Source: an uncultured SAR116 cluster alpha proteobacterium
Lineage (GTDB): Bacteria; Pseudomonadota; Alphaproteobacteria; Puniceispirillales; Marisalimonadaceae
Direction of reading: 5' to 3'
Length of the DNA: 57,741 nucleotides
Assembly (NCBI GenBank): GCA_902595515.1
Contig: CACJQK010000009.1
Coordinates: forward strand, 1 to 57,741
Within the stretch, counting starts at the first letter, position 1. The number at the start of each line of letters is the position of its first letter. Below are positions 1-57,741 of this stretch, in pieces. Below the pieces are notes generated by a model. It did no database searches. It saw only the letters and a program-made list of their open reading frames with translations, and was not told where the DNA came from. The position numbers and the translations under genes were made by a program.

Positions 1-1
1 A

Positions 2-70
2 ATAAAAGCTTATTCAATACATAGTTCTGGTATTTTTTTTATATTCGTAGCAATATTGAGTAGGGGGTAA
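2..70 (+). CDS. possible C-terminal tail of an upstream gene
   Basis: The reading frame beginning at base 2 is open from the window edge to a TAA at 68-70 and encodes about 22 residues ending in a hydrophobic stretch (FFIFVAIL) and SRG. The stop lies just after the purine-rich TAGGGGG that probably serves as ribosome binding site for the next gene, the spacing expected for a co-transcribed neighbour. It is too short to recognise and could be chance. Confidence 0.3.
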   Translation: MKAYSIHSSGIFFIFVAILSRG

Positions 71-74
71 TAAA

Positions 75-533
75 TTGTCTAAAGCTTTTTTATTATGGTG
101 GATACAGGTAGTTACTGTCTTATTTGCTGCTATTTTAATATTTACCTATGGTTGGTTTGATGAGTTATGGAATGCAGACCAAACAAAAATTAGTTTTATA
201 ATAATTATAATCTTTTTTGCAACTTCTATTGCAACAGGATTTCTAAGCTTTAGATCCGATACCCAATATATAAAACTTAGTAACTATATTTGGTTTGCTT
301 CTGAAACAATGGTTACACTTGGATTAATAGGAACAGTAGCGGGCTTTTTATTAATGTTGAGTTCTGCCTTTGATAATTTAGATGTAAGTAATGTTGAAAA
401 TGTTCAAAAAGTAATCTCAAATATGGCACTTGGCATGAGTACTGCCTTATGTACAACACTTTCAGGTTTGGTTGGTAGTGTATTAACAAAAGTTCAAATG
501 GTAATTTTAGAGAATAATACAAAATATGAGTGA
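75..533 (+). CDS. MotA/TolQ/ExbB-like proton channel protein, short form
   Basis: Predicted inner-membrane ion-channel subunit of 152 residues starting at TTG, with a TAGGGGG ribosome binding site 7 bases upstream. Four hydrophobic segments lie near residues 5-27, 38-58, 75-98 and 116-145. The last two carry the family hallmarks GLIGTVAGF and GMSTALCTTLSGLVGS, which in ExbB, TolQ and MotA line the ion path. The cytoplasmic loop of typical ExbB/MotA proteins is almost absent, so this is a minimal version. It overlaps the following gene by 8 bases, and that gene has an ExbD/MotB-like single membrane helix, so the two probably form one proton- or sodium-driven complex. The driven process is unknown. 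It is a different family from the PomA in this window. Confidence 0.72.
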   Translation: MSKAFLLWWIQVVTVLFAAILIFTYGWFDELWNADQTKISFIIIIIFFATSIATGFLSFRSDTQYIKLSNYIWFASETMVTLGLIGTVAGFLLMLSSAFDNLDVSNVENVQKVISNMALGMSTALCTTLSGLVGSVLTKVQMVILENNTKYE

Positions 534-1146
534 TCCAAGATATAGATCATCTTTTGGTTTCATTGACCTTTTATTCAATATGCTCATAGGCTTTGTTTTT
601 CTTTTTATGCTGGCTTTTTTATTAATAAACCCAGTTGCAAAGAAAGAGACCATTAAACCAAAAGCTGAGTATTTTATAGAACTAGAATGGGATGGAGAAA
701 AACCATTTGACCTTGATATTTGGGTAAAAGATAATATGGGACATATTGTTAGTTTCAGAAGACCAGATGATGCTCTTATTCATTTAGAAAGAGACGATTT
801 AGGAACTGTAAATGATACTTATGTAGATCAGAATGGTAAAACTGTTTATTTAAAAGAAAATCGGGAAGTAGTTGCAATCAGGACTCCTGAAGCAAGATCG
901 TATCTTGTAACAATACATTTTTATAATTCTAGAAAATTTCCTGCTCCACTTACGCATGCTACCGTAAAATTACTTAAAGTAAATCCATATAAAGAAGAAT
1001 ACATAAAAAAATTATTTTTTAGTGCAGAAGGGCAAGAACTTCCTGCATTTAAATTTAGAGTCGATTACAACGGTATAGTTCATGTAGATCCAACAAATGA
1101 ACTTATAATTGATGGTGAGGTTATTAGAAAGAAGAGTGGAGTATAA
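526..1146 (+). CDS. ExbD/MotB-like membrane-anchored periplasmic protein
   Basis: A 206-residue protein with one membrane helix at about residues 10-34. The helix begins with FIDLLFNMLIGF, resembling the ExbD/TolR/MotB transmembrane segment in which a single Asp binds the transported ion (here Asp14). The rest is predicted periplasmic and beta-rich, with FDLDIWVKDNMGHIVSFR and later strands. It is not an OmpA-like peptidoglycan-binding domain and not a standard ExbD C-terminal domain, so the partner it acts on is not evident. It overlaps the channel gene upstream by 8 bases and its TAATG junction joins it to the next gene, indicating translational coupling. The assignment rests on the helix motif and the gene pairing; the periplasmic domain was not recognised. 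Confidence 0.6.
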   Translation: MSDPRYRSSFGFIDLLFNMLIGFVFLFMLAFLLINPVAKKETIKPKAEYFIELEWDGEKPFDLDIWVKDNMGHIVSFRRPDDALIHLERDDLGTVNDTYVDQNGKTVYLKENREVVAIRTPEARSYLVTIHFYNSRKFPAPLTHATVKLLKVNPYKEEYIKKLFFSAEGQELPAFKFRVDYNGIVHVDPTNELIIDGEVIRKKSGV

Positions 1147-1616
1147 TGATTGATTTCACTATAAGCTCAGGTCAATTAATGCTTATTTGGTCATTTGCGG
1201 GGGCCATTTGTTGTCTACCTTTTTTTACTAAAAATATATGGCAAAGGTTTTTAACTGTTCCAATAATTTTTATAGCAATTTGGCTTAGTTTTTATACCAA
1301 TCATGAGTTCATTGGGCGACCTATGTTTGATAGACCTCCTGAACAATTTGTTTATGAACATCATGCAGTAGTATATGAACAAGGAGATAGATTTATTATT
1401 TTATGGGCCATTAAAGATGGTATAAACAAGCTTTTTAAATTTCCATATACAGAAGAAAACGAAGAAGCACTAGATCAAGCAAAAAGAAACGCAGAAAGAT
1501 CTGGTGTTCCTCAAATGGGTGAAATTGTAAAAGAAGATCAAGACAAAAGATCCAGAAACAACGAATTCACTCTAAAAACTTATAGATTTCCATTCCAAAA
1601 AATGATGCCAAAATAA
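1146..1616 (+). CDS. uncharacterised membrane protein, third gene of the channel cassette
   Basis: A 156-residue protein starting at an ATG that overlaps the previous stop by one base. Two hydrophobic segments (about residues 8-27 and 32-50) are followed by a soluble part of about 100 residues. That part includes FDRPPEQFVYEHHAVVYEQG and a charged, Arg/Lys/Glu-rich C-terminal half. I do not recognise the family. Tight coupling to an ExbB/ExbD-like pair suggests an accessory subunit of that complex. Its stop is three bases from the stop of the convergent minus-strand oxidoreductase gene, so the cassette ends here. Confidence 0.6.
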   Translation: MIDFTISSGQLMLIWSFAGAICCLPFFTKNIWQRFLTVPIIFIAIWLSFYTNHEFIGRPMFDRPPEQFVYEHHAVVYEQGDRFIILWAIKDGINKLFKFPYTEENEEALDQAKRNAERSGVPQMGEIVKEDQDKRSRNNEFTLKTYRFPFQKMMPK

Positions 1617-1619
1617 CTA

Positions 1620-2723
1620 TTAAGCTGCAAATTTCTGTTTTAAATATTTACTTAATATAGGTTCAACACTTTCTGACATTTTAGTGAATGAACTTTCCCA
1701 TAGTTTTCTGGAATTACCAAAATCATGACCTGTAATTAAAAGTGTTCCAAAAGGTCCAACAATATCTATAAATTCAATTAATTTATCTATAACATTAGAT
1801 TGATCGCCAATTATTATTAAATCTTTCGCTTTTTTCATGGCATCAGGGAGTTCACTTTTTATGTTAATGTCTTTACTTAAGGTACCTGATGCAAGTTTTG
1901 AAACTGTATTTAAATAAAGAAAGTAGTTTGAAAAAACACCGTTTGGATCATTAATAATTTCATCAGCTTCTTCATTAGAATTTGTTATTAGGATACTTCT
2001 GCCAACTCTCCATTTATCAAATAATGGTTTTTTTCCAGCTTTTTCAGCACCTTCAAGATAAGTAGGCCAGTGAGTAGCTATATCTTTTGCATCAATAAAA
2101 TTTCCTGAAATTGGGATCCATCCTTTTTCACCGGCAAGTTTTGCTGTCATAGAATTTGGATTCTTTAAAGAAACTGCAATTTCTGGATGCGGGTTTTGAA
2201 ATGGTTTAACAAACTTTCCTATTCCAAGTTCAGATACAATATTTTTATTTAATGATATGTCTAGAAACTCACCCTTATAATTGTAACTTTCGTTATCTTT
2301 CCAAAACTCTAAAATTGCTTCCACTGATTCAATCATAGTAATTGCACGTTTGCGACCATCTTCATTGCCAAATAATTCCCAATCACTAACCAACCCTCCA
2401 GCACCAACTCCCATAATGACTCTCCCTTTAGAGAGATGATCTAATAAACTTACTTGTCCGGCGACAACAGCAGGATGTTGTTGAGGTAAAGAGATAACTC
2501 CTGATCCAAATTTAATGTTTTTTGTCTCTGATATTAATGAAGCATTAAAAATTAAAGGTGAAGTAACAGGTTCAGCAGTTGAACTATAATGTTCACCCAT
2601 CCAGGCCTCTTTATAATTAAGCCTATCTGCTAAAAGAACTAATTGTCTATCCTCTTCATAGGAAACCCCAACGTCTTTTTCAGCAGGGTGAAGTGGCATC
2701 ATAAATAATCCAAAATTAAGCAA
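1620..2723 (-). CDS. LLM class flavin-dependent oxidoreductase
   Basis: A luciferase-like monooxygenase family protein of 367 residues with the expected TIM-barrel features. The N-terminus FGLFMMPLHP, an early WMGEHY, the substrate/flavin-side GRVIMGVGAGG near residue 105 and the late GPFGTLLITGHDFG fit bacterial LLM enzymes that use reduced FMN to hydroxylate or oxidatively cleave small molecules. The start is a TTG; a GGAG lies 11 bases upstream and family members usually begin within a few residues of this FGxF strand. The substrate cannot be inferred. It lies downstream of the trp/quinone oxidoreductase run on the same strand, separated by 66 bases. Confidence 0.85.
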   Translation of the reverse strand: MLNFGLFMMPLHPAEKDVGVSYEEDRQLVLLADRLNYKEAWMGEHYSSTAEPVTSPLIFNASLISETKNIKFGSGVISLPQQHPAVVAGQVSLLDHLSKGRVIMGVGAGGLVSDWELFGNEDGRKRAITMIESVEAILEFWKDNESYNYKGEFLDISLNKNIVSELGIGKFVKPFQNPHPEIAVSLKNPNSMTAKLAGEKGWIPISGNFIDAKDIATHWPTYLEGAEKAGKKPLFDKWRVGRSILITNSNEEADEIINDPNGVFSNYFLYLNTVSKLASGTLSKDINIKSELPDAMKKAKDLIIIGDQSNVIDKLIEFIDIVGPFGTLLITGHDFGNSRKLWESSFTKMSESVEPILSKYLKQKFAA

Positions 2724-2789
2724 CTGAGTATCAACTCCATATTTACGATTATATAATATTTAATTATATAACTATATAAAGTAAAAAAT

Positions 2790-3764
2790 TTAAAATTTTA
2801 GAATTACTGATCCAGTTGTTTGTCTGCTTTCTAAGCTCAATTGAGCTTTTTGAATCTCTTCAATATTAAATTCGTTTGTAATGTCGATATCTATTTCTTT
2901 TTTTAAAATCAAGTCAAAAAATGCCTCAGCATTACTCTGCATTTCATCACTGTCTTTGATGTATGTATTCAGTCCTCCAGTTGCAATTGAACCAGAAAAT
3001 GATCTCAATAAATTAATGTTAATTGGTTCTATTGGTCCTGATGAAACACCAAAACTTACTATTCTACCTTTTGGTGCTAAACATTTAATTCCTTTTAAAA
3101 AAGTATCTTTCCCAACAGAATCATAAATAACATCAACACCTTTCTTTTCAGTGATTTCTATAATTTTCTCAACAAAATTATTTTCAGTATAATTTATTAT
3201 AAAATCACATCCGTTTATTTTAGCTATTTTCTCCTTATGTGGATTGCTGACTGTACCAATTACATAAGCTCCAATATTTTTTGCCCATTGACAGAGTATT
3301 TGTCCTACTCCACCAGCAATAGCGTGAATTAAAACAGTATTGTTGGGTTTTAATTTGTAAGAGTGGTTTATAAGATATTGAGCTGTTAGTCCCTGCAAAG
3401 TTGAGGCCGCAGCAATACTTAAATCAACGTCATTTTTGAGTTTAATAACTCTACCCTGACTCAATATCATTAATTTTGAGTAGGATCCAAGATTCATACA
3501 ATGAGTTACTTTGTCACCAATTTTGAATTTTGATACATTTTGTCCTACTTCTTTGATGATGCCGGAGGCTTCCATTCCCATAATTTGAGGAAGAGTTTTA
3601 AGTGGATAGGTGCCTCTTCTTTGATTTATATCTATGAAATTTAATCCTGCATAGGAGTGTTCAATTAAAACTTCATTTAAACCTGGTTTGTCAATTTCAA
3701 CTTCTTCAATTTTAAGAACATCCACTGAACCAGGTTCATAAATCTTGATTACTTTTGTTTTCAT
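2790..3764 (-). CDS. NAD(P)H:quinone oxidoreductase, zinc-free MDR family
   Basis: A 324-residue medium-chain dehydrogenase/reductase of the quinone oxidoreductase (Qor) group. It has an N-terminal GroES-like domain (AGLNFIDINQRRGTYP, then GMEASGIIKEVG) and a Rossmann domain around residues 145-175 with the nucleotide loop AIAGGVGQ. The catalytic and structural zinc ligands of alcohol dehydrogenases are missing, as usual for Qor. It probably reduces quinones or alkenals with NADPH in the cytoplasm. Its ATG overlaps the trpG stop by 4 bases, so it is translated from the trp operon message, an unusual partner for anthranilate synthase. Confidence 0.88.
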   Translation of the reverse strand: MKTKVIKIYEPGSVDVLKIEEVEIDKPGLNEVLIEHSYAGLNFIDINQRRGTYPLKTLPQIMGMEASGIIKEVGQNVSKFKIGDKVTHCMNLGSYSKLMILSQGRVIKLKNDVDLSIAAASTLQGLTAQYLINHSYKLKPNNTVLIHAIAGGVGQILCQWAKNIGAYVIGTVSNPHKEKIAKINGCDFIINYTENNFVEKIIEITEKKGVDVIYDSVGKDTFLKGIKCLAPKGRIVSFGVSSGPIEPININLLRSFSGSIATGGLNTYIKDSDEMQSNAEAFFDLILKKEIDIDITNEFNIEEIQKAQLSLESRQTTGSVILKF

Positions 3765-4423
3765 TTATTACCATTATCATTAAATAAAAAATTTTGTAAT
3801 ATCTCTATTCCACCTTCACTGCCAAATGACTCTGGATGGTATTGTATACCATAAATTGGGTAGATTTTATGAGATATTGCCATGATTTCACATTTAGGAG
3901 TGATTTGTTTTATTTCCAGTATATTGTTTTTATTATCATTTTCTTGTGAAATTCCATTTATGTCAAAACAATCAGGTAAAGTTTCAATGTCAACTACCAA
4001 AGAATGATATCGCATAATTTCAATATTTTGAGGGATTTTTTCATATATACCTTTTTCATCATGTAATAAGAAAGAAATTTTTCCATGCATAGGTTCTTTT
4101 GCATGTATTATTTTGCCCCCAAAAGAATGAACTATCCCTTGCATTCCAAGGCATATTCCTAAAATAGGAATTGATTTTCCTAATTTAAGAATAATATCCT
4201 GGCAATTACCAAAATATTCTTTTTTGTCTGGAGAACCTGGGCCCGGCGATATAATTATTTTATCAGGATTAAAATTTTCTAAATTTTTTACTGTTATTTC
4301 ATCATTTCTTTTAACAATTATTTCATTTTGGCCAGATAATGTTCTTTTATTTAAAATTTCACCACAATATTGATAAAGGTTAAAAGTAAAAGAGTCATAA
4401 TTGTCAATTATTACAACTTTCAT
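3761..4423 (-). CDS. trpG: anthranilate synthase component II (glutamine amidotransferase)
   Basis: Class I glutamine amidotransferase of 220 residues that supplies ammonia to TrpE for anthranilate synthesis and may also serve aminodeoxychorismate synthase. Visible motifs are the N-terminal IDNYDSFTFNLYQY, the oxyanion segment SPGPGSPD, the nucleophile elbow ILGICLGMQG (Cys91) and the catalytic YHPES near residue 197. TrpG and PabA cannot be separated by sequence alone; the call follows the adjacent trpE and trpR. The ATG overlaps the trpE stop by 4 bases, indicating coupled, stoichiometric translation, and its own stop overlaps the start of the quinone oxidoreductase. Confidence 0.92.
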   Translation of the reverse strand: MKVVIIDNYDSFTFNLYQYCGEILNKRTLSGQNEIIVKRNDEITVKNLENFNPDKIIISPGPGSPDKKEYFGNCQDIILKLGKSIPILGICLGMQGIVHSFGGKIIHAKEPMHGKISFLLHDEKGIYEKIPQNIEIMRYHSLVVDIETLPDCFDINGISQENDNKNNILEIKQITPKCEIMAISHKIYPIYGIQYHPESFGSEGGIEILQNFLFNDNGNK

Positions 4424-5823
4424 TTAATTTCCTTTTCTTCAAATGAAGCTAGTACTGTTTTCATTGCAGCTAGTTTTCTTTCTATTTCCAAATATTCTTT
4501 ATCAGGATCAGAGTCATATACATTACCACCACATGTCTGGGCATAAGCTTGTTCGCCTGTTATAAAGATTGATCTAATTGGTATTGCAAATGTACAATCA
4601 CCATTAAATCCAAATTGTCCTATTGCACCTCCGTAAGGTCCTCTTCCTTCTTCTTCTATTTCATTAATTATTTTCATTGCTTCAATCTTTGGAGCTCCAG
4701 ACAAGGTGCCTGCGGGGAAATTTGATGCTAGTGCAGAAAACATATCTTCCTCTTCACTTATTATGCCAGCAATTTCTGATGAGATATGTTGGACGTGTGA
4801 ATATTTTTTAATATCCATTAAGTTTCTAACTTTGACAGTGCCAAATTTAGCTACTCTTCCTAAATCATTTCTGTGTAAATCCACTAGCATATTGTGTTCT
4901 GCAATTTCTTTTTTATCGTTTAATAACTCTCTTGCTAGTTTAAGATCTTCAAGTTTATCTTTTCCTCTTTTTGTTGTTCCAGCTAAAGGAAATGTTTCCA
5001 TTTCACCATTTCTTAGTCTAAAAAGTAGTTCTGGAGATGCACCAATTATTACTTGATCACAAAATTTCATAAAGTACATATGTGGGGAAGGGTTCAAGTT
5101 TCTTAATTTTTCGTAAATTGCTGTTTGATCTCCTTTGATTTCATAATGACTTTTAAATCCAACTTCACATTGAAAAATTAATCCATTCTTAATATCTTCT
5201 TTGATTTTTAATACAGTTTTCTTATGTTGATCCTTTGTCATAGAATCATTTAAAAACTTACATTGAATATTTAAACTTTTTTTACGTTTTTGCTCGATGA
5301 TATTTTTTATTTTCTCGATTTTATTTTCTTCATAATAATAATAAAATACTTCACCAGTCATTTGGTCATAAATAAGACCATCAAGAAACACTCCGAACTT
5401 GAAAGATTCAAACTTGGGATGTTTTTTTATGTTTAAGTTACTCTCAAAGTAGTTAATACTGTCATAACTTATATAACCTACTAATCCACCTGCATATTTT
5501 CTTGAAATAACATTTTGAGGAATAATATCTCTTAATTTGTAATATGGATTGTCACAAGTAATTGTGTCAGTTTCACCACTTGTAGGACAATTAATTTTAA
5601 GTTCATAATCATTTTCAGAAGATATGATATATTTTGGATCAAAACCGATTATATGATATCGAGAAATGTTACTTTCTTCTCCTAGGGATTCAAATAAGAA
5701 ACAATTTACAAAATTTAATTGGATTTTTTGGAATAATTCAAAAAAATTATAATCGGTGCCTAAATTAATATATTTAGGTTTTCCATTAATATTAATTTTT
5801 TTTTGTTCTTTTTTACTTTTCAT
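4420..5823 (-). CDS. trpE: anthranilate synthase component I
   Basis: Chorismate-using enzyme of 467 residues that with TrpG makes anthranilate, the first step to tryptophan. The C-terminal chorismate-binding domain is complete: GASPELLFRL, FPLAGTTKRG, NMLVDLHRNDLGRV, SHVQHISSEIAG, FPAGTLSGAPKIEAM and DSDPDKEYLE. The Ala in PLAGT is typical of TrpE, whereas PabB normally has Lys there, which favours anthranilate synthase over aminodeoxychorismate synthase. It overlaps the upstream trpR by 11 bases and trpG by 4, so the three form one transcription unit, probably feedback-controlled by the repressor encoded first. Confidence 0.92.
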   Translation of the reverse strand: MKSKKEQKKININGKPKYINLGTDYNFFELFQKIQLNFVNCFLFESLGEESNISRYHIIGFDPKYIISSENDYELKINCPTSGETDTITCDNPYYKLRDIIPQNVISRKYAGGLVGYISYDSINYFESNLNIKKHPKFESFKFGVFLDGLIYDQMTGEVFYYYYEENKIEKIKNIIEQKRKKSLNIQCKFLNDSMTKDQHKKTVLKIKEDIKNGLIFQCEVGFKSHYEIKGDQTAIYEKLRNLNPSPHMYFMKFCDQVIIGASPELLFRLRNGEMETFPLAGTTKRGKDKLEDLKLARELLNDKKEIAEHNMLVDLHRNDLGRVAKFGTVKVRNLMDIKKYSHVQHISSEIAGIISEEEDMFSALASNFPAGTLSGAPKIEAMKIINEIEEEGRGPYGGAIGQFGFNGDCTFAIPIRSIFITGEQAYAQTCGGNVYDSDPDKEYLEIERKLAAMKTVLASFEEKEIK

Positions 5824-6106
5824 TATCGAATTTTTTTGATCTTAAAATATCTATTATGTTTGATTTCATTTTAAAAATTTCTTCTTTTTCAAATGCTAAA
5901 GAGCCTCTTGTAACTGTAGCTATTCCTACATTTAAATCTTCAGATATTTCTCTATGTTTTTTTCCTTGCATTAGCAATTGAAATATTTTTAAACGATTAT
6001 CAAACTCCTTTAATTCCTTACTTGTAAAGATAGCTTTAAGTAATAACTTCATGTTATTTAAATCATTTGTGTTTACGAGTAATTTGGCAAGTAAATTTGT
6101 ATTCAT
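5813..6106 (-). CDS. trpR: tryptophan repressor TrpR
   Basis: A 97-residue homologue of the E. coli Trp repressor. The DNA-binding part reads QGKKHREISEDLNVGIATVT and continues RGS, closely following the E. coli GIATITRGS recognition helix. The preceding helices also align (FDNRLKIFQLL versus TRVRIVEELL). The TRGS ending separates true TrpR from the YerC group of TrpR-like proteins. It is the first gene of a trpR-trpE-trpG-quinone oxidoreductase run and overlaps trpE by 11 bases. The ATG has no convincing Shine-Dalgarno and is preceded directly by a TrpR-operator-like palindrome, suggesting autoregulation. As far as I know TrpR is mostly a gammaproteobacterial and chlamydial regulator, so its presence here is notable. 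Confidence 0.88.
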   Translation of the reverse strand: MNTNLLAKLLVNTNDLNNMKLLLKAIFTSKELKEFDNRLKIFQLLMQGKKHREISEDLNVGIATVTRGSLAFEKEEIFKMKSNIIDILRSKKFDNEK

Positions 6107-6134
6107 GTACTAGTACAATTTATTGTTAATTATA
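6106..6134 (-). promoter_or_regulatory. trpR-trpEG promoter -10 and TrpR-like operator
   Basis: The 12-base perfect palindrome TGTACTAGTACA (6106-6117) touches the trpR start codon. GTACTAG half-sites with a CTAG core are the known recognition element of E. coli TrpR operators. A consensus -10 TATAAT on the minus strand (6134-6129) would start transcription near 6122, placing the palindrome at about +6 to +16, where a bound repressor would block initiation. No good -35 is visible at 16-18 bases. Tryptophan-dependent autorepression is inferred. Confidence 0.65.
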
Positions 6135-6165
6135 TTGAATGGAAAAGTAAAATTATATTAAAATT

Positions 6166-6372
6166 TTAGATAGCTTTTAGGTTTCCAGCAGAAACTTTAC
6201 CGTCTTTGCCGTCTTCAAGTTCATATTCAATTTTTTGATCAGGTTCAAGTGTAGTCATTCCTGCAGCCTGCACAGCGCTAATATGAACAAATACGTCCTT
6301 ATCTCCCCCTTCAGGTTCTATGAAACCATAACCTTTGGTTGGGTTGAACCATTTGACTGTTCCTGTTGCCAT
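6166..6372 (-). CDS. cspA: cold-shock domain protein
   Basis: A 68-residue single cold-shock domain that binds single-stranded RNA and DNA and acts as an RNA chaperone. The RNP1-like KGYGFIEP and RNP2-like DVFVHIS motifs are intact, and the length is typical of CspA. An AGAAGGAC ribosome binding site lies 5-6 bases before the ATG. A good promoter about 100 bases upstream gives the long leader usual for cold-shock genes. It precedes trpR on the same strand with 59 bases between them. Which CspA paralogue it corresponds to, and whether it is cold-induced, cannot be read from sequence. Confidence 0.93.
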   Translation of the reverse strand: MATGTVKWFNPTKGYGFIEPEGGDKDVFVHISAVQAAGMTTLEPDQKIEYELEDGKDGKVSAGNLKAI

Positions 6373-6478
6373 TTTTTGTCCTTCTCTTAACTCTTCATAA
6401 ATAATAAAAAGAGTGTCTTGTTAGTAATAATTTATTAAAAAACATGGCTTATACATTCATGAACTTAATAAACACTTG

Positions 6479-6507
6479 ATTATATTTAAAATATCTAATT
6501 ATAGCAA
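6479..6507 (-). promoter_or_regulatory. sigma-70-type promoter for the cold-shock gene
   Basis: On the minus strand TTGCTA (6507-6502) is separated by exactly 17 bases from TATAAT (6484-6479). Initiation near 6472 would give a leader of about 100 bases before the cold-shock ATG at 6372. Confidence 0.6.
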
Positions 6508-6529
6508 GATTCAATTAAAGTTACTTTTT

Positions 6530-7450
6530 TTAATATTCTAGCTCTTGTGCTTTAATCAATGAGGTAACAACAGAATTATATGGTGTCTTGATGTTATTTT
6601 TTTCGCCCAAGGTAACTACCATTCCATTAATTGCGTCAATTTCGCATAGTTTTTTTGCTTCAATATCTTGAAGCATAGAAGGTTTAGAGTGAAGAAGTTT
6701 TTTACCAAACTCTGTAATGTACTCAACTGTATTTTCGAAAGTGAAATTAACTTTTTTCAAATCACCCATTTTTCTTGCTTCTAATGCACAACCTTTAGCT
6801 ATATCAAACATATGTTCATTATTCATAACCTCTCCCAGAGTTTTTCTAAATATTGAGCAAGAACCACTCCATGCCACATTACAAATAAACTTTTCCCATA
6901 TTAATTGTTCTATATCTTCAAAAGCCTTTGCATTAAAACCAGCGTCACCCCATACCTTTACTAGTTTTTTTAATCTTTGAGTTATTCCTCCATTCATTTC
7001 ACCTATTCTAATCATACTCATATTATTGTGATGTGCATGTCCTGGACCTTTCATTGCGGCTCCAAAACCTTGGGCAACACCTAGAAGAATATTATTTGTA
7101 GGCATATATTTAGCAATTCTTTCTCCTGCACCAAGCCCATTTTGAATAGTTAAAATTAACGAGTCATCATTAGTAATTTCACTTAACTTTGACGCTACTG
7201 TGCCAACACCAGAAGCTTTTGTTGCAATTATAAATAATTCATACCCTTTTGCATCTTCAATATTGCTTGATACATTAATATTTTTAACAACTTTGTCTCC
7301 ACTAAAACCAGATACTCTTAATCCATTATTTTTTATAGCTTCAAGATGTTCTTCCCATATATCAATTACTAAAACCTCATTATTATTTTTGGAAAGAAAA
7401 GATGCATATATCGATCCCATTGCACCAGCACCAATTACTGCTATTTTCAT
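6530..7450 (-). CDS. ketopantoate reductase family protein (PanE/ApbA-like)
   Basis: A 306-residue NADPH-dependent reductase related to 2-dehydropantoate 2-reductase. It has the N-terminal Rossmann loop GAGAMGSIYASFL, NGLG near residue 110, the catalytic Lys in WEKFICNVAWS, and the conserved KPSMLQD and EIDAINGMV in the C-terminal helical domain. These support a true 2-oxoacid reductase fold. Panthenate synthesis is possible, but many such paralogues act on other 2-oxoacids, so no symbol is assigned. AAGGAGT precedes the ATG and sits beside the stop of the pirin gene upstream, so the two are co-transcribed. Confidence 0.82.
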   Translation of the reverse strand: MKIAVIGAGAMGSIYASFLSKNNNEVLVIDIWEEHLEAIKNNGLRVSGFSGDKVVKNINVSSNIEDAKGYELFIIATKASGVGTVASKLSEITNDDSLILTIQNGLGAGERIAKYMPTNNILLGVAQGFGAAMKGPGHAHHNNMSMIRIGEMNGGITQRLKKLVKVWGDAGFNAKAFEDIEQLIWEKFICNVAWSGSCSIFRKTLGEVMNNEHMFDIAKGCALEARKMGDLKKVNFTFENTVEYITEFGKKLLHSKPSMLQDIEAKKLCEIDAINGMVVTLGEKNNIKTPYNSVVTSLIKAQELEY

Positions 7451-7463
7451 TTTTTATACTCCT

Positions 7464-8369
7464 TTATTGCCTAATAAATGTTCCGTTATTTAATTCGGTA
7501 ATAGCTTGCTCAATTTCTTCGTTTGTATTCATTACAATTGGTCCGTGCCACGCAACAGGTTCTTGAATTGGATTTCCAGAAACTAAAAGAAATCTTACAC
7601 CTTTATTTCCTGAAAGAAGTTTTACTTCATTACCTTTATCAAAAGTAATTAAGGTTTTGTTACCACTCATATCCCTAATTGTGTACTCTCTATTATTTAT
7701 TGATTTCTCAATTTTTATTCCTTTAGGATCAGAAGAATAATCAAACTTTGCAGCGCCCTCAAAAATGTATGCAAAACAATTGTCGTAGGTTGGAATTGGG
7801 AAACTCTTTATTTTATTTGGGGGTACATAGATATCAAAATATTGTGGGTTTGAAGCTATTCCTTTAATTATACCCTTATACCCTTTATAATCTCCAATTA
7901 TAATTTTAATAATTGTTCCATCATCCTCATGAATTACTTTAATATCTTCTGATTTAATATCCTGATAATTTGGATTTGTCATTTTAAGGCTTGAAGGTAA
8001 GTTAGCCCACAATTGAAAACCATGCATTTCACCTTTAATATTGCCTTTAGGCATTTCCTGGTGAAGTATTCCTGAACCAGCTGTCATCCATTGAACATCA
8101 CCATCAGATAATTCTCCTGAGTTTCCTAAACTATCTTTGTGTTCGACAGAACCCTTTAAAATATAAGTTATGGTCTCTATTCCTCTATGAGGATGCCAAG
8201 GAAAACCCATTTGATAATCTCTAGGATCATTATTTCTGAAATCATCTAATAATAGAAATGGATCAAACTCACTTGTATTTCCAAATCCAAAAGCTCTATC
8301 CAATCTTACGCCTGCACCTTCAAGAACGGATCTTGAAATTTTTTCATTTATAATTGGTCTCATAGACAT
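7464..8369 (-). CDS. pirin family protein
   Basis: A bicupin of 301 residues. The N-terminal cupin carries the pirin metal motif: FPWHPHRGIETITYIL with two His, SVEHKDSLGN, and later GSGILHQEMP with further His and Glu ligands. Several bacterial pirins are iron-dependent quercetin 2,3-dioxygenases or redox sensors; the actual role here is unknown. GAGGAAA sits 6 bases upstream of the chosen ATG (first of two, M1 and M3). It heads a two-gene unit with the PanE-like reductase and diverges from the TauE/SafE permease. Confidence 0.9.
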   Translation of the reverse strand: MSMRPIINEKISRSVLEGAGVRLDRAFGFGNTSEFDPFLLLDDFRNNDPRDYQMGFPWHPHRGIETITYILKGSVEHKDSLGNSGELSDGDVQWMTAGSGILHQEMPKGNIKGEMHGFQLWANLPSSLKMTNPNYQDIKSEDIKVIHEDDGTIIKIIIGDYKGYKGIIKGIASNPQYFDIYVPPNKIKSFPIPTYDNCFAYIFEGAAKFDYSSDPKGIKIEKSINNREYTIRDMSGNKTLITFDKGNEVKLLSGNKGVRFLLVSGNPIQEPVAWHGPIVMNTNEEIEQAITELNNGTFIRQ

Positions 8370-8463
8370 GCAATTTCCTCAAAAAAGTATAAATTAAAAT
8401 TATGCTTTGTTTTTTTATTCTTGATACTTATAAATCAAAAATAAATCAAAGTGGAATTATAAA

Positions 8464-9261
8464 TTGATTGAAGAAACATTAAATAATTTAAAACTTATAA
8501 ATCAATTAGAGATTTTAATTCCTATTGCAATTCTTTCAGTTATTCTTGTAGCAATATCAAAATCTGGATTTGGAGGGGCATTAGGCTCTTTGGGTTTACC
8601 TGTGATGGTTTTAGCTTTCCCGCCAAAACTTGCGATCGCAATTTTGTTACCATTATATTTAATCACAGATATTTTTGTAGCATACACATGGAGAAAATTT
8701 CCTGTATTAAAGATCTTAAAATTGATGGTACTTGGGGGGCTTCTAGGTCAAGTACTAGGTTGGATATGTTTTGAGTATCTAGAGGATAAATATATTTTAA
8801 TTTTAATTGGAATACTTGCTCTGATTACGTCAATTAGATATTTTAAGGGGATTTTTTTTCACAATAAGACAATAAAAAAAATAGAAAATGTCAAATCTTC
8901 ATTATCAAGAGCAATTGGTTGGTGTGGTTTTTCAGGTTTTTCAAGTTTTGTGGCCTTAACAGGAGGTATTCCAGCTCAAATCTTTTTATTACCAATGGGG
9001 CTTGAAAGACAATTATTTGTGGGGACTATGAGTTTTTATTTTTTAATAATAAATTTAGCAAAATTACCTTTTTTCTTTGATCTTAAACTATTTACTTCTA
9101 CAAGTATTATGTTGAGTATTGTGGTTTTGCCAATATTACCCATTGGCATTTATTTAGGTAAGTTGTTGAATAAAAAATTATCTGACAGATTATTTTATCA
9201 TATTAGCCATTCTGCTCTTTTCTTATGTGGTTTAAATTTAATAGGTCAACAAATTTTATAG
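8464..9261 (+). CDS. TauE/SafE family sulfite/anion exporter
   Basis: A 265-residue integral membrane protein with about eight hydrophobic segments. The first repeat contains SKSGFGGALGSLGLPVMVLA and the second the equivalent FSGFSSFVALTGGIPAQIF, the duplicated signature of the TauE/SafE (DUF81) permeases. Characterised members export sulfite, sulfoacetate or related anions; the substrate here is unknown. The only reasonable start is TTG at 8464. An ATG-initiated carboxymuconolactone decarboxylase-family gene follows after 10 bases and is probably co-transcribed. Confidence 0.85.
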   Translation: MIEETLNNLKLINQLEILIPIAILSVILVAISKSGFGGALGSLGLPVMVLAFPPKLAIAILLPLYLITDIFVAYTWRKFPVLKILKLMVLGGLLGQVLGWICFEYLEDKYILILIGILALITSIRYFKGIFFHNKTIKKIENVKSSLSRAIGWCGFSGFSSFVALTGGIPAQIFLLPMGLERQLFVGTMSFYFLIINLAKLPFFFDLKLFTSTSIMLSIVVLPILPIGIYLGKLLNKKLSDRLFYHISHSALFLCGLNLIGQQIL

Positions 9262-9271
9262 AGGTATAATT

Positions 9272-9652
9272 ATGGAAAGTGAAATTTTTAAAAAAGGTAT
9301 AGCGAAAAGAAGAAAAGTCCTAGGTGATGAGTATGTTGATAAGGCTCTTGCCTCAGCTGACGAGTTGGGTGCTGATATGCAAAAATTAGTTACTGAGTAT
9401 GCATGGGGAGAAGTATGGAATAAGGAAAATTTATCAGATAGAGACAGATCTCTGGTAAACTTGGGTATGATTGCAGCTTTAAATAGATCACATGAATTTA
9501 AACTACACGTCAGAGGCGCTATAAATAATGGGCTTACAAGATTACAAATAAGAGATATAGTATTACAAATTACAATTTATTGTGGAGCGCCTGCAGGTTT
9601 GGAATCTTTAAGATTAATCAGGGAAGTTTTTCAAGAGATAGATGAAGAATAA
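9272..9652 (+). CDS. carboxymuconolactone decarboxylase family protein (PcaC-like)
   Basis: A 126-residue all-helical protein matching the PcaC branch of the CMD family by length and motifs: GxxRRKVLGDEYVDKAL at the N-terminus, the SDRDRSLVNLGMIAALNR core, FKLHVRGAINNGLT and ITIYCGAPAGLESLR. PcaC removes CO2 from 4-carboxymuconolactone in protocatechuate degradation. No other pca gene is near, so the family is secure but the substrate is not. The AhpD-type CxxC is absent, which argues against a peroxidase role. GAGG lies 7 bases before the ATG. Confidence 0.85.
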   Translation: MESEIFKKGIAKRRKVLGDEYVDKALASADELGADMQKLVTEYAWGEVWNKENLSDRDRSLVNLGMIAALNRSHEFKLHVRGAINNGLTRLQIRDIVLQITIYCGAPAGLESLRLIREVFQEIDEE

Positions 9653-9718
9653 TAGTAGTGTAATTATCTTTAGTTGAGGCTCAAATTATATGAAATAAAT
9701 TTAATTTAAGGTATAATT

Positions 9719-11134
9719 ATGGACCTAAAAGAAAATAAAAATGATTTAGAAATTGAAGATGTTTCAAAAACAGAAACAAACTTTAGAAGTTTATATGGTC
9801 TAACTCCTGAAGTTGAAAATGCAATCTCAATTTCAATAGAAAAAAATAACAAGCTAGAATTAGTAAAATTAATTTCTCCACTTCATCCAGCTGATCAAGC
9901 TGATATGCTAGAAAGATTGACTAGTGAAAAATTAGTAACAGCTATTTCTCTTCTAGGCAAAGAACTTGATCCAGAGGTATTGGTTTATCTTGATCAAAAT
10001 GTTCAAGAAAAGGTTATTGATATAATTGGGCCAAGAGCTCTTGCTAGGGCTATACCTATTTTACATTCTGATGATGCAGTTGATATTCTTCAAGAGCTTG
10101 AAGAGGAAGAAAGAAAGGTAGTTATTAAACAACTCCCTAAAGCTGACAGAATATTGGTTGAAGAAGCTCTTTCATTTCCTGAAGAGTCAGCCGGAAGATT
10201 AATGCAAAGAGAATTTCTTGCTTTTCCTAGTAACTGGACTGTTGGTCAGACCATCGATCATATGAGAGCAAAACCTCAAGAAGAAGAAGATAGTTTTTAT
10301 TCAATTTATGTTGTTGATCCAGCCCATAGATTATTAGGTGTAATATCATTATCTAAATTATTATCAGCAAAAAGACCTGTAAGATTAAAAGATTTGATGG
10401 TAACCAGTCCAAGAAGTGTAAATGTAGAAACCGATCAAGAAGAAGTTGCGTTGTTATTTCAACAATATGGATTAGTTGATATGCCTGTTATTGATAATAT
10501 TAACAGACTTCTCGGTGTGATTATAGTTGATGATATAGTTGATGTAATTAATGAAGAAGCCGATGAAGACCTTCAAGGTTTGACAGGAGTAAGCGACTTG
10601 TCAATAAGCTCTTCATTTATTGAAACTGTAAAAGGTCGCTTTTCATGGTTAATACTAAATATGCTTACAGCAATTCTTGCCTCTTCAGTTATAGGATTGT
10701 TTCAAGAAGAAATAGAAAAGTTGGTTGCTTTAGCAGTTCTAATGCCAATTGTAGCTTCTATGGGAGGAAACGCAGGTACCCAAACTGTGACAGTGGCTGT
10801 TAGAGCATTAGCAACACGACAATTAAATTATACTAATTTACAAAAATTTGTTCTGAAAGAAACTTGGGTAGGTCTTTTAAATGGGTTATTATTTGCCTTG
10901 TTGTCTGCTCTGTTGGCTTTTTTATGGTTTGACGATAAATTAATAGCTATTATCATGGGTTTAGCAATGGTAGCTAATTTACTTTTTGCAGGTGTTCTGG
11001 GTACTTTAATTCCACTTACATTAGAAAGGCTTAAGATAGATCCTGCAATATCTAGTTCTGTTTTTTTAACAACAGCTACAGATGTAATTGGTTTTTTTAC
11101 CTTTCTAGGTCTCTCTGCTATAATAATTCTATAA
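9719..11134 (+). CDS. mgtE: magnesium transporter MgtE
   Basis: A Mg2+-gated Mg2+ channel of 471 residues, the usual length. It has an N-terminal superhelical domain (HPADQADMLERL, DDAVDILQELEEEE), a CBS pair (about 150-270, ending LLGVIIVDDIVDVINEEADED) and five membrane helices (about 300-470). These include the pore sequence PIVASMGGNAGTQT, where the selectivity residues lie. The acidic cytoplasmic domains sense intracellular Mg2+ and close the pore. The 66 bases upstream hold a ribosome site (AAGGTATAATT) but no room for an M-box riboswitch. Confidence 0.95.
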   Translation: MDLKENKNDLEIEDVSKTETNFRSLYGLTPEVENAISISIEKNNKLELVKLISPLHPADQADMLERLTSEKLVTAISLLGKELDPEVLVYLDQNVQEKVIDIIGPRALARAIPILHSDDAVDILQELEEEERKVVIKQLPKADRILVEEALSFPEESAGRLMQREFLAFPSNWTVGQTIDHMRAKPQEEEDSFYSIYVVDPAHRLLGVISLSKLLSAKRPVRLKDLMVTSPRSVNVETDQEEVALLFQQYGLVDMPVIDNINRLLGVIIVDDIVDVINEEADEDLQGLTGVSDLSISSSFIETVKGRFSWLILNMLTAILASSVIGLFQEEIEKLVALAVLMPIVASMGGNAGTQTVTVAVRALATRQLNYTNLQKFVLKETWVGLLNGLLFALLSALLAFLWFDDKLIAIIMGLAMVANLLFAGVLGTLIPLTLERLKIDPAISSSVFLTTATDVIGFFTFLGLSAIIIL

Positions 11135-11147
11135 ATGGGTTAAATTT

Positions 11148-11567
11148 TTGACTTATAATTTAAAAAAAATTGCTGTTGGAATAAAAACAATTGACAGATT
11201 ACGAATTAGACAACAAATGTTGTTTGAAGAATATGGCTCGATTCTCCATTCAACAAGAAACATGCCTAAACAAAAAGCAGATCTTGTAAAAACAGGTTCA
11301 ATGTTTTGGATTATCCAAAGAAACGTTTTGGTAAGACAAAAAATTTTGGATATAAGATCAGTAATTAGAAGTGATGGCAGTAAAGGCTGTGAAATAGAGT
11401 TAGATCAAGACTTAATAAAAGTAATTCCAACACCAATGAGACCATTTCAGGGATGGAGATATTATATGGATGAACATATACCACCTGACTTAAACATAAA
11501 TGATGATGGAAGTGAAGAAATACCAGACGAGGTAAATTCTGAATTAATAAAGCTAGGATTATATTAA
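11148..11567 (+). CDS. DUF1489 family protein
   Basis: A 139-residue cytoplasmic protein of a family nearly restricted to Alphaproteobacteria. Diagnostic features are the N-terminal KKIAVGIKTID, RNMPKQKADLVKTGSMFWI, then the conserved PFQGWRYYMDEHIPPDL near the C-terminus. No function is established for the family. The start is a TTG at 11148, since no ATG occurs in the conserved N-terminal part. It follows mgtE by 13 bases and is probably on the same message. Confidence 0.85.
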   Translation: MTYNLKKIAVGIKTIDRLRIRQQMLFEEYGSILHSTRNMPKQKADLVKTGSMFWIIQRNVLVRQKILDIRSVIRSDGSKGCEIELDQDLIKVIPTPMRPFQGWRYYMDEHIPPDLNINDDGSEEIPDEVNSELIKLGLY

Positions 11568-11634
11568 TCAATTAGGTAAATGAACTAAAAAATATTTTTT
11601 ATTAAACTAGCGAATATCTGTTAGGAAAATGTAA

Positions 11635-12753
11635 ATGTCATTCAAAATATTTAATTTTAAAACAATGATGTTTTTTTTGGTTTTAGGAACAAGTATATTT
11701 TTATATAAATACTTAGTCACAACCAAACGTGAAGCAAAACCACAAACTGTAGAAGAAAAAACCTTTTACGTAAATGTTATAAGTCCAAAAAGAAATAATT
11801 ACTCCCCAACTTCTGATGCTTATGGGAAAATAATATCAACAAGAAGTGGAGATCTTCGCTTTGGTGTATCTGGAAAAGTTCAATTTATTTCAGAAAAATT
11901 CCTCAATGGATCTTTCGTAAGTAATGGAGAGGTGTTAGCAAAATTAGACCAACGAAGGTTTTTGTTAGAAATTGAAAAACTCAAATCAGACACTAAAGAA
12001 CTAGCCAAACAACTTGATATTAAGAAGAGGCAGGTTAGACGATATAAATCAATGTTAAAAGATAATGTTATTTCACAAAATCAATATGACAATGAACTAA
12101 TTCTTCTATCAAAAAATAGATCAGATTTTGTTAGATCAAAAACGATGTTAGAGAAGGCAAAAGAAGACTTATCAGATACAGTTTTGAAATCTCATTTTGA
12201 TGGTCGATTATTCAACGTTACAATAAATCAAGGTCAATTTGTAAATAGTAATGAAAAAATAGCTAATATATTTTCTACTGAAAATTTGGAAGTTGAGTTT
12301 GTTGTACCCTCTAAGATTTATTCTAACTCTAGTGACCTCATTGGTAAATCAATTGATGTGTCATGGAAAGGTGGAACTACCTCTCTAAAAACTATTAAAG
12401 CAATAATTGAAAGATCAGATGGAAAGACAAACGAAGAGGAAGGTGGAGGAAAGTTATTTGCTAAAATTGATAAATTCGAAAAAAGAGAGGATTATATCCC
12501 TCTAGGTACATTTGTAAGGGTAGATTATCCTGTTGGTGATTTTGAAAATATTTTTAAATTACCAGAGTCATCTTTATATATTGATAAAGTTTATATTGTT
12601 GAAAAAGGCATTGCTAAGAAAAAAAATGTAAAACTAATTTATAAAGGATCTGGATATATATTAGTTGATGGAAATTTGTCAGACAATGATTACATCATTA
12701 CGACAAGAATTCCAGAAGATCTTAACAATCAAAAAGTAAAAATTTTAAATTAA
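11635..12753 (+). CDS. RND efflux periplasmic adaptor (membrane fusion protein)
   Basis: A 372-residue HlyD/AcrA-type adaptor with an N-terminal membrane anchor (about residues 8-26). A lipoyl half (FGVSGKVQFISEKFLNGSFV), a short coiled hairpin (about 105-175) and the second lipoyl half (LKSHFDGRLFNVTINQGQFV) come next, followed by a beta-barrel region. It should bridge the RND pump encoded next to an outer-membrane TolC-type channel. No channel gene is nearby. AGGA precedes the ATG by about 9 bases. The pump gene begins 30 bases downstream. Confidence 0.88.
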   Translation: MSFKIFNFKTMMFFLVLGTSIFLYKYLVTTKREAKPQTVEEKTFYVNVISPKRNNYSPTSDAYGKIISTRSGDLRFGVSGKVQFISEKFLNGSFVSNGEVLAKLDQRRFLLEIEKLKSDTKELAKQLDIKKRQVRRYKSMLKDNVISQNQYDNELILLSKNRSDFVRSKTMLEKAKEDLSDTVLKSHFDGRLFNVTINQGQFVNSNEKIANIFSTENLEVEFVVPSKIYSNSSDLIGKSIDVSWKGGTTSLKTIKAIIERSDGKTNEEEGGGKLFAKIDKFEKREDYIPLGTFVRVDYPVGDFENIFKLPESSLYIDKVYIVEKGIAKKKNVKLIYKGSGYILVDGNLSDNDYIITTRIPEDLNNQKVKILN

Positions 12754-12783
12754 TTTTAAGTATTTTCTAATCAGGATAGTGTT

Positions 12784-15700
12784 TTGGTAAAGTTTAAAGA
12801 GTCAAATTTTTTGAAATTTTTTGTAGAACATCGAACATCTGCAAACATTATCATGTTATTAATGATAATTATAGGTATGTTATCAATAGGTAAGCTAAAC
12901 AAACAGTTTTTCCCCGATTTTGATATTGAAGTTGTGGCTGTTTCAGTTGATTGGCCAGGTGCTACTGCCGAAGAAATTGACAGAAACATTATCCAATTAT
13001 TGGAGCCAGAATTGAGACCAATTTCTGGTGTTAAAAAGGTATCATCAAAATCTGTAGAGGGCCTTGGTCGTACACAAGTTGAGTTTCAATATGGTTATGA
13101 TATGCAAAAAGGAAGAACAGATATTGAAACAGCTGTATCAAGAATAAATTTTCCAGAAAAATCAAAAAAACCTAGAATTATTGTTGGAGAATTTTTTGAC
13201 ACAGTAACTAGAATTGTATTGTCTGGAAAAGTTTCATTATCAGAACTGAGAATAAAGTCAAAAAATCTAAAAGAGTTACTTCTAAATTCAGGTGTTGATA
13301 AAGTTGATATATTAGGTCTTCCAAAAGAAGAAATTTTAATAGAAATACCCCAATTAGAAACAGCAAAACTTAAATTATCTTTTAATCAAATTGCTAATTT
13401 AATAAAATCTGAAACACAAGATGTTTCTGGTGGGAGTTACGCTGATGGTTCACTAAGAGTTAGAACAGAAGGCGAAAAAAGACTAGTTGCTTCTTTTAAA
13501 AAATTAGAATTAAAGAGCTCTAGCTCTGGTGGCAGGGTTTTACTCGAAGACTTAGCAAAGATAACTTATAGTATTGAAAAAGGTAGTATTTTAAAAGTTG
13601 TAGATGGAAATCCTGCAGTAGAGTTGTGGGTAAGAAGAAGTAAAACAAGTGATGCTATTGAGGTTTCAAAAAATGTAGAAAATGTAATTTCTAGTTCTCA
13701 AAGTTTACTTGGTAACAATATAAAAATTGAAACTTACAACACAGCTGCTGAACTTATTCAAGAAAGGATTTCTTTACTAGTCAAAAATGGGTTAAGTGGT
13801 CTTTGTATAGTTTTAGCTGTACTTTTTCTATTCTTAAGTCGTAATACTGCAATTTGGGTTGCATTAGGTATTCCAATTGCATTTCTAGCTACATTTGCAG
13901 TTATGTTAGTAACTGGGCAATCAATAAATATGATATCATTATTTGGTTTAATAATGGCTCTTGGCATAGTAGTCGATGACGCTATTGTTGTAGGTGAACA
14001 CACCTCATATTTGAAAACTAAAAGAAAACTTGATAGCACACAAGCTCCTGTAGTAGCAGCATCAAGGATGTCAATGCCGGTAATTTCAGCAATGCTCACG
14101 ACAGTTGCTGCATTTATCCCTCTATTTATGGTCAAAGGTGTTATTGGTGAAATAATTGCTGCTATCCCTTGGGTGGTTTGCGCTGTTTTAGTTGCTAGCC
14201 TAATTGAGTGTTTTTTAGTTTTACCGGCTCATCTAGCTCACTTTGATAATAGACATAACTTACCAGGTAAATTTAGATCATGGTTTGATAATAAATTTAT
14301 CTATTTCCAAGAAGGCTTGTTTAGAAAATTTGTTAAATTAACGTTTAATTACAGATATGTAACATTCATGGTTGCTATTGGTATGTTTTTAGTATCAGTA
14401 GGAATGATGTCAGGTGGAAGAGTGCTTTTTAGCTTCTTTCCAACTCCTGAAGCAGATATCATAATTACAAACTTCAAAATGCATTCTGGTACAAAAAAAA
14501 CTAATACCCTAGAAATGCTTAATAATATTGAAATTGGTTTAGAAAAAACATCAAAACAGTTTGCGTATTCTAAAGACTTAGTAAAATTTAAAATGTCTAC
14601 AATTGGAGACAGGACTTCTTTTTCAAATGATGCTGGGCCAAGCCCTATTGGAAGTGACTTACTTGGATCTATGGTTGTTGAATTAAAAACCGCAGATAAA
14701 AGAAAAGTTAGAACAAAAGAATTTATCAAGGCATGGAAAGATAATATTCAATCTGTTGCTGGTCTAGATAAGTTAACTATTAGAGCGCCTAGTGGGGGGC
14801 CTCCCGGAAGAGATCTTGATGTAAGGTTCCAAGGAGAAAAATTAGAAAACTTGAAGAAGGCATCTGATGAGTTAATTCAAATTGCTAGAACAATTCCTGG
14901 AGTAACATCATTAAGCGATAATCTTGAATTTGGTGTGCAAGAGAGGATTTTAAGCTTAAATAACAAAGGACAGTCGTTAGGTCTGTCAATTTCAGAAATA
15001 GGGGAACAAGTCAGGTCTGCAATTAATGGGGTTATTATATCTGAGTTTCCAAAGGCAGACGAAGAAGTTGCAGTTCGCTTGAAATTAATAAAAAAAGAAA
15101 AACAAACTGATATGATTAATGATTTAAGGATTATAACTAATATTGGTACTAGTTTTAAACTTGAAGAAATAATAACGATAAGCGAAGAGGTCCCATTTGC
15201 TTCCATTAATAGAAAAAATGGTTTTCGTGAAGTCACAATTTCAGGTGACCTATTTCCTCAACTTATGAATACTTCTCAAGCTAGACAGTTTCTTTTGCAG
15301 AATGGATTGCCTGAAATTGCCAAGAAATATAATTTGAATTATAGGTTTGATGGTAAGGATTTAGAGCAGAAAGAAACTTTTGCTGATATGAAAATTGGAT
15401 CAATTGTTGGACTAATGTTAATCTATTTTATATTAGCCTGGGTTTTTAAATCTTGGTTAAGACCGTTAACAATAATGATAATGATACCGTTTGCTTTTAT
15501 TGGTGCGGTTTTAGGTCATTATATATTAGGTTTAACAATGTCAATATTGTCCATGTTCGCTCTTCTAGCCTTAGCTGGCATAGTTGTAAATAATTCAATC
15601 ATCTTAGTTTCAACAATAGAAAGAAGATTCGACGATTTGCTTAACGAAACTGAAAATAGTTTTAATGATCAAAATATTATCAACGAAGCAATAATTTCAG

Positions 15701-15936
15701 GTGTTGTAGATAGACTTAGACCTGTTTTACTTACTTCTTTAACGACTATTGGTGGATTGTCAGCGCTAATGTTTGAAAAATCTCTACAAGCACAATTTTT
15801 AATACCTATGGCTGCTACAATTGTCTTTGGTCTTGGTGTTACAGCTTTGCTTGTGCTGATTATAGTCCCTTCAATGATGGGAATAAATAATGATTTATCA
15901 AATTTTATAAAAAGTTTAAAAGAAGGAAATAGATGA
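12784..15936 (+). CDS. RND family efflux pump, inner-membrane permease
   Basis: A proton-driven exporter of 1050 residues, full length for the AcrB/HAE superfamily. Twelve membrane helices are expected, in a 1+5 and 1+5 pattern with two large periplasmic loops. The proton-relay helix 4 is intact (MALGIVVDDAIVVGEH, with the Asp pair). The N-terminus has KQFFPDFDIEVVAVSVDWPG and the C-terminal half ends with GLGVTALLVLIIVPSMM. The start is TTG at 12784. Substrate is unknown: drugs, bile-type compounds or lipids are all possible. The last codons overlap hisI by 4 bases. Confidence 0.92.
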   Translation: MVKFKESNFLKFFVEHRTSANIIMLLMIIIGMLSIGKLNKQFFPDFDIEVVAVSVDWPGATAEEIDRNIIQLLEPELRPISGVKKVSSKSVEGLGRTQVEFQYGYDMQKGRTDIETAVSRINFPEKSKKPRIIVGEFFDTVTRIVLSGKVSLSELRIKSKNLKELLLNSGVDKVDILGLPKEEILIEIPQLETAKLKLSFNQIANLIKSETQDVSGGSYADGSLRVRTEGEKRLVASFKKLELKSSSSGGRVLLEDLAKITYSIEKGSILKVVDGNPAVELWVRRSKTSDAIEVSKNVENVISSSQSLLGNNIKIETYNTAAELIQERISLLVKNGLSGLCIVLAVLFLFLSRNTAIWVALGIPIAFLATFAVMLVTGQSINMISLFGLIMALGIVVDDAIVVGEHTSYLKTKRKLDSTQAPVVAASRMSMPVISAMLTTVAAFIPLFMVKGVIGEIIAAIPWVVCAVLVASLIECFLVLPAHLAHFDNRHNLPGKFRSWFDNKFIYFQEGLFRKFVKLTFNYRYVTFMVAIGMFLVSVGMMSGGRVLFSFFPTPEADIIITNFKMHSGTKKTNTLEMLNNIEIGLEKTSKQFAYSKDLVKFKMSTIGDRTSFSNDAGPSPIGSDLLGSMVVELKTADKRKVRTKEFIKAWKDNIQSVAGLDKLTIRAPSGGPPGRDLDVRFQGEKLENLKKASDELIQIARTIPGVTSLSDNLEFGVQERILSLNNKGQSLGLSISEIGEQVRSAINGVIISEFPKADEEVAVRLKLIKKEKQTDMINDLRIITNIGTSFKLEEIITISEEVPFASINRKNGFREVTISGDLFPQLMNTSQARQFLLQNGLPEIAKKYNLNYRFDGKDLEQKETFADMKIGSIVGLMLIYFILAWVFKSWLRPLTIMIMIPFAFIGAVLGHYILGLTMSILSMFALLALAGIVVNNSIILVSTIERRFDDLLNETENSFNDQNIINEAIISGVVDRLRPVLLTSLTTIGGLSALMFEKSLQAQFLIPMAATIVFGLGVTALLVLIIVPSMMGINNDLSNFIKSLKEGNR

Positions 15937-16301
15937 TTAATAATTACACAATTTCTAGTACTGAAAAATTTCAAATTTCAGATATAAATTTCAACAAAGA
16001 TGGTTTAGTACCTGTAGTATCTCAGTGCATTCATACTGGTATTATTTTAATGATGGCTTGGATGAACGAAGAGGCTTTGAAAAAAACAATTGATACAAAA
16101 GATATGTATTACTTCTCTCGTTCCAGGCAAAAGCTTTGGCAAAAAGGTGAAACTAGTGGCCATTTTCAAAAACTTCATGAGTTAAGATTAGATTGTGACA
16201 ATGACACAATACTTGCTTTAATAGAGCAAACTGGTTCTGCTTGTCATACAGGGGCAAAAAGCTGTTTTTTTAAATCTACAAAAGATATTCATAATGACTA
16301 A
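15933..16301 (+). CDS. hisI: phosphoribosyl-AMP cyclohydrolase
   Basis: Third enzyme of histidine synthesis, 122 residues, opening the adenine ring of phosphoribosyl-AMP. The family signature is complete: MMAWMNEEAL, YYFSRSRQKLWQKGETSGH, RLDCDNDTILALIEQTG and the zinc-binding ACHTGAKSC. The length corresponds to the stand-alone HisI form without HisE. ATG overlaps the pump stop (ATGA), and the 3' end overlaps rlmE by 8 bases, so translation is coupled within a mixed-function operon. No other his gene is present in the window. Confidence 0.95.
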   Translation: MINNYTISSTEKFQISDINFNKDGLVPVVSQCIHTGIILMMAWMNEEALKKTIDTKDMYYFSRSRQKLWQKGETSGHFQKLHELRLDCDNDTILALIEQTGSACHTGAKSCFFKSTKDIHND

Positions 16302-16992
16302 TAAAAATAATTCTGGTTCATTTGGAAGCTCAAGGGGATTATTAAACAAAATAAAAAAAGATAAAAAAAGAAAATCTTCTAGTACTAGGTGGATAGGTCG
16401 ACAGCTTAATGATCCATATGTCTTAGAGACACAAAAAAGAGGATATAAATCAAGAGCTGCTTTTAAACTTTTACAAATAAATGATAAATTTAATTTTTTA
16501 CTTCCTGGACTGTCAGTAATTGACTTAGGATGTGCCCCAGGTGGTTGGCTACAAATAGCGTCTGAAAAAGTTTCTTCAATTACAGGCAATGAAAAAGTTA
16601 TTGGAGTAGATATTTTGAAAACAGATGATATCGCTGGATGTAAATCTATAATTGGAGATATCAATGATAAAGCAGTTGGTGATCATTTAATTGAATTATT
16701 GGGACAGAAGCCAGATATTGTTTTGTCTGATATGGCAGCAAATACAACAGGTCATAGACAAACTGATCACATAAGAACCACCCATCTTTTAGAAATTGCT
16801 TTAGATTTTTCAATTGAAAATTTGAATAAGAATGGAGTTTTTTTAGCTAAGTGTTTCAAAGGAGGAACAGAAAAGTTAGCCTTAAATTTAATGCAAAAAA
16901 ACTTTTCTAAAGTACACCACGTCAAACCTGATGCAAGCCGAAAAGAATCAGTTGAAGGATATGTTATTGCTCTAGGTTTTAAAGGAAAATAA
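16294..16992 (+). CDS. rlmE: 23S rRNA (uridine-2'-O-)methyltransferase
   Basis: An FtsJ/RrmJ-type enzyme of 232 residues that methylates the 2'-O of U2552 in the ribosomal A loop. Motifs are SRAAFKLLQIN (catalytic Lys), the SAM loop VIDLGCAPGGWLQIA, VLSDMAANTTGH (catalytic Asp), LAKCFKGG (catalytic Lys) and the final Glu segment SVEGYVIALGFKG. The N-terminal extension is basic, which would help RNA binding. It starts within hisI by 8 bases. Confidence 0.93.
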   Translation: MTNKNNSGSFGSSRGLLNKIKKDKKRKSSSTRWIGRQLNDPYVLETQKRGYKSRAAFKLLQINDKFNFLLPGLSVIDLGCAPGGWLQIASEKVSSITGNEKVIGVDILKTDDIAGCKSIIGDINDKAVGDHLIELLGQKPDIVLSDMAANTTGHRQTDHIRTTHLLEIALDFSIENLNKNGVFLAKCFKGGTEKLALNLMQKNFSKVHHVKPDASRKESVEGYVIALGFKGK

Positions 16993-17081
16993 ATTCAAAG
17001 AATTAAACTTTGCAAAATTTATCATAGATCCTATATAAAACCTTATGATATTAATTTTAAATCCAGTACCGAGTATAAATA

Positions 17082-18536
17082 ATGATAATTGAAGAATCTT
17101 ACACTTTCGATGATGTGTTACTACAACCTGCATATAGTAAGATTGGACCAGCAGACGCCAATGTAGGTACTTTTATTTCTAAAAATATCAAGTTAAATAT
17201 ACCTCTAATATCTGCCGCAATGGATACTGTTACTGAACATAGATTAGCTATTACCATGGCCCAACTAGGTGGAATAGGGGTTTTACATAAAAACTTTTCA
17301 ATTAAAGAGCAAGCGTCAGAAGTAAAAAAAGTAAAAAAATTTGAAGCAGGAATGGTAGTAAATCCAGTAACAATAAAGCCTGATCAATCCCTCGGAGATG
17401 CTTTCAAACTTATGGAAAAAAACAAAATAAGTGGAATACCAGTCGTTGAAGGTCTTAAAAATAAATTAGTCGGTATTCTTACAAACCGAGACGTTAGATT
17501 TGCAAATGATTTAAATCAAACAGTTTCTGCGCTTATGACTAAAAATGTAATAACTGTTAGAGAAAGTGTTAGCAAAGAAGAAGCTAGAAAACTTTTACAT
17601 CAACATCGTATTGAAAAATTAGTGGTTGTTGATGAAGATGGATTCTGTGTTGGATTAATAACTGTTAAAGATATGGAAAAATCTCAAAACCACCCTGAAG
17701 CATGTAAAGATGAACAAGGAAGATTGAGAGTCGCAGCTGCTACTGGTGTTGGGAAAGACGGACTTTCAAGGGCAGAAGCTTTAATTGATGCAGGAGTTGA
17801 TGTTTTAATTGTTGATACCGCTCATGGTCATAGTAAAATGGTTTTAGATTCAGTCGCAAATATCTCAAAGATGTCTAAAGAAGTTTGTCTAATTGGTGGA
17901 AACGTTGCAACTGGAGATGCAACAAAAGCTCTGATAGAAGCTGGAGTAAATGGCGTAAAGGTAGGAATTGGACCTGGTTCAATATGTACTACAAGAATGG
18001 TTGCTGGAGTTGGCGTTCCTCAATTGTCTGCAATTATTGATTGTGTAGAAGTTGCAAACAAATTCTCAGTTCCAATTATTGCAGATGGTGGCATTAAATA
18101 TTCTGGAGATATAGCGAAGGCCATAGCAGGGGGATCTAGTGCTGTTATGGTAGGCTCTCTTCTTGCAGGAACTGATGAAACTCCTGGAGAGGTGTTTTTA
18201 TTTCAAGGTAGATCTTACAAGTCATATAGAGGTATGGGTAGTTTAGGTGCTATGGCAAGAGGCTCTGCTGATAGATATTTTCAGGCAGAAATAGAAAATC
18301 TTAAACTTGTGCCTGAAGGTATCGAAGGGCAGGTTCCATATAAAGGACCTGCTGAAAATGTTATTCATCAATTAGTTGGTGGTCTGAAATCAGCAATGGG
18401 CTACACTGGGAATAAAGACATTAATCAAATGCAAAAAAATTGTAAATTTAAAAAAATTAGTAATGCTGGGCTTAAAGAAAGTCATGTCCACGATGTTACT
18501 ATAACTCGTGAAGCACCCAATTATCGACCGTCTTAA
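17082..18536 (+). CDS. guaB: inosine-5'-monophosphate dehydrogenase
   Basis: Oxidises IMP to XMP with NAD+, the committed step to GMP. Length is 484 residues. Visible are the N-terminal [14 protein letters not shown], a CBS pair at about 95-205, the loop [15 protein letters not shown] with the catalytic Cys, [11 protein letters not shown], and the flap [19 protein letters not shown]. An 89-base gap upstream contains a weak hairpin (16996-17012) that may mark the end of the rlmE message. The stop codon overlaps the ATG of rsmB by one base, and guaA follows that gene, so this is a gua operon with an inserted rRNA methyltransferase. Confidence 0.97.
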
Positions 18537-19867
18537 TGTTAGATTATGATAGAGTTTCATGTGTATTAGAGCTATTAAAATCTTTTGATCATGGATCTAA
18601 AATTGCTAGTAAATTAATTCAAAATTATTTCAGATCTAATAAAAATATAGGATCAAAAGATAGAAAATTTATATCCAATTGTTTTTGGAACATAATTAAA
18701 CATCGTAATAAGATTAATTGGCATTTAAAAAATCATAATCTTAAAGTTACTTTTGAAAAACAAATAATTTTAGAATTATTTTTTTTAAATGTTGATTACA
18801 AAAATGATTTACCAAAAATAAAAACATTTTTTTTGTTCAATAATAAATTAAATAAAAATTTTAAAGATGATAATTTACAATCTTTAGAATATTTAAATTT
18901 CGAAAAATTTATTAACAGTGAAATGCCTGAATATGTGTACTATGAGCTTCCAGAATTTTTATTAGCGAGCATAAAGAGAAATTTTAAATTTGATTGGAAA
19001 AATGTTGCTTTGTCTTTAAACCAAGAATCTTTTGTTGATCTTCGGATTAATACACTCAAAAATAAAAGTAGAGATGAAATTTTGGCTTCATTAAAAGAAA
19101 TCAATGTACCATGTAAAATTAGTAAATTTTCTCCGCTAGGCATAAGACTTCTTAAACGATTTCCCATAAATGGAAATAAACTCTTTAAGTCTGGCAATAT
19201 AGAAATTCAAGGAGAGGCATCTCAATTATCAGCGTTGATACTGGGTGCAAAACCAGGAATGAAAGTTGCTGACATATGTGCAGGCGCTGGTGGTAAATCT
19301 CTTGTTTTAGCAGATGTAATGAAAAATAAAGGAAGGATTTTATCTTTAGATATAAATCAAAAAAGATTAAAACGGGCAAGGCTACGTTTTAAGAGAGCAG
19401 GAGCTCATAATGTTGAAACCCGTTTGGTTGATATAAACTGGAGTACAAAAGGTTTAGAAAAAAAATTTGACTTAGTTCTTATAGATGCTCCATGCTCTGG
19501 TATTGGAACATGGTCGAGAAGTCCGGACTCAAGATTTAACTTTAATAAAAAAAAGTTAGCAGAATTAATTAATATTCAATCTGAGTTACTTGCAAAAGGA
19601 TCGACTATGGTTGCTCCAGGAGGTAAGTTAGCATATGTAACTTGCTCAATTTTACCTGAAGAGGGAGTTGATCAAATTGAAAAATTTAAAATGTCAGCAA
19701 ATAGAGATTTTTCTGAAATTGATATGAGTATTATGTGGAATAATAATTTATCTTTAACTAATAGTTTTCAATATCCATTTGATGATGGTAAAAAAAGTAT
19801 AACAATTAATCCTGCTATATATAAACTGGATGGTTTCTTTATCTCAATGTTTCAAAGAAAAAGATAG
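18536..19867 (+). CDS. rsmB: RsmB/NOP family RNA (cytosine-5-)methyltransferase
   Basis: A 443-residue protein with an N-terminal NusB-like helical region ([20 protein letters not shown]) and a C-terminal SAM-dependent methyltransferase. Motifs include [15 protein letters not shown], the motif IV cysteine [15 protein letters not shown] and the catalytic [10 protein letters not shown]. RsmB methylates C967 of 16S rRNA. The alphaproteobacterial position between guaB and guaA matches what I know from that class. The first 150 residues are Asn/Lys-rich and poorly conserved, but frame and coupling (TAATG with guaB) are clear. Confidence 0.85.
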
Positions 19868-19898
19868 TATAATCAATCTCACAAGAGAAAGTTACTTA

Positions 19899-21461
19899 AT
19901 GGAAAACGAATTTGTTTTAATTATTGATTTTGGTAGCCAAGTTACTAAGTTAATTGCAAGACGTTTAAGGGAATTAAATGTTTATTGTGAAATACATCCG
20001 TTTAATAAAGTCCATGATGAATTTTTAAAAAAATTTAATCCTAAAGCAATTATTCTCTCTGGAGGGCCAGCAAGTGTTTTAAATAACAACGCACCTAAGC
20101 CACCTTCAAGTATATATGATCTAGAAGTCCCTATTTTAGGAATTTGTTATGGACAACAGATTATGATGCAAATGTTAGGTGGATCAGTTGTTTCTGGGTC
20201 TGGAACATCAGAATTTGGAAAATCTTTTGTAAATATAAATAACAAAAGTAAAGATATTAAATTTCTCGAAGGTTTGTTTTTAGATGAAGGAAAAGAAGAA
20301 GTTTGGATGTCTCACGGTGATCATGTGGCAACAATACCTAGAGATTTTGAGGTATACGGTATTTCTGAAAATGCACCTTTTGCAATAATAGGAAATGAAA
20401 AAAAACATTTTTATGGAGTTCAGTTCCATCCAGAAGTTATACATACATTAAATGGCAAAGTGTTAATCAAGAATTTTCTTAAATTATCAAATTTTTCTTT
20501 TAATTGGAGTATGCAATCTTATCTTCAACAATCTGTAGAAGAAATAAAAATGAAAGTAGGAAATAAAAAAGTAATTTGTGCATTATCTGGTGGTGTGGAT
20601 AGTTCAGTGACAGCAATACTTATAAATAAAGCTATTGGTAATCAATTAACTTGCATTTACGTAAATAATGGTTTGATGAGAAAAAATGAAAGCGAAGAAG
20701 TTTTAAAGTTATATAGGGAACACTATAAATTAAATTTAATAGAAGCAAATGAAAAGAACCTTTTCCTATCAAACTTAAAGGGAATAAAAGATCCTGAAAA
20801 AAAGCGGAAAATAATTGGTAGGTTATTCATTCAGGTATTTGAAAAATATGCTTTACAGATAGGTGATGTAAGCTTTCTTGCTCAGGGAACTCTATACCCT
20901 GATGTTATAGAAAGTGTAAGTTTTTCAGGAGGTCCATCAGTAACTATAAAATCACATCATAATGTTGGAGGGTTACCAAAAAAAATGAATTTAGATTTAA
21001 TTGAACCCCTCAGAGAATTATTCAAAGATGAAGTAAGGCTTTTGGGAAAAGAACTTGGAATACCGAATGATTTTTTAGAGAGACATCCTTTTCCTGGGCC
21101 AGGATTAGCGATAAGATGTCCAGGTGAAATAACTGATGAAAAATTGAATATATTGAGAAATGCAGACTCAATTTATATACAACAGATTAAAAAACACGGA
21201 CTATACAATAAAATATGGCAAGCATTTACAGTAATTTTACCAGTCAAAACTGTTGGAGTTATGGGTGATACAAGAACATATGATTATGTATGTGCATTAA
21301 GGGCCGTTACGTCGTTTGATGGTATGACGGCAAATTATTATCCATTTACACATGAATTTTTGAGTGAAACTGCAACAGCTATAATTAATAACGTAAAGGG
21401 CGTCAACAGAGTTACTTACGATATAACTTCAAAACCTCCTGGAACTATTGAGTGGGAGTAG
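19899..21461 (+). CDS. guaA: GMP synthase (glutamine-hydrolysing)
   Basis: Converts XMP to GMP using glutamine and ATP; 520 residues from the chosen ATG, close to the 525 of E. coli. The N-terminal amidotransferase shows [33 protein letters not shown] (nucleophile Cys) and QFHPEV. The ATP-pyrophosphatase domain starts with [14 protein letters not shown]. The C-terminal dimerisation region ends [15 protein letters not shown], the typical ending. An earlier in-frame ATG at 19830 lies inside rsmB and would add 23 non-homologous residues; the ATG at 19899, preceded by AAGAGAAAG, matches family N-termini. Confidence 0.96.
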
Positions 21462-21483
21462 TTTTATTAGTGCAAGTTATTAA

Positions 21484-21683
21484 TTTTATAAAATTTGTGA
21501 CTTTCACAATGGACTTACTACATCTAAAGGAAAATTTAATGATGAAAATGGTATATGTAAATTTCTTTTTGCTAATGGAGATACTGCTTTTACAAAATAT
21601 AAGGTTCAGGAACTTTTGAGTTCATTGGAGAAACTGGTAAATATAAGTCCATATCAGGAACGGGGACTGTTACACGAGTTTAA
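21484..21683 (+). pseudogene. remnant of a small beta-rich protein gene, truncated and frameshifted
   Basis: From 21484 one frame reads CDFHNGLTTSKGKFNDENG and on to FANGDTAFTKYKVQ. At about 21607-21611 the sense continues in the -1 frame as GTFEFIGETGKYKS then ISGTGTVTRV and a TAA at 21681-21683. Adding one G near 21610 would restore a single frame of about 66 residues. The Gly/Thr-rich GTGKY-xxxxGTGTV pattern resembles small secreted lipocalin-like or allene-oxide-cyclase-barrel proteins, from memory only. There is an in-frame TAA directly upstream (21481-21483) and no start or signal peptide, so the 5' half is gone. A sequencing error could explain the shift but not the missing start. Confidence 0.55.
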
Positions 21684-22040
21684 ATTCAAGCAGCAAAAAA
21701 AGATTTAAAAGTAAGAATATATTCAAGGAAAGTTTTAAACTAAACTAATCCCAGTTTTTAAAATTCTTAATAAGTCCTGTGAATTTGATTTGAATTTAGC
21801 AACTAATTATAACGCTTTAAGTTAATTTGTTACTAAATTATTGCTTAGTAAATAATATCACTTAAAATCAACTAGTTGCACTAAGTGGAATAGTAATACA
21901 AAATAAATAGGGTAAAAGTATTATGACTTTAAATTAAATTCAAATTCAAAGATTTCAAAGTTGCATAAAAATTTAAACATTATACTCTATTTATTGTTTT
22001 AAACAGGTAAACTTTAGTTATTTATTGTAAGTGCATAAAT
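21684..22040. other. AT-rich intergenic stretch with nothing recognised
   Basis: About 360 bases with many stops in all frames, no RNA-gene-like GC-rich segment, no clear hairpin and no repeat of note. Together with the remnant just upstream it makes the longest non-coding gap in an otherwise tightly packed window, suggesting recent gene loss. Confidence 0.5.
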
Positions 22041-22565
22041 ATGCGATTTTGGAATTATAAATCTGAAGAATTCTATAATCTGTATTCACAAATTTTTGAT
22101 AGTAATTTTTCGTTAGAAAAGAAAAAAGTCATTCTTAAGGCTCTTTTTGCTGGTGAATATTGTTTAATGCGGATAACGAGTATTTCCAAACAATGTTATG
22201 AAGAATATAAAAAAAATAATTTTAAAAAAGTAACTAAATTTAAAAGATCAAATAAAAGGTTTGTAAGACATCAATTTGTATCATTTAATGAAACCTTAAA
22301 AGAGATTCTTGATCGAAAATTAGAAAAAAAAGATTTTTGGAAAATTATTGATGAAAATGAGAAAACCCACCTTATTACGAGAGGTGAAAAAGATAAAGAA
22401 GAGTACTCTTATATTAATATTCCAATTGAAGGGGGGTATTTTTTAAATAAAACAGTCGGTTTTGAATATGGAAAAAAGGAACAATTATATCTTAAATATA
22501 TTAGCAAACAAAGAATAAGGTGGAAAAAAATGAAGTTTGAGACAAAAGAAATTGTTTCGATATAA
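22041..22565 (+). CDS. hypothetical protein, basic and probably cytoplasmic
   Basis: A 174-residue protein of unknown family with no signal peptide or membrane segment. It is rich in Lys and aromatic residues (start MRFWNYKSEEFYNLYSQIF; middle FKRSNKRFVRHQFVSFNET; C-terminal KYISKQRIRWKKMKFETKE). The high positive charge and Arg/Trp/Tyr content would suit nucleic-acid binding, but there is no motif to support it. It lies in the low-density region beside a gene remnant, followed after 34 bases by an MGMT gene on the same strand. There is no clear ribosome binding site before the ATG. Confidence 0.5.
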   Translation: MRFWNYKSEEFYNLYSQIFDSNFSLEKKKVILKALFAGEYCLMRITSISKQCYEEYKKNNFKKVTKFKRSNKRFVRHQFVSFNETLKEILDRKLEKKDFWKIIDENEKTHLITRGEKDKEEYSYINIPIEGGYFLNKTVGFEYGKKEQLYLKYISKQRIRWKKMKFETKEIVSI

Positions 22566-22599
22566 AATAATTAGTTTTTAATAGGACAAATAAATAAGT

Positions 22600-22887
22600 A
22601 TGAACCTTAAAGGCACAAAATTCCAATTACAAGTTTGGGAAGAAATAAAAAAAATTCCAAAAGGTAGTGTTAAGACCTATAAAGAAATTGCTTGTATTTT
22701 AGGTAAACCTAATTCCTCTAGAGCTGTTGCAAATGCGTGTGCCAAAAACCCATTAATTATTGAAATACCATGTCATAGAGTAATTAGATCTGACGGTTTG
22801 TTAGGTGGGTATAGTGGAAGAGGTGGTATAAAAAAGAAAAAAAAACTTTTAATTAAAGAAGGATTTTTTAAATTTAAATCTATTTAA
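22600..22887 (+). CDS. methylated-DNA--protein-cysteine methyltransferase, catalytic domain only
   Basis: A 95-residue protein consisting of just the MGMT DNA-binding/active-site domain. FQLQVWEEIKKIPKGSVKTY leads in, followed by SSRAVANACAKNPL (recognition helix with the Arg finger region) and IPCHRVIRSDGLLGGYSGR with the acceptor Cys. It repairs O6-alkylguanine by irreversible transfer of the alkyl group. The usual N-terminal domain of Ogt/Ada-C proteins is missing. Because PCHR is intact, it is probably an active repair protein rather than an alkyltransferase-like (PWHR) protein. Confidence 0.88.
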   Translation: MNLKGTKFQLQVWEEIKKIPKGSVKTYKEIACILGKPNSSRAVANACAKNPLIIEIPCHRVIRSDGLLGGYSGRGGIKKKKKLLIKEGFFKFKSI

Positions 22888-22918
22888 ATGAAGTCGTAAA
22901 TAATTAAAATTTCGATTA

Positions 22919-23476
22919 ATGGATAAAAAAATGAATGAAAATTTAGACTTAAGAAATAGAATACTCAAAATGAGAGAAAGTAATAATTTAGTAATTAATA
23001 AAACAAATACTTCAGATAATAATCTAATGTCAAGGTTTGAAAATACTATTAAAGACGATAAACCAAAAAATAATTTCCTAAGTAAAAATATTGAAAAAGA
23101 TAAAAATGAAGCATTGAATCAAAAGTCTATTATAAATAATTCTGAAGAATCGATTCATCATGACAATAGAATTGAACAAAAAATTCCTAAAGATATGTCT
23201 AATGATAATGATGCTAAGTTTTTAATGCTTGCAAATAAATTTAACGAAGCAGTTGAAGTAATATTGGAATTATCACAAAAAATTGAAAAGCTTGAGAGAT
23301 ATTTTGACCAAAATTCCAATCAAACAAAAAATTTGAAAAGTAAATCATCGTTTTTTAAAATAAAATTATTTATATTTCTCTTGATTATTCCTGTAACTAT
23401 TGTTGGTTTTTTTATACTACCAATAGATTTTTCAATAGTTAAATTGATAATTATAGATGTTTTTTCAATGATTTAA
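22919..23476 (+). CDS. hypothetical tail-anchored membrane protein
   Basis: A 185-residue protein with a hydrophilic Asn/Lys-rich N-terminal region and a short predicted coiled-coil around residues 100-140 (LANKFNEAVEVILELSQKIE). A C-terminal hydrophobic segment (about 145-185, IKLFIFLLIIPVTIVGFFIL) would anchor it in the inner membrane. No family was recognised. The N-terminal LRNRILKMRES resembles IRDRIEKMRIQ of another small C-terminally anchored protein in this window (34632-35006). It converges with the DUF3126 gene, only 4 bases apart. Confidence 0.55.
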   Translation: MDKKMNENLDLRNRILKMRESNNLVINKTNTSDNNLMSRFENTIKDDKPKNNFLSKNIEKDKNEALNQKSIINNSEESIHHDNRIEQKIPKDMSNDNDAKFLMLANKFNEAVEVILELSQKIEKLERYFDQNSNQTKNLKSKSSFFKIKLFIFLLIIPVTIVGFFILPIDFSIVKLIIIDVFSMI

Positions 23477-23480
23477 CATT

Positions 23481-23693
23481 TTAGCTATTTAAATCTATGT
23501 CCAAAATAGTCATATTAAAATGATAACATGTATCTCCGTCCTCTTTATCTTCAAAAATCACCCCTATAAACTCACCATTTAAAGTAACGTCGGCAGAATC
23601 TAACTTATTTTCTCTTCCTTCGATCTTAATGGACTTTGAACCTAATGATGATCTCATGTATTCTTGTATTTTACTTATTGTAATTCTATCCAT
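23481..23693 (-). CDS. DUF3126 family protein
   Basis: A 70-residue protein of an alphaproteobacterial family of unknown function. The diagnostic C-terminal half is present: DSADVTLNGEFIGVIFEDKE followed by DGDTCYHFNMTILDIDL, preceded by the basic MRSSLGSKSIKIEGR. It ends 4 bases from the convergent tail-anchored protein gene. The next minus-strand gene upstream is a DUF2794 protein, another small alphaproteobacterial family. Confidence 0.85.
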   Translation of the reverse strand: MDRITISKIQEYMRSSLGSKSIKIEGRENKLDSADVTLNGEFIGVIFEDKEDGDTCYHFNMTILDIDLNS

Positions 23694-23726
23694 GTTTCCT
23701 GCTTTATAAATTGTTATTTAAAAATT

Positions 23727-23743
23727 TATATATATATATATAT
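23727..23743. repeat. TA dinucleotide repeat
   Basis: A run of eight TA units (17 bases) in the gap between the DUF2794 and DUF3126 genes. It may be slippage-prone, but lies outside any coding frame or visible promoter spacer. Confidence 0.8.
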
Positions 23744-24147
23744 CAATTGTTTTTAAAATTTTTAATACTTAATTTTTTTTCAAACTTTGACAATATTATA
23801 CATATGTCACTACTTTTGATAATTATTTCCTCATCTTTTTTGATGTAAAAATTAGGGCTGTTTCTGAATCCTTTTTGGCTGTTTTTTATTATTCGATATA
23901 TAGGTTTATCGTGACTATGTTTGTATACAGAAAAAATAGCATTTTCAATTTGACTATCTAACGCGTAGTCTTTCCAAAATCCATTTGAAACTTGTTTACT
24001 GTATAAATTTAGTATTGAGCTTAACTCTTTATTGGAAAAAAACACAAATTTTTTTTCAAATTTTTTTATGCTGAAAACAGAGTTCTTACGATTTTTGTTT
24101 TTAACTGTATTAGTTAAATTGATTTTTTCAAATTTAAGAATATTCAT
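23743..24147 (-). CDS. DUF2794 family protein
   Basis: About 134 residues. The conserved block of the alphaproteobacterial DUF2794 family is clear: FFSNKELSSILNLYSKQVSN, FWKDYALDSQIENAIFSVYK, PIYRIIKN and a final SSDICIILSKFEKKL. The function is unknown. The family is small, cytoplasmic and almost always a single copy in the class. I place the start at the ATG 24147, which has GGAA a few bases upstream; an in-frame TTG at 24159 would add four residues. Confidence 0.8.
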   Translation of the reverse strand: MNILKFEKINLTNTVKNKNRKNSVFSIKKFEKKFVFFSNKELSSILNLYSKQVSNGFWKDYALDSQIENAIFSVYKHSHDKPIYRIIKNSQKGFRNSPNFYIKKDEEIIIKSSDICIILSKFEKKLSIKNFKNN

Positions 24148-24285
24148 ACAAATTTCCAATAAAACTTTATTCTATATTTTAATTTGTATAATTGTCTATT
24201 AATAATGATATTCATTTGATATATTATTAATTTAAGTTAAGTGATATTTATTCTATAATTAAGTTTAATTATGTGGGTGATTTTT

Positions 24286-24933
24286 ATGGCAGATATATTT
24301 GATGAAGTCTCTGAAGAATTAAAAAATGACCAATTAATTAAAATTTGGAAAAAATATTCTAAGTTAATTATAGCTCTAATTATTTTAGTAATCATTTCTT
24401 TAATTTCTTATCAAGTCTACAAAAGTTGGCATAAAAAGAAAATTGAAGCTATTGCAACAGAATATTTTGAAGCTATTGAAAATTTAGAAAACAAAAATTA
24501 CTCAAAAAGCAAGAATCTCTTTTTAAGAAATTTAGAAAATCATGAAGGTGGATATAAGATGTTATCTCTTTTTGGTTTAGCTGAATCTAATTTCAAAAAT
24601 AACAAAATAGATGAGATGAAATTAAATTACAAAACTATATATGACAACGAAAATATAGACATTTATTATAGAAATCTGTCAAGGTTTCTCAGCGTAATTA
24701 AAGATAATTCAGGTTCATTTAATGAACAAATGACTTTGTTAGAACCAATAATTAACAGTCCTAGTAAGTTACAAATACTTGCTGCAGAATTAAAAGTTAT
24801 ATTGTTAATCAAATTTAACAAGATTAAAGAAGCTCAAAAAAATATCAATAATTTATTAAATAGATCAGATATTAGTTTTGAACAAAAAAATAGATTAGAA
24901 TTAATTAAAAAAATTTATAAAAATAATGAGTAA
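24286..24933 (+). CDS. YfgM-like tetratricopeptide membrane protein
   Basis: A 215-residue protein with a short cytoplasmic N-terminus (MADIFDEVSEELKNDQLIKI), one membrane helix (about 27-47) and a periplasmic helical repeat domain. This is the architecture of YfgM/DUF2133-type ancillary factors that associate with the SecYEG translocon and outer-membrane protein assembly. The order with a BamB-like lipoprotein and der matches the yfgM-bamB-der block known from many Proteobacteria. An earlier in-frame ATG at 24271 adds MWVIF; I prefer 24286 because GGGTGA precedes it and family N-termini begin MADIF. It overlaps the next gene by 8 bases. Confidence 0.82.
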   Translation: MADIFDEVSEELKNDQLIKIWKKYSKLIIALIILVIISLISYQVYKSWHKKKIEAIATEYFEAIENLENKNYSKSKNLFLRNLENHEGGYKMLSLFGLAESNFKNNKIDEMKLNYKTIYDNENIDIYYRNLSRFLSVIKDNSGSFNEQMTLLEPIINSPSKLQILAAELKVILLIKFNKIKEAQKNINNLLNRSDISFEQKNRLELIKKIYKNNE

Positions 24934-26236
24934 CAAATTTAAATATCTTCTTATTTTATTATTTCTTTCAGGTTGCTCAAAAGATAAAAGTGTTGATATA
25001 CCAAATTCTGTCAATATATTTCAGCCTAAAAACACTTTATCTTTTGTAAACAAAAAAGAAAGATTTAATGCACGAGTTGAAGATTTAACTAATGTAAGTA
25101 AAATTCTAAACACTCAATCACATAATTTAAAAAACTCCCTAGTTAAATTTCCTTTAAAAAGAACTTGGCAATTAGATACAGATCAAAATATAGATGACGA
25201 AAACCCTTATTTGTCTGAGCCATTGTTCTTTGCGACTTATATATATTTGCTAAACAACAAAGGTTATTTATACAAAATAAATTCTGAAAACGGAAAAATA
25301 ACTTGGAAAAAACTAATTTTCAAATATTTGGAAAATACTATAACTGGAACTCCTGCTTTATCAGGTACAATAAGTAAAAATAATATTGTTACATTATATG
25401 CTCATAACGGATCAAAAGAACTTGTAGCAATCAATGGAAATGATGGAACAACTATATGGAAAAAGAAAAAAAATCTTCCATTTAGAGGTGGAATTACATC
25501 TTTCAAAAATTTAATTTTTGTTAGTGATTTTGATGGCAATTTTTTATCAATAGATAATAAAAATGGTGAAATTTTATGGAATGTATTTTTGGGTAGTGAA
25601 AATAATTCTGTCTATACAACTGCTAGACCAATTGTTGCAAAGAATAAGATAGTTGTTCCAGCAGCAGGTGGTACATTTTTTGTTATTTCAATTCAAACTG
25701 GAGAGGTTTTATGGAGTGAAAACATTTCATCAAATTATCAATTACCAAAACTTTTTCATGTTGGTGATATTGTTACTAATCCTTTGTATTATGAGGATGT
25801 GATTTATATTACTTCACAATCTGGTGTTACAGCAGCATTTGAATTAGATACTTCCAAAAAAATTTGGAATATACCCATAGGTGGATTTGAAACGCCCACA
25901 ATTTCTGGAGAAACAATTTTCATAATTGGAAATATGGGACAATTAGCTGCTATTGATAAAAATTCTGGAAGACTAAGATGGGAAAAAAAATTTCCTTCAT
26001 TTATAAATGAAAAATCCTACTTTTTTGACCAAGAAATTGCTAATTACAAAGGTCCATCTTTAGTAGATTCAAAATTATTAATTTCCAACCAAAAGGGGAT
26101 TGTAAACATTATTGATGCTAATAATGGGAACCAGATTGAAACTATAAAAGTTGCTGAGTTGGCTTTTTCTCCTATTCCAATAGATGGTAAATTATTATTT
26201 CTTACTGCAAATGGTAAATTATTAGCTTATAAGTAA
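24926..26236 (+). CDS. bamB: BamB-like outer-membrane assembly lipoprotein
   Basis: A 436-residue lipoprotein with signal peptide and lipobox LFLSGC at residues 12-17. It is followed by a PQQ-like eight-bladed beta-propeller with repeated Trp-docking motifs (NSENGKITWKK, NGNDGTTIWKKK, DNKNGEILWNV, SIQTGEVLWSEN, DTSKKIWNI, DKNSGRLRWEKK). BamB supports the BAM complex that inserts beta-barrel proteins into the outer membrane. Its position between the YfgM-like gene and der strengthens the call, although alphaproteobacterial members diverge considerably from E. coli BamB. Confidence 0.85.
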   Translation: MSNKFKYLLILLFLSGCSKDKSVDIPNSVNIFQPKNTLSFVNKKERFNARVEDLTNVSKILNTQSHNLKNSLVKFPLKRTWQLDTDQNIDDENPYLSEPLFFATYIYLLNNKGYLYKINSENGKITWKKLIFKYLENTITGTPALSGTISKNNIVTLYAHNGSKELVAINGNDGTTIWKKKKNLPFRGGITSFKNLIFVSDFDGNFLSIDNKNGEILWNVFLGSENNSVYTTARPIVAKNKIVVPAAGGTFFVISIQTGEVLWSENISSNYQLPKLFHVGDIVTNPLYYEDVIYITSQSGVTAAFELDTSKKIWNIPIGGFETPTISGETIFIIGNMGQLAAIDKNSGRLRWEKKFPSFINEKSYFFDQEIANYKGPSLVDSKLLISNQKGIVNIIDANNGNQIETIKVAELAFSPIPIDGKLLFLTANGKLLAYK

Positions 26237-26263
26237 AATCTTATTAAAACCTAAGGTTAAAGA

Positions 26264-27613
26264 ATGTTAAAGGTTGTTTTAATTGGGAGACCTAACGTTG
26301 GTAAATCTACTTTATTTAATCGTTTAGTTCGTTCACAAAAGGCAATAGTCAATGATGAACCTGGTGTTACTAGAGACAGAAAATATGGTCAGGCAAATTT
26401 AGTTGATTTAAGTTTTATTATAGTTGATACAGCTGGTATGGATGACTCCTTAAAAGGAACAACACAAAATGATATCAGACAACAGAGTAAATTTGCAATT
26501 GAAGAAGCAAACATTATATTTTTCGTCATTGACGGTCGAGTAGGAGTTTTACCAGTTGAGAAAATATTTGCTAATAATTTAAAAAAACAAAACAAACCAG
26601 TCGCTATTTTGATAAACAAAAGTGAAGGCTCAAAAGGTTTTCTTGGATTAAGTGAGGCAACCTCTTTAGGCTTTGAAAATGTTATTCCAATTTCTGCGGA
26701 ACAAGGAGAAGGATTAAGTGATATATATGATTTTTTAAAGGAAAATTTTAAAGCAGAAAATTCAAAAATATTTCAAAATAAAGTGTCCAATTATCATAAT
26801 AAATCTCCGATTAGAATTAGTGTTACAGGAAGGCCTAATACGGGTAAATCAACTTTAATAAATAATATAATAGGAGAAAATAGGTTAGTTACTGGAACAG
26901 ATGCTGGAATAACTAGAGACTCTATAGAAATTAATTGGAATTATGAAAATCATGATTTTTGTTTAATTGACACAGCTGGCCTCAGAAGGAAATCAAAAAT
27001 AACTAAAAATTTAGAAAAAGATATGATTAGTGATACATTGAGGTCTATAAAATTTAGTCAAATTTGCATTTTATTAGTTGATGCTTCCAAAAACATAGAT
27101 AAACAAGATTTAACTATTGCAAGAATGATAATAGGAGAAGGTAGAGGTATTATTATAGGTGCAAACAAATGGGACAAAGTAAATGACCAAAACATTTTTA
27201 GAGATAATATTATAAATAAATTATCCACATCCTTATCACAAATCAAAGAAATACCAATAGTGTTCATGTCAGGTCTTCATAAAAAAGGAATTGATAAATT
27301 ATTTGAAAAAATTTTTTATATAAATGAAAAGATTAATACTAGAATTACTACTGGAAAATTAAATAAATGGTTATCAACTATAATAGAAAATAACCCACCA
27401 CCGTTGTATAAAGGAAAAAAAAATAATATTAGATATATAACACAATTTAATATTAAACCTCCAACATTTGCTTTATTTATGTCTAGTCCAGATCATCTAC
27501 CAAATAGTTATAAGCGTTTTTTATTGGGATCAATTGTTAAAACTTTTAATTTATTTGGAGTTCCGATTAGAATTATGTTTAGAAAGGGAAATAATCCCTA
27601 TGTAAAAAAGTAA
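26264..27613 (+). CDS. der: GTPase Der (EngA)
   Basis: Ribosome assembly GTPase for the 50S subunit, 449 residues. Two consecutive G domains are visible: the first with GRPNVGKSTLFNRLV and DTAGMDD, the second (from about residue 185) with GRPNTGKSTLINNIIG, DTAGLRRKS and GANKWDKV. They are followed by the C-terminal KH-like domain (PPPLYKGKKNNIRYITQ). TAAGGTTAAAG precedes the ATG. It converges with the stator operon, with 5 bases between stops. Confidence 0.96.
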   Translation: MLKVVLIGRPNVGKSTLFNRLVRSQKAIVNDEPGVTRDRKYGQANLVDLSFIIVDTAGMDDSLKGTTQNDIRQQSKFAIEEANIIFFVIDGRVGVLPVEKIFANNLKKQNKPVAILINKSEGSKGFLGLSEATSLGFENVIPISAEQGEGLSDIYDFLKENFKAENSKIFQNKVSNYHNKSPIRISVTGRPNTGKSTLINNIIGENRLVTGTDAGITRDSIEINWNYENHDFCLIDTAGLRRKSKITKNLEKDMISDTLRSIKFSQICILLVDASKNIDKQDLTIARMIIGEGRGIIIGANKWDKVNDQNIFRDNIINKLSTSLSQIKEIPIVFMSGLHKKGIDKLFEKIFYINEKINTRITTGKLNKWLSTIIENNPPPLYKGKKNNIRYITQFNIKPPTFALFMSSPDHLPNSYKRFLLGSIVKTFNLFGVPIRIMFRKGNNPYVKK

Positions 27614-27618
27614 ATTAA

Positions 27619-28428
27619 TTAAGATACATTTGTAGAAATATTTAATTCATTCGCTGTTTTTAGCTCATTACTTTCTATAATCTTATTTTCGATTTTATCT
27701 ATGCTCTGATTTTGTTCTTCTAAAGCTTCATTTTTGATTCTTAACTCTTGTTCTTTAGAAATTTTATCCTTTTCTAATTTTATTCTTTTGTTAATAACTT
27801 TTATTATATCTGCATCATCTCTTTCAATGGTTTTAAAAAAAGAACCAAGAATTGATTTTCTTTTGATTACACCAACAATTTTCATTTCCTTAGTAATTCT
27901 CTCTAGTGCGTTATCGATTTTTTTTAGAGCAACACCTGATATACGCTGGTCTATATATTCTTTTTCCATAGCAGCTCTTATTCTCAAACCAGTATTTGTT
28001 TTAATTTTCATCAGTCTAGTACAAGCTGTGTTAGTTCTTCTAATAACTTCATCACCTAGTTCTTCTAACTGCATTCTAGATGGTTTCGGTACTCGAATAT
28101 GGATGAATTGTGATCCAGGTTCATTTTTAGCTGGAAAGCCATTGTTCTTTATAAAATTTAACACTTCTTCTATTTGTTCTTTATTATAAATCATCAATTC
28201 AATTTTCATTGGATCGTCAGGTGACTCAACATTTCCCAATTCTGCAAGTCTTCTCGGACGACCTTTGAGTGTCAACTTAAGCCCTCTGAAAACTGCAATA
28301 TTAGCATCCTCTGGCTTTATTTCAGTTAAAGAAACAGCAAAATCTTCAAGTGCATTCTCCATGTTAGCTATTGCTTCTGGAGAATATCCTTCATCAAGAT
28401 TAGCTGAAATATAATTTCCTTCATCCAT
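27619..28428 (-). CDS. ribosome-recycling-factor-like protein in the stator operon
   Basis: A 269-residue protein whose residues ~18-185 align by eye along the whole length of ribosome recycling factor. The N-terminal helix is MENALEDFAVSLTEI, with VFRGLKLTLKGRPRRLAELG next (compare E. coli IVVEYYGTPTPLRQLASV), then the KIELMIYNKEQIEEVLNFIK strand-helix. The hinge IHIRVPKPSRMQLEEL corresponds to DIRVPLPPLTEERRKDL, and a long Arg-rich helix follows. A further ~85 residues, highly charged and probably coiled, form a C-terminal extension that RRF lacks. It is the third gene of the pomA-pomB operon, 36 bases after pomB, with AGGATATGAA before its ATG. A true frr would normally lie with tsf-pyrH elsewhere. 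The function is unknown. The fold assignment is inference from motif alignment. Confidence 0.65.
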   Translation of the reverse strand: MDEGNYISANLDEGYSPEAIANMENALEDFAVSLTEIKPEDANIAVFRGLKLTLKGRPRRLAELGNVESPDDPMKIELMIYNKEQIEEVLNFIKNNGFPAKNEPGSQFIHIRVPKPSRMQLEELGDEVIRRTNTACTRLMKIKTNTGLRIRAAMEKEYIDQRISGVALKKIDNALERITKEMKIVGVIKRKSILGSFFKTIERDDADIIKVINKRIKLEKDKISKEQELRIKNEALEEQNQSIDKIENKIIESNELKTANELNISTNVS

Positions 28429-28464
28429 ATTTCATATCCTACCTGAATTATATAAAAGTTAAAG

Positions 28465-29646
28465 TTAGTACTTTATCTCAATTTCTATTCTTCGGTTTTT
28501 TTCTCTTCCTTGTTTTGTGTCATTTTGCTCTATTGGTTTAGTTTCGCCAAAACTAATCGCTCTAAGTTTATCTGAGGGAATTGTACCAGATTTTGATAAT
28601 TCTTGGACAACACTAGATGCTCTAGCTGCAGCTAGATCCCAATTATCTCTATATTGACCACCGAAAATTAATGGGACGTCATCAGTATGACCAGATACAT
28701 TAATTTGACCAGCACCCTTACCACTTACCTTAGCAATTTTTTGCATTATTGCTCTAGCTTGCTTTGTTAGTTTTGCAGATCCAGAACTAAATGCACCAGC
28801 AGAACCAACAGTTACTACAACTCTATCTTTTTCTCGTTGAACTTCTGCTAAGCCTTTTCCAATTTCTTGCTTTAATGCTACTCTTAATTGATCTTCACTA
28901 AACTCTGCCTTTTTAGTTTTTTCTTGAATTTCCTTTTTACTATTAGAGCTCTGTTTTTCAAGATTATTCATCTGATCTTTTAAAACTTTGTTTTCGATTG
29001 TTGCTGATGCCATTTTCTGAATATCTTGATTTATCCCACCAATAAGTACATCTGTTTCAGTAGCACCCGTATTTTCGCGAGCTTTCTCAACGGCATCAAC
29101 AGTATCTTTTATCAATTTTGAAATTTCTTTTGACGTTTTTTCTTTTGTATTGACACTTACTAAAACTTTATCATTTATAGTTTCAACTTTCACATTTTCA
29201 GAAGATAAATTGTTCTTTATTTCTTCACTTAAATTTTTTGCCTCTAAAACCTCTTTAGAATTACTTTTAGCACTATCTCCTTCGTCAATTTCAGATTTCA
29301 AGTCTAAATTTTTTTGCTCTGCGTCTGTAGTTTGCTGGGTTAGATTTTTAGTAACTGATGGTGCAGGAGACGGACTAAAATCTAAGGATAATACAGTTGT
29401 ACCTTTAGGTTGTTCTACAACTGGAACTATTCTTTGAATTCCAAAGGCGTTCTTTAAGCTACCACTAATCTGTTTAAATTTTGGAACATTAAACTCTGCA
29501 AAAGATAAGATTAATACAAAGAAAGCCATTAATAAGGTAGCCATATCAGCAAATGTAGCCATCCATGCAGGAGCACCTTTGGGTGGGCATTTAGGACATT
29601 CTTCTTCTTCTTCTTCGTCTCTTCCTTCTATTTGTGCTTCAGCCAT
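28465..29646 (-). CDS. pomB: PomB/MotB-like stator protein with OmpA domain
   Basis: Flagellar-motor stator subunit of 393 residues. An acidic N-terminus with CPKC (Cys17, Cys20) leads into APAWMATFADMATLLMAFFV, where Asp34 is the expected ion-binding residue of the channel helix. A long linker (about 60-260), mostly hydrophilic and coiled, precedes the OmpA-like peptidoglycan-binding domain (INVSGHTDDVP, NWDLAAARASSVV, FGETKPI, NRRIEIEI). At 393 residues it is longer than typical PomB (about 315) because of the linker. The ATG at 29646 has GGAG 6 bases upstream; an in-frame TTG at 29658 is less likely. It follows pomA by 26 bases. Confidence 0.9.
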   Translation of the reverse strand: MAEAQIEGRDEEEEEECPKCPPKGAPAWMATFADMATLLMAFFVLILSFAEFNVPKFKQISGSLKNAFGIQRIVPVVEQPKGTTVLSLDFSPSPAPSVTKNLTQQTTDAEQKNLDLKSEIDEGDSAKSNSKEVLEAKNLSEEIKNNLSSENVKVETINDKVLVSVNTKEKTSKEISKLIKDTVDAVEKARENTGATETDVLIGGINQDIQKMASATIENKVLKDQMNNLEKQSSNSKKEIQEKTKKAEFSEDQLRVALKQEIGKGLAEVQREKDRVVVTVGSAGAFSSGSAKLTKQARAIMQKIAKVSGKGAGQINVSGHTDDVPLIFGGQYRDNWDLAAARASSVVQELSKSGTIPSDKLRAISFGETKPIEQNDTKQGREKNRRIEIEIKY

Positions 29647-29672
29647 GATAAACTCCAAATTATTAAAACAAA

Positions 29673-30437
29673 CTAAGCAGCTTCTTCTATTTGAGCTTGT
29701 ATTTTTGGGGGCATGAGAGCTACCAACTGATCAGTTATGTTTCTTGGACTTTCACCTCTAGAAATATATTTAAGTCCCATTACAACCATTTCTCTATAAA
29801 GTAATTCGTGAGCTGAATAACCTTCAAGTTTAGTAACAATAGGCATAAAAATACAGTTCGCTATCATAGCTCCATATAATGTTGTTAACAAAGCAACTGC
29901 CATTGCAGGACCAATTGCTTTTGGATCAGCCATATTACCTAACATAGCAACTAACCCAATTAAAGTTCCAATCATCCCCATTGCAGGTGCTAAATCTACC
30001 CAAGCTTGAAATACACCTGTCATATCCTCATGCCTTGATTTCATAGCTTTAACTTCTTTGTTTAATTGTTCCGTTAATTTAGTTTCATCTGCACCATCAA
30101 CAAGCATCTGAAGTCCTTTTTCAAAAAATTTATCTGGTACTTCTTGACCTTCAAGCGCCATCATTCCGTCTTTTCTAGCAATACCAGCAAGTTCTGTAAT
30201 TCTTGTGATTAACTCGTCATGTTTTTTTGCTCCTGGCATAAAAACTTTTACAAGGGTTCCAAAGGAGGCTAGAAACATTGGTAACGTTGACCTATACATA
30301 ACTGCAAAGAAGGTGCCTCCAATAACAATCAACATAGAAGGTGTATCAATAAATGCTCCAAGTCCACCAGAAGAAATCATTGCTCCAGCTATCATTCCAA
30401 GGGTGCCTATAAGTCCAATCAAAGATGCTATATCCAT
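29673..30437 (-). CDS. pomA: PomA/MotA-like stator channel protein
   Basis: Four-helix stator subunit of 254 residues, the length of Vibrio PomA, which forms the ion channel and presses on the flagellar rotor. Features are the start MDIASLIGLIGTLGMIAGAM, VGG-like IVIGGTFFAVMYRS, a cytoplasmic loop (about 55-145) with charged KAMKSRHEDM, and helices 3-4 with APAMGMIGTLIGLVAMLG and VALLTTLYGAMIANCIF. The similarity is to sodium-type PomA rather than to E. coli MotA, suggesting a Na+ motor, though ion choice is inference. It is the first gene of a stator operon, preceded by a sigma-54-like promoter. No other flagellar gene is in the window. Confidence 0.9.
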   Translation of the reverse strand: MDIASLIGLIGTLGMIAGAMISSGGLGAFIDTPSMLIVIGGTFFAVMYRSTLPMFLASFGTLVKVFMPGAKKHDELITRITELAGIARKDGMMALEGQEVPDKFFEKGLQMLVDGADETKLTEQLNKEVKAMKSRHEDMTGVFQAWVDLAPAMGMIGTLIGLVAMLGNMADPKAIGPAMAVALLTTLYGAMIANCIFMPIVTKLEGYSAHELLYREMVVMGLKYISRGESPRNITDQLVALMPPKIQAQIEEAA

Positions 30438-30470
30438 TTTCTTGCCTTTTTTAGTTTAAAATAATGATAA

Positions 30471-30500
30471 TAGGCATAAATTCTGCAAGAATGAGACCAA
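30471..30500. promoter_or_regulatory. sigma-54-like -24/-12 element(s) between pomA and the DUF1566 gene
   Basis: Minus strand, toward pomA: TTGGTCTCATTCTTGCA (30500-30484) has GG-N10-GC spacing with strong TTGG and TTGCA blocks; initiation would be near 30472, about 35 bases before the pomA ATG. Plus strand, toward the DUF1566 gene: TAGGCATAAATTCTGCA (30471-30487) also has GG-N10-GC but is weaker. Both use the same GC at 30485-30486, so RNA polymerase could occupy only one direction at a time. rpoN lies 1 kb away. Confidence 0.5.
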
Positions 30501-30538
30501 AATGAAAATAATCATAAAAAAACTTATCGGAGTTTGTT

Positions 30539-31033
30539 ATGTCAAAATTAAATTCATCATTCCCTAAAATTTATACTATTATTATAATATTACTATTCTT
30601 GTTTAATTTCAATAACGTGTGGGCTACTAATTTTATATCTAGGGGATACTATGTTATAGATTTAAGTCAAAAATTAGAATGGATGACTTGTACAGTTGGT
30701 ATGAAATGGGATCAAAATAAATGCATAGGTAAACCAATAAAGGTAAAGTTGGACCAAATAGATTCTATTATTAGTCAAGCTAATGATCAACTTGAAGGAA
30801 ATTGGCGTTTGCCAAACAGAAAAGAATTAGAAAGTCTGGTATGTAAAGATTGTAAAACTGTTAAAATAAATTTAAAAATATTCCCTAATACACCAGCTGA
30901 ATCCTTTTGGACTAGTGAAAAAAATCCTTGGCAATCTCAATTTATGTGGACTGTTAATTTTTTTACAGGTCACACGTTTGGTAGATTTCCAGGTTTTATA
31001 CCTAATCATGTGAGATTGGTAAGAGACAGATAA
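30539..31033 (+). CDS. exported DUF1566 (Lcl C-terminal-like) domain protein
   Basis: A 164-residue protein with a signal peptide (hydrophobic IYTIIIILLFLFNFNNVWA, cleavage after VWA). The DUF1566 domain typical of surface or periplasmic proteins follows: a Trp-rich start (LEWMTCTVGMKWDQNKCIGK), WRLPNRKELESLVCKDC, FPNTPAESFWTSEK, then a final HVRLVRDR. Four Cys residues could form two disulfides. In other bacteria this fold occurs in adhesin-like and lectin-like proteins; no substrate is implied here. It diverges from the stator operon. GGAG lies before the ATG. Confidence 0.8.
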   Translation: MSKLNSSFPKIYTIIIILLFLFNFNNVWATNFISRGYYVIDLSQKLEWMTCTVGMKWDQNKCIGKPIKVKLDQIDSIISQANDQLEGNWRLPNRKELESLVCKDCKTVKINLKIFPNTPAESFWTSEKNPWQSQFMWTVNFFTGHTFGRFPGFIPNHVRLVRDR

Positions 31034-31036
31034 TAT

Positions 31037-31072
31037 TTAGCTAATTTTTTTTTTAAAAAAATAATTAGCTAA
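31037..31072. terminator. bidirectional hairpin terminator
   Basis: The 10-base arms TTAGCTAATT (31037-31046) and AATTAGCTAA (31063-31072) flank a T-run then A-run. The hairpin therefore has a U-rich tract for transcripts from either strand. It ends the DUF1566 gene and overlaps the stop codon of the convergent small membrane protein. Confidence 0.6.
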
Positions 31073-31288
31073 TTTTATCAAAAACATTATTACTCCTAGG
31101 ATAATTATTAAAGTTGCTGCGTTAGTTGGAGTAATAAAATCTAAATAATGTAAATTGTCACTTTGTATGAGTGCAAATAATATTATAAACACAACAGCTA
31201 ACAAAAAAAATCTAATAATGTAACAATTTCTACACCTGTAAGGTTTTTCTATTTTTTTATTAGATAATGTTTTATTTTTATTTACCAT
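31037..31288 (-). CDS. hypothetical small membrane protein with CxxC
   Basis: An 83-residue protein with a basic N-terminus containing YRCRNCYIIR, then two hydrophobic segments (about 28-45 and 56-76) and a Lys-rich end. The CxxC could bind metal or form a disulfide. No family was recognised. It lies between the DUF1566 gene and rpoN, with 246 AT-rich bases separating it from the divergent rpoN in which I see no further gene. Confidence 0.5.
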   Translation of the reverse strand: MVNKNKTLSNKKIEKPYRCRNCYIIRFFLLAVVFIILFALIQSDNLHYLDFITPTNAATLIIILGVIMFLIKLANYFFKKKIS

Positions 31289-31534
31289 AAAGAAATACCA
31301 ATTTTTTGAGCCAAATATTTGACTTTCTATTTTAAATAAAAAAAAATTTTTTTAAAACATTAAAAAATGAAACAGGTTAACATATTGTTTTATTTGAGAT
31401 TTTTACTTTAAAATGGTTATCTTAAAGTCATTTTTTTGTTATTTTTTTTTGTCAAATTAAGATTTTGATTTTGTTAAGATTAATTGATTTTATTTGTTTC
31501 ATTATTTCGAGTTAATCAAGAAACGGAGATTTAA

Positions 31535-33019
31535 ATGAAATTGGGTCAACAGTTAAAAATTAAACAAAATCAGTCATTGATTATGACACCTCAGTTACAA
31601 CAAGCGATAAAATTATTGCAATTAACTAATATTGAATTAGCAGAATTCATAGATAAAGCAAAAGTAGAAAATCCTTTTTTGAAAGAAAATGACCAAACAA
31701 TAATTAAGAAAGTTGTAGAAGAACAAAATTTAGATACACACAATAATATGAATAGTTTACTAGATCCACTAAAGAAAGAAAGTAAACTTGAATTGGAAAA
31801 TATTTTTGATTCACACATTTCTTCGAGTTCAAAAATAGAAAATAAAAAACTGTATGAAAAAGAAATTATTAGATCGGGAAAAGATAAATCTGCGGGGGAG
31901 GTTATTGAGAAAACACTTAAGCATCAAGTATCTCTGAGAGAACATATTATTAATCAAATAAACATAAACTTTAAAGATACTGACAATAAAAGTGTTGCTA
32001 TTGGGATGATAGATTATCTTCATCCAAGTGGATGGTTTGTTTTTTCAGAATGTGAAGTTGCAAATGATTTGAATGTCGATATTTCTGTAGTTAAAAAAAC
32101 ACTTTTGATGCTAAAAAATCTTGAGCCAATTGGAATATTTTCTCAAAATTTGGAAGAGTGCTTAAAGCTTCAGTTAATTGAAAATAAAAAATATAATCGG
32201 CAATTTGAAATTCTTCTTAAAAATTTATATATGCTACCGTTAGGAAAGTTTAAACAGGTTAGTAAACTTTGCAAAGTTTCAGAAGAAAAATTATTTCAAA
32301 TGATTAGGTCATTAAAGACACTTAATCCGAAACCAGCTGAACAGTTTAATCAAGAAAGTATATATATAGATCAGCCTGATGTGATTGTTACAAAATCTGC
32401 AAAAGGATGGCGTATTGATTTAAATGGATCAACTTTACCAACCATTAATTTAGATGAAAGTTACATTCAAGAAATTGATAATTATAAACTCGATGAAAAA
32501 GGGAATAATTTTGCTTTAGAAAAAATTGGAGAAGCGCGTTGGTTAAAAAAAGCAGTCGAACAAAGAAATAAAACCATCTTAAAAGTTACATCTGAGATTG
32601 TAAAAAAGCAACTTGGATTCTTTAGGCACGGTTTAAGTCATATGAAGCCTATGATACTTAAAGATATTTCAGATGCTATTGGGATGCATGAAAGCACAGT
32701 TTCTAGGGTTACAAATAGTAAACTTATTTTGACGGAATGGGGTGTCATGCCATTGAAAAACTTTTTCTCTGCATCAATTTCAGGTTCAGAAAATTCAGAA
32801 TTACATGCAGCTTCTGCGGTTAGAGAAGCTATAAAAACTTTAATTACGTCTGAAATTGCAGGCAAGCCATTAAGTGACGATAAATTAGCTGGAATTTTGA
32901 ATAAAGAAGGTATGGATATTGCCAGAAGAACAGTAGCAAAATATAGAGATATGTTAAATATACCATCTAGTTCACAAAGAAGAAAACAATCCAGATTATT
33001 AAAGTATGCATCAAATTAA
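31535..33019 (+). CDS. rpoN: RNA polymerase sigma-54 factor
   Basis: A 494-residue sigma factor for -24/-12 promoters that depends on AAA+ activators. Region I is Gln/Leu-rich (QSLIMTPQLQQAIKLLQLTN), a core-binding domain occupies the middle (about 110-300), and the C-terminal part has the HTH near ISDAIGMHESTVSRVTNSK. The RpoN box, which reads the -24 element, is intact as ARRTVAKYRD. CGGAG precedes the ATG by 8 bases. Sigma-54 in such an AT-rich genome usually serves nitrogen control or motility; here the neighbours are stator and bactofilin genes. Confidence 0.95.
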   Translation: MKLGQQLKIKQNQSLIMTPQLQQAIKLLQLTNIELAEFIDKAKVENPFLKENDQTIIKKVVEEQNLDTHNNMNSLLDPLKKESKLELENIFDSHISSSSKIENKKLYEKEIIRSGKDKSAGEVIEKTLKHQVSLREHIINQININFKDTDNKSVAIGMIDYLHPSGWFVFSECEVANDLNVDISVVKKTLLMLKNLEPIGIFSQNLEECLKLQLIENKKYNRQFEILLKNLYMLPLGKFKQVSKLCKVSEEKLFQMIRSLKTLNPKPAEQFNQESIYIDQPDVIVTKSAKGWRIDLNGSTLPTINLDESYIQEIDNYKLDEKGNNFALEKIGEARWLKKAVEQRNKTILKVTSEIVKKQLGFFRHGLSHMKPMILKDISDAIGMHESTVSRVTNSKLILTEWGVMPLKNFFSASISGSENSELHAASAVREAIKTLITSEIAGKPLSDDKLAGILNKEGMDIARRTVAKYRDMLNIPSSSQRRKQSRLLKYASN

Positions 33020-33033
33020 ATGATACATGTAAT

Positions 33034-33222
33034 TTAAATAATGTTAAATAAATTTTTAAAATTGTCGGATTTAGAATTCAATATAGATTTCAAAGGAATT
33101 TTATTTTTACGCTGTTTTACGCCTTTTTGATCAAAGTAGTCTATCTGAATTATAAAGTCGTTTAAGTTATTTAATAAAAATTTTTGATTATTTACTGGTT
33201 TATTTATCTCTTCTAAAGGCAT
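33034..33222 (-). CDS. hypothetical 62-residue protein
   Basis: A small Asn/Lys-rich protein (start MPLEEINKPVNNQKFLL, end SDNFKNLFNII) with no membrane segment or known motif. GGAG lies 7 bases before the ATG and the gene follows the LytM peptidase gene on the same strand after 53 bases, which supports real translation. It converges with rpoN, 14 bases between stops. It may be an accessory of the peptidase/bactofilin module or a chance frame. Confidence 0.45.
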   Translation of the reverse strand: MPLEEINKPVNNQKFLLNNLNDFIIQIDYFDQKGVKQRKNKIPLKSILNSKSDNFKNLFNII

Positions 33223-33275
33223 TTCTTAACTCCATTTTAAATATCGTTTTATGCATTAGTCGTGCCATAAATAGG

Positions 33276-34628
33276 TTAGTTCATATTATTATTTGCATAA
33301 TTTTTTAAGCTTGTTCTACTTAAAAGATTTCTACCTATTTTGATATAAATAGCAGGATTTTGTGATTTCCCATTTACAGAAATTTCATAATGAAGATGTG
33401 CACCTTTTACTTTTCCCGTTCGGCCCATCTTTCCTATAACTTGACCTTCATTAACTAAATCACCTCTCTTTACGTTTATTTTTGCCAGATGACCATATGT
33501 AGTCATAATACCGTAATTATGTCTAATTCTAATAACTTTTCCAAAAGATCCGTGATATCCAGCAAATACAACAGTACCATCTGCTGACACAGATACATTT
33601 TCTTGCCATGTGCCAGCTAAATCAATACCATGATGCATTCTATATTTACCTGTTACTGGATGTTTTCTAGGACCATATGGACTAGAAACATAGTAATGTT
33701 CCATTGGTGGTTTCAATGGAATGTTTTGAAGAGCATCCTTATAAATAGAGAGTAAATTTATTCTTTCTCTAAGGCTTCTAAAAAAATCATCACCATCTGG
33801 ATCAATATGTTTATTTTTACTGATGCTTGATTTTAAATTTACTAAATCATTATTGTTTAATTGGACATTTATTGATTTAAAAACATCTTCCATTTGAATT
33901 AGTTCATTATCAACTGAAGCAAGAAAACGTAGTGTTTTTACTTTTTCATTTATTTTTGGAGGTAGCGGTACAAAATTGTCATTAAGTTCGTCAGGGACAG
34001 AATTTTCTGAAATAAAAACATTACTTTCGTTTATGGTTGGGAATATAAAATTTTTTGGTAAATCTTGATTTCTCATAGTTTTATTGAACAAATCCATATT
34101 TGTATGTTCAGATGTTTTATACTGATTATTTTTCCTTATAGGTTCTGGCTTATCTTCTTTTAAAGTATTTTGAATTTTGTCTTCATTTTTATTATTTATA
34201 GTTTTATAAGATATTGTATCGTTTTTTTCAGATAGGGAATTATTTCTAACTATAGGCAAAGAAATATTTGATTGATCTTGTGTATTTATATTAACAATCG
34301 TATCAGAATCATTCTCAATTGAGTTGTTAATATTTGCTGAAGCCTCTGTAATTATATCATTCTTTTTGGCAACATCAATTGCTGAGTAAATTCCTTTTGC
34401 AGACCAGTACATAATACTAGTTAATCCTATAATTGTAGTCATTATTACACTAGTATAATGGATTGGTTTAAAAGCTATTTCAATCGGACCTCTTTTAGTA
34501 AATATTAAAAATCTTCTTTCAGAAAACAATCCAACTTTTTTGTTTTTTTTAATTTCTTCTCCGAAACGTTGCCCAGTTTTAACTGGAGGAAGCTTTTTCC
34601 CAAATTTATTTATTGTGGAATTAACCAC
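33276..34628 (-). CDS. membrane-anchored M23 (LytM) family metallopeptidase
   Basis: A 450-residue type II membrane protein with a short cytoplasmic part, a membrane helix near 58-80 and a long Asn-rich periplasmic linker. A helical segment (about 230-310) leads to a C-terminal LytM domain (about 318-440). The zinc ligands are present: HHGIDLAG (His and Asp), and HLHYEI with the HxH pair; GHLAKINVKRGDLV is also typical. Such enzymes cut peptidoglycan cross-links. The start is GTG, coupled to the upstream small membrane protein (GGAG about 9 bases before). It lies divergently beside three bactofilins, a partnership known from bactofilin-directed cell-wall shaping in other bacteria. Confidence 0.9.
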   Translation of the reverse strand: MVNSTINKFGKKLPPVKTGQRFGEEIKKNKKVGLFSERRFLIFTKRGPIEIAFKPIHYTSVIMTTIIGLTSIMYWSAKGIYSAIDVAKKNDIITEASANINNSIENDSDTIVNINTQDQSNISLPIVRNNSLSEKNDTISYKTINNKNEDKIQNTLKEDKPEPIRKNNQYKTSEHTNMDLFNKTMRNQDLPKNFIFPTINESNVFISENSVPDELNDNFVPLPPKINEKVKTLRFLASVDNELIQMEDVFKSINVQLNNNDLVNLKSSISKNKHIDPDGDDFFRSLRERINLLSIYKDALQNIPLKPPMEHYYVSSPYGPRKHPVTGKYRMHHGIDLAGTWQENVSVSADGTVVFAGYHGSFGKVIRIRHNYGIMTTYGHLAKINVKRGDLVNEGQVIGKMGRTGKVKGAHLHYEISVNGKSQNPAIYIKIGRNLLSRTSLKNYANNNMN

Positions 34629-34631
34629 CCA

Positions 34632-35006
34632 CTACTCCATACCTAAATATAAAAAATACAAAATTCCAAAGTTAGATAAAATTTGTAAAGTAACTAAGAT
34701 TATCAAAATCTTGCTAGATACAGGATTTTTAACTGACAAGCTTACAGCAGGAAAAGTTTCATTTTTAATATAATTTTTGTTATTGTTTTTTACATTAGCG
34801 TCTAAATCCGAAGAATTTTTATCTATCTCAAAAATTTGATTCGGTGAATTTTTTTTACTTTCCATCGAAATAGAAATATTTGAATTCTCAGTTTTTTGAC
34901 TAACTTCAAGAGGCATGTCAACAGAAATTTGTTCTGTAGTCTCATTTTCTATCTGTATTCGCATTTTTTCAATACGATCCCTAATATCTATAATTTCTTC
35001 AGCCAT
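34632..35006 (-). CDS. hypothetical small C-terminally anchored membrane protein
   Basis: About 124 residues: an N-terminal amphipathic stretch (MAEEIIDIRDRIEKMRIQIE), a disordered Asn/Ser/Lys-rich middle, and one hydrophobic segment at the C-terminus (about 100-120, ILIILVTLQILSNFGILYF). No family was recognised. The stop codon lies 3 bases before the LytM GTG, so translation of the two is coupled and this may be a partner of the peptidase. The start is uncertain: in-frame ATGs at 35015 and 35006 and a TTG at 35036 all lack a strong ribosome site; I chose the last ATG before the amphipathic stretch. Confidence 0.55.
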   Translation of the reverse strand: MAEEIIDIRDRIEKMRIQIENETTEQISVDMPLEVSQKTENSNISISMESKKNSPNQIFEIDKNSSDLDANVKNNNKNYIKNETFPAVSLSVKNPVSSKILIILVTLQILSNFGILYFLYLGME

Positions 35007-35045
35007 AATTTCCATTTCTAAATTTTTTATTTGCAAGTACTATTA

Positions 35046-35074
35046 TGGCAAGTTAATTGCATCATTCATACCAA
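35046..35074. promoter_or_regulatory. sigma-54-like -24/-12 elements between bactofilins and LytM operon
   Basis: Plus strand, toward the bactofilins: TGGCAAGTTAATTGCA (35046-35061) differs from the sigma-54 consensus TGGCACG-N4-TTGCA at one position. Minus strand, toward the small membrane protein and LytM: TTGGTATGAATGATGCA (35074-35058) has the GG-N10-GC spacing and most consensus bases. The two share the GC at 35059-35060. Predicted starts are near 35072 on the plus strand (leader about 114 bases) and near 35047 on the minus strand. Confidence 0.55.
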
Positions 35075-35185
35075 ATAAATAAATTTTGAATATTTTTTAA
35101 ATATTAGATTATTATAGTAACAAATTATTAGTTGTAGTAGGTTTATTAAAATTTAATTTATCAATTAGAAAAAAGGATTTCCAAG

Positions 35186-35524
35186 ATGTTAGGAAAAACA
35201 AACGATACTGAGAATGAAAAGTCTGTAATTTCAAGTGATATGAAAATAAAGGGCAAAATTTCAGCAGACGGAGATTTAGTTTTATTAGGGTCAGTTGTTG
35301 GAGATATTAAGTGTCATAGTTTAGCTGTAGAAGATACTGGTACTTTGAAAGGAAATATTATTGCTGATGTAGTAACAGTATCAGGTAAATGTGACGGCCA
35401 AGTTTCTGGAGAAGTAATATCAATAAAATCTACTGGTAAAATTGCTGGAGAAATTTTTTATGAAAATATATCAATAGAGGAAGGGGCTATTGTTGAGGCC
35501 CAAGTAAGCAAAAGAAAAACATAA
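35186..35524 (+). CDS. bactofilin (first of three)
   Basis: A 112-residue bactofilin (DUF583) cytoskeletal protein that polymerises without nucleotide into filaments or membrane-bound sheets. It is an almost complete right-handed beta-helix of short repeats such as KGKISADGDLVLLGSVVGDI, GTLKGNIIADVV and CDGQVSGEVIS, with a short N-terminal tail of about 18 residues and basic C-terminus (SKRKT). AAAGGATTTCC lies before the ATG. It is followed after 12 bases by a second bactofilin. Confidence 0.9.
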   Translation: MLGKTNDTENEKSVISSDMKIKGKISADGDLVLLGSVVGDIKCHSLAVEDTGTLKGNIIADVVTVSGKCDGQVSGEVISIKSTGKIAGEIFYENISIEEGAIVEAQVSKRKT

Positions 35525-35536
35525 AGGAGAAATTTT

Positions 35537-35926
35537 ATGGCTAATAAACAAGCAGTTTTAGGCTCAGGGGCGCGATTTACTGGGAAAATATCAAATGCTA
35601 AATCTATAGAAATTAATGGATATGTTGAAGCTGATTTAACAACTGAAAAAGTTACCATTGGTTCATCTGGAAAATTTCTTGGATCCGTTGACTCAGAACT
35701 AGTAGTAATCGCAGGAGAATATGAAGGTAAAATGCAAGCTGATAGTGTATGGTTAACTGAAACTTCACGAATTAGTGGTGAAGTTCATTACAAATCATTA
35801 CAAATGGACAGAGGTGCAGCTTTAAATTGTAGAGTGGTTCATAATTGGAATGAGGCTGATGTTGAAAAAGTTGAAGAAAATAATGAAAATGCTGAAATTG
35901 AAAAAGACAATACAGAAGAAAAATAA
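35537..35926 (+). CDS. bactofilin (second of three)
   Basis: A 129-residue bactofilin with beta-helix repeats (GARFTGKISNAKSIEINGYV, GKFLGSVDSELVVIAG, ISGEVHYKSLQMDRGAAL). It differs from its neighbours by an acidic C-terminal tail (VEKVEENNENAEIEKDNTEE), which could be an interaction surface. AAAGGAGAAA is a strong ribosome site. The gap to the third copy is 23 bases. Distinct tails suggest copolymerisation or different partners rather than redundancy. Confidence 0.9.
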   Translation: MANKQAVLGSGARFTGKISNAKSIEINGYVEADLTTEKVTIGSSGKFLGSVDSELVVIAGEYEGKMQADSVWLTETSRISGEVHYKSLQMDRGAALNCRVVHNWNEADVEKVEENNENAEIEKDNTEEK

Positions 35927-35949
35927 TTAAAATTTTATGAGGATTAATT

Positions 35950-36264
35950 ATGAGTGAAATTACATATATATCAGAAGAACTTGTCATGGAAGGTAACTTG
36001 GACTCTGCTGGTTCTTCAGTTGTTGTAGCTGGAAGATTTAAGGGTGAGTTAAGAGCAAAAGATGTACTTTTAGAAGCTAATAGCATTTTTGACGGAAATT
36101 TGATCGCTGACAAAGTTACATTAGGAGGTTTAGTTAAGGGTGAGGTTGCTGCAAATTCTCTAAATGTAGCTAGTAGCGCAAAGGTTGAAGGCAATTTGAA
36201 AACAAATGCACTATCTATTGATTTAGGAGCAGAAGTTTCAGGTAGTATTACTAGGATTTCTTAA
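35950..36264 (+). CDS. bactofilin (third of three)
   Basis: A 104-residue bactofilin, nearly all beta-helix core (GNLDSAGSSVVVAGRFKGEL, GNLIADKVTLGGLVKGEV, KVEGNLKTNALSIDLGAEVS) with minimal tails and ending GSITRIS. TGAGGATTAATT precedes the ATG. As the smallest copy it could act as a filament core subunit. It converges with an 82-residue hypothetical gene. Confidence 0.9.
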   Translation: MSEITYISEELVMEGNLDSAGSSVVVAGRFKGELRAKDVLLEANSIFDGNLIADKVTLGGLVKGEVAANSLNVASSAKVEGNLKTNALSIDLGAEVSGSITRIS

Positions 36265-36279
36265 TTCTTTTACAATTCT

Positions 36280-36528
36280 TCATTTTAATGTTGTTTTTAT
36301 ACACTCACTGAAAAACTTTTTTGTACTCTGTTCACCTGTCAACCGTGCAAGTTTCATAGATGCAAATCTTCCTGCAGCAAGAGCTATAGCTAATTCATCT
36401 TTCTCAACAGTTGAGACACTACTGAGATAATCTTCAATTTCATCTCTTATTCTTATGAGTTTTTTTTCATAGATCATATTTTTGTCATTATTAGTCGATG
36501 AAAATTTTAATTTTATTATTTGGCCCAT
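36280..36528 (-). CDS. hypothetical protein, 82 residues
   Basis: A small, predicted helical cytoplasmic protein. The C-terminal half ELAIALAAGRFASMKLARLT looks like a conserved helix, and the N-terminal RIRDEIEDYLSS is amphipathic. I do not recognise the family. It diverges from the alpha/beta hydrolase gene and converges with the third bactofilin, 15 bases between stops. Confidence 0.55.
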   Translation of the reverse strand: MGQIIKLKFSSTNNDKNMIYEKKLIRIRDEIEDYLSSVSTVEKDELAIALAAGRFASMKLARLTGEQSTKKFFSECIKTTLK

Positions 36529-36626
36529 TTTAATTTAATCTCTCCAAATTTAGATTTTCATATGTTATTCTACGACTAATCAGTCATAAGTTTAATAGAT
36601 TAAGTTAATAATTTTTATTTGTAATA

Positions 36627-37448
36627 ATGATCAATTTTCAAATTTATAAAAATGGACAACAAATAGTATTTAAAAAACAAGATCATTTTTTTTCCAATAA
36701 TATTTATCAAACTTTATTTATTTTTCACGGTCTTTATGGAAGAGGTAAAAATTGGCAAACTTTTTCAAAAAAACTTAGCCAAAAAGAAAATCAATTAGTA
36801 GTGACTGTAGACCTCAGAAATCACGGAGGAAATAATTTTGAAGAAAATATCTCTTATATATTAATGAAGAATGATATCATAACTTTGTTTAATTATCTTG
36901 GCGTAAAAAACACTAATATATTAGGTCATTCCATGGGTGGTAAATTAGCAATGGTAATAGCTTTGTTAGAACCAAAATATGTTAATAAAGTTATAATAGC
37001 TGATATATCACCAATTGAGTATAATAATGATGAAAACGAAATAATAAATTCTCTTTTAATTATTAATTTAAAATCTATTAAAAATAGAAACGAAGCTGAT
37101 AAGTTTTTGTCCAAATATATTGATCAAAAATTCTTAAGATCATTTTTATTACAAAATCTTGAGTTAGTAGATGGGAAATATAAATGGTCAATTAATCTTA
37201 AAGCAATTAAGAAATCTCTTCCTGATTTAAGAAAATTTCCTACCATAAACATAATTAATAAATTTAATAAAGAAGTTCTTTGTATTTATGGAGGAAAAAG
37301 TGATTACGTTAAAAGAGCACATTTCCAAATATTTAAAAAGTATTTTTCTAACATTATCTTTCATAAAATTAAAAATGCAAACCACTTTTTACACGTGGAC
37401 AACCCGTTAGAATTTTATGAAACTTCAAATAAATTTTTAAATAACTAA
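36627..37448 (+). CDS. alpha/beta-fold hydrolase (YbfF-like esterase)
   Basis: A 273-residue cytoplasmic hydrolase. The oxyanion segment FIFHGLYGRGKNW, VDLRNHGG, the nucleophile elbow ILGHSMGGKLAM (Ser) and the late NANHFLHVDNP (His) define the catalytic set; the acid is probably in CIYGGKSDYVK. The overall motif order is that of YbfF-type esterases, which act on short acyl esters. The physiological substrate is unknown. It is followed by purU after 43 bases. Confidence 0.85.
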   Translation: MINFQIYKNGQQIVFKKQDHFFSNNIYQTLFIFHGLYGRGKNWQTFSKKLSQKENQLVVTVDLRNHGGNNFEENISYILMKNDIITLFNYLGVKNTNILGHSMGGKLAMVIALLEPKYVNKVIIADISPIEYNNDENEIINSLLIINLKSIKNRNEADKFLSKYIDQKFLRSFLLQNLELVDGKYKWSINLKAIKKSLPDLRKFPTINIINKFNKEVLCIYGGKSDYVKRAHFQIFKKYFSNIIFHKIKNANHFLHVDNPLEFYETSNKFLNN

Positions 37449-37491
37449 ATATCATATTGTTTCTAAATATTAAAAAATGTATTAAATATTA

Positions 37492-38364
37492 ATGGATAAT
37501 AAATTAGAAACTCATATATTAAAATTATCTTGTAAAGATCAGGTTGGAATTGTTGCAAAAATTTGTTCTATATTAGCTGAATCCAATTGTAACATTGTTG
37601 AGTCTAAACAATTTACAGATCAAAAAAATGGTAACTTTTTCATCAGACAAAGTTTCACGTTACTTAACGATAATATGTTACCAAATTTAAAAAATAATTT
37701 GATGCTTTTAGCAAAGAAATTGAATGCAGACTTTTTCTTATCTGAGATTGAACATCCCATGAATACTATTATGCTTGTTTCTAAATTTGATCATTGTTTA
37801 AATGATATTTTGTTTAGGGTTAGGAATAAATCATTAAATTTAAAAATTAAAGCTGTTGTATCAAACCACAAAATTGCAGAAGATATAGCAAATTTTTCAA
37901 ATATTCCATTTCATTATCTACCAATTGAAGAAACAAGTAAATTAGATCAGGAAAAAAAATTAAAAGAAATTATTAATGATAATGATGTTGAATTAATTGT
38001 TTTAGCTCGCTATATGCAAGTGCTGTCAGAAGAATTAACAAATGAATATGCAGGGAAAATTATTAATATACATCACAGTTTTTTGCCTAGTTTTAAAGGA
38101 GCTAAACCTTATCATCAAGCCTTTGATAGAGGAGTGAAAGTCATTGGCGCAACTGCACATTATGTTACAAAAGATCTTGATGAGGGACCCATAATTGAAC
38201 AAGATACTCAAGAGGTTAATCACGAAATGATGCCTAATGATTTGGTTTTAATGGGAAGGGATATTGAAGCAAGAGTTTTGTATAGAGCTATAAAAGCTCA
38301 TTCTGAAAGAAGAGTTTTTTTAAACGACAATAGAACAATTGTATTTAGAGGACAAAGAATTTAG
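37492..38364 (+). CDS. purU: formyltetrahydrofolate deformylase
   Basis: Hydrolyses 10-formyl-THF to formate and THF, balancing the one-carbon pool; 290 residues. It has an N-terminal ACT domain (about 1-80, LSCKDQVGIVAKICSILAES) and a formyltransferase domain with HHSFLPSFKGAKPYHQAF (catalytic His), VIGATAHYVTKDLDEGP and IIEQDTQEV. In PurU the Lys after FLPSF is typical. trxB starts 2 bases after its stop, so the pair is one operon. Confidence 0.95.
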   Translation: MDNKLETHILKLSCKDQVGIVAKICSILAESNCNIVESKQFTDQKNGNFFIRQSFTLLNDNMLPNLKNNLMLLAKKLNADFFLSEIEHPMNTIMLVSKFDHCLNDILFRVRNKSLNLKIKAVVSNHKIAEDIANFSNIPFHYLPIEETSKLDQEKKLKEIINDNDVELIVLARYMQVLSEELTNEYAGKIINIHHSFLPSFKGAKPYHQAFDRGVKVIGATAHYVTKDLDEGPIIEQDTQEVNHEMMPNDLVLMGRDIEARVLYRAIKAHSERRVFLNDNRTIVFRGQRI

Positions 38365-38366
38365 GT

Positions 38367-39308
38367 ATGAATAATCAAAGAGAAAAAGTTATAATTATAG
38401 GTTCAGGAGCTGCAGGGTTAACAGCTGCAATATATGCGGCAAGAGCTAATCTAAATCCAATTGTAATTGAAGGAATCCAACCTGGTGGTCAACTCACAAT
38501 AACTACAGATGTTGAAAACTATCCAGGATATGCTGATGTTGTTCAAGGTCCATGGATGATGGAACAAATGAGATCTCAGGCAATAAAAGTTGGAGCTCGT
38601 ATAATCAATGATATAGTTGTTAAAATTGATTTTAAAAAAAATGAAAAGATGGTGTTTTTAGACTCAAATAATTCTTTGATATCAGATACAATAATTATAG
38701 CCACTGGAGCACAGGCTAAATGGTTAGGTCTAGAAAGTGAATACAAGTATAACGGAAGGGGTGTTTCAGCCTGTGCAACTTGTGATGGCTTTTTTTATAG
38801 AAACAAAGAAGTTGCAGTGGTTGGAGGAGGTAATACAGCTGTTGAGGAGGCTCTATACCTATCAAATATATGTACTAAAGTTAGTTTGATTCATAGACGA
38901 GATGCACTCAGATCAGAAAAAATTTTACAAGACAGACTTTTTTCTAAGAAGAATATAAATATTATTTGGAATAATGAAGTTAGTGAAATTCTAGGTGATG
39001 AAAATGGGGTTAATGCCCTAAAATTAATTTCAACTAAACAAAATAAAACAGATATAATTAAAGTTGATGGTGTTTTTATTGCAATTGGTCATAGCCCATC
39101 GACAAAGCCTTTTAAAGATGTCCTGGAAATGGACAATGAAGGTTATATTATAGCCCAAAAGCCAGGTACAACAATTACTAATTTAGATGGTGTTTTTGCC
39201 GCAGGTGATTGTGTTGATAAAATTTATAGGCAAGCCGTTACCGCTGCAGGTATGGGTTGCATGGCTGCGCTTGATGCTGAAAAATGGATACAGAACCATA
39301 ATCTTTAA
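38367..39308 (+). CDS. trxB: thioredoxin reductase
   Basis: FAD/NADPH enzyme of 313 residues that reduces thioredoxin. Features are the FAD loop GSGAAGLTAAIYAARANL, the redox centre SACATCDGFFYRN, the NADPH loop VVGGGNTAVEEALYLSN and the terminal FAD site GVFAAGDCVDKIYRQAVTAA. The stop TAA shares bases 39305-39308 (TTAA) with the stop of the convergent speB, leaving no intergenic DNA. Confidence 0.97.
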   Translation: MNNQREKVIIIGSGAAGLTAAIYAARANLNPIVIEGIQPGGQLTITTDVENYPGYADVVQGPWMMEQMRSQAIKVGARIINDIVVKIDFKKNEKMVFLDSNNSLISDTIIIATGAQAKWLGLESEYKYNGRGVSACATCDGFFYRNKEVAVVGGGNTAVEEALYLSNICTKVSLIHRRDALRSEKILQDRLFSKKNINIIWNNEVSEILGDENGVNALKLISTKQNKTDIIKVDGVFIAIGHSPSTKPFKDVLEMDNEGYIIAQKPGTTITNLDGVFAAGDCVDKIYRQAVTAAGMGCMAALDAEKWIQNHNL

Positions 39309-40183
39309 TCATTTAAATCTATTAATTCCATCATTTTGTAAACCAAAAATGCTACTGTAAAGTCATATGCGAAAAAATTTTTGATAGGTGAAAATTCAAC
39401 GATATCAAATCCAAGTACTTTTCGACCTTTAATTAAGCTTTTTATTAATTGTAGACTTTCATTTAATCCTAGACCATCAGGAACTGGAGTTCCCGTAGCA
39501 GGCATTATTGACGGATCTAATCCATCAACGTCAAAGGTAATATATACGTTTTCTGGAAAGTTTTGTGGTAATCTTAGATCTTTGTTATTTTTTATATCTT
39601 CAATGTCAAAATATAATATATCAAAAATATTTCTATTTTTTGCTTCTTCTTTACTTAATGCTCTTACTCCAAATTGCGCAATTTTATACTTTGATTTACT
39701 TAGAAGATACATAACACTCGCATGCGAGTGTACTTGATCTTCATAATTTTCTCTTAAATCAGCATGTGCATCAATTTGTATTATTCCTATCTCTTCATTT
39801 TTTGAGAAATTTAATCCTTTGAAAACACCATTTACAGCACCAAAAGTAATACTGTGCTCTCCGCCGAGGATTACTGGTATTTTGTTTTGTTTGCTAATTT
39901 CTTTTGTAGTTTTTTCTATGTTAAACATCACGTTTTCTATAGGCAAATTACAATTTAAGAAAGGATGAGTAAAAATACCATTAATGCAAGGTTCACTTTT
40001 GCCTGTAAATCTCTCCAACTCGTTACTTGCATCAAGTATAGCTTGGGGCCCTTTTGCAGTACCTTTACCACAAGAGACTGTTTTTTCTAGAGGGATTGGT
40101 AAGACATGAAATTTTGATTTCTCTTTACTTTTTTCATTTAAAGATAGTTCAGAGTCTAAAAAATTTTTCTTTTTAACTGTCAT
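39305..40183 (-). CDS. speB: agmatinase
   Basis: A ureohydrolase of 292 residues that splits agmatine to putrescine and urea. The manganese-binding motifs are complete: GGEHSITFGAVNGV, QIDAHADLRENY with HSHASVM, and FDVDGLDPSIMPATGTPVP. The context decides between agmatinase, arginase and guanidinobutyrase: it is the last gene of an operon beginning with arginine decarboxylase, so agmatine is the expected substrate. It follows the carboxynorspermidine decarboxylase gene by 14 bases. Confidence 0.93.
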   Translation of the reverse strand: MTVKKKNFLDSELSLNEKSKEKSKFHVLPIPLEKTVSCGKGTAKGPQAILDASNELERFTGKSEPCINGIFTHPFLNCNLPIENVMFNIEKTTKEISKQNKIPVILGGEHSITFGAVNGVFKGLNFSKNEEIGIIQIDAHADLRENYEDQVHSHASVMYLLSKSKYKIAQFGVRALSKEEAKNRNIFDILYFDIEDIKNNKDLRLPQNFPENVYITFDVDGLDPSIMPATGTPVPDGLGLNESLQLIKSLIKGRKVLGFDIVEFSPIKNFFAYDFTVAFLVYKMMELIDLND

Positions 40184-40197
40184 TTTTGTACCTATAA

Positions 40198-41379
40198 TTA
40201 AGACAATTTTTTTTCAAAATCTTCATAAGTAAACATTTTAATTACTTCCAAATTATCATTATCACTATCCCAAATAGCTACAGATGGTATTTTTACTCCA
40301 TTGAAAAAACTAGTTTTTACCATTGTATAATGTGCTTGATCTAACAAAGCTATTCTATCTCCAACTTTGGGTGTAGATTTAAAATTATACTCTCCAATGA
40401 TATCTCCTGCTAAACAGCTAGGTCCGCCTAGCATAACTTTGTATCCATCTTTAGGTTCATTTAGCAATGCTGGCCTATATGGTGCCTCAATTACATCAGG
40501 AATGTGAGAGACTGCGCTAATATCTGTAACTGCAATATTTGGTGAGAGTTCATTGCTCGGTTTAAAACTATCTATAATTTCTCCAACTAAAATACCCGAA
40601 TCTAATACCACAGCTTCTCCTGGTTCAATATAAATTTGACAGCTAGTTTCATCTGCAAGTTGTTTTAGAAAAGTTTCTAATTTACTAATTTCATAATCAT
40701 TTCTGGTAATATGATGACCTCCACCAAGATTAAGCCAATTTAATTTTTTACAGAGTGGAACGATATCATTTTTAATTTTATTCCACGTATTTTTCAGAGG
40801 AGTGAAATTTTGTTCACATAATGTATGAAAATGAATACCATTTAATTTGTTTATATCAATATTATCCAAATCATTTAAATGCATGCCTAATCTAGAATTG
40901 ATACTAGCAGCATTATATTTGTCGTTATTTAATTCAGAATAAAGTGGATTAACTCTTAAACCAATTTCATTCTTAAATTTTACTGCGATATTATAAAAAT
41001 CATTCAATTGGTTTGAGGAATTAAAAATGATCTGATCTGATAAGTTAACAATTTCTCTAATATCTTCTTTTTTATATGCTGGAGAAAAAGTACTAATTTC
41101 TCCTTTAAAATATTTTTTAGCTAACTTTGTTTCATACAAACCAGAACTGCAACATCCATCTAAATATTCAGATATTAAAGAACCAAAATAAGGAGTGGAA
41201 AAAGCCTTCAGAGCAACTAAAATTTTTACACTTGTTTTTGATTTTAAGTGATTTAAGATCAACAAATTATCAATCAATGCTCTTTTATCTATAACAAAGC
41301 AAGGACTTGGTAATTTATATAAATCTAGTTTATTGAAATTTCTTGGGTCTCCACCCATAGTTTGAAAAATTTTATCCAC
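40198..41379 (-). CDS. nspC: carboxynorspermidine/carboxyspermidine decarboxylase
   Basis: A PLP-dependent fold III decarboxylase of 393 residues. The N-terminus LPSPCFVIDKRALIDNLLIL, ILVALKAFSTPYFG (PLP Lys), EYLDGCCSSGLYETKLAKKY and NLGGGHHITRNDY are characteristic of the carboxynorspermidine decarboxylase group rather than ornithine or diaminopimelate decarboxylase. It removes CO2 from carboxyspermidine to give spermidine, or from carboxynorspermidine to give norspermidine. Its ATG overlaps the stop of the preceding dehydrogenase gene by one base. Confidence 0.93.
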   Translation of the reverse strand: MDKIFQTMGGDPRNFNKLDLYKLPSPCFVIDKRALIDNLLILNHLKSKTSVKILVALKAFSTPYFGSLISEYLDGCCSSGLYETKLAKKYFKGEISTFSPAYKKEDIREIVNLSDQIIFNSSNQLNDFYNIAVKFKNEIGLRVNPLYSELNNDKYNAASINSRLGMHLNDLDNIDINKLNGIHFHTLCEQNFTPLKNTWNKIKNDIVPLCKKLNWLNLGGGHHITRNDYEISKLETFLKQLADETSCQIYIEPGEAVVLDSGILVGEIIDSFKPSNELSPNIAVTDISAVSHIPDVIEAPYRPALLNEPKDGYKVMLGGPSCLAGDIIGEYNFKSTPKVGDRIALLDQAHYTMVKTSFFNGVKIPSVAIWDSDNDNLEVIKMFTYEDFEKKLS

Positions 41380-42584
41380 TAGAAATTTACTTTATTTTCT
41401 AGCTGTATGGTTTTCGTAGGTAAACCATTCTTATTGAGGAGTTCCATAAATGGATCTGGATCAAATTGCTCCATGTTCCAAACTCCTGATTTAAACCATG
41501 TTTTCTTTAACATTAGTAATGATCCTATCATTGCTGGTACACCAGTTGTGTAAGAAATTGCTTGGCTACCCACCTCTTTGAAACAATCTTCATGATTACA
41601 GATATTATATGTGTAAAATGTTTTTTCTAAATTATTTTTTTTACCAGTGACTATAGTGCCTATACAAGTCTTTCCTTTCGTTTTTTCTCCAAGACTGCCA
41701 GGATCTGGTAAAACACTTTTTAAAAATTGTAATGGAATTATTTCTGTCCCATTATAATTTATTGGCTCGATAGATGTCATGCCTATATTTTGAAGTACAT
41801 TTAAATATTTTAAATAGTTATCACCGAATGTCATCCAAAATCTTGCTCTTTTAATCTCTGGAAAATGTTTTATTAAACTCTCCAATTCTTCATGATACAT
41901 TAAATACATATTTTTATTTCCAATTTCAGGAAATTTAAAAGAGACTTTTTTCTTAAGAGCTGGTGCAATCTTCCATTGATTATCTTCCCAATGCTTAGAA
42001 TCAGATGTAACCTCTCTAATATTAATTTCAGGATTAAAATTAGTAGCAAATGGGTGTCCGTGATCACCATCATTGCAGTCAAGAATATCTAAAAAATCAA
42101 TCCTATCCAAATAATGTTTTTTAGTAAAAGCTGTAAAAACATTTGTAACACCTGGATCAAAACCTGATCCTAAAAGAGCCATTAGACCTTTTTCCTTAAA
42201 TTTTTTATCATAATCCCATTGCCATCTGTACTCAAACTTTGCTACGTTTCTAGGTTCATAATTGGCAGTATCTAAATAATGTGTATTAGTTAACAAACAT
42301 GCATCCATTATATTAAGATCTTGATAGGGAAGAGCTAGGTTTACAACTAAAAATGGGTTAAATTTTTTAATTAATGCCACCGTTTCGTCAACATTATCTG
42401 CATCAAGCTCTGCAACTGTAATGTTAATATCATACATATTTTTAACACTTTTTTTAATTTGGAAGCATTTTTCGATAGATCTACTAGCTAAAATTATATT
42501 TTTAAAATAATTAGGATTTTGCGCCATTTTGTGAACAGTTACATGACTGACACCACCTGCACCAATAACTAAAATACTGTCCAT
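41379..42584 (-). CDS. carboxynorspermidine/carboxyspermidine dehydrogenase
   Basis: A 401-residue member of the saccharopine dehydrogenase family. The Rossmann start ILVIGAGGVSHVTVHKMAQN, NLALPYQDLNIMDACL and GSGFDPGVTNVFTAFTKKHY match the carboxynorspermidine synthase (CANSDH) branch. It condenses aspartate semialdehyde with putrescine (to carboxyspermidine) or diaminopropane, using NADPH. As the neighbours make putrescine from arginine, carboxyspermidine is the likely product. It lies 28 bases after speA. Confidence 0.93.
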   Translation of the reverse strand: MDSILVIGAGGVSHVTVHKMAQNPNYFKNIILASRSIEKCFQIKKSVKNMYDINITVAELDADNVDETVALIKKFNPFLVVNLALPYQDLNIMDACLLTNTHYLDTANYEPRNVAKFEYRWQWDYDKKFKEKGLMALLGSGFDPGVTNVFTAFTKKHYLDRIDFLDILDCNDGDHGHPFATNFNPEINIREVTSDSKHWEDNQWKIAPALKKKVSFKFPEIGNKNMYLMYHEELESLIKHFPEIKRARFWMTFGDNYLKYLNVLQNIGMTSIEPINYNGTEIIPLQFLKSVLPDPGSLGEKTKGKTCIGTIVTGKKNNLEKTFYTYNICNHEDCFKEVGSQAISYTTGVPAMIGSLLMLKKTWFKSGVWNMEQFDPDPFMELLNKNGLPTKTIQLENKVNF

Positions 42585-42612
42585 TTAAAACTCCCATAAA
42601 TTTCCTGATTAG

Positions 42613-44490
42613 TTATTTTTCGAAATAAGTATAACCAGAAATCGAATCCTTGAATGATTGAGTTATATTCTTTCTTTCTGAAAGTGATAAGTCTCTACTT
42701 CTTACTGCATCCTCTACTATGTGTTTGAACCTATTTATTATATTTTTAGGTTCATATTCTACATAAGTTAAAACTTCTGAAATAGTATCACCCTCTTGCT
42801 CATGTAATAATTGAAATCCTCCATTTTCTTTTAATTTTATTGTAGCAACATTTGTGTCACCAAATAAGTTATGAAGATCTCCCAATGTTTCTTGATAGGC
42901 TCCAATATAAAACACGCCTAAAAAGTAGTCCTCATCATCAGTAATGTCATGCAAAGGTAATGTGTTTGAAACACCGTCTTTAAGTACAAATTTGTTTATT
43001 ATACCATCACTATCGCAAGTAATATCATTTAAAATAACTCTTCTGTTTGGAGTCTGATTATGTTTTTGAAGAGGTGCAATTGGATGAATTTGATCAATAG
43101 CCCAAACATCTGGTAAGCTTTGAAATAAAGAAAAATTGCCATGATATATATCTGCCATATTATCAATGGCATCTTGAAGTTCTTCAGTTATTTCTGTTGT
43201 TGAAGAGAGCACTGTTTTAATTTTATTTATTACGTATAAATAAGTCTCTTCCGTTTTTGCCATATTTGATAAATCTATTTGACCACTCCTAAAAAGAGCT
43301 CTTATTTCTTCTCTATAATAATTTAAATCGTTCAAACATTCTTGGGCTCTTTCTAAATTTAAATATTCAGGAATTTGGATCATATTTTTCAATAAAGGAT
43401 GGTCTTTTGAATTAATTTCTTGTTTTTTTTCACTATCAAAATTTGTTCTCTCTAAAATGTTAAAAATTAGCATTGAACTCGATGCAATGCATGCCCTTCC
43501 AGATTCAGTAATAATTACAGGGTGGTCTATGTTTGACTGATCTAATTCATATTTAACAGTTTCAACAATATTTATACAGTATTCGTCTAATGAATAATTT
43601 ATTGAGTTAAGAGAAGACTTTTGTTCCCCTGTATAGTCCACTCCTAAACCACCTCCAAGATCTAAATATTCTAGTGGTGCACCTTGTTTGCACATTTCTG
43701 AGTAAAATCTACAAGCCTCTTGTGTTGCTTTTCTAATTTCAATGATATCAGGGATTTGACTACCGAGATGTGAATGTTGTAAAACTAAGCAATCAAGATA
43801 GTTGTTTACTTTTAAATTTTTAATAACTCTCATTACTTGTTCAACAGACATACCAAATGCACTTCGATCTCCACTTGATTGAGACCAATTACCACTAACT
43901 TTGTTTGTTAATTTTACTCTTATTCCAAGTAATGGTCTTACATTTAGTTCTTGAGAAACTTTTATTATTAGATCAAGTTCGCGCGGACTTTCTAAAACTA
44001 AAATAGTTTTAAAACCAATTTTAAGTGATAAGATTGCTAAATTAATAAATTCTCTGTCCTTAATTCCATTACATATAATTGTGGATTCGTTAGAGAGGTC
44101 GTGAGCTAGAGCTATTAATAATTCAGGTTTAGAACCAATTTCTAGACCAAAGTCAAATTCTTTTCCAAAATCAACTATTCTGTCAATTACTTGTGCCTGT
44201 TGATTAACTTTAACTGGAAAAACACCCTTATAATAACCTTTATATCCAATTTCTTTTATTGCTTTAAAAAAAGATTCATTAATTTGTTTTATTCTAAATG
44301 CTAAGTAATCTGTAACTCTTAACAGTACTGGGCAGCTTATACCTCTTTCATTAAGACTCTCTATAATTTTAATTAGGTCGATAGAAGGATTAGATGGATA
44401 AAATGGATTTTTGAGGCCTATATTACCATTATTGAGGACCTCAAGTATATCATCACCCCATTTTTTAATTCCATAAATGTCATCATCCAT
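42613..44490 (-). CDS. speA: biosynthetic arginine decarboxylase
   Basis: A PLP-dependent enzyme of 625 residues, the usual SpeA size, converting arginine to agmatine. It shows KGVFPVKVNQQAQVIDRIVD with the PLP Lys, EIGSKPELLIALA, VLQHSHLGSQIPDI, YLDLGGGLGVDYTG and, far downstream, the Cys-bearing ITCDSDGIINKFVL. It heads the four-gene polyamine operon and is divergent from msrA. A TTGACC/TATAAT promoter lies 31-57 bases before its ATG. Confidence 0.95.
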   Translation of the reverse strand: MDDDIYGIKKWGDDILEVLNNGNIGLKNPFYPSNPSIDLIKIIESLNERGISCPVLLRVTDYLAFRIKQINESFFKAIKEIGYKGYYKGVFPVKVNQQAQVIDRIVDFGKEFDFGLEIGSKPELLIALAHDLSNESTIICNGIKDREFINLAILSLKIGFKTILVLESPRELDLIIKVSQELNVRPLLGIRVKLTNKVSGNWSQSSGDRSAFGMSVEQVMRVIKNLKVNNYLDCLVLQHSHLGSQIPDIIEIRKATQEACRFYSEMCKQGAPLEYLDLGGGLGVDYTGEQKSSLNSINYSLDEYCINIVETVKYELDQSNIDHPVIITESGRACIASSSMLIFNILERTNFDSEKKQEINSKDHPLLKNMIQIPEYLNLERAQECLNDLNYYREEIRALFRSGQIDLSNMAKTEETYLYVINKIKTVLSSTTEITEELQDAIDNMADIYHGNFSLFQSLPDVWAIDQIHPIAPLQKHNQTPNRRVILNDITCDSDGIINKFVLKDGVSNTLPLHDITDDEDYFLGVFYIGAYQETLGDLHNLFGDTNVATIKLKENGGFQLLHEQEGDTISEVLTYVEYEPKNIINRFKHIVEDAVRSRDLSLSERKNITQSFKDSISGYTYFEK

Positions 44491-44520
44491 AATTTTAGCC
44501 TTTAATTTTAAAATGATTTG

Positions 44521-44547
44521 ATTATATTGCTATCAACTGTTGGTCAA
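44521..44547 (-). promoter_or_regulatory. promoter of the polyamine operon
   Basis: On the minus strand TTGACC (44547-44542), a 15-base spacer, and TATAAT (44526-44521). Transcription would begin near 44514, about 24 bases before the speA ATG. The spacer is short; the candidate for rpmJ in this window also has TTGACC with 15 bases. Confidence 0.5.
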
Positions 44548-44600
44548 GTTATGCTTTTATTTAAATTTAAAATTTTAATCTTTTATGTAACTATATTGTA

Positions 44601-45227
44601 ATGTTTTTTTTAAAAAAAAATAACCTCGTCGATAAATCAGATGCTTTAGTTGGGAGAAATGATCCTATTGAAAAAAAACTGTTTCATGAGATTAATGGTC
44701 GTAATCTAATGGAAATTCCAAATGATTTTGAAATAATTATACTTGGAATGGGATGTTTTTGGGGTGCAGAAAAAATTTTCTGGCAACTTGATGGGGTTTA
44801 TCATACATCAGTTGGGTATGCTGGTGGTTATACTAAAAATCCAACCTATGATGAAGTTTGTAGTGGGTTAACGGGTCATACAGAAGTTGTTAGAGTTGTA
44901 TATGATACTAAAAAATTAAATTTAAAAACTATTTTAATTAAATTTTGGGAAGGACATAACCCAACACAGGGTATGAGGCAAGGTAATGATAATGGTACTC
45001 AATATAGGTCGGCAATTTATGTAAATAATTCTGAAAACCTAAATGATGTAAAGACTTCTAAAACAGACTTTCAATCTCTACTTTATTCAGCAGGATTTGG
45101 TGAAATCACGACTGAAATTAAAGACAATATAGATTTTTATTTTGCTGAAACATATCATCAACAATACCTATACAAAAATCCAAATGGTTATTGTGGTTTG
45201 GGTGGCTGTGGAGTTAGATTTATATAA
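44601..45227 (+). CDS. msrA: peptide methionine sulfoxide reductase MsrA
   Basis: Repairs Met-S-sulfoxide; 208 residues. It has the E. coli-like N-terminal extension (DALVGRNDPIEKKLFHEING), then the active-site ILGMGCFWGAEKIFWQLDGV with the nucleophilic Cys, SVGYAGGYTKNPTYDEVCSG, GHTEVVRVVYD and FWEGHNPTQGMRQGND. C-terminal Cys residues in YCGLGGCGVRF can recycle the sulfenic acid. It is monocistronic between speA and rpmJ. Confidence 0.95.
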   Translation: MFFLKKNNLVDKSDALVGRNDPIEKKLFHEINGRNLMEIPNDFEIIILGMGCFWGAEKIFWQLDGVYHTSVGYAGGYTKNPTYDEVCSGLTGHTEVVRVVYDTKKLNLKTILIKFWEGHNPTQGMRQGNDNGTQYRSAIYVNNSENLNDVKTSKTDFQSLLYSAGFGEITTEIKDNIDFYFAETYHQQYLYKNPNGYCGLGGCGVRFI

Positions 45228-45249
45228 ATTGCTAAAGTTATTTTAGATC

Positions 45250-45276
45250 TTGACCAAAATGAATTGTTATTATATC
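45250..45276 (+). promoter_or_regulatory. putative promoter of rpmJ
   Basis: TTGACC (45250-45255), a 15-base spacer and TATATC (45271-45276). Initiation near 45283 would fall at the beginning of the TAAT repeat and about 30 bases before the rpmJ ATG. Confidence 0.4.
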
Positions 45277-45280
45277 AAAC

Positions 45281-45304
45281 TAATTAATTAATTAATTAAT
45301 TAAT
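45281..45304. repeat. six tandem TAAT units in the rpmJ leader
   Basis: An exact tetranucleotide repeat of 24 bases between the putative rpmJ promoter and its ribosome site (AGGGCG). It could vary in copy number by slippage and alter leader length. It is self-complementary only as weak A-T pairs. Confidence 0.8.
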
Positions 45305-45313
45305 AGGGCGATC

Positions 45314-45439
45314 ATGAAAGTTGTAAGTTCTTTAAAAACTCTTAAAGTTAGAGATAGAAATTCTCAAATTGTAAAACGTAGGGGTCGTCTATACGTCATA
45401 AACAAGAGAAACCCTAGATTTAAAGCTCGTCAGGGTTAA
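45314..45439 (+). CDS. rpmJ: 50S ribosomal protein L36
   Basis: A 41-residue ribosomal protein: [20 protein letters not shown], then [20 protein letters not shown] with a terminal Gly. It is the zinc-free (C-minus) L36 form: the cysteines and histidine of the zinc ribbon are absent, as in many alphaproteobacterial L36 proteins. AGGGCG stands 5-6 bases before the ATG. Free-standing rpmJ outside the spc operon is common in the class. Confidence 0.95.
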
Positions 45440-45516
45440 CTACCAACTAGTAAAAAAAACTAATATATCGTTTTAATCTATTCTTAATATGTATTTTCTT
45501 ATATGGGAATAATATA

Positions 45517-46683
45517 ATGAAAATAACTAATATAATTGAAGAAACAAAATCCATAAGTTCAAATATTAAGAACGCATATATTGATTTTTCAAAAATGACC
45601 ATAAGTGTTGTGGCTGTTTGTTCTAATGTTATCAAAAATGGTAAGCCCTTAATTGGTTACGGATTTAATTCAAACGGAAGGTATGGACAAGGTCATCTCA
45701 TTAGAGAAAGGTTTGCGCCCAGACTATTGCAAGCACATATAAAAGAAATTTTAAACGATGAAGGTACAAATTTTGATCCCATAAAGATGTGGAATGTCAT
45801 GATGAAAAATGAAAAACCTGGAGGTCATGGGGAAAGATCGGTGGCAGTAGGTACTATTGACATGGCGATATGGGATCTTGTTTCTAAAATCGAAGATAAA
45901 CCACTATTTCAAATCCTTGCTGAAAAATATGGTAATGGTAAACCAAATCGAAAAGTTTTTGTTTATGCTGCTGGTGGATATTATTGGCCAAATCAAGGAA
46001 TAAGTGGTTTAACTGATGAAATAAAAAAATATCTAGATCTTGGTTATACAGTTGTCAAAAAGAAAATAGGAGGAGCTTCTCTATCAGATGATTGTAAACG
46101 TATAGAAGCTGTTTTAAAAATATTAGGTCCTGAAGATCAGCTTGCTGTTGATGCAAACGGTAGATTTGATCTAAAAACTGCAGTTGAATATGGTAAAGCT
46201 TTATCAAATTATAATTTATTTTGGTATGAAGAGCCTGGTGACCCTCTAGATTTTGAACTTCATAAAGAACTATCCAAACATTACGTACATCCATTAGCAA
46301 CTGGTGAGAATTTGTTCTCAGTTCAAGATGCAAGAAATCTTATTAGATACGCTGGGATGAGAAAAGATAAAGATTGGTTGCAATTTGATTGTGCATTAAG
46401 TTACGGGTTAGTTGAATATTTAAAAATTATTGAAATGCTTAAAGAAAATCAATGGGATGTTTCAAGGTGTATTCCTCACGGAGGTCATCAAATGTCCTTA
46501 GCAATTGCAGCAGGATTAGGACTTGGTGGAAATGAGAGTTATCCTGATCTTTTTCAACCGTATGGCGGATTTCCTGATGGTGTTGAGGTTGAAAAAAGTT
46601 TTGTAACTTTACCAGAAATAACCGGAATTGGTTTTGAAGGAAAATCAGATCTTTTTTCAATAATGAAGCAGATGGTTGATTAA
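45517..46683 (+). CDS. enolase-superfamily dehydratase (mandelate racemase/MLE family, tartrate dehydratase-like)
   Basis: A 388-residue acid-sugar dehydratase. It has the N-terminal capping domain and barrel residues: [11 protein letters not shown] (the KxK base), [11 protein letters not shown] (metal Asp), [12 protein letters not shown] (Glu), [10 protein letters not shown] (Glu) and [11 protein letters not shown] (the His base). This set and length resemble D-tartrate dehydratase-type proteins; other aldonate or galactarate substrates are possible. It abstracts a proton alpha to a carboxylate with Mg2+. Its stop shares TTAA with the convergent fumarase gene. Confidence 0.82.
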
Positions 46684-48290
46684 ATATCAAAAAAATCATT
46701 CCCTTTATTATCAATTACTACAAATGCAGGAAAGTTTTTTACTTCAATTTTCCAGACTGCCTCCATTCCAAGTTCTGGATATTCTAAAACCTCTATTTTT
46801 TTTATGCAATCTAGTGCGACTTTTGCAGCAGTCCCTCCAATGGTTCCAAGGTAAAATCCTCCATGTTTTTGGCACGCTTCTTTTACCTGCTTTGATCTGT
46901 TTCCTTTTGCTAACATAACCATTGATCCACCATTTTCTTGAAATTTATCAACATAAGCATCCATTCTACCAGCAGTTGTTGGTCCAAAGGATCCAGAAGG
47001 CATGCCCTTTGGAGTTTTAGCGGGGCCAGCATAATATACTGGATGATCTTTTATATAATTAGGTAGCTCACCATCATTCTCCAATCTTTGAAGTAATTTT
47101 GCATGAGCTATATCTCTAGCAACAATCATTGGGCCAGAAAGATTAACTCTCTTCTTTATTTTACAATCATTTAATTGTTCTAAAATATTTTTCATTGGCA
47201 GATTTAGATCAATTTCTGTTACATCTTCCGAAATTTCGTCTAAATTTACATCGGGCAAATATTTACTTGGCTCTGTTTCAAGTTTTTCAACAAAAATTCC
47301 ATCTTTATTTATCTTGCCTAAAATTTGTCTGTCGGCTGAACAAGAAACCCCAATTCCAATTGGCAGCGATGCACCATGCCTTGGAAGCCTAATAACTCTT
47401 ACATCATGACAAAAATATTTTCCTCCAAATTGTGCGCCTACACCCATTTCTCTTGTAAGATCTAATATTATTTTTTCCCATTCTAAATCTCTATATGCAT
47501 GACCAGACTTTAAATCTCCAGCCTTAGGTAAATTGTCTAGATAACGCATAGATCCAAGCTTAACGGTCTTTAAATTAAATTCAGCTGAAGTGCCTCCAAT
47601 AACTACAGATAAATGATAAGGTGGACATGCAGCAGTCCCAAGAGAAATAATTTTCTCATAAAGAAATTTTTTTAAATTTTTAGGATTGAGAGTGGCGGGT
47701 GTTGCTTGGAATAAAAAACTTTTATTAGCTGATCCTCCTCCTTTTTGTACAAAGGCAAATTTATATTCCTGACCTTCATTAGCAAATATACTGATTTCTG
47801 CGGGTAAATTGTTAGCTGTATTTTTCTCTTCAAACATAGAGATCGGTGCAAGTTGAGAGAAACGAAGGTTATTTTCTTTATATGTATTATAAACTCCTAA
47901 GGAAAGAAATTCGTTATCATCTGAATCAGTAAAAACTTTTTCGCCTTTATAACCCAGGATTATTGCTGTGCCAGTATCTTGGCACATAGGAAGAACTCCT
48001 GATGCAGATATATTTGCATTTTTTAACATTGTTAAAGCGACAAATTTATCATTACTAGAGGCTTCTTCATCTTCAAGAATATCCCTGAGTTGTTTTAAAT
48101 GTGATTTTCTTAGAAGGTGAGATACATCTTTAAAAGCTCTTTGTGCTAATAGAGTAAGTGCCTTTGGATCGATAACCAAAATTTCTTTGTTGTTAATTTT
48201 GGAAATTTTAACATATGAATCTGATATTTTTAAATATTCAGTTTCATCAACTGAAATAGGAAAAATTGGTGAATAATTAAAGTCGTTCAA
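46680..48290 (-). CDS. fumarate hydratase, class I (iron-sulfur)
   Basis: A TCA-cycle enzyme of about 536 residues, interconverting fumarate and malate with a 4Fe-4S cluster. Cluster Cys residues lie in [29 protein letters not shown] and [10 protein letters not shown]. The C-terminal beta domain shows [20 protein letters not shown] and [10 protein letters not shown]. Class I L-tartrate dehydratases are homologous, so fumarase is the usual but not only reading. TTG at 48302 is the longest start, but TTG at 48290 has GGAG 6 bases upstream and is preferred. The stop shares TTAA with the dehydratase gene. Confidence 0.92.
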
Positions 48291-48311
48291 AATAATCTCC
48301 AATTAATAATT

Positions 48312-48827
48312 TTATTTTTTATCTCTAAACTCATCAAGAGAGACAATTTCTCCAGATTTTAAACTTGTATCATCTAAATTCATAATCTCTGGTTTATTTT
48401 TATCTGAGCTTTCAATTTTACTTAAACTAGTATTTTTTAAATTATCCTCGATTTTAAATTGAAGACCAAAACCAACTGAAGGATCAGTGAAAGATGTAAT
48501 TGCTTTGAAAGGTACAGAAATATTCTTTTTTTCACCATTAAAAGATAAAGTTACTTCAAAATGATCTTCAGATGTTTTCAGGTCCCAAAATTGATGTTGA
48601 ATTATTATTTTTATTTCTGTGTTATCAGTATTTTTTAGTTCGGGCGGAACTATTACATCTGGATCATTACCATTGAACGTAATGAAAAAATGACTATTTC
48701 CTACAAGACCGGTTTCTGAAGTTATGTTTAAGACTTTTTTAACTACATTTTTAAGACTTTCCTCAACTAAAAAGTCATAGTCAAAACTTAGAGAATTAGA
48801 TCCATTATTATCATTATTATTAGTCAC
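48312..48827 (-). CDS. sspB: SspB, ClpXP adaptor for ssrA-tagged proteins (alpha type)
   Basis: A 171-residue protein with the alphaproteobacterial SspB layout: an N-terminal tag-binding fold (SHFFITFNGNDPDVIVPPEL, IIIQHQFWDLKTSEDHFEVT, ISVPFKAITSFTDPSVGFGL), a disordered linker and a short C-terminal segment (VSLDEFRDK) of the kind that docks on ClpX. It delivers ssrA-tagged proteins to ClpXP. The start is GTG with AAGG 8 bases upstream. The tmRNA gene lies directly upstream on the same strand, pairing tag source and tag reader. Confidence 0.9.
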   Translation of the reverse strand: MTNNNDNNGSNSLSFDYDFLVEESLKNVVKKVLNITSETGLVGNSHFFITFNGNDPDVIVPPELKNTDNTEIKIIIQHQFWDLKTSEDHFEVTLSFNGEKKNISVPFKAITSFTDPSVGFGLQFKIEDNLKNTSLSKIESSDKNKPEIMNLDDTSLKSGEIVSLDEFRDKK

Positions 48828-48899
48828 TTTTATACCTTATAAATTTTTATTAATACTTTACAATTCTCAAAGCTTAATTTTCAATAAAATTTTGAAGAT

Positions 48900-48920
48900 G
48901 GCGAGAAGTAACTTCTCGCC
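48900..48920 (-). terminator. strong hairpin at the 3' end of ssrA
   Basis: On the minus strand a 9-base GC-rich stem with arms GGCGAGAAG and CTTCTCGCC and loop TTA. No U-run follows, so it may be a processing or stability hairpin rather than a classical intrinsic terminator. Confidence 0.55.
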
Positions 48921-49190
48921 ACCAAAGTTTTTCTGTTGCCAGGTAAACAATAACCCCGCCAGTTCTAGCTATAGAACAGGACTAGTTTTCGGTTGCTTTG
49001 GCTGCTTACGCTGCTGCAGCTACCGGAGCATAGTTGTCATTTGCAACTATTTAATTTAGTCCGATAACGGTGGTACAATGCCGAGTGAAAGTTTAATTTT
49101 TACTACACGCGTCGATCCTATTTCACCCCCAAATAATGGTGGAGGTGCCGGGTACCGCCCCCGGGTCCGCTAAGCTTATTCTAAAAAATG
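48921..49190 (-). ncRNA. ssrA: circularly permuted two-piece tmRNA
   Basis: On the minus strand the acceptor piece comes first. It has a T stem CCGGG/CCCGG around loop GGCGGTA, then CACCTCC and ACCA ending at 49137. A six-base spacer (49136-49131) precedes the coding piece, which begins GGGGGTG at 49130 and pairs with CACCTCC as a 7-bp acceptor stem. The tag frame (49044-49006) reads ANDNYAPVAAAA followed by TAA. This order (3' half before 5' half) is the alphaproteobacterial permuted form, matured into two RNAs. A minus-strand TATAGT (49228-49223) is a possible -10. Outer ends are approximate. It is by far the most GC-rich segment nearby. Confidence 0.92.
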
Positions 49191-49298
49191 TTTATCACCA
49201 TAGTCATCGAAGTGACTTTTTTACTATACAGTATTTATTTTTTTTATTAAAGAGCACATAATGATTGATAATGAAGTTTTTTAAATTGAGAAATTAGT

Positions 49299-50093
49299 AT
49301 GAAGCAATATTTAGATTTATTAAGACATGTTTTACATAAAGGTGATGAAAAAGGTGATAGAACTGGTACTGGCACAAAATCAGTTTTTGGTTGGCAGATG
49401 AGATTTGATTTAAATGACGGGCTACCATTGCTAACTACTAAAAAGCTCCATTTAAAATCAATTATTCATGAATTATTATGGTTTATTAAAGGTGATACTA
49501 ATATATCCTACTTAAAAGCAAATAACGTCTCTATATGGGATGAGTGGGCGGACGAAAATGGTGACCTTGGGCCTGTCTATGGAAAGCAATGGAGAAGATG
49601 GGAGACCCCAGATGGAAGAAAAATTGATCAACTGAATGATATTATTAATGAAATAAAAAATAATCCTAACTCAAGGAGAATGATAGTTTCTGCTTGGAAC
49701 CCTTCAGAAGTTGGAAGCATGGCTCTTCCACCATGTCATTGTTTGTTTCAATTTTACGTTGCAAAAAACAAATTATCTTGTCAGTTATATCAAAGAAGTG
49801 CAGATATTTTTCTTGGAGTTCCTTTCAATATAGCATCATACTCAATCCTAACTCACATGATTGCTAACGTTACTGGTCTGTCAGTTGGTGATTTTATTCA
49901 TACATTAGGTGATGCTCATTTATATACGAATCATTTTAAACAGGCTAAATTACAATTGACTAGATCGACTAAAAAATTACCTAAATTAAAAATTTCAAAA
50001 AAACATTCTAATATAAACGAATTTAGATTTGAAGATTTTGATATTACTGATTATGACCCATATCCAAATATTCCAGCACCAGTAGCAGTTTAA
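49299..50093 (+). CDS. thyA: thymidylate synthase
   Basis: Converts dUMP and methylene-THF to dTMP and dihydrofolate; 264 residues, the same length as E. coli ThyA. Motifs are [53 protein letters not shown] with the nucleophilic Cys, [17 protein letters not shown] and HLYTNH. The stop is directly followed by the folA ATG, linking it with the enzyme that recycles its folate product. There is no thyX-like gene nearby. Confidence 0.97.
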
Positions 50094-50642
50094 ATGATAG
50101 TAAAAAAAAACTTAAAAAATCCAATATTTTGCATTGTTGCTATGAATGAGAATAGAATAATTGGTGATGGGAAAAATTTACTTTGGCATTTACCAGGTGA
50201 TCTTAAAAGATTAAAAAAAATGACAATGGGAAGTCCTCTAATAATGGGAAGAAAAACATGGCAATCTATTGGAAGACCCTTGCCAGGAAGAGCAAATATT
50301 GTCTTAACTAAATCTATTTCTTGGAGAGCTGATGGGGCTATAGTAGTTAATTCATTAAAAGATGCTATAATTAAAGCTGATGAATGGATTAATCAAAATG
50401 TAGAGATTAATCACAATATAATTCAAAAAAAAATATTCTTATTTGGTGGAGCAGAAATTTATAAATTAGGTCTAGAATATTGTGACAACATTGAAATGAC
50501 CAAAGTTAAATTTGATATAGAAACAGGTATTAAATTTCCAAAATTAAATGAAAGAGAATGGAAAAAAACTAAACTTGAACATTATTTAGCAACAGATGAT
50601 ATTCCAGAACATAGTTATTGGCATTACAAAAGGATAGTTTAA
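50094..50642 (+). CDS. folA: dihydrofolate reductase
   Basis: NADPH-dependent reductase of 182 residues that restores THF after ThyA. It shows IVAMNENRIIGDGKNLLWHL (active-site Trp), LKRLKKMTMGSPLIMGRKTW, SIGRPLPGRANIVLT and FLFGGAEIYKLGLEY; the acidic active-site residue is expected in the DLKRLKK segment. The stop TAA is adjacent to the stop of the convergent mrp gene. Confidence 0.95.
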   Translation: MIVKKNLKNPIFCIVAMNENRIIGDGKNLLWHLPGDLKRLKKMTMGSPLIMGRKTWQSIGRPLPGRANIVLTKSISWRADGAIVVNSLKDAIIKADEWINQNVEINHNIIQKKIFLFGGAEIYKLGLEYCDNIEMTKVKFDIETGIKFPKLNEREWKKTKLEHYLATDDIPEHSYWHYKRIV

Positions 50643-50643
50643 A

Positions 50644-51711
50644 TTATTGAATAATTTGAGGAGATTGTTTTCTATTTTTTTCAACTTGTTTCAATATTTT
50701 AGATCCTACTTCCATATATTTCTTTGATATAGAGCTATTAGGTTCTTTATGAACTATTGGGTTCCCTTCATCAGATGTGGTTCTCAAAGATATATCTAAA
50801 GGTATTGCATTTAAAAATGTTACACCCAATTTTTCTGCTTCAGCTTGTGCACCGCCATTGCCAAAGATTTCATGTTTTGTATTACAAGCATAGCATTCAA
50901 AATAACTCATATTTTCAATAATTCCTAATATAGGTACATTTACTTTTTTAAACATATTTAGACCTTTTCTGGCATCAATTAGCGATAAGTCTTGGGGAGT
51001 TGAAACAATAATTGCTCCCGTAAGCTGAACTCTTTGAGATAATGTTAATTGAGCATCTCCAGTTCCAGGTGGCATGTCAATTATTAAAAAATCAAGATTA
51101 GACCAATTCACATCTCTTATAAGTTGTTCTATAGCGCTCATAACCATGGGCCCTCTCCAAATAGTTGCTGCATCTTCAGGAACCAGATATCCAATGGACA
51201 TTACTTGTAAACCAAATGCAATATGTGGAATTATTTTTTTCCCATTACTCTGAGGTTTGTTATTAATACCAGTTAATTTCGGAAGGCTAGGACCATATAT
51301 GTCAGCATCTAAAATACCTACATTACAATTTAATTTTGATAATGATAAAGCTACATTAATAGCGGTAGTTGATTTACCAACTCCACCTTTTCCACTAGCT
51401 ACTGCAATAATATATTTTGCAGGCCTTAAAGGCGTATTAATATTAGAATTGTTTTTCTTGTTTCTGTGTGATGTTAAAATTATTTCTACTTTTTCAACAT
51501 TATCAACAACATATAATTTTTCTTGTATAAATTTTTTAATTGATTCAGATTGCTTTAATTGTTCTGGGAGGAGTTCAAGAGTAAATGAAATTATTTTATT
51601 TTCATATTTTAAACCATTTACCATCTTGCTTTCATAGATATTTTGTGATTGGTTTTGTAAGATAATAGATCTTAAAATTGTTATAATTTCTTTTAATTTT
51701 GTATTATTCAT
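50644..51711 (-). CDS. mrp: Mrp/NBP35 family iron-sulfur carrier ATPase
   Basis: A 355-residue P-loop ATPase that carries and transfers Fe-S clusters. It has an N-terminal MIP18-like (DUF59) domain (about 1-85) and then a deviant Walker A (AVASGKGGVGKSTTAINVAL), ILDADIYGPSLPKLTG, DFLIIDMPPGTGDAQLT and the cluster CxxC in NMSYFECYACNTKHEIFG. It is also called ApbC. It is divergent from hflK with 124 bases between, and convergent with folA. Confidence 0.93.
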   Translation of the reverse strand: MNNTKLKEIITILRSIILQNQSQNIYESKMVNGLKYENKIISFTLELLPEQLKQSESIKKFIQEKLYVVDNVEKVEIILTSHRNKKNNSNINTPLRPAKYIIAVASGKGGVGKSTTAINVALSLSKLNCNVGILDADIYGPSLPKLTGINNKPQSNGKKIIPHIAFGLQVMSIGYLVPEDAATIWRGPMVMSAIEQLIRDVNWSNLDFLIIDMPPGTGDAQLTLSQRVQLTGAIIVSTPQDLSLIDARKGLNMFKKVNVPILGIIENMSYFECYACNTKHEIFGNGGAQAEAEKLGVTFLNAIPLDISLRTTSDEGNPIVHKEPNSSISKKYMEVGSKILKQVEKNRKQSPQIIQ

Positions 51712-51835
51712 TACACATGCCCAGAAATAATTTTTGGTAAAGGTTGAAATTTACTATTCTAGTGCAAATATCTTAGATTAAATCAATCAAAATATCTACA
51801 TTGCATTGTAAATCTTAATCTGCCTGGAGTGACAA

Positions 51836-52933
51836 ATGATAATAAATAACATCAATGATAATGGCTCAGGCCCTTGGGGCGGCGGTAACAACCAAAATCC
51901 ATGGGGAAAAAGACCTAACGCAAATGGAACTCCTCCCGATGTTGACCAAATGCTTAAAGAAAGCAGAGATAAATTAAAAAAAATGATGCCAACAGGCTTT
52001 GGTGGTGGGAAAGGTTTTACAATCTTATTGTTTATTTTATTAGCTATTTGGTTAATGACAGGTATTTACAGAGTTAATCCACAACAACAAGGTGTTGTTA
52101 TGAGATTTGGAGAATGGGTAAGGACTACACCTCCTGGGTTGCATTATCATCTTCCAAGCCCAATAGAAAAAGTTCTTACACCTGATGTTACAAGAGACAA
52201 TAGAATAGAAATTGGATACAGATCCTTTGGAGGTGCAGCGACAAGTCGAAGAGATGTACCAGATGAATCAAAGATGATTACTGGTGATGAAAACAATATT
52301 GATATTGATTTTATTGTTTTTTGGAAAATTTCTGATGCTGGCGCTTATTTATTTAACATTCAAGACCCTCCTGAAACTGTAAAAGTCGCTGCTCAGTCTG
52401 TTATGAGAGATATAATAGGACAGACAAAAATACAAACAGCTCTAACTGGTGGTCGTCAAGACATTCAACTTAAAGCAAAAAATATGCTTCAGGACCTTTT
52501 GAATGAGTATGAAGCTGGAGTTGAGATCAGAGATGTACAATTGCTTTCTGTTAATCCTCCTTCTGAGGTTATTGATGCTTTTAATGATGTTCAAAGAGCT
52601 AGACAAGACAGAGATACTCTAATAAACGAAGCTGAAGCATTCAGAAATGACATAGTACCAAGAGCTAGAGGTGAGGCAGCACAACTTATCTCAGAAGCAG
52701 AAGCATATGCAAGTGAAGTCGTTAATAGGGCTAAAGGTGATGCTGATAGATTCAATTCTATATATAAAAGTTATAAACTAAATCCTGAGGTAACAGAATC
52801 TAGAATATATTTAGAAACAATGGAAAAGGTATTTTCCAAAGTTAAAAAAATTATAATGGATAATGCCGCGAGTTCATCTGGTGTAGTTCCATATTTACCG
52901 TTAGATCAATTAAAACAAAAAGGAAATCAGTAA
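51836..52933 (+). CDS. hflK: HflK, FtsH modulator subunit
   Basis: A membrane SPFH protein of 365 residues. The N-terminal cytoplasmic region is Gly/Asn/Pro-rich (GPWGGGNNQNPWGKRPNANG), followed by a membrane helix (about 63-82) and the band-7 domain (RVNPQQQGVVMRFGEWVRTT, PGLHYHLPSPIEKV). A long coiled region (QRARQDRDTLINEAEAFRND) comes next. With HflC it forms the large cage around FtsH that regulates membrane-protein degradation. GGAGTGAC precedes the ATG. The stop overlaps the hflC start by one base. Confidence 0.96.
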   Translation: MIINNINDNGSGPWGGGNNQNPWGKRPNANGTPPDVDQMLKESRDKLKKMMPTGFGGGKGFTILLFILLAIWLMTGIYRVNPQQQGVVMRFGEWVRTTPPGLHYHLPSPIEKVLTPDVTRDNRIEIGYRSFGGAATSRRDVPDESKMITGDENNIDIDFIVFWKISDAGAYLFNIQDPPETVKVAAQSVMRDIIGQTKIQTALTGGRQDIQLKAKNMLQDLLNEYEAGVEIRDVQLLSVNPPSEVIDAFNDVQRARQDRDTLINEAEAFRNDIVPRARGEAAQLISEAEAYASEVVNRAKGDADRFNSIYKSYKLNPEVTESRIYLETMEKVFSKVKKIIMDNAASSSGVVPYLPLDQLKQKGNQ

Positions 52934-53805
52934 TGTCTTCTTTAAAAATATTATCAGGTATAGGTGCTTTAGCTGTTTTGTTTGGCATCTTAAGTTCTTT
53001 TTTTACTGTTGATCAAACACAACAAGCCTTGGTGCTTCAATTTGGTGAACCCAAAAGACTAGTTAATAAACCAGGTTTAAACTTTAAAATACCATTTATT
53101 CAAGAGGTTACTTATTTCGAAAAAAGGGTGCTGTCTCTGGTATCTCAAGATTCTGAAGAAGTTATTCTAGCAGATCAAAAAAGACTTGAGGTTGATACAT
53201 ATTCTAGATTTAGAATAACTGATCCACTTTTATTTTATCAAACTGTTAGAAATGAATTTGGTGCTCGCCAACGTTTAGAGTCCATTATTGACTCATCTGT
53301 TAGAAGGGTTTTTGGTAAGTTTGAACTTACAGCTATTTTATCTGATGCTAGAACAAAAATAGTGGAGGATATTGGTGATGAAGTTAATTCTACAATCAAA
53401 AAACTGGGTATGGAAATAGTTGACGTTCGTATTAGAAGGGCTGATTATCCAGAAGCTACTAGTCAAAACATATTTAACAGAATGAAAACTGAAAGAGAGC
53501 AAGAAGCTAAGGAGTTTAGAGCAGAGGGTGCTGAAGAGGCGCAAAAAATACGTGCAGATGCAGAAAAACAGAAAGTTGTTCTTGTTGCAGAAAGTAAAAG
53601 AAAAGCAGAAGCTTTAAGAGGAAACGGTGATGCACAAGCTATTAAAATCTACTCTGATGCATTTGGTCAGGATGAGAAGTTTTTTAAGTTTTATAGATCA
53701 ATGTTAGCATATGAAAATACTTTTGCGGATGACGGAACGACGATGTTATTGAGTCCTGACAGTGATTTTTTTAGTTTTTTTGGTAAGCAGGACGGAAAAG
53801 AATAA
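52933..53805 (+). CDS. hflC: HflC, FtsH modulator subunit
   Basis: A 290-residue SPFH/band-7 protein with an N-terminal membrane helix (about 7-24). TVDQTQQALVLQFGEPKR and PGLNFKIPFIQEVTYFEKR follow, then RADYPEATSQNIFNRMKTER and a long helical tail (AEGAEEAQKIRADAEKQKVV). It pairs with HflK in the FtsH-modulating complex. The next gene, a Do-family protease, follows after 103 bases, a conserved order in Alphaproteobacteria that groups membrane and envelope quality control. Confidence 0.96.
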   Translation: MSSLKILSGIGALAVLFGILSSFFTVDQTQQALVLQFGEPKRLVNKPGLNFKIPFIQEVTYFEKRVLSLVSQDSEEVILADQKRLEVDTYSRFRITDPLLFYQTVRNEFGARQRLESIIDSSVRRVFGKFELTAILSDARTKIVEDIGDEVNSTIKKLGMEIVDVRIRRADYPEATSQNIFNRMKTEREQEAKEFRAEGAEEAQKIRADAEKQKVVLVAESKRKAEALRGNGDAQAIKIYSDAFGQDEKFFKFYRSMLAYENTFADDGTTMLLSPDSDFFSFFGKQDGKE

Positions 53806-53908
53806 TTTATTTTATTTTACCAACAAGATTAACATCATCATTTCTTAATTAGCCTTAAAAGCGCCTTTTTTTATATGTATATTAAATAAATAATTATATG
53901 GTGGGTCA

Positions 53909-55351
53909 ATGTATTATATGTTTAAATTTCAAAATGATCATAAATATTTGGTAATAAAAAGCTTATTTTTTTTATTGTTTGCAGTAAATGTTGCAAACGC
54001 AAAACCTGCGCCTGAAAGTTTTGCTGATTTAGCTGAAAAATTAAGTCCTTCTGTAGTTAATATTTCAACAACTACAGTCATCGAACAAAAATCAAGAGAA
54101 ATGCCTTCTTTTCCACCTGGATCTCCTTTTGAAGATTTTTTTAAACAATTTGACAAACCAGGTAATAAAAAAAGAAGAGCTCAATCACTAGGTTCGGGCT
54201 TTATTATTGACGAAACAGGTTACATTATAACAAACAACCATGTGATTGATAATGCTGAAAAAATAATGATTATATTGTTTGATGATACCTCATTTGAAGC
54301 TACAGTAGTCGGAAAAGATCCAAAAACTGATGTTGCTCTTTTAAAAATTGATCCAAAAGAAACTAAACTGAAAGCTGTAAAATTTGGTAACTCTAATATG
54401 CTTAGAGTCGGTGATTGGGTAATGGCGATAGGTAATCCTTTTGGTTTTGGTGGTACAGTTACAGCTGGTATTGTATCAGCTAGAGGTAGAAATCTTTCTG
54501 GGTCATATGATGATTATATACAAACAGATGCATCTATAAATAGAGGTAATTCCGGAGGGCCATTATTTGATATGGATGGAAATGTTGTTGGTATTAATAC
54601 TGCCATTTTTTCTCAATCTGGAGGTTCAGTTGGAATAGGTTTCGCTGTATCATCTAATTTAGCTAAACAAGTAACTGATCAATTAAAGCTGTATGGTAGA
54701 ACAAAAAGGGGATGGCTTGGTGTTCTAATTCAAGAGATTTCTGAAGAAATTGCTGAAGGCTTGGGTATGAAAACTGCAAGAGGAGCTCTAGTTTCTTCTG
54801 CAACTGAAGGAGGTCCTGCACAAAAAGCTGGTGTAAAAACTGGTGACGTTATAATTAAATTTAATGATACTGCAATTAAAAATATGAAAGAACTTCCTAA
54901 AGTAGTTGCTAGCACACCCGTTGGTAAATCTGTAGAGCTAGTGATTTTAAGAAATGGCAAAGAGTTAACATTAAATGTTACTTTAGGCGAACTTGAATTG
55001 GCAGAAAAAGACAATTTAATTGGTAAAACGTCAAAACAGAATGTAAAGTCTAAAGAGTATGACAAATTAGGTTTTACTGCAGAAGAATTGTCTGAACAAA
55101 ACAAATCTAAATTCAAACTCAAAAATATTGATGCCGGTGTAGTTATTACATCAGTTAAAAGTGACAGCTCTGCTCAACAAGCTGGTTTAAACCCAGGTAT
55201 GGTTATAATTAGAGTTGGTCAAGTAGAAGTTAAATCTTTAAATATAATAGATGATGCAATAAAAAACGCTATTAAGCAGAAAAGAAAAGCATTATTGCTA
55301 TTAGTTAAGGTTGAGAATGGTACTAGGTTTGTAGCATTAGAACTAAAATAA
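53909..55351 (+). CDS. degP: periplasmic serine protease, Do/DegP (HtrA) family
   Basis: Envelope-stress protease/chaperone of 480 residues. The signal peptide ends FFLLFAVNVANA. The trypsin-like domain has the triad in ITNNHVIDNAEKI (His), DPKTDVALLKI (Asp) and NRGNSGGPLFDMDG (Ser). Two PDZ domains follow (about 270-360, WLGVLIQEISEEIAEGLGM; and 385-480, GVVITSVKSDSSAQQAGLNP). Two PDZ domains mark the DegP/DegQ form, not DegS. GGTGG precedes the ATG. Confidence 0.94.
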   Translation: MYYMFKFQNDHKYLVIKSLFFLLFAVNVANAKPAPESFADLAEKLSPSVVNISTTTVIEQKSREMPSFPPGSPFEDFFKQFDKPGNKKRRAQSLGSGFIIDETGYIITNNHVIDNAEKIMIILFDDTSFEATVVGKDPKTDVALLKIDPKETKLKAVKFGNSNMLRVGDWVMAIGNPFGFGGTVTAGIVSARGRNLSGSYDDYIQTDASINRGNSGGPLFDMDGNVVGINTAIFSQSGGSVGIGFAVSSNLAKQVTDQLKLYGRTKRGWLGVLIQEISEEIAEGLGMKTARGALVSSATEGGPAQKAGVKTGDVIIKFNDTAIKNMKELPKVVASTPVGKSVELVILRNGKELTLNVTLGELELAEKDNLIGKTSKQNVKSKEYDKLGFTAEELSEQNKSKFKLKNIDAGVVITSVKSDSSAQQAGLNPGMVIIRVGQVEVKSLNIIDDAIKNAIKQKRKALLLLVKVENGTRFVALELK

Positions 55352-55357
55352 AATTTT

Positions 55358-56272
55358 TTATTTTATTATTTCACTGTCTGAGTAACCCTGTGCATATAAC
55401 AAACCTAATAAACTTGTGTTGTTAAAATGTATATCAGCAACTTTGTTTAAAGCTAATTTACCGTGATAAGAAACCCCTATACCGGCATTTTTTATCATTT
55501 CAATATCATTAGCCCCATCTCCAACACATATTGTATCATTGCTATCAATATTATATTTTTTCATATATTTATTTAGGTAATCAAGTTTAGCTTTTTTGTC
55601 TAGTATAGATCCTTCAATTTTTCCGGTTATTTCAAATTTTTGAGAGTTTTTTTTGGCTATTTGAAGTGAATTGGCATGAGTATGTTTAAAATTCAATAAT
55701 TCTTTTAAATATTCAGTCAAAAATGTAAATCCGCCTGAAACAAGTACAGTTATTGAACCGTTCTCATTCATTGTTTTAACTAATTCTCTCGCTCCATCAT
55801 TGATATTAATATTTTTTTTTAAAGTTTCAAAAATGTCTATGGAATTTCCTTCTAAAATAGCAATTCTATCCAATAGAGCTTTTTTGAATTCTATTTTACC
55901 ATTCATGGCTTCATTTGTAATAAAACTTACTTCTTTCTCTTTTCCAATTTGTCTTGCAAGCTCATCCAAGCTTTCTTCTCTTATAATTGTACTATCCATA
56001 TCAGCTATAAGTAATTGTTTCTTTCTTTTTTCAGTTGTTTTTATAAAATTACAATCAATGCCATAATTATTTTGAAAGTCAGACATAATATTTTTAAGTT
56101 TTGAAACGAGTTTGTTAGAGGTTAATTCCCACTCATAAGCTTTCCTTGGGCTTAGTTCTCTGTAGGAAACTTTTTCAATAGTAAATTTCTTTATGCGAGA
56201 TGACACTAAATTTAAATAAAAATCATTAATTTTATTATCTTTTGTATTAGATATTAATAAGTAGTCTTTCAT
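55358..56272 (-). CDS. serB: phosphoserine phosphatase
   Basis: HAD-family phosphatase of 304 residues, the last step of serine synthesis. An N-terminal regulatory-like domain (about 1-100) precedes the catalytic IADMDSTIIREESLDELARQ (both Asp of DxDxT/S), VLVSGGFTFLTEYLKEL and CVGDGANDIEMIKNAGIGVS. It is convergent with degP and starts 29 bases from the divergent miaA. Confidence 0.94.
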   Translation of the reverse strand: MKDYLLISNTKDNKINDFYLNLVSSRIKKFTIEKVSYRELSPRKAYEWELTSNKLVSKLKNIMSDFQNNYGIDCNFIKTTEKRKKQLLIADMDSTIIREESLDELARQIGKEKEVSFITNEAMNGKIEFKKALLDRIAILEGNSIDIFETLKKNININDGARELVKTMNENGSITVLVSGGFTFLTEYLKELLNFKHTHANSLQIAKKNSQKFEITGKIEGSILDKKAKLDYLNKYMKKYNIDSNDTICVGDGANDIEMIKNAGIGVSYHGKLALNKVADIHFNNTSLLGLLYAQGYSDSEIIK

Positions 56273-56301
56273 GAAATTTTAATTATATTATTGTAATAAT
56301 C

Positions 56302-57228
56302 ATGTCCAGTTTAATAAATATTAAATCACATTTTGATCTTGTGAAAAATAAGTTTGATTATAAAAAAGATCTCATTATTATCGGGGGTCCTACTTGTGTA
56401 GGTAAATCAATGTTAGCAATGAAATTAGCCAAGCAAATAAACGGTGTGTTGGTTAATGCTGATTCTGTTCAAGTTTATGAAGATTTGAATTTATTGTCTG
56501 CAAGGCCGACTAAAGAAGATATGCAACTAGTACCTCATTTCTTATATGGTTATGTTAAATCACATATAAATTATTCAATTGCTGATTGGCTTGAAGAGTT
56601 GACTAAAGTATTAGATAATCTAGAAAAAATTAAAAAAAATGTTATATTGGTTGGGGGGTCTGGCTTATATTTAAATGCAGTTATCAATGGATTAGCTCCA
56701 ATACCAAAACTTTCTGAAGAAACTAAAATAAAAAGTTTGTTGAAGCTAAATGAAGTTGGACTTGATAATTTTAAAAATATAAACTTCAAAATAGATCCTC
56801 AATTTGTAGCTAAAAATCATGATAAACACAGATTGCTAAGATCATATGGTGTTTTTCTTCAAACTAAAAAAAATATGAGTTATTGGTACAAAAAACCAAG
56901 GAAAGGATCTATCAAGAAAAATATTTATAGTTTTTTAATAAATTTGGATAGAAGATTAATTTATAAAAGATGTGAATTTAGGTTTGATAATATGCTTGAA
57001 AATGGAGCAATTGAGGAGGTTAAAAAATTATATAAATTAAATATTGATAGATCACTTCCTATTGCTAAAAGTCTTGGAGTTAAGTGGCTGTTAAGTTATT
57101 TGGATAAAAAAATATCATATGAAGATGCTGTTAGTCTAAGTAAAAGAGATACAAGAAGGTATGTTAAGAGGCAAATTACATGGTTTTCACACAATTTTGT
57201 TCCATATAAAAATATATTATTGAAATAA
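56302..57228 (+). CDS. miaA: tRNA dimethylallyltransferase
   Basis: Adds the dimethylallyl group to A37 of tRNAs reading UNN codons; 308 residues. It has a P-loop IIGGPTCVGKSMLAMKLAKQ, NADSVQVYEDLNLLSARPTK, YSIADWLEEL, the pyrophosphate site VGGSGLYLNAVINGL and a C-terminal KRDTRRYVKRQITWF. It precedes the acetolactate synthase gene; the order serB-miaA-ilvB is familiar in Alphaproteobacteria. Confidence 0.95.
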   Translation: MSSLINIKSHFDLVKNKFDYKKDLIIIGGPTCVGKSMLAMKLAKQINGVLVNADSVQVYEDLNLLSARPTKEDMQLVPHFLYGYVKSHINYSIADWLEELTKVLDNLEKIKKNVILVGGSGLYLNAVINGLAPIPKLSEETKIKSLLKLNEVGLDNFKNINFKIDPQFVAKNHDKHRLLRSYGVFLQTKKNMSYWYKKPRKGSIKKNIYSFLINLDRRLIYKRCEFRFDNMLENGAIEEVKKLYKLNIDRSLPIAKSLGVKWLLSYLDKKISYEDAVSLSKRDTRRYVKRQITWFSHNFVPYKNILLK

Positions 57229-57271
57229 TATTTTATATTTAATTAAAATTTTTTAATTTTATAATATAAAG

Positions 57272-57300
57272 TTGACGATTATTAAATTTGTTGGTAACTA
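57272..57300 (+). promoter_or_regulatory. putative promoter of the acetolactate synthase gene
   Basis: TTGACG (57272-57277), a 17-base spacer and TAACTA (57295-57300). The predicted start near 57307 leaves a leader of about 25 bases, too short for a peptide attenuator. Confidence 0.45.
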
Positions 57301-57331
57301 ATATCCTTTTAAATTGAAAGTTGTTCATAAA

Positions 57332-57741
57332 ATGAAAGTTAACTATGTCAGTGGAGCAGAAGCTGTAATTAGAGCTTTAGTAGAAAACGGCGTTGAGGTA
57401 ATATTTGGTTATCCTGGTGGAGCAGTTTTACCCCTTTATGATGCTCTATTCGAAAATAAGAAAATTAAACATATATTGGTTAGACATGAACAAGCTGCTG
57501 TTCATGCTGCCGAAGGTTATGCTAGATCGACAGGAAAGGTTGGATGTGTTTTAGTTACGTCTGGGCCTGGCGCAACTAATGCAATTACTGGATTAACAGA
57601 TGCTTTAATGGACTCTGTTCCAATAGTATGTCTAAGTGGACAAGTACCTACTCACTTAATCGGAACTGACGCTTTTCAAGAAGCTGATACTACTGGTATT
57701 TCAAGACCATGTACAAAACACAATTACCTAGTTAAAAATGC
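57332..57741 (+). CDS. ilvB: acetolactate synthase large subunit, N-terminal part (cut by window end)
   Basis: First common enzyme of valine, leucine and isoleucine synthesis, thiamine diphosphate- and FAD-dependent. The visible 136 codons read [20 protein letters not shown], then [40 protein letters not shown] (the catalytic Glu) and [20 protein letters not shown]. This matches the Pyr domain of IlvB/IlvI (a full subunit is near 580 residues). The frame is open at the last base. The small subunit gene is expected beyond the window. Confidence 0.95.

Follow-up and report, generated by a model that had tools for sequence, protein, structure and literature searches.

Why is a protein resembling ribosome recycling factor (RRF), an essential translation factor whose loss is lethal in Escherichia coli (PMC9067457), encoded behind the genes of a flagellar stator? 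The question is raised by a 57,741-nt stretch of DNA, hereafter the window, from an uncultured bacterium of SAR116, the order Puniceispirillales (PMC12262181), whose assembly comprises 1.87 Mb in 81 contigs and is 80% complete. A preliminary description had placed the gene third after pomA and pomB, and the ORF calls bear this out: on the minus strand, pomA/motA (29673..30437; PF01618) is followed after 14 bases by pomB/motB (28465..29658; MotB plug and OmpA domains, PF13677 and PF00691) and, after a further gap of 36 bases, by an ORF of 269 codons (27619..28428) for the RRF-like paralogue, here called RRFL, which was recognized by Pfam, a family profile and a profile–profile comparison. PomA has as its best NCBIfam match PRK08990 PomA, with 278.5 bits under a cut-off of 341; the called start of pomB is TTG, an in-frame ATG at 29646 being a possible alternative. 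The convergent ORF on the plus strand (26264..27613), which from its sequence we take to be the GTPase gene der (EngA), lies outside the unit. Because no terminator-like site was found between 27400 and 30800, against 1.6 expected by shuffling, and because a Shine-Dalgarno-like AGGTAGGA (28437..28444, minus strand, read from the sequence) stands 8 nt 5′ of the RRFL start codon, pomA, pomB and RRFL are likely to form one operon. Selection on RRFL within the window's genus is purifying, with a median dN/dS of 0.058 over the 7 of 15 ortholog pairs for which it was computable (8 for PomB, 11 for PomA and 5 for Der), and 14 named loci that match it at 81–87% identity all come from the uncultured SAR116 cluster.

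The Pfam RRF profile (PF01765) matches residues 33–193 of RRFL (27850..28332, minus strand) over positions 4–163 of 164, scoring 30.1 bits where the cut-off is 29.7 (E 5e-7), and gives 31.8 bits in a search of the whole genome. Since such a match is thin for one protein, we combined 19 relatives into a family profile. All 20 matches of this profile to PDB sequences at E ≤0.051 are RRFs, the best being Thermus RRF 1eh1 (E 9.4e-10), and the three remaining matches have E values of 0.4 or worse. Compared with a profile of 16 canonical RRFs, the 19-member profile aligned over 164 columns with 94.9% probability (E 4e-8), and the 15 near orthologs alone reached 82.8%; individually, 11 of the 19 family members reach E ≤0.01 with Pfam RRF. 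The NCBIfam frr equivalog TIGR00496, whose cut-off is 149 bits, gave no match to the window RRFL up to E 1, and 16.8 and 17.4 bits with two relatives. AlphaFold models of RRFL were poor (mean pLDDT 44.6 and 43.5) because their input consisted of close orthologs only, 15 near-identical sequences; the order of helices and strands in these low-confidence models fits that of RRF, and a Foldseek search with such a model returned RRFs at ranks 1–23 (rank 7 by its title) at TM scores of at most 0.30, which we read as a hint. Taken together, the Pfam and profile comparisons show that RRFL is homologous to RRF along its length, upholding the relationship claimed in the preliminary description, with two adjustments of extent: the part that aligns with RRF is about residues 17–193 rather than the first 185 or so, and the charged tail is indeed present, at about 76 instead of 85 residues and with a net charge of −2, as compared with +9 for residues 33–193. 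In family alignments, the extension (residues 194–269; 27622..27849, minus strand) opens with a short conserved stretch (GSFFxxxERDD in near relatives) and continues as a variable charged tail; a helix in it is present only in the low-confidence AlphaFold model. A match of the NCBIfam profile for the flagellar collar protein FlbB to residues 184–253 (19.4 bits against 110) falls mostly on the charged tail and was dismissed.

With a Pfam score barely above the cut-off and 13% identity (24 of 184 columns) to the RRF of its own genome, RRFL could in principle be a chance resemblance, or else simply the ordinary frr of this bacterium. The whole-genome Pfam search nevertheless found a canonical frr on another contig (C41:3772-4263, 196.9 bits), flanked by genes read by eye as pyrH and uppS, so that RRFL is not this genome's frr; the pyrH-frr-uppS context belongs to the canonical copy and not to RRFL. 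This separate copy, together with the significance of the family profile against the PDB and the Pfam matches across the family, rules out both variants, to which we attach next to no probability. Nor is the coexistence peculiar to this assembly: canonical frr is present in all seven class genomes that have RRFL outside the order, and within the order, where many assemblies are incomplete, it was detected in 55 of the 76 genomes that carry RRFL and in 46 of the 60 that lack it, indicating that RRFL does not replace it. Considering only good genomes of the order (the 43 with completeness ≥90% and contamination ≤5%), canonical frr was undetected in 2 of the 25 that carry RRFL (G015 and G086), probably because of assembly gaps. 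A tree built from 38 RRFLs and 26 canonical RRFs (19 of the 26 aligned canonical proteins come from RRFL-bearing genomes) separates the two groups by a single 100/100 branch, which is about 4.4 changes per column long (drawn as 2.2 + 2.2) and for which the program issued a long-branch warning; the branches inside the RRFL family are also very long. In the explanation that we favour, RRFL is an old, fast-diverged paralogue of RRF.

To see what this divergence has altered, we compared 38 non-redundant RRFLs with 26 canonical RRFs, taking as conserved those columns with at least 90% conservation in the canonical set. RRFL shares the majority residue in 8 of the 46 conserved columns. None of R28, R31, R63, R99, R109, R110, R129, R132 and R133, each conserved in at least 25 of the 26 canonical RRFs, is the majority residue in RRFL: R31 is mostly replaced by Asp and R110 mostly by Leu, as K115 mostly is by Asp, and the positions of R109, R110 and R129 are mostly non-basic. 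At position 132, all 26 canonical RRFs have Arg, whereas 36 of the 38 RRFLs have Lys and one has Arg; the residue of the window RRFL in this column is K143 (codon 28000..28002, minus strand), opposite the invariant R132 of the E. coli protein. Solved structures of the RRF mutants R31A, R109A and R132G exist, judging by their titles, which shows that these three residues, each of which probably contacts rRNA, were thought worth changing.

These substitutions bear on whether RRFL still acts on ribosomes, in recycling, hibernation or reinitiation, so as to alter the translation of stator or flagellar mRNAs and couple motility to translation. RRF is tRNA-shaped, its domain I binding the large subunit and its domain II working with EF-G (PMC9067457), and several features of RRFL would suit a protein of this kind: the homology covers both domains, residues 33–193 have the net positive charge given above, position 132 stays basic, and the hinge already pointed out in the preliminary description retains its proline (P114, P103 in E. 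coli) in 34 of 38 RRFLs. The nine arginines, however, have been lost as majority residues, and several of their sites have become acidic or hydrophobic; we therefore judge continued work on the ribosome unlikely. Among the three options originally proposed, namely regulation of stator assembly, coupling of motility to translation and a repurposed fold, the last is the best fit, since RRFL has lost the arginines conserved in RRF.

We then asked how widely RRFL is distributed. A single-sequence search found it in 73 of 136 genomes of the order and a profile search in 76; the latter matched 77 genomes, one of which was subtracted because the sole match in G037 is, by coordinates, canonical frr, as are the second matches in G033, G050 and G059. 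At the class level, 11 of 386 genomes match, four of them from the order and seven from families f11 and f20. At the phylum level, 3 of 348 genomes match the profile; one is the window's own genome, and the other two matches (G558 and G733) overlap canonical frr in their coordinates and were rejected as RRFLs outside Alphaproteobacteria. As sampled, RRFL is limited to the window's order and to these two other alphaproteobacterial families. One genome, G022, carries a second RRFL at a contig end (L099), with its neighbour out of view.

In the 43 good genomes, RRFL occurs in 25 of the 34 that are flagellated, defined as having FlhA or PomB, and in none of the 9 that have neither (Fisher 8.6e-5); two genomes, G044 and G045, were scored as flagellated solely through the PomB adjoining RRFL. 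Correction with a tree of three genes, covering 40 of the 43 genomes, left five independent contrasts, about 2.7 agreeing and none disagreeing (p 0.25, not significant); the contrasts point consistently in one direction, at low statistical power. Nine good flagellated genomes are without RRFL, which is thus not needed for flagella in general.

Gene order also bears on this association. A survey of synteny, suggested in the preliminary description, revealed adjacency to pomAB beyond one species: in 41 of the 41 f1 genomes that carry RRFL, the coordinates place PomB immediately upstream of it on a shared contig, and the adjacency recurs in genus g11 and family f11. Thirty f1 loci read directly (L003–L032) all have PomB before RRFL, and 28 of them have der after it. 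The arrangement flhB - small80 - cc241 - pdz253 - RRFL - pomB - pomA, in which small80 is a small membrane gene, cc241 a coiled-coil membrane gene and pdz253 a PDZ-like gene, is shared by 8 of the 13 RRFL-bearing loci inspected. They belong to genera g2 and g4 of f1 (L066, L098, L127, L128), to genus g11 of f3 (L134, L135) and to f11 (L086, L087). Exceptions within these eight are that small80 was undetected in L066, that L098 stops within pomB, and that in L086 and L087 a gene of 278–307 aa separates RRFL from pomB and RRFL lies on the flhB strand. The other five loci, from genera g1 and g3, read pomA-pomB-RRFL-der. The flhB block of the genome to which the window belongs sits on another contig, C3, so that RRFL remained beside pomAB when the cluster split. 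We also inspected 16 pomAB regions from genomes in which RRFL lies elsewhere (11) or was unfound (5); the flhB block, or its visible part, faces pomAB in 12, and RRFL occupies the flhB-pomAB slot in none of the 16. RRFL is thus linked to stator and export genes in three lineages, and its tie to the flagellum extends past one operon and is well supported.

Outside these loci the surroundings change, as would be expected if RRFL were a general cytoplasmic adaptor or signalling protein with different partners in each lineage, its linkage to pomAB being one local use. Of the 35 RRFL-bearing genomes of f3 and f4, only 2 have PomB next to it, and RRFL is thus not simply a third stator subunit, being mostly away from pomAB in other lineages. 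Its neighbours are varied in f3 and f4 (presumably alanine dehydrogenase in genus g10) and non-flagellar in f20, and at L148 it lies 11.6 kb from pomA. One f11 genome, G261 (92% complete), has RRFL and no strong PomB match (best 3.3e-11), the RRFL in question being, in the tree, of the type that occurs as a second copy in its kin. The very long branches within the family would also suit varied partners. Against such a general role stand the same flagellar slot in three lineages and the absence of RRFL from all 9 good order genomes without FlhA and PomB, and we regard it as somewhat unlikely.

Upstream of pomA, a pattern search identified a sigma-54-type site, TGGTCTCATTCTTGCA (30484..30499, minus strand), probably the promoter of pomA-pomB-RRFL; a sigma-54 gene is close to the unit, at 31535-33019. 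With a pattern that was relaxed after the window's copy had been seen, a site was present 5′ of pomA in 34 of 34 regions examined, many of them near copies of one another, against 0.03 expected; a strict pattern gave no match upstream of pomA. The sites begin 52–81 bases before pomA, and one of the regions (L065) has an assigned gene start that is not on an ATG. Of 27 RRFLs encoded elsewhere than in the pomA operon, only 3 have a sigma-54-like site, two of the three from one genus, compared with 0.09 expected by shuffling and with 8 of 277 control ORFs.

A further indication of function comes from G077, which we take to be Candidatus Puniceispirillum marinum IMCC1322. This genome has two RRFLs, one of them fused to a BLUF domain (L054:5566-6813), the two parts scoring 32.8 bits with Pfam RRF and 85.4 bits with BLUF (PF04940), both over the cut-off, and a malonyl-CoA decarboxylase gene lies beside the fusion, another of the varied neighbours noted above. 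The Pfam search found no BLUF domain in the window RRFL. Because a BLUF domain usually controls an output, the fusion favours the view that the RRF-like part is an adaptor or a regulator, and suggests that the RRFL body can serve as an output module under the control of a signal, in this case one that light might control.

Based on these observations, we propose that RRFL is an RRF fold repurposed off the ribosome and serving the flagellum, a reading to which we give a probability of about one half; that the protein has been put to some new use is probable. Counting against this reading are the rarity of PomB beside RRFL in f3 and f4, the non-flagellar neighbours in f20, the G261 genome, the flagellated genomes that lack RRFL, the scarcity of sigma-54-like sites at RRFL genes elsewhere, the two good genomes in which canonical frr was undetected and the tree-corrected co-occurrence, which fell short of significance. 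RRFL would be soluble and cytoplasmic and would be co-produced with PomA and PomB, and its two-domain RRF body, a helix bundle with a hinged alpha/beta domain, may serve as an adaptor. By binding a stator, switch or export protein, it could tune stator assembly, stator activation or motor output. The fuller scenario, in which the fold was recruited into the SAR116 flagellar machine as a sigma-54-controlled regulator of the motor or stator and one IMCC1322 copy came under BLUF blue-light control, we put forward tentatively. If the proposal is true, RRFL would exemplify the rarely seen conversion of a core translation factor into a motility protein, in marine bacteria that are abundant, and the label "ribosome recycling factor" on such genes may mislead as to their function.

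A literature search, covering titles and the beginnings of abstracts, found no link between RRF and stators among the papers listed, and no paper in the library searched that brings BLUF and ribosome recycling factor together; in a word search of the main text of three SAR116 papers, "ribosome recycling", "BLUF" and "flagell" did not occur. Proteins that assist or regulate stators, for example FliL, MotX/MotY and YcgR, are encoded with, or act on, MotAB/PomAB, and none of them is, to our knowledge, RRF-like. The RRFL profile also matches the plastid and mitochondrial RRFs, which work on organelle ribosomes, with E values of 3.4e-6 and 8.5e-4, respectively, more weakly than the bacterial RRFs with their best match of 9.4e-10. 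BLUF photoreceptors share with one IMCC1322 RRFL the BLUF domain, and differ from it in that its partner domain is RRF-like. The closest comparison is with bacterial RRF itself (frr, PF01765), with which RRFL is collinear over about 160–175 residues, including the hinge proline and the start of the C-terminal helix, and from which it is set apart by its 13% identity, the lost arginines, the C-terminal extension, the flagellar context and a co-resident frr. The fold is not new; what is new is the RRFL family, its flagellar setting and its fusion to BLUF.

Behind flhB lie unnamed conserved genes, which occupy 23577-26696 of contig C3 in the window's own SAR116 genome (G000:C3:23577-26696, equivalent to L193:5078-8197 in our numbering of loci). 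This gene set is also present in L086, L098, L127, L128, L134, L135, L137, L142 and other loci, and is conserved in the window's taxonomic order as well as in two alphaproteobacterial families outside it, f11 and f20. It encodes a small membrane protein together with a second membrane protein of coiled-coil type, and a protein with weak PDZ similarity. Next to pomA, at 30539-33019, the window carries a gene with an Lcl_C domain, another for a membrane protein of 83 aa, and rpoN; by eye, similar pomA neighbors are found in L136, L137, L140, L142 and L144.

The surroundings of the gene for the ribosome recycling factor (RRF)-like paralogue, RRFL, include further genes in other lineages. In f11, a gene of 278-307 aa and of unknown family is flanked by RRFL and pomB (L086:6638-7474 and L087:6627-7550), and a Pfam search with the L086 copy, to E 0.1, returned no match. 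In genus g10, a 90-aa gene lies immediately 3′ of RRFL (L055:5967-6239), whose product matched nothing in Pfam or NCBIfam at E 0.01; genes resembling it, as judged by eye, follow RRFL in L047 and L048.

Family f11 additionally harbors a diverged RRFL type (L089:6001-6603, L090:6034-6645 and L091:3-596), which constitutes the second RRFL copy in genomes G349 and G142, and which is present in G261, also of f11, without a strong PomB match. Separately, in the genome taken as Candidatus Puniceispirillum marinum IMCC1322 (G077), a single gene joins a BLUF blue-light sensor to an RRF-like domain (L054:5566-6813), and this fusion adjoins a malonyl-CoA decarboxylase gene.
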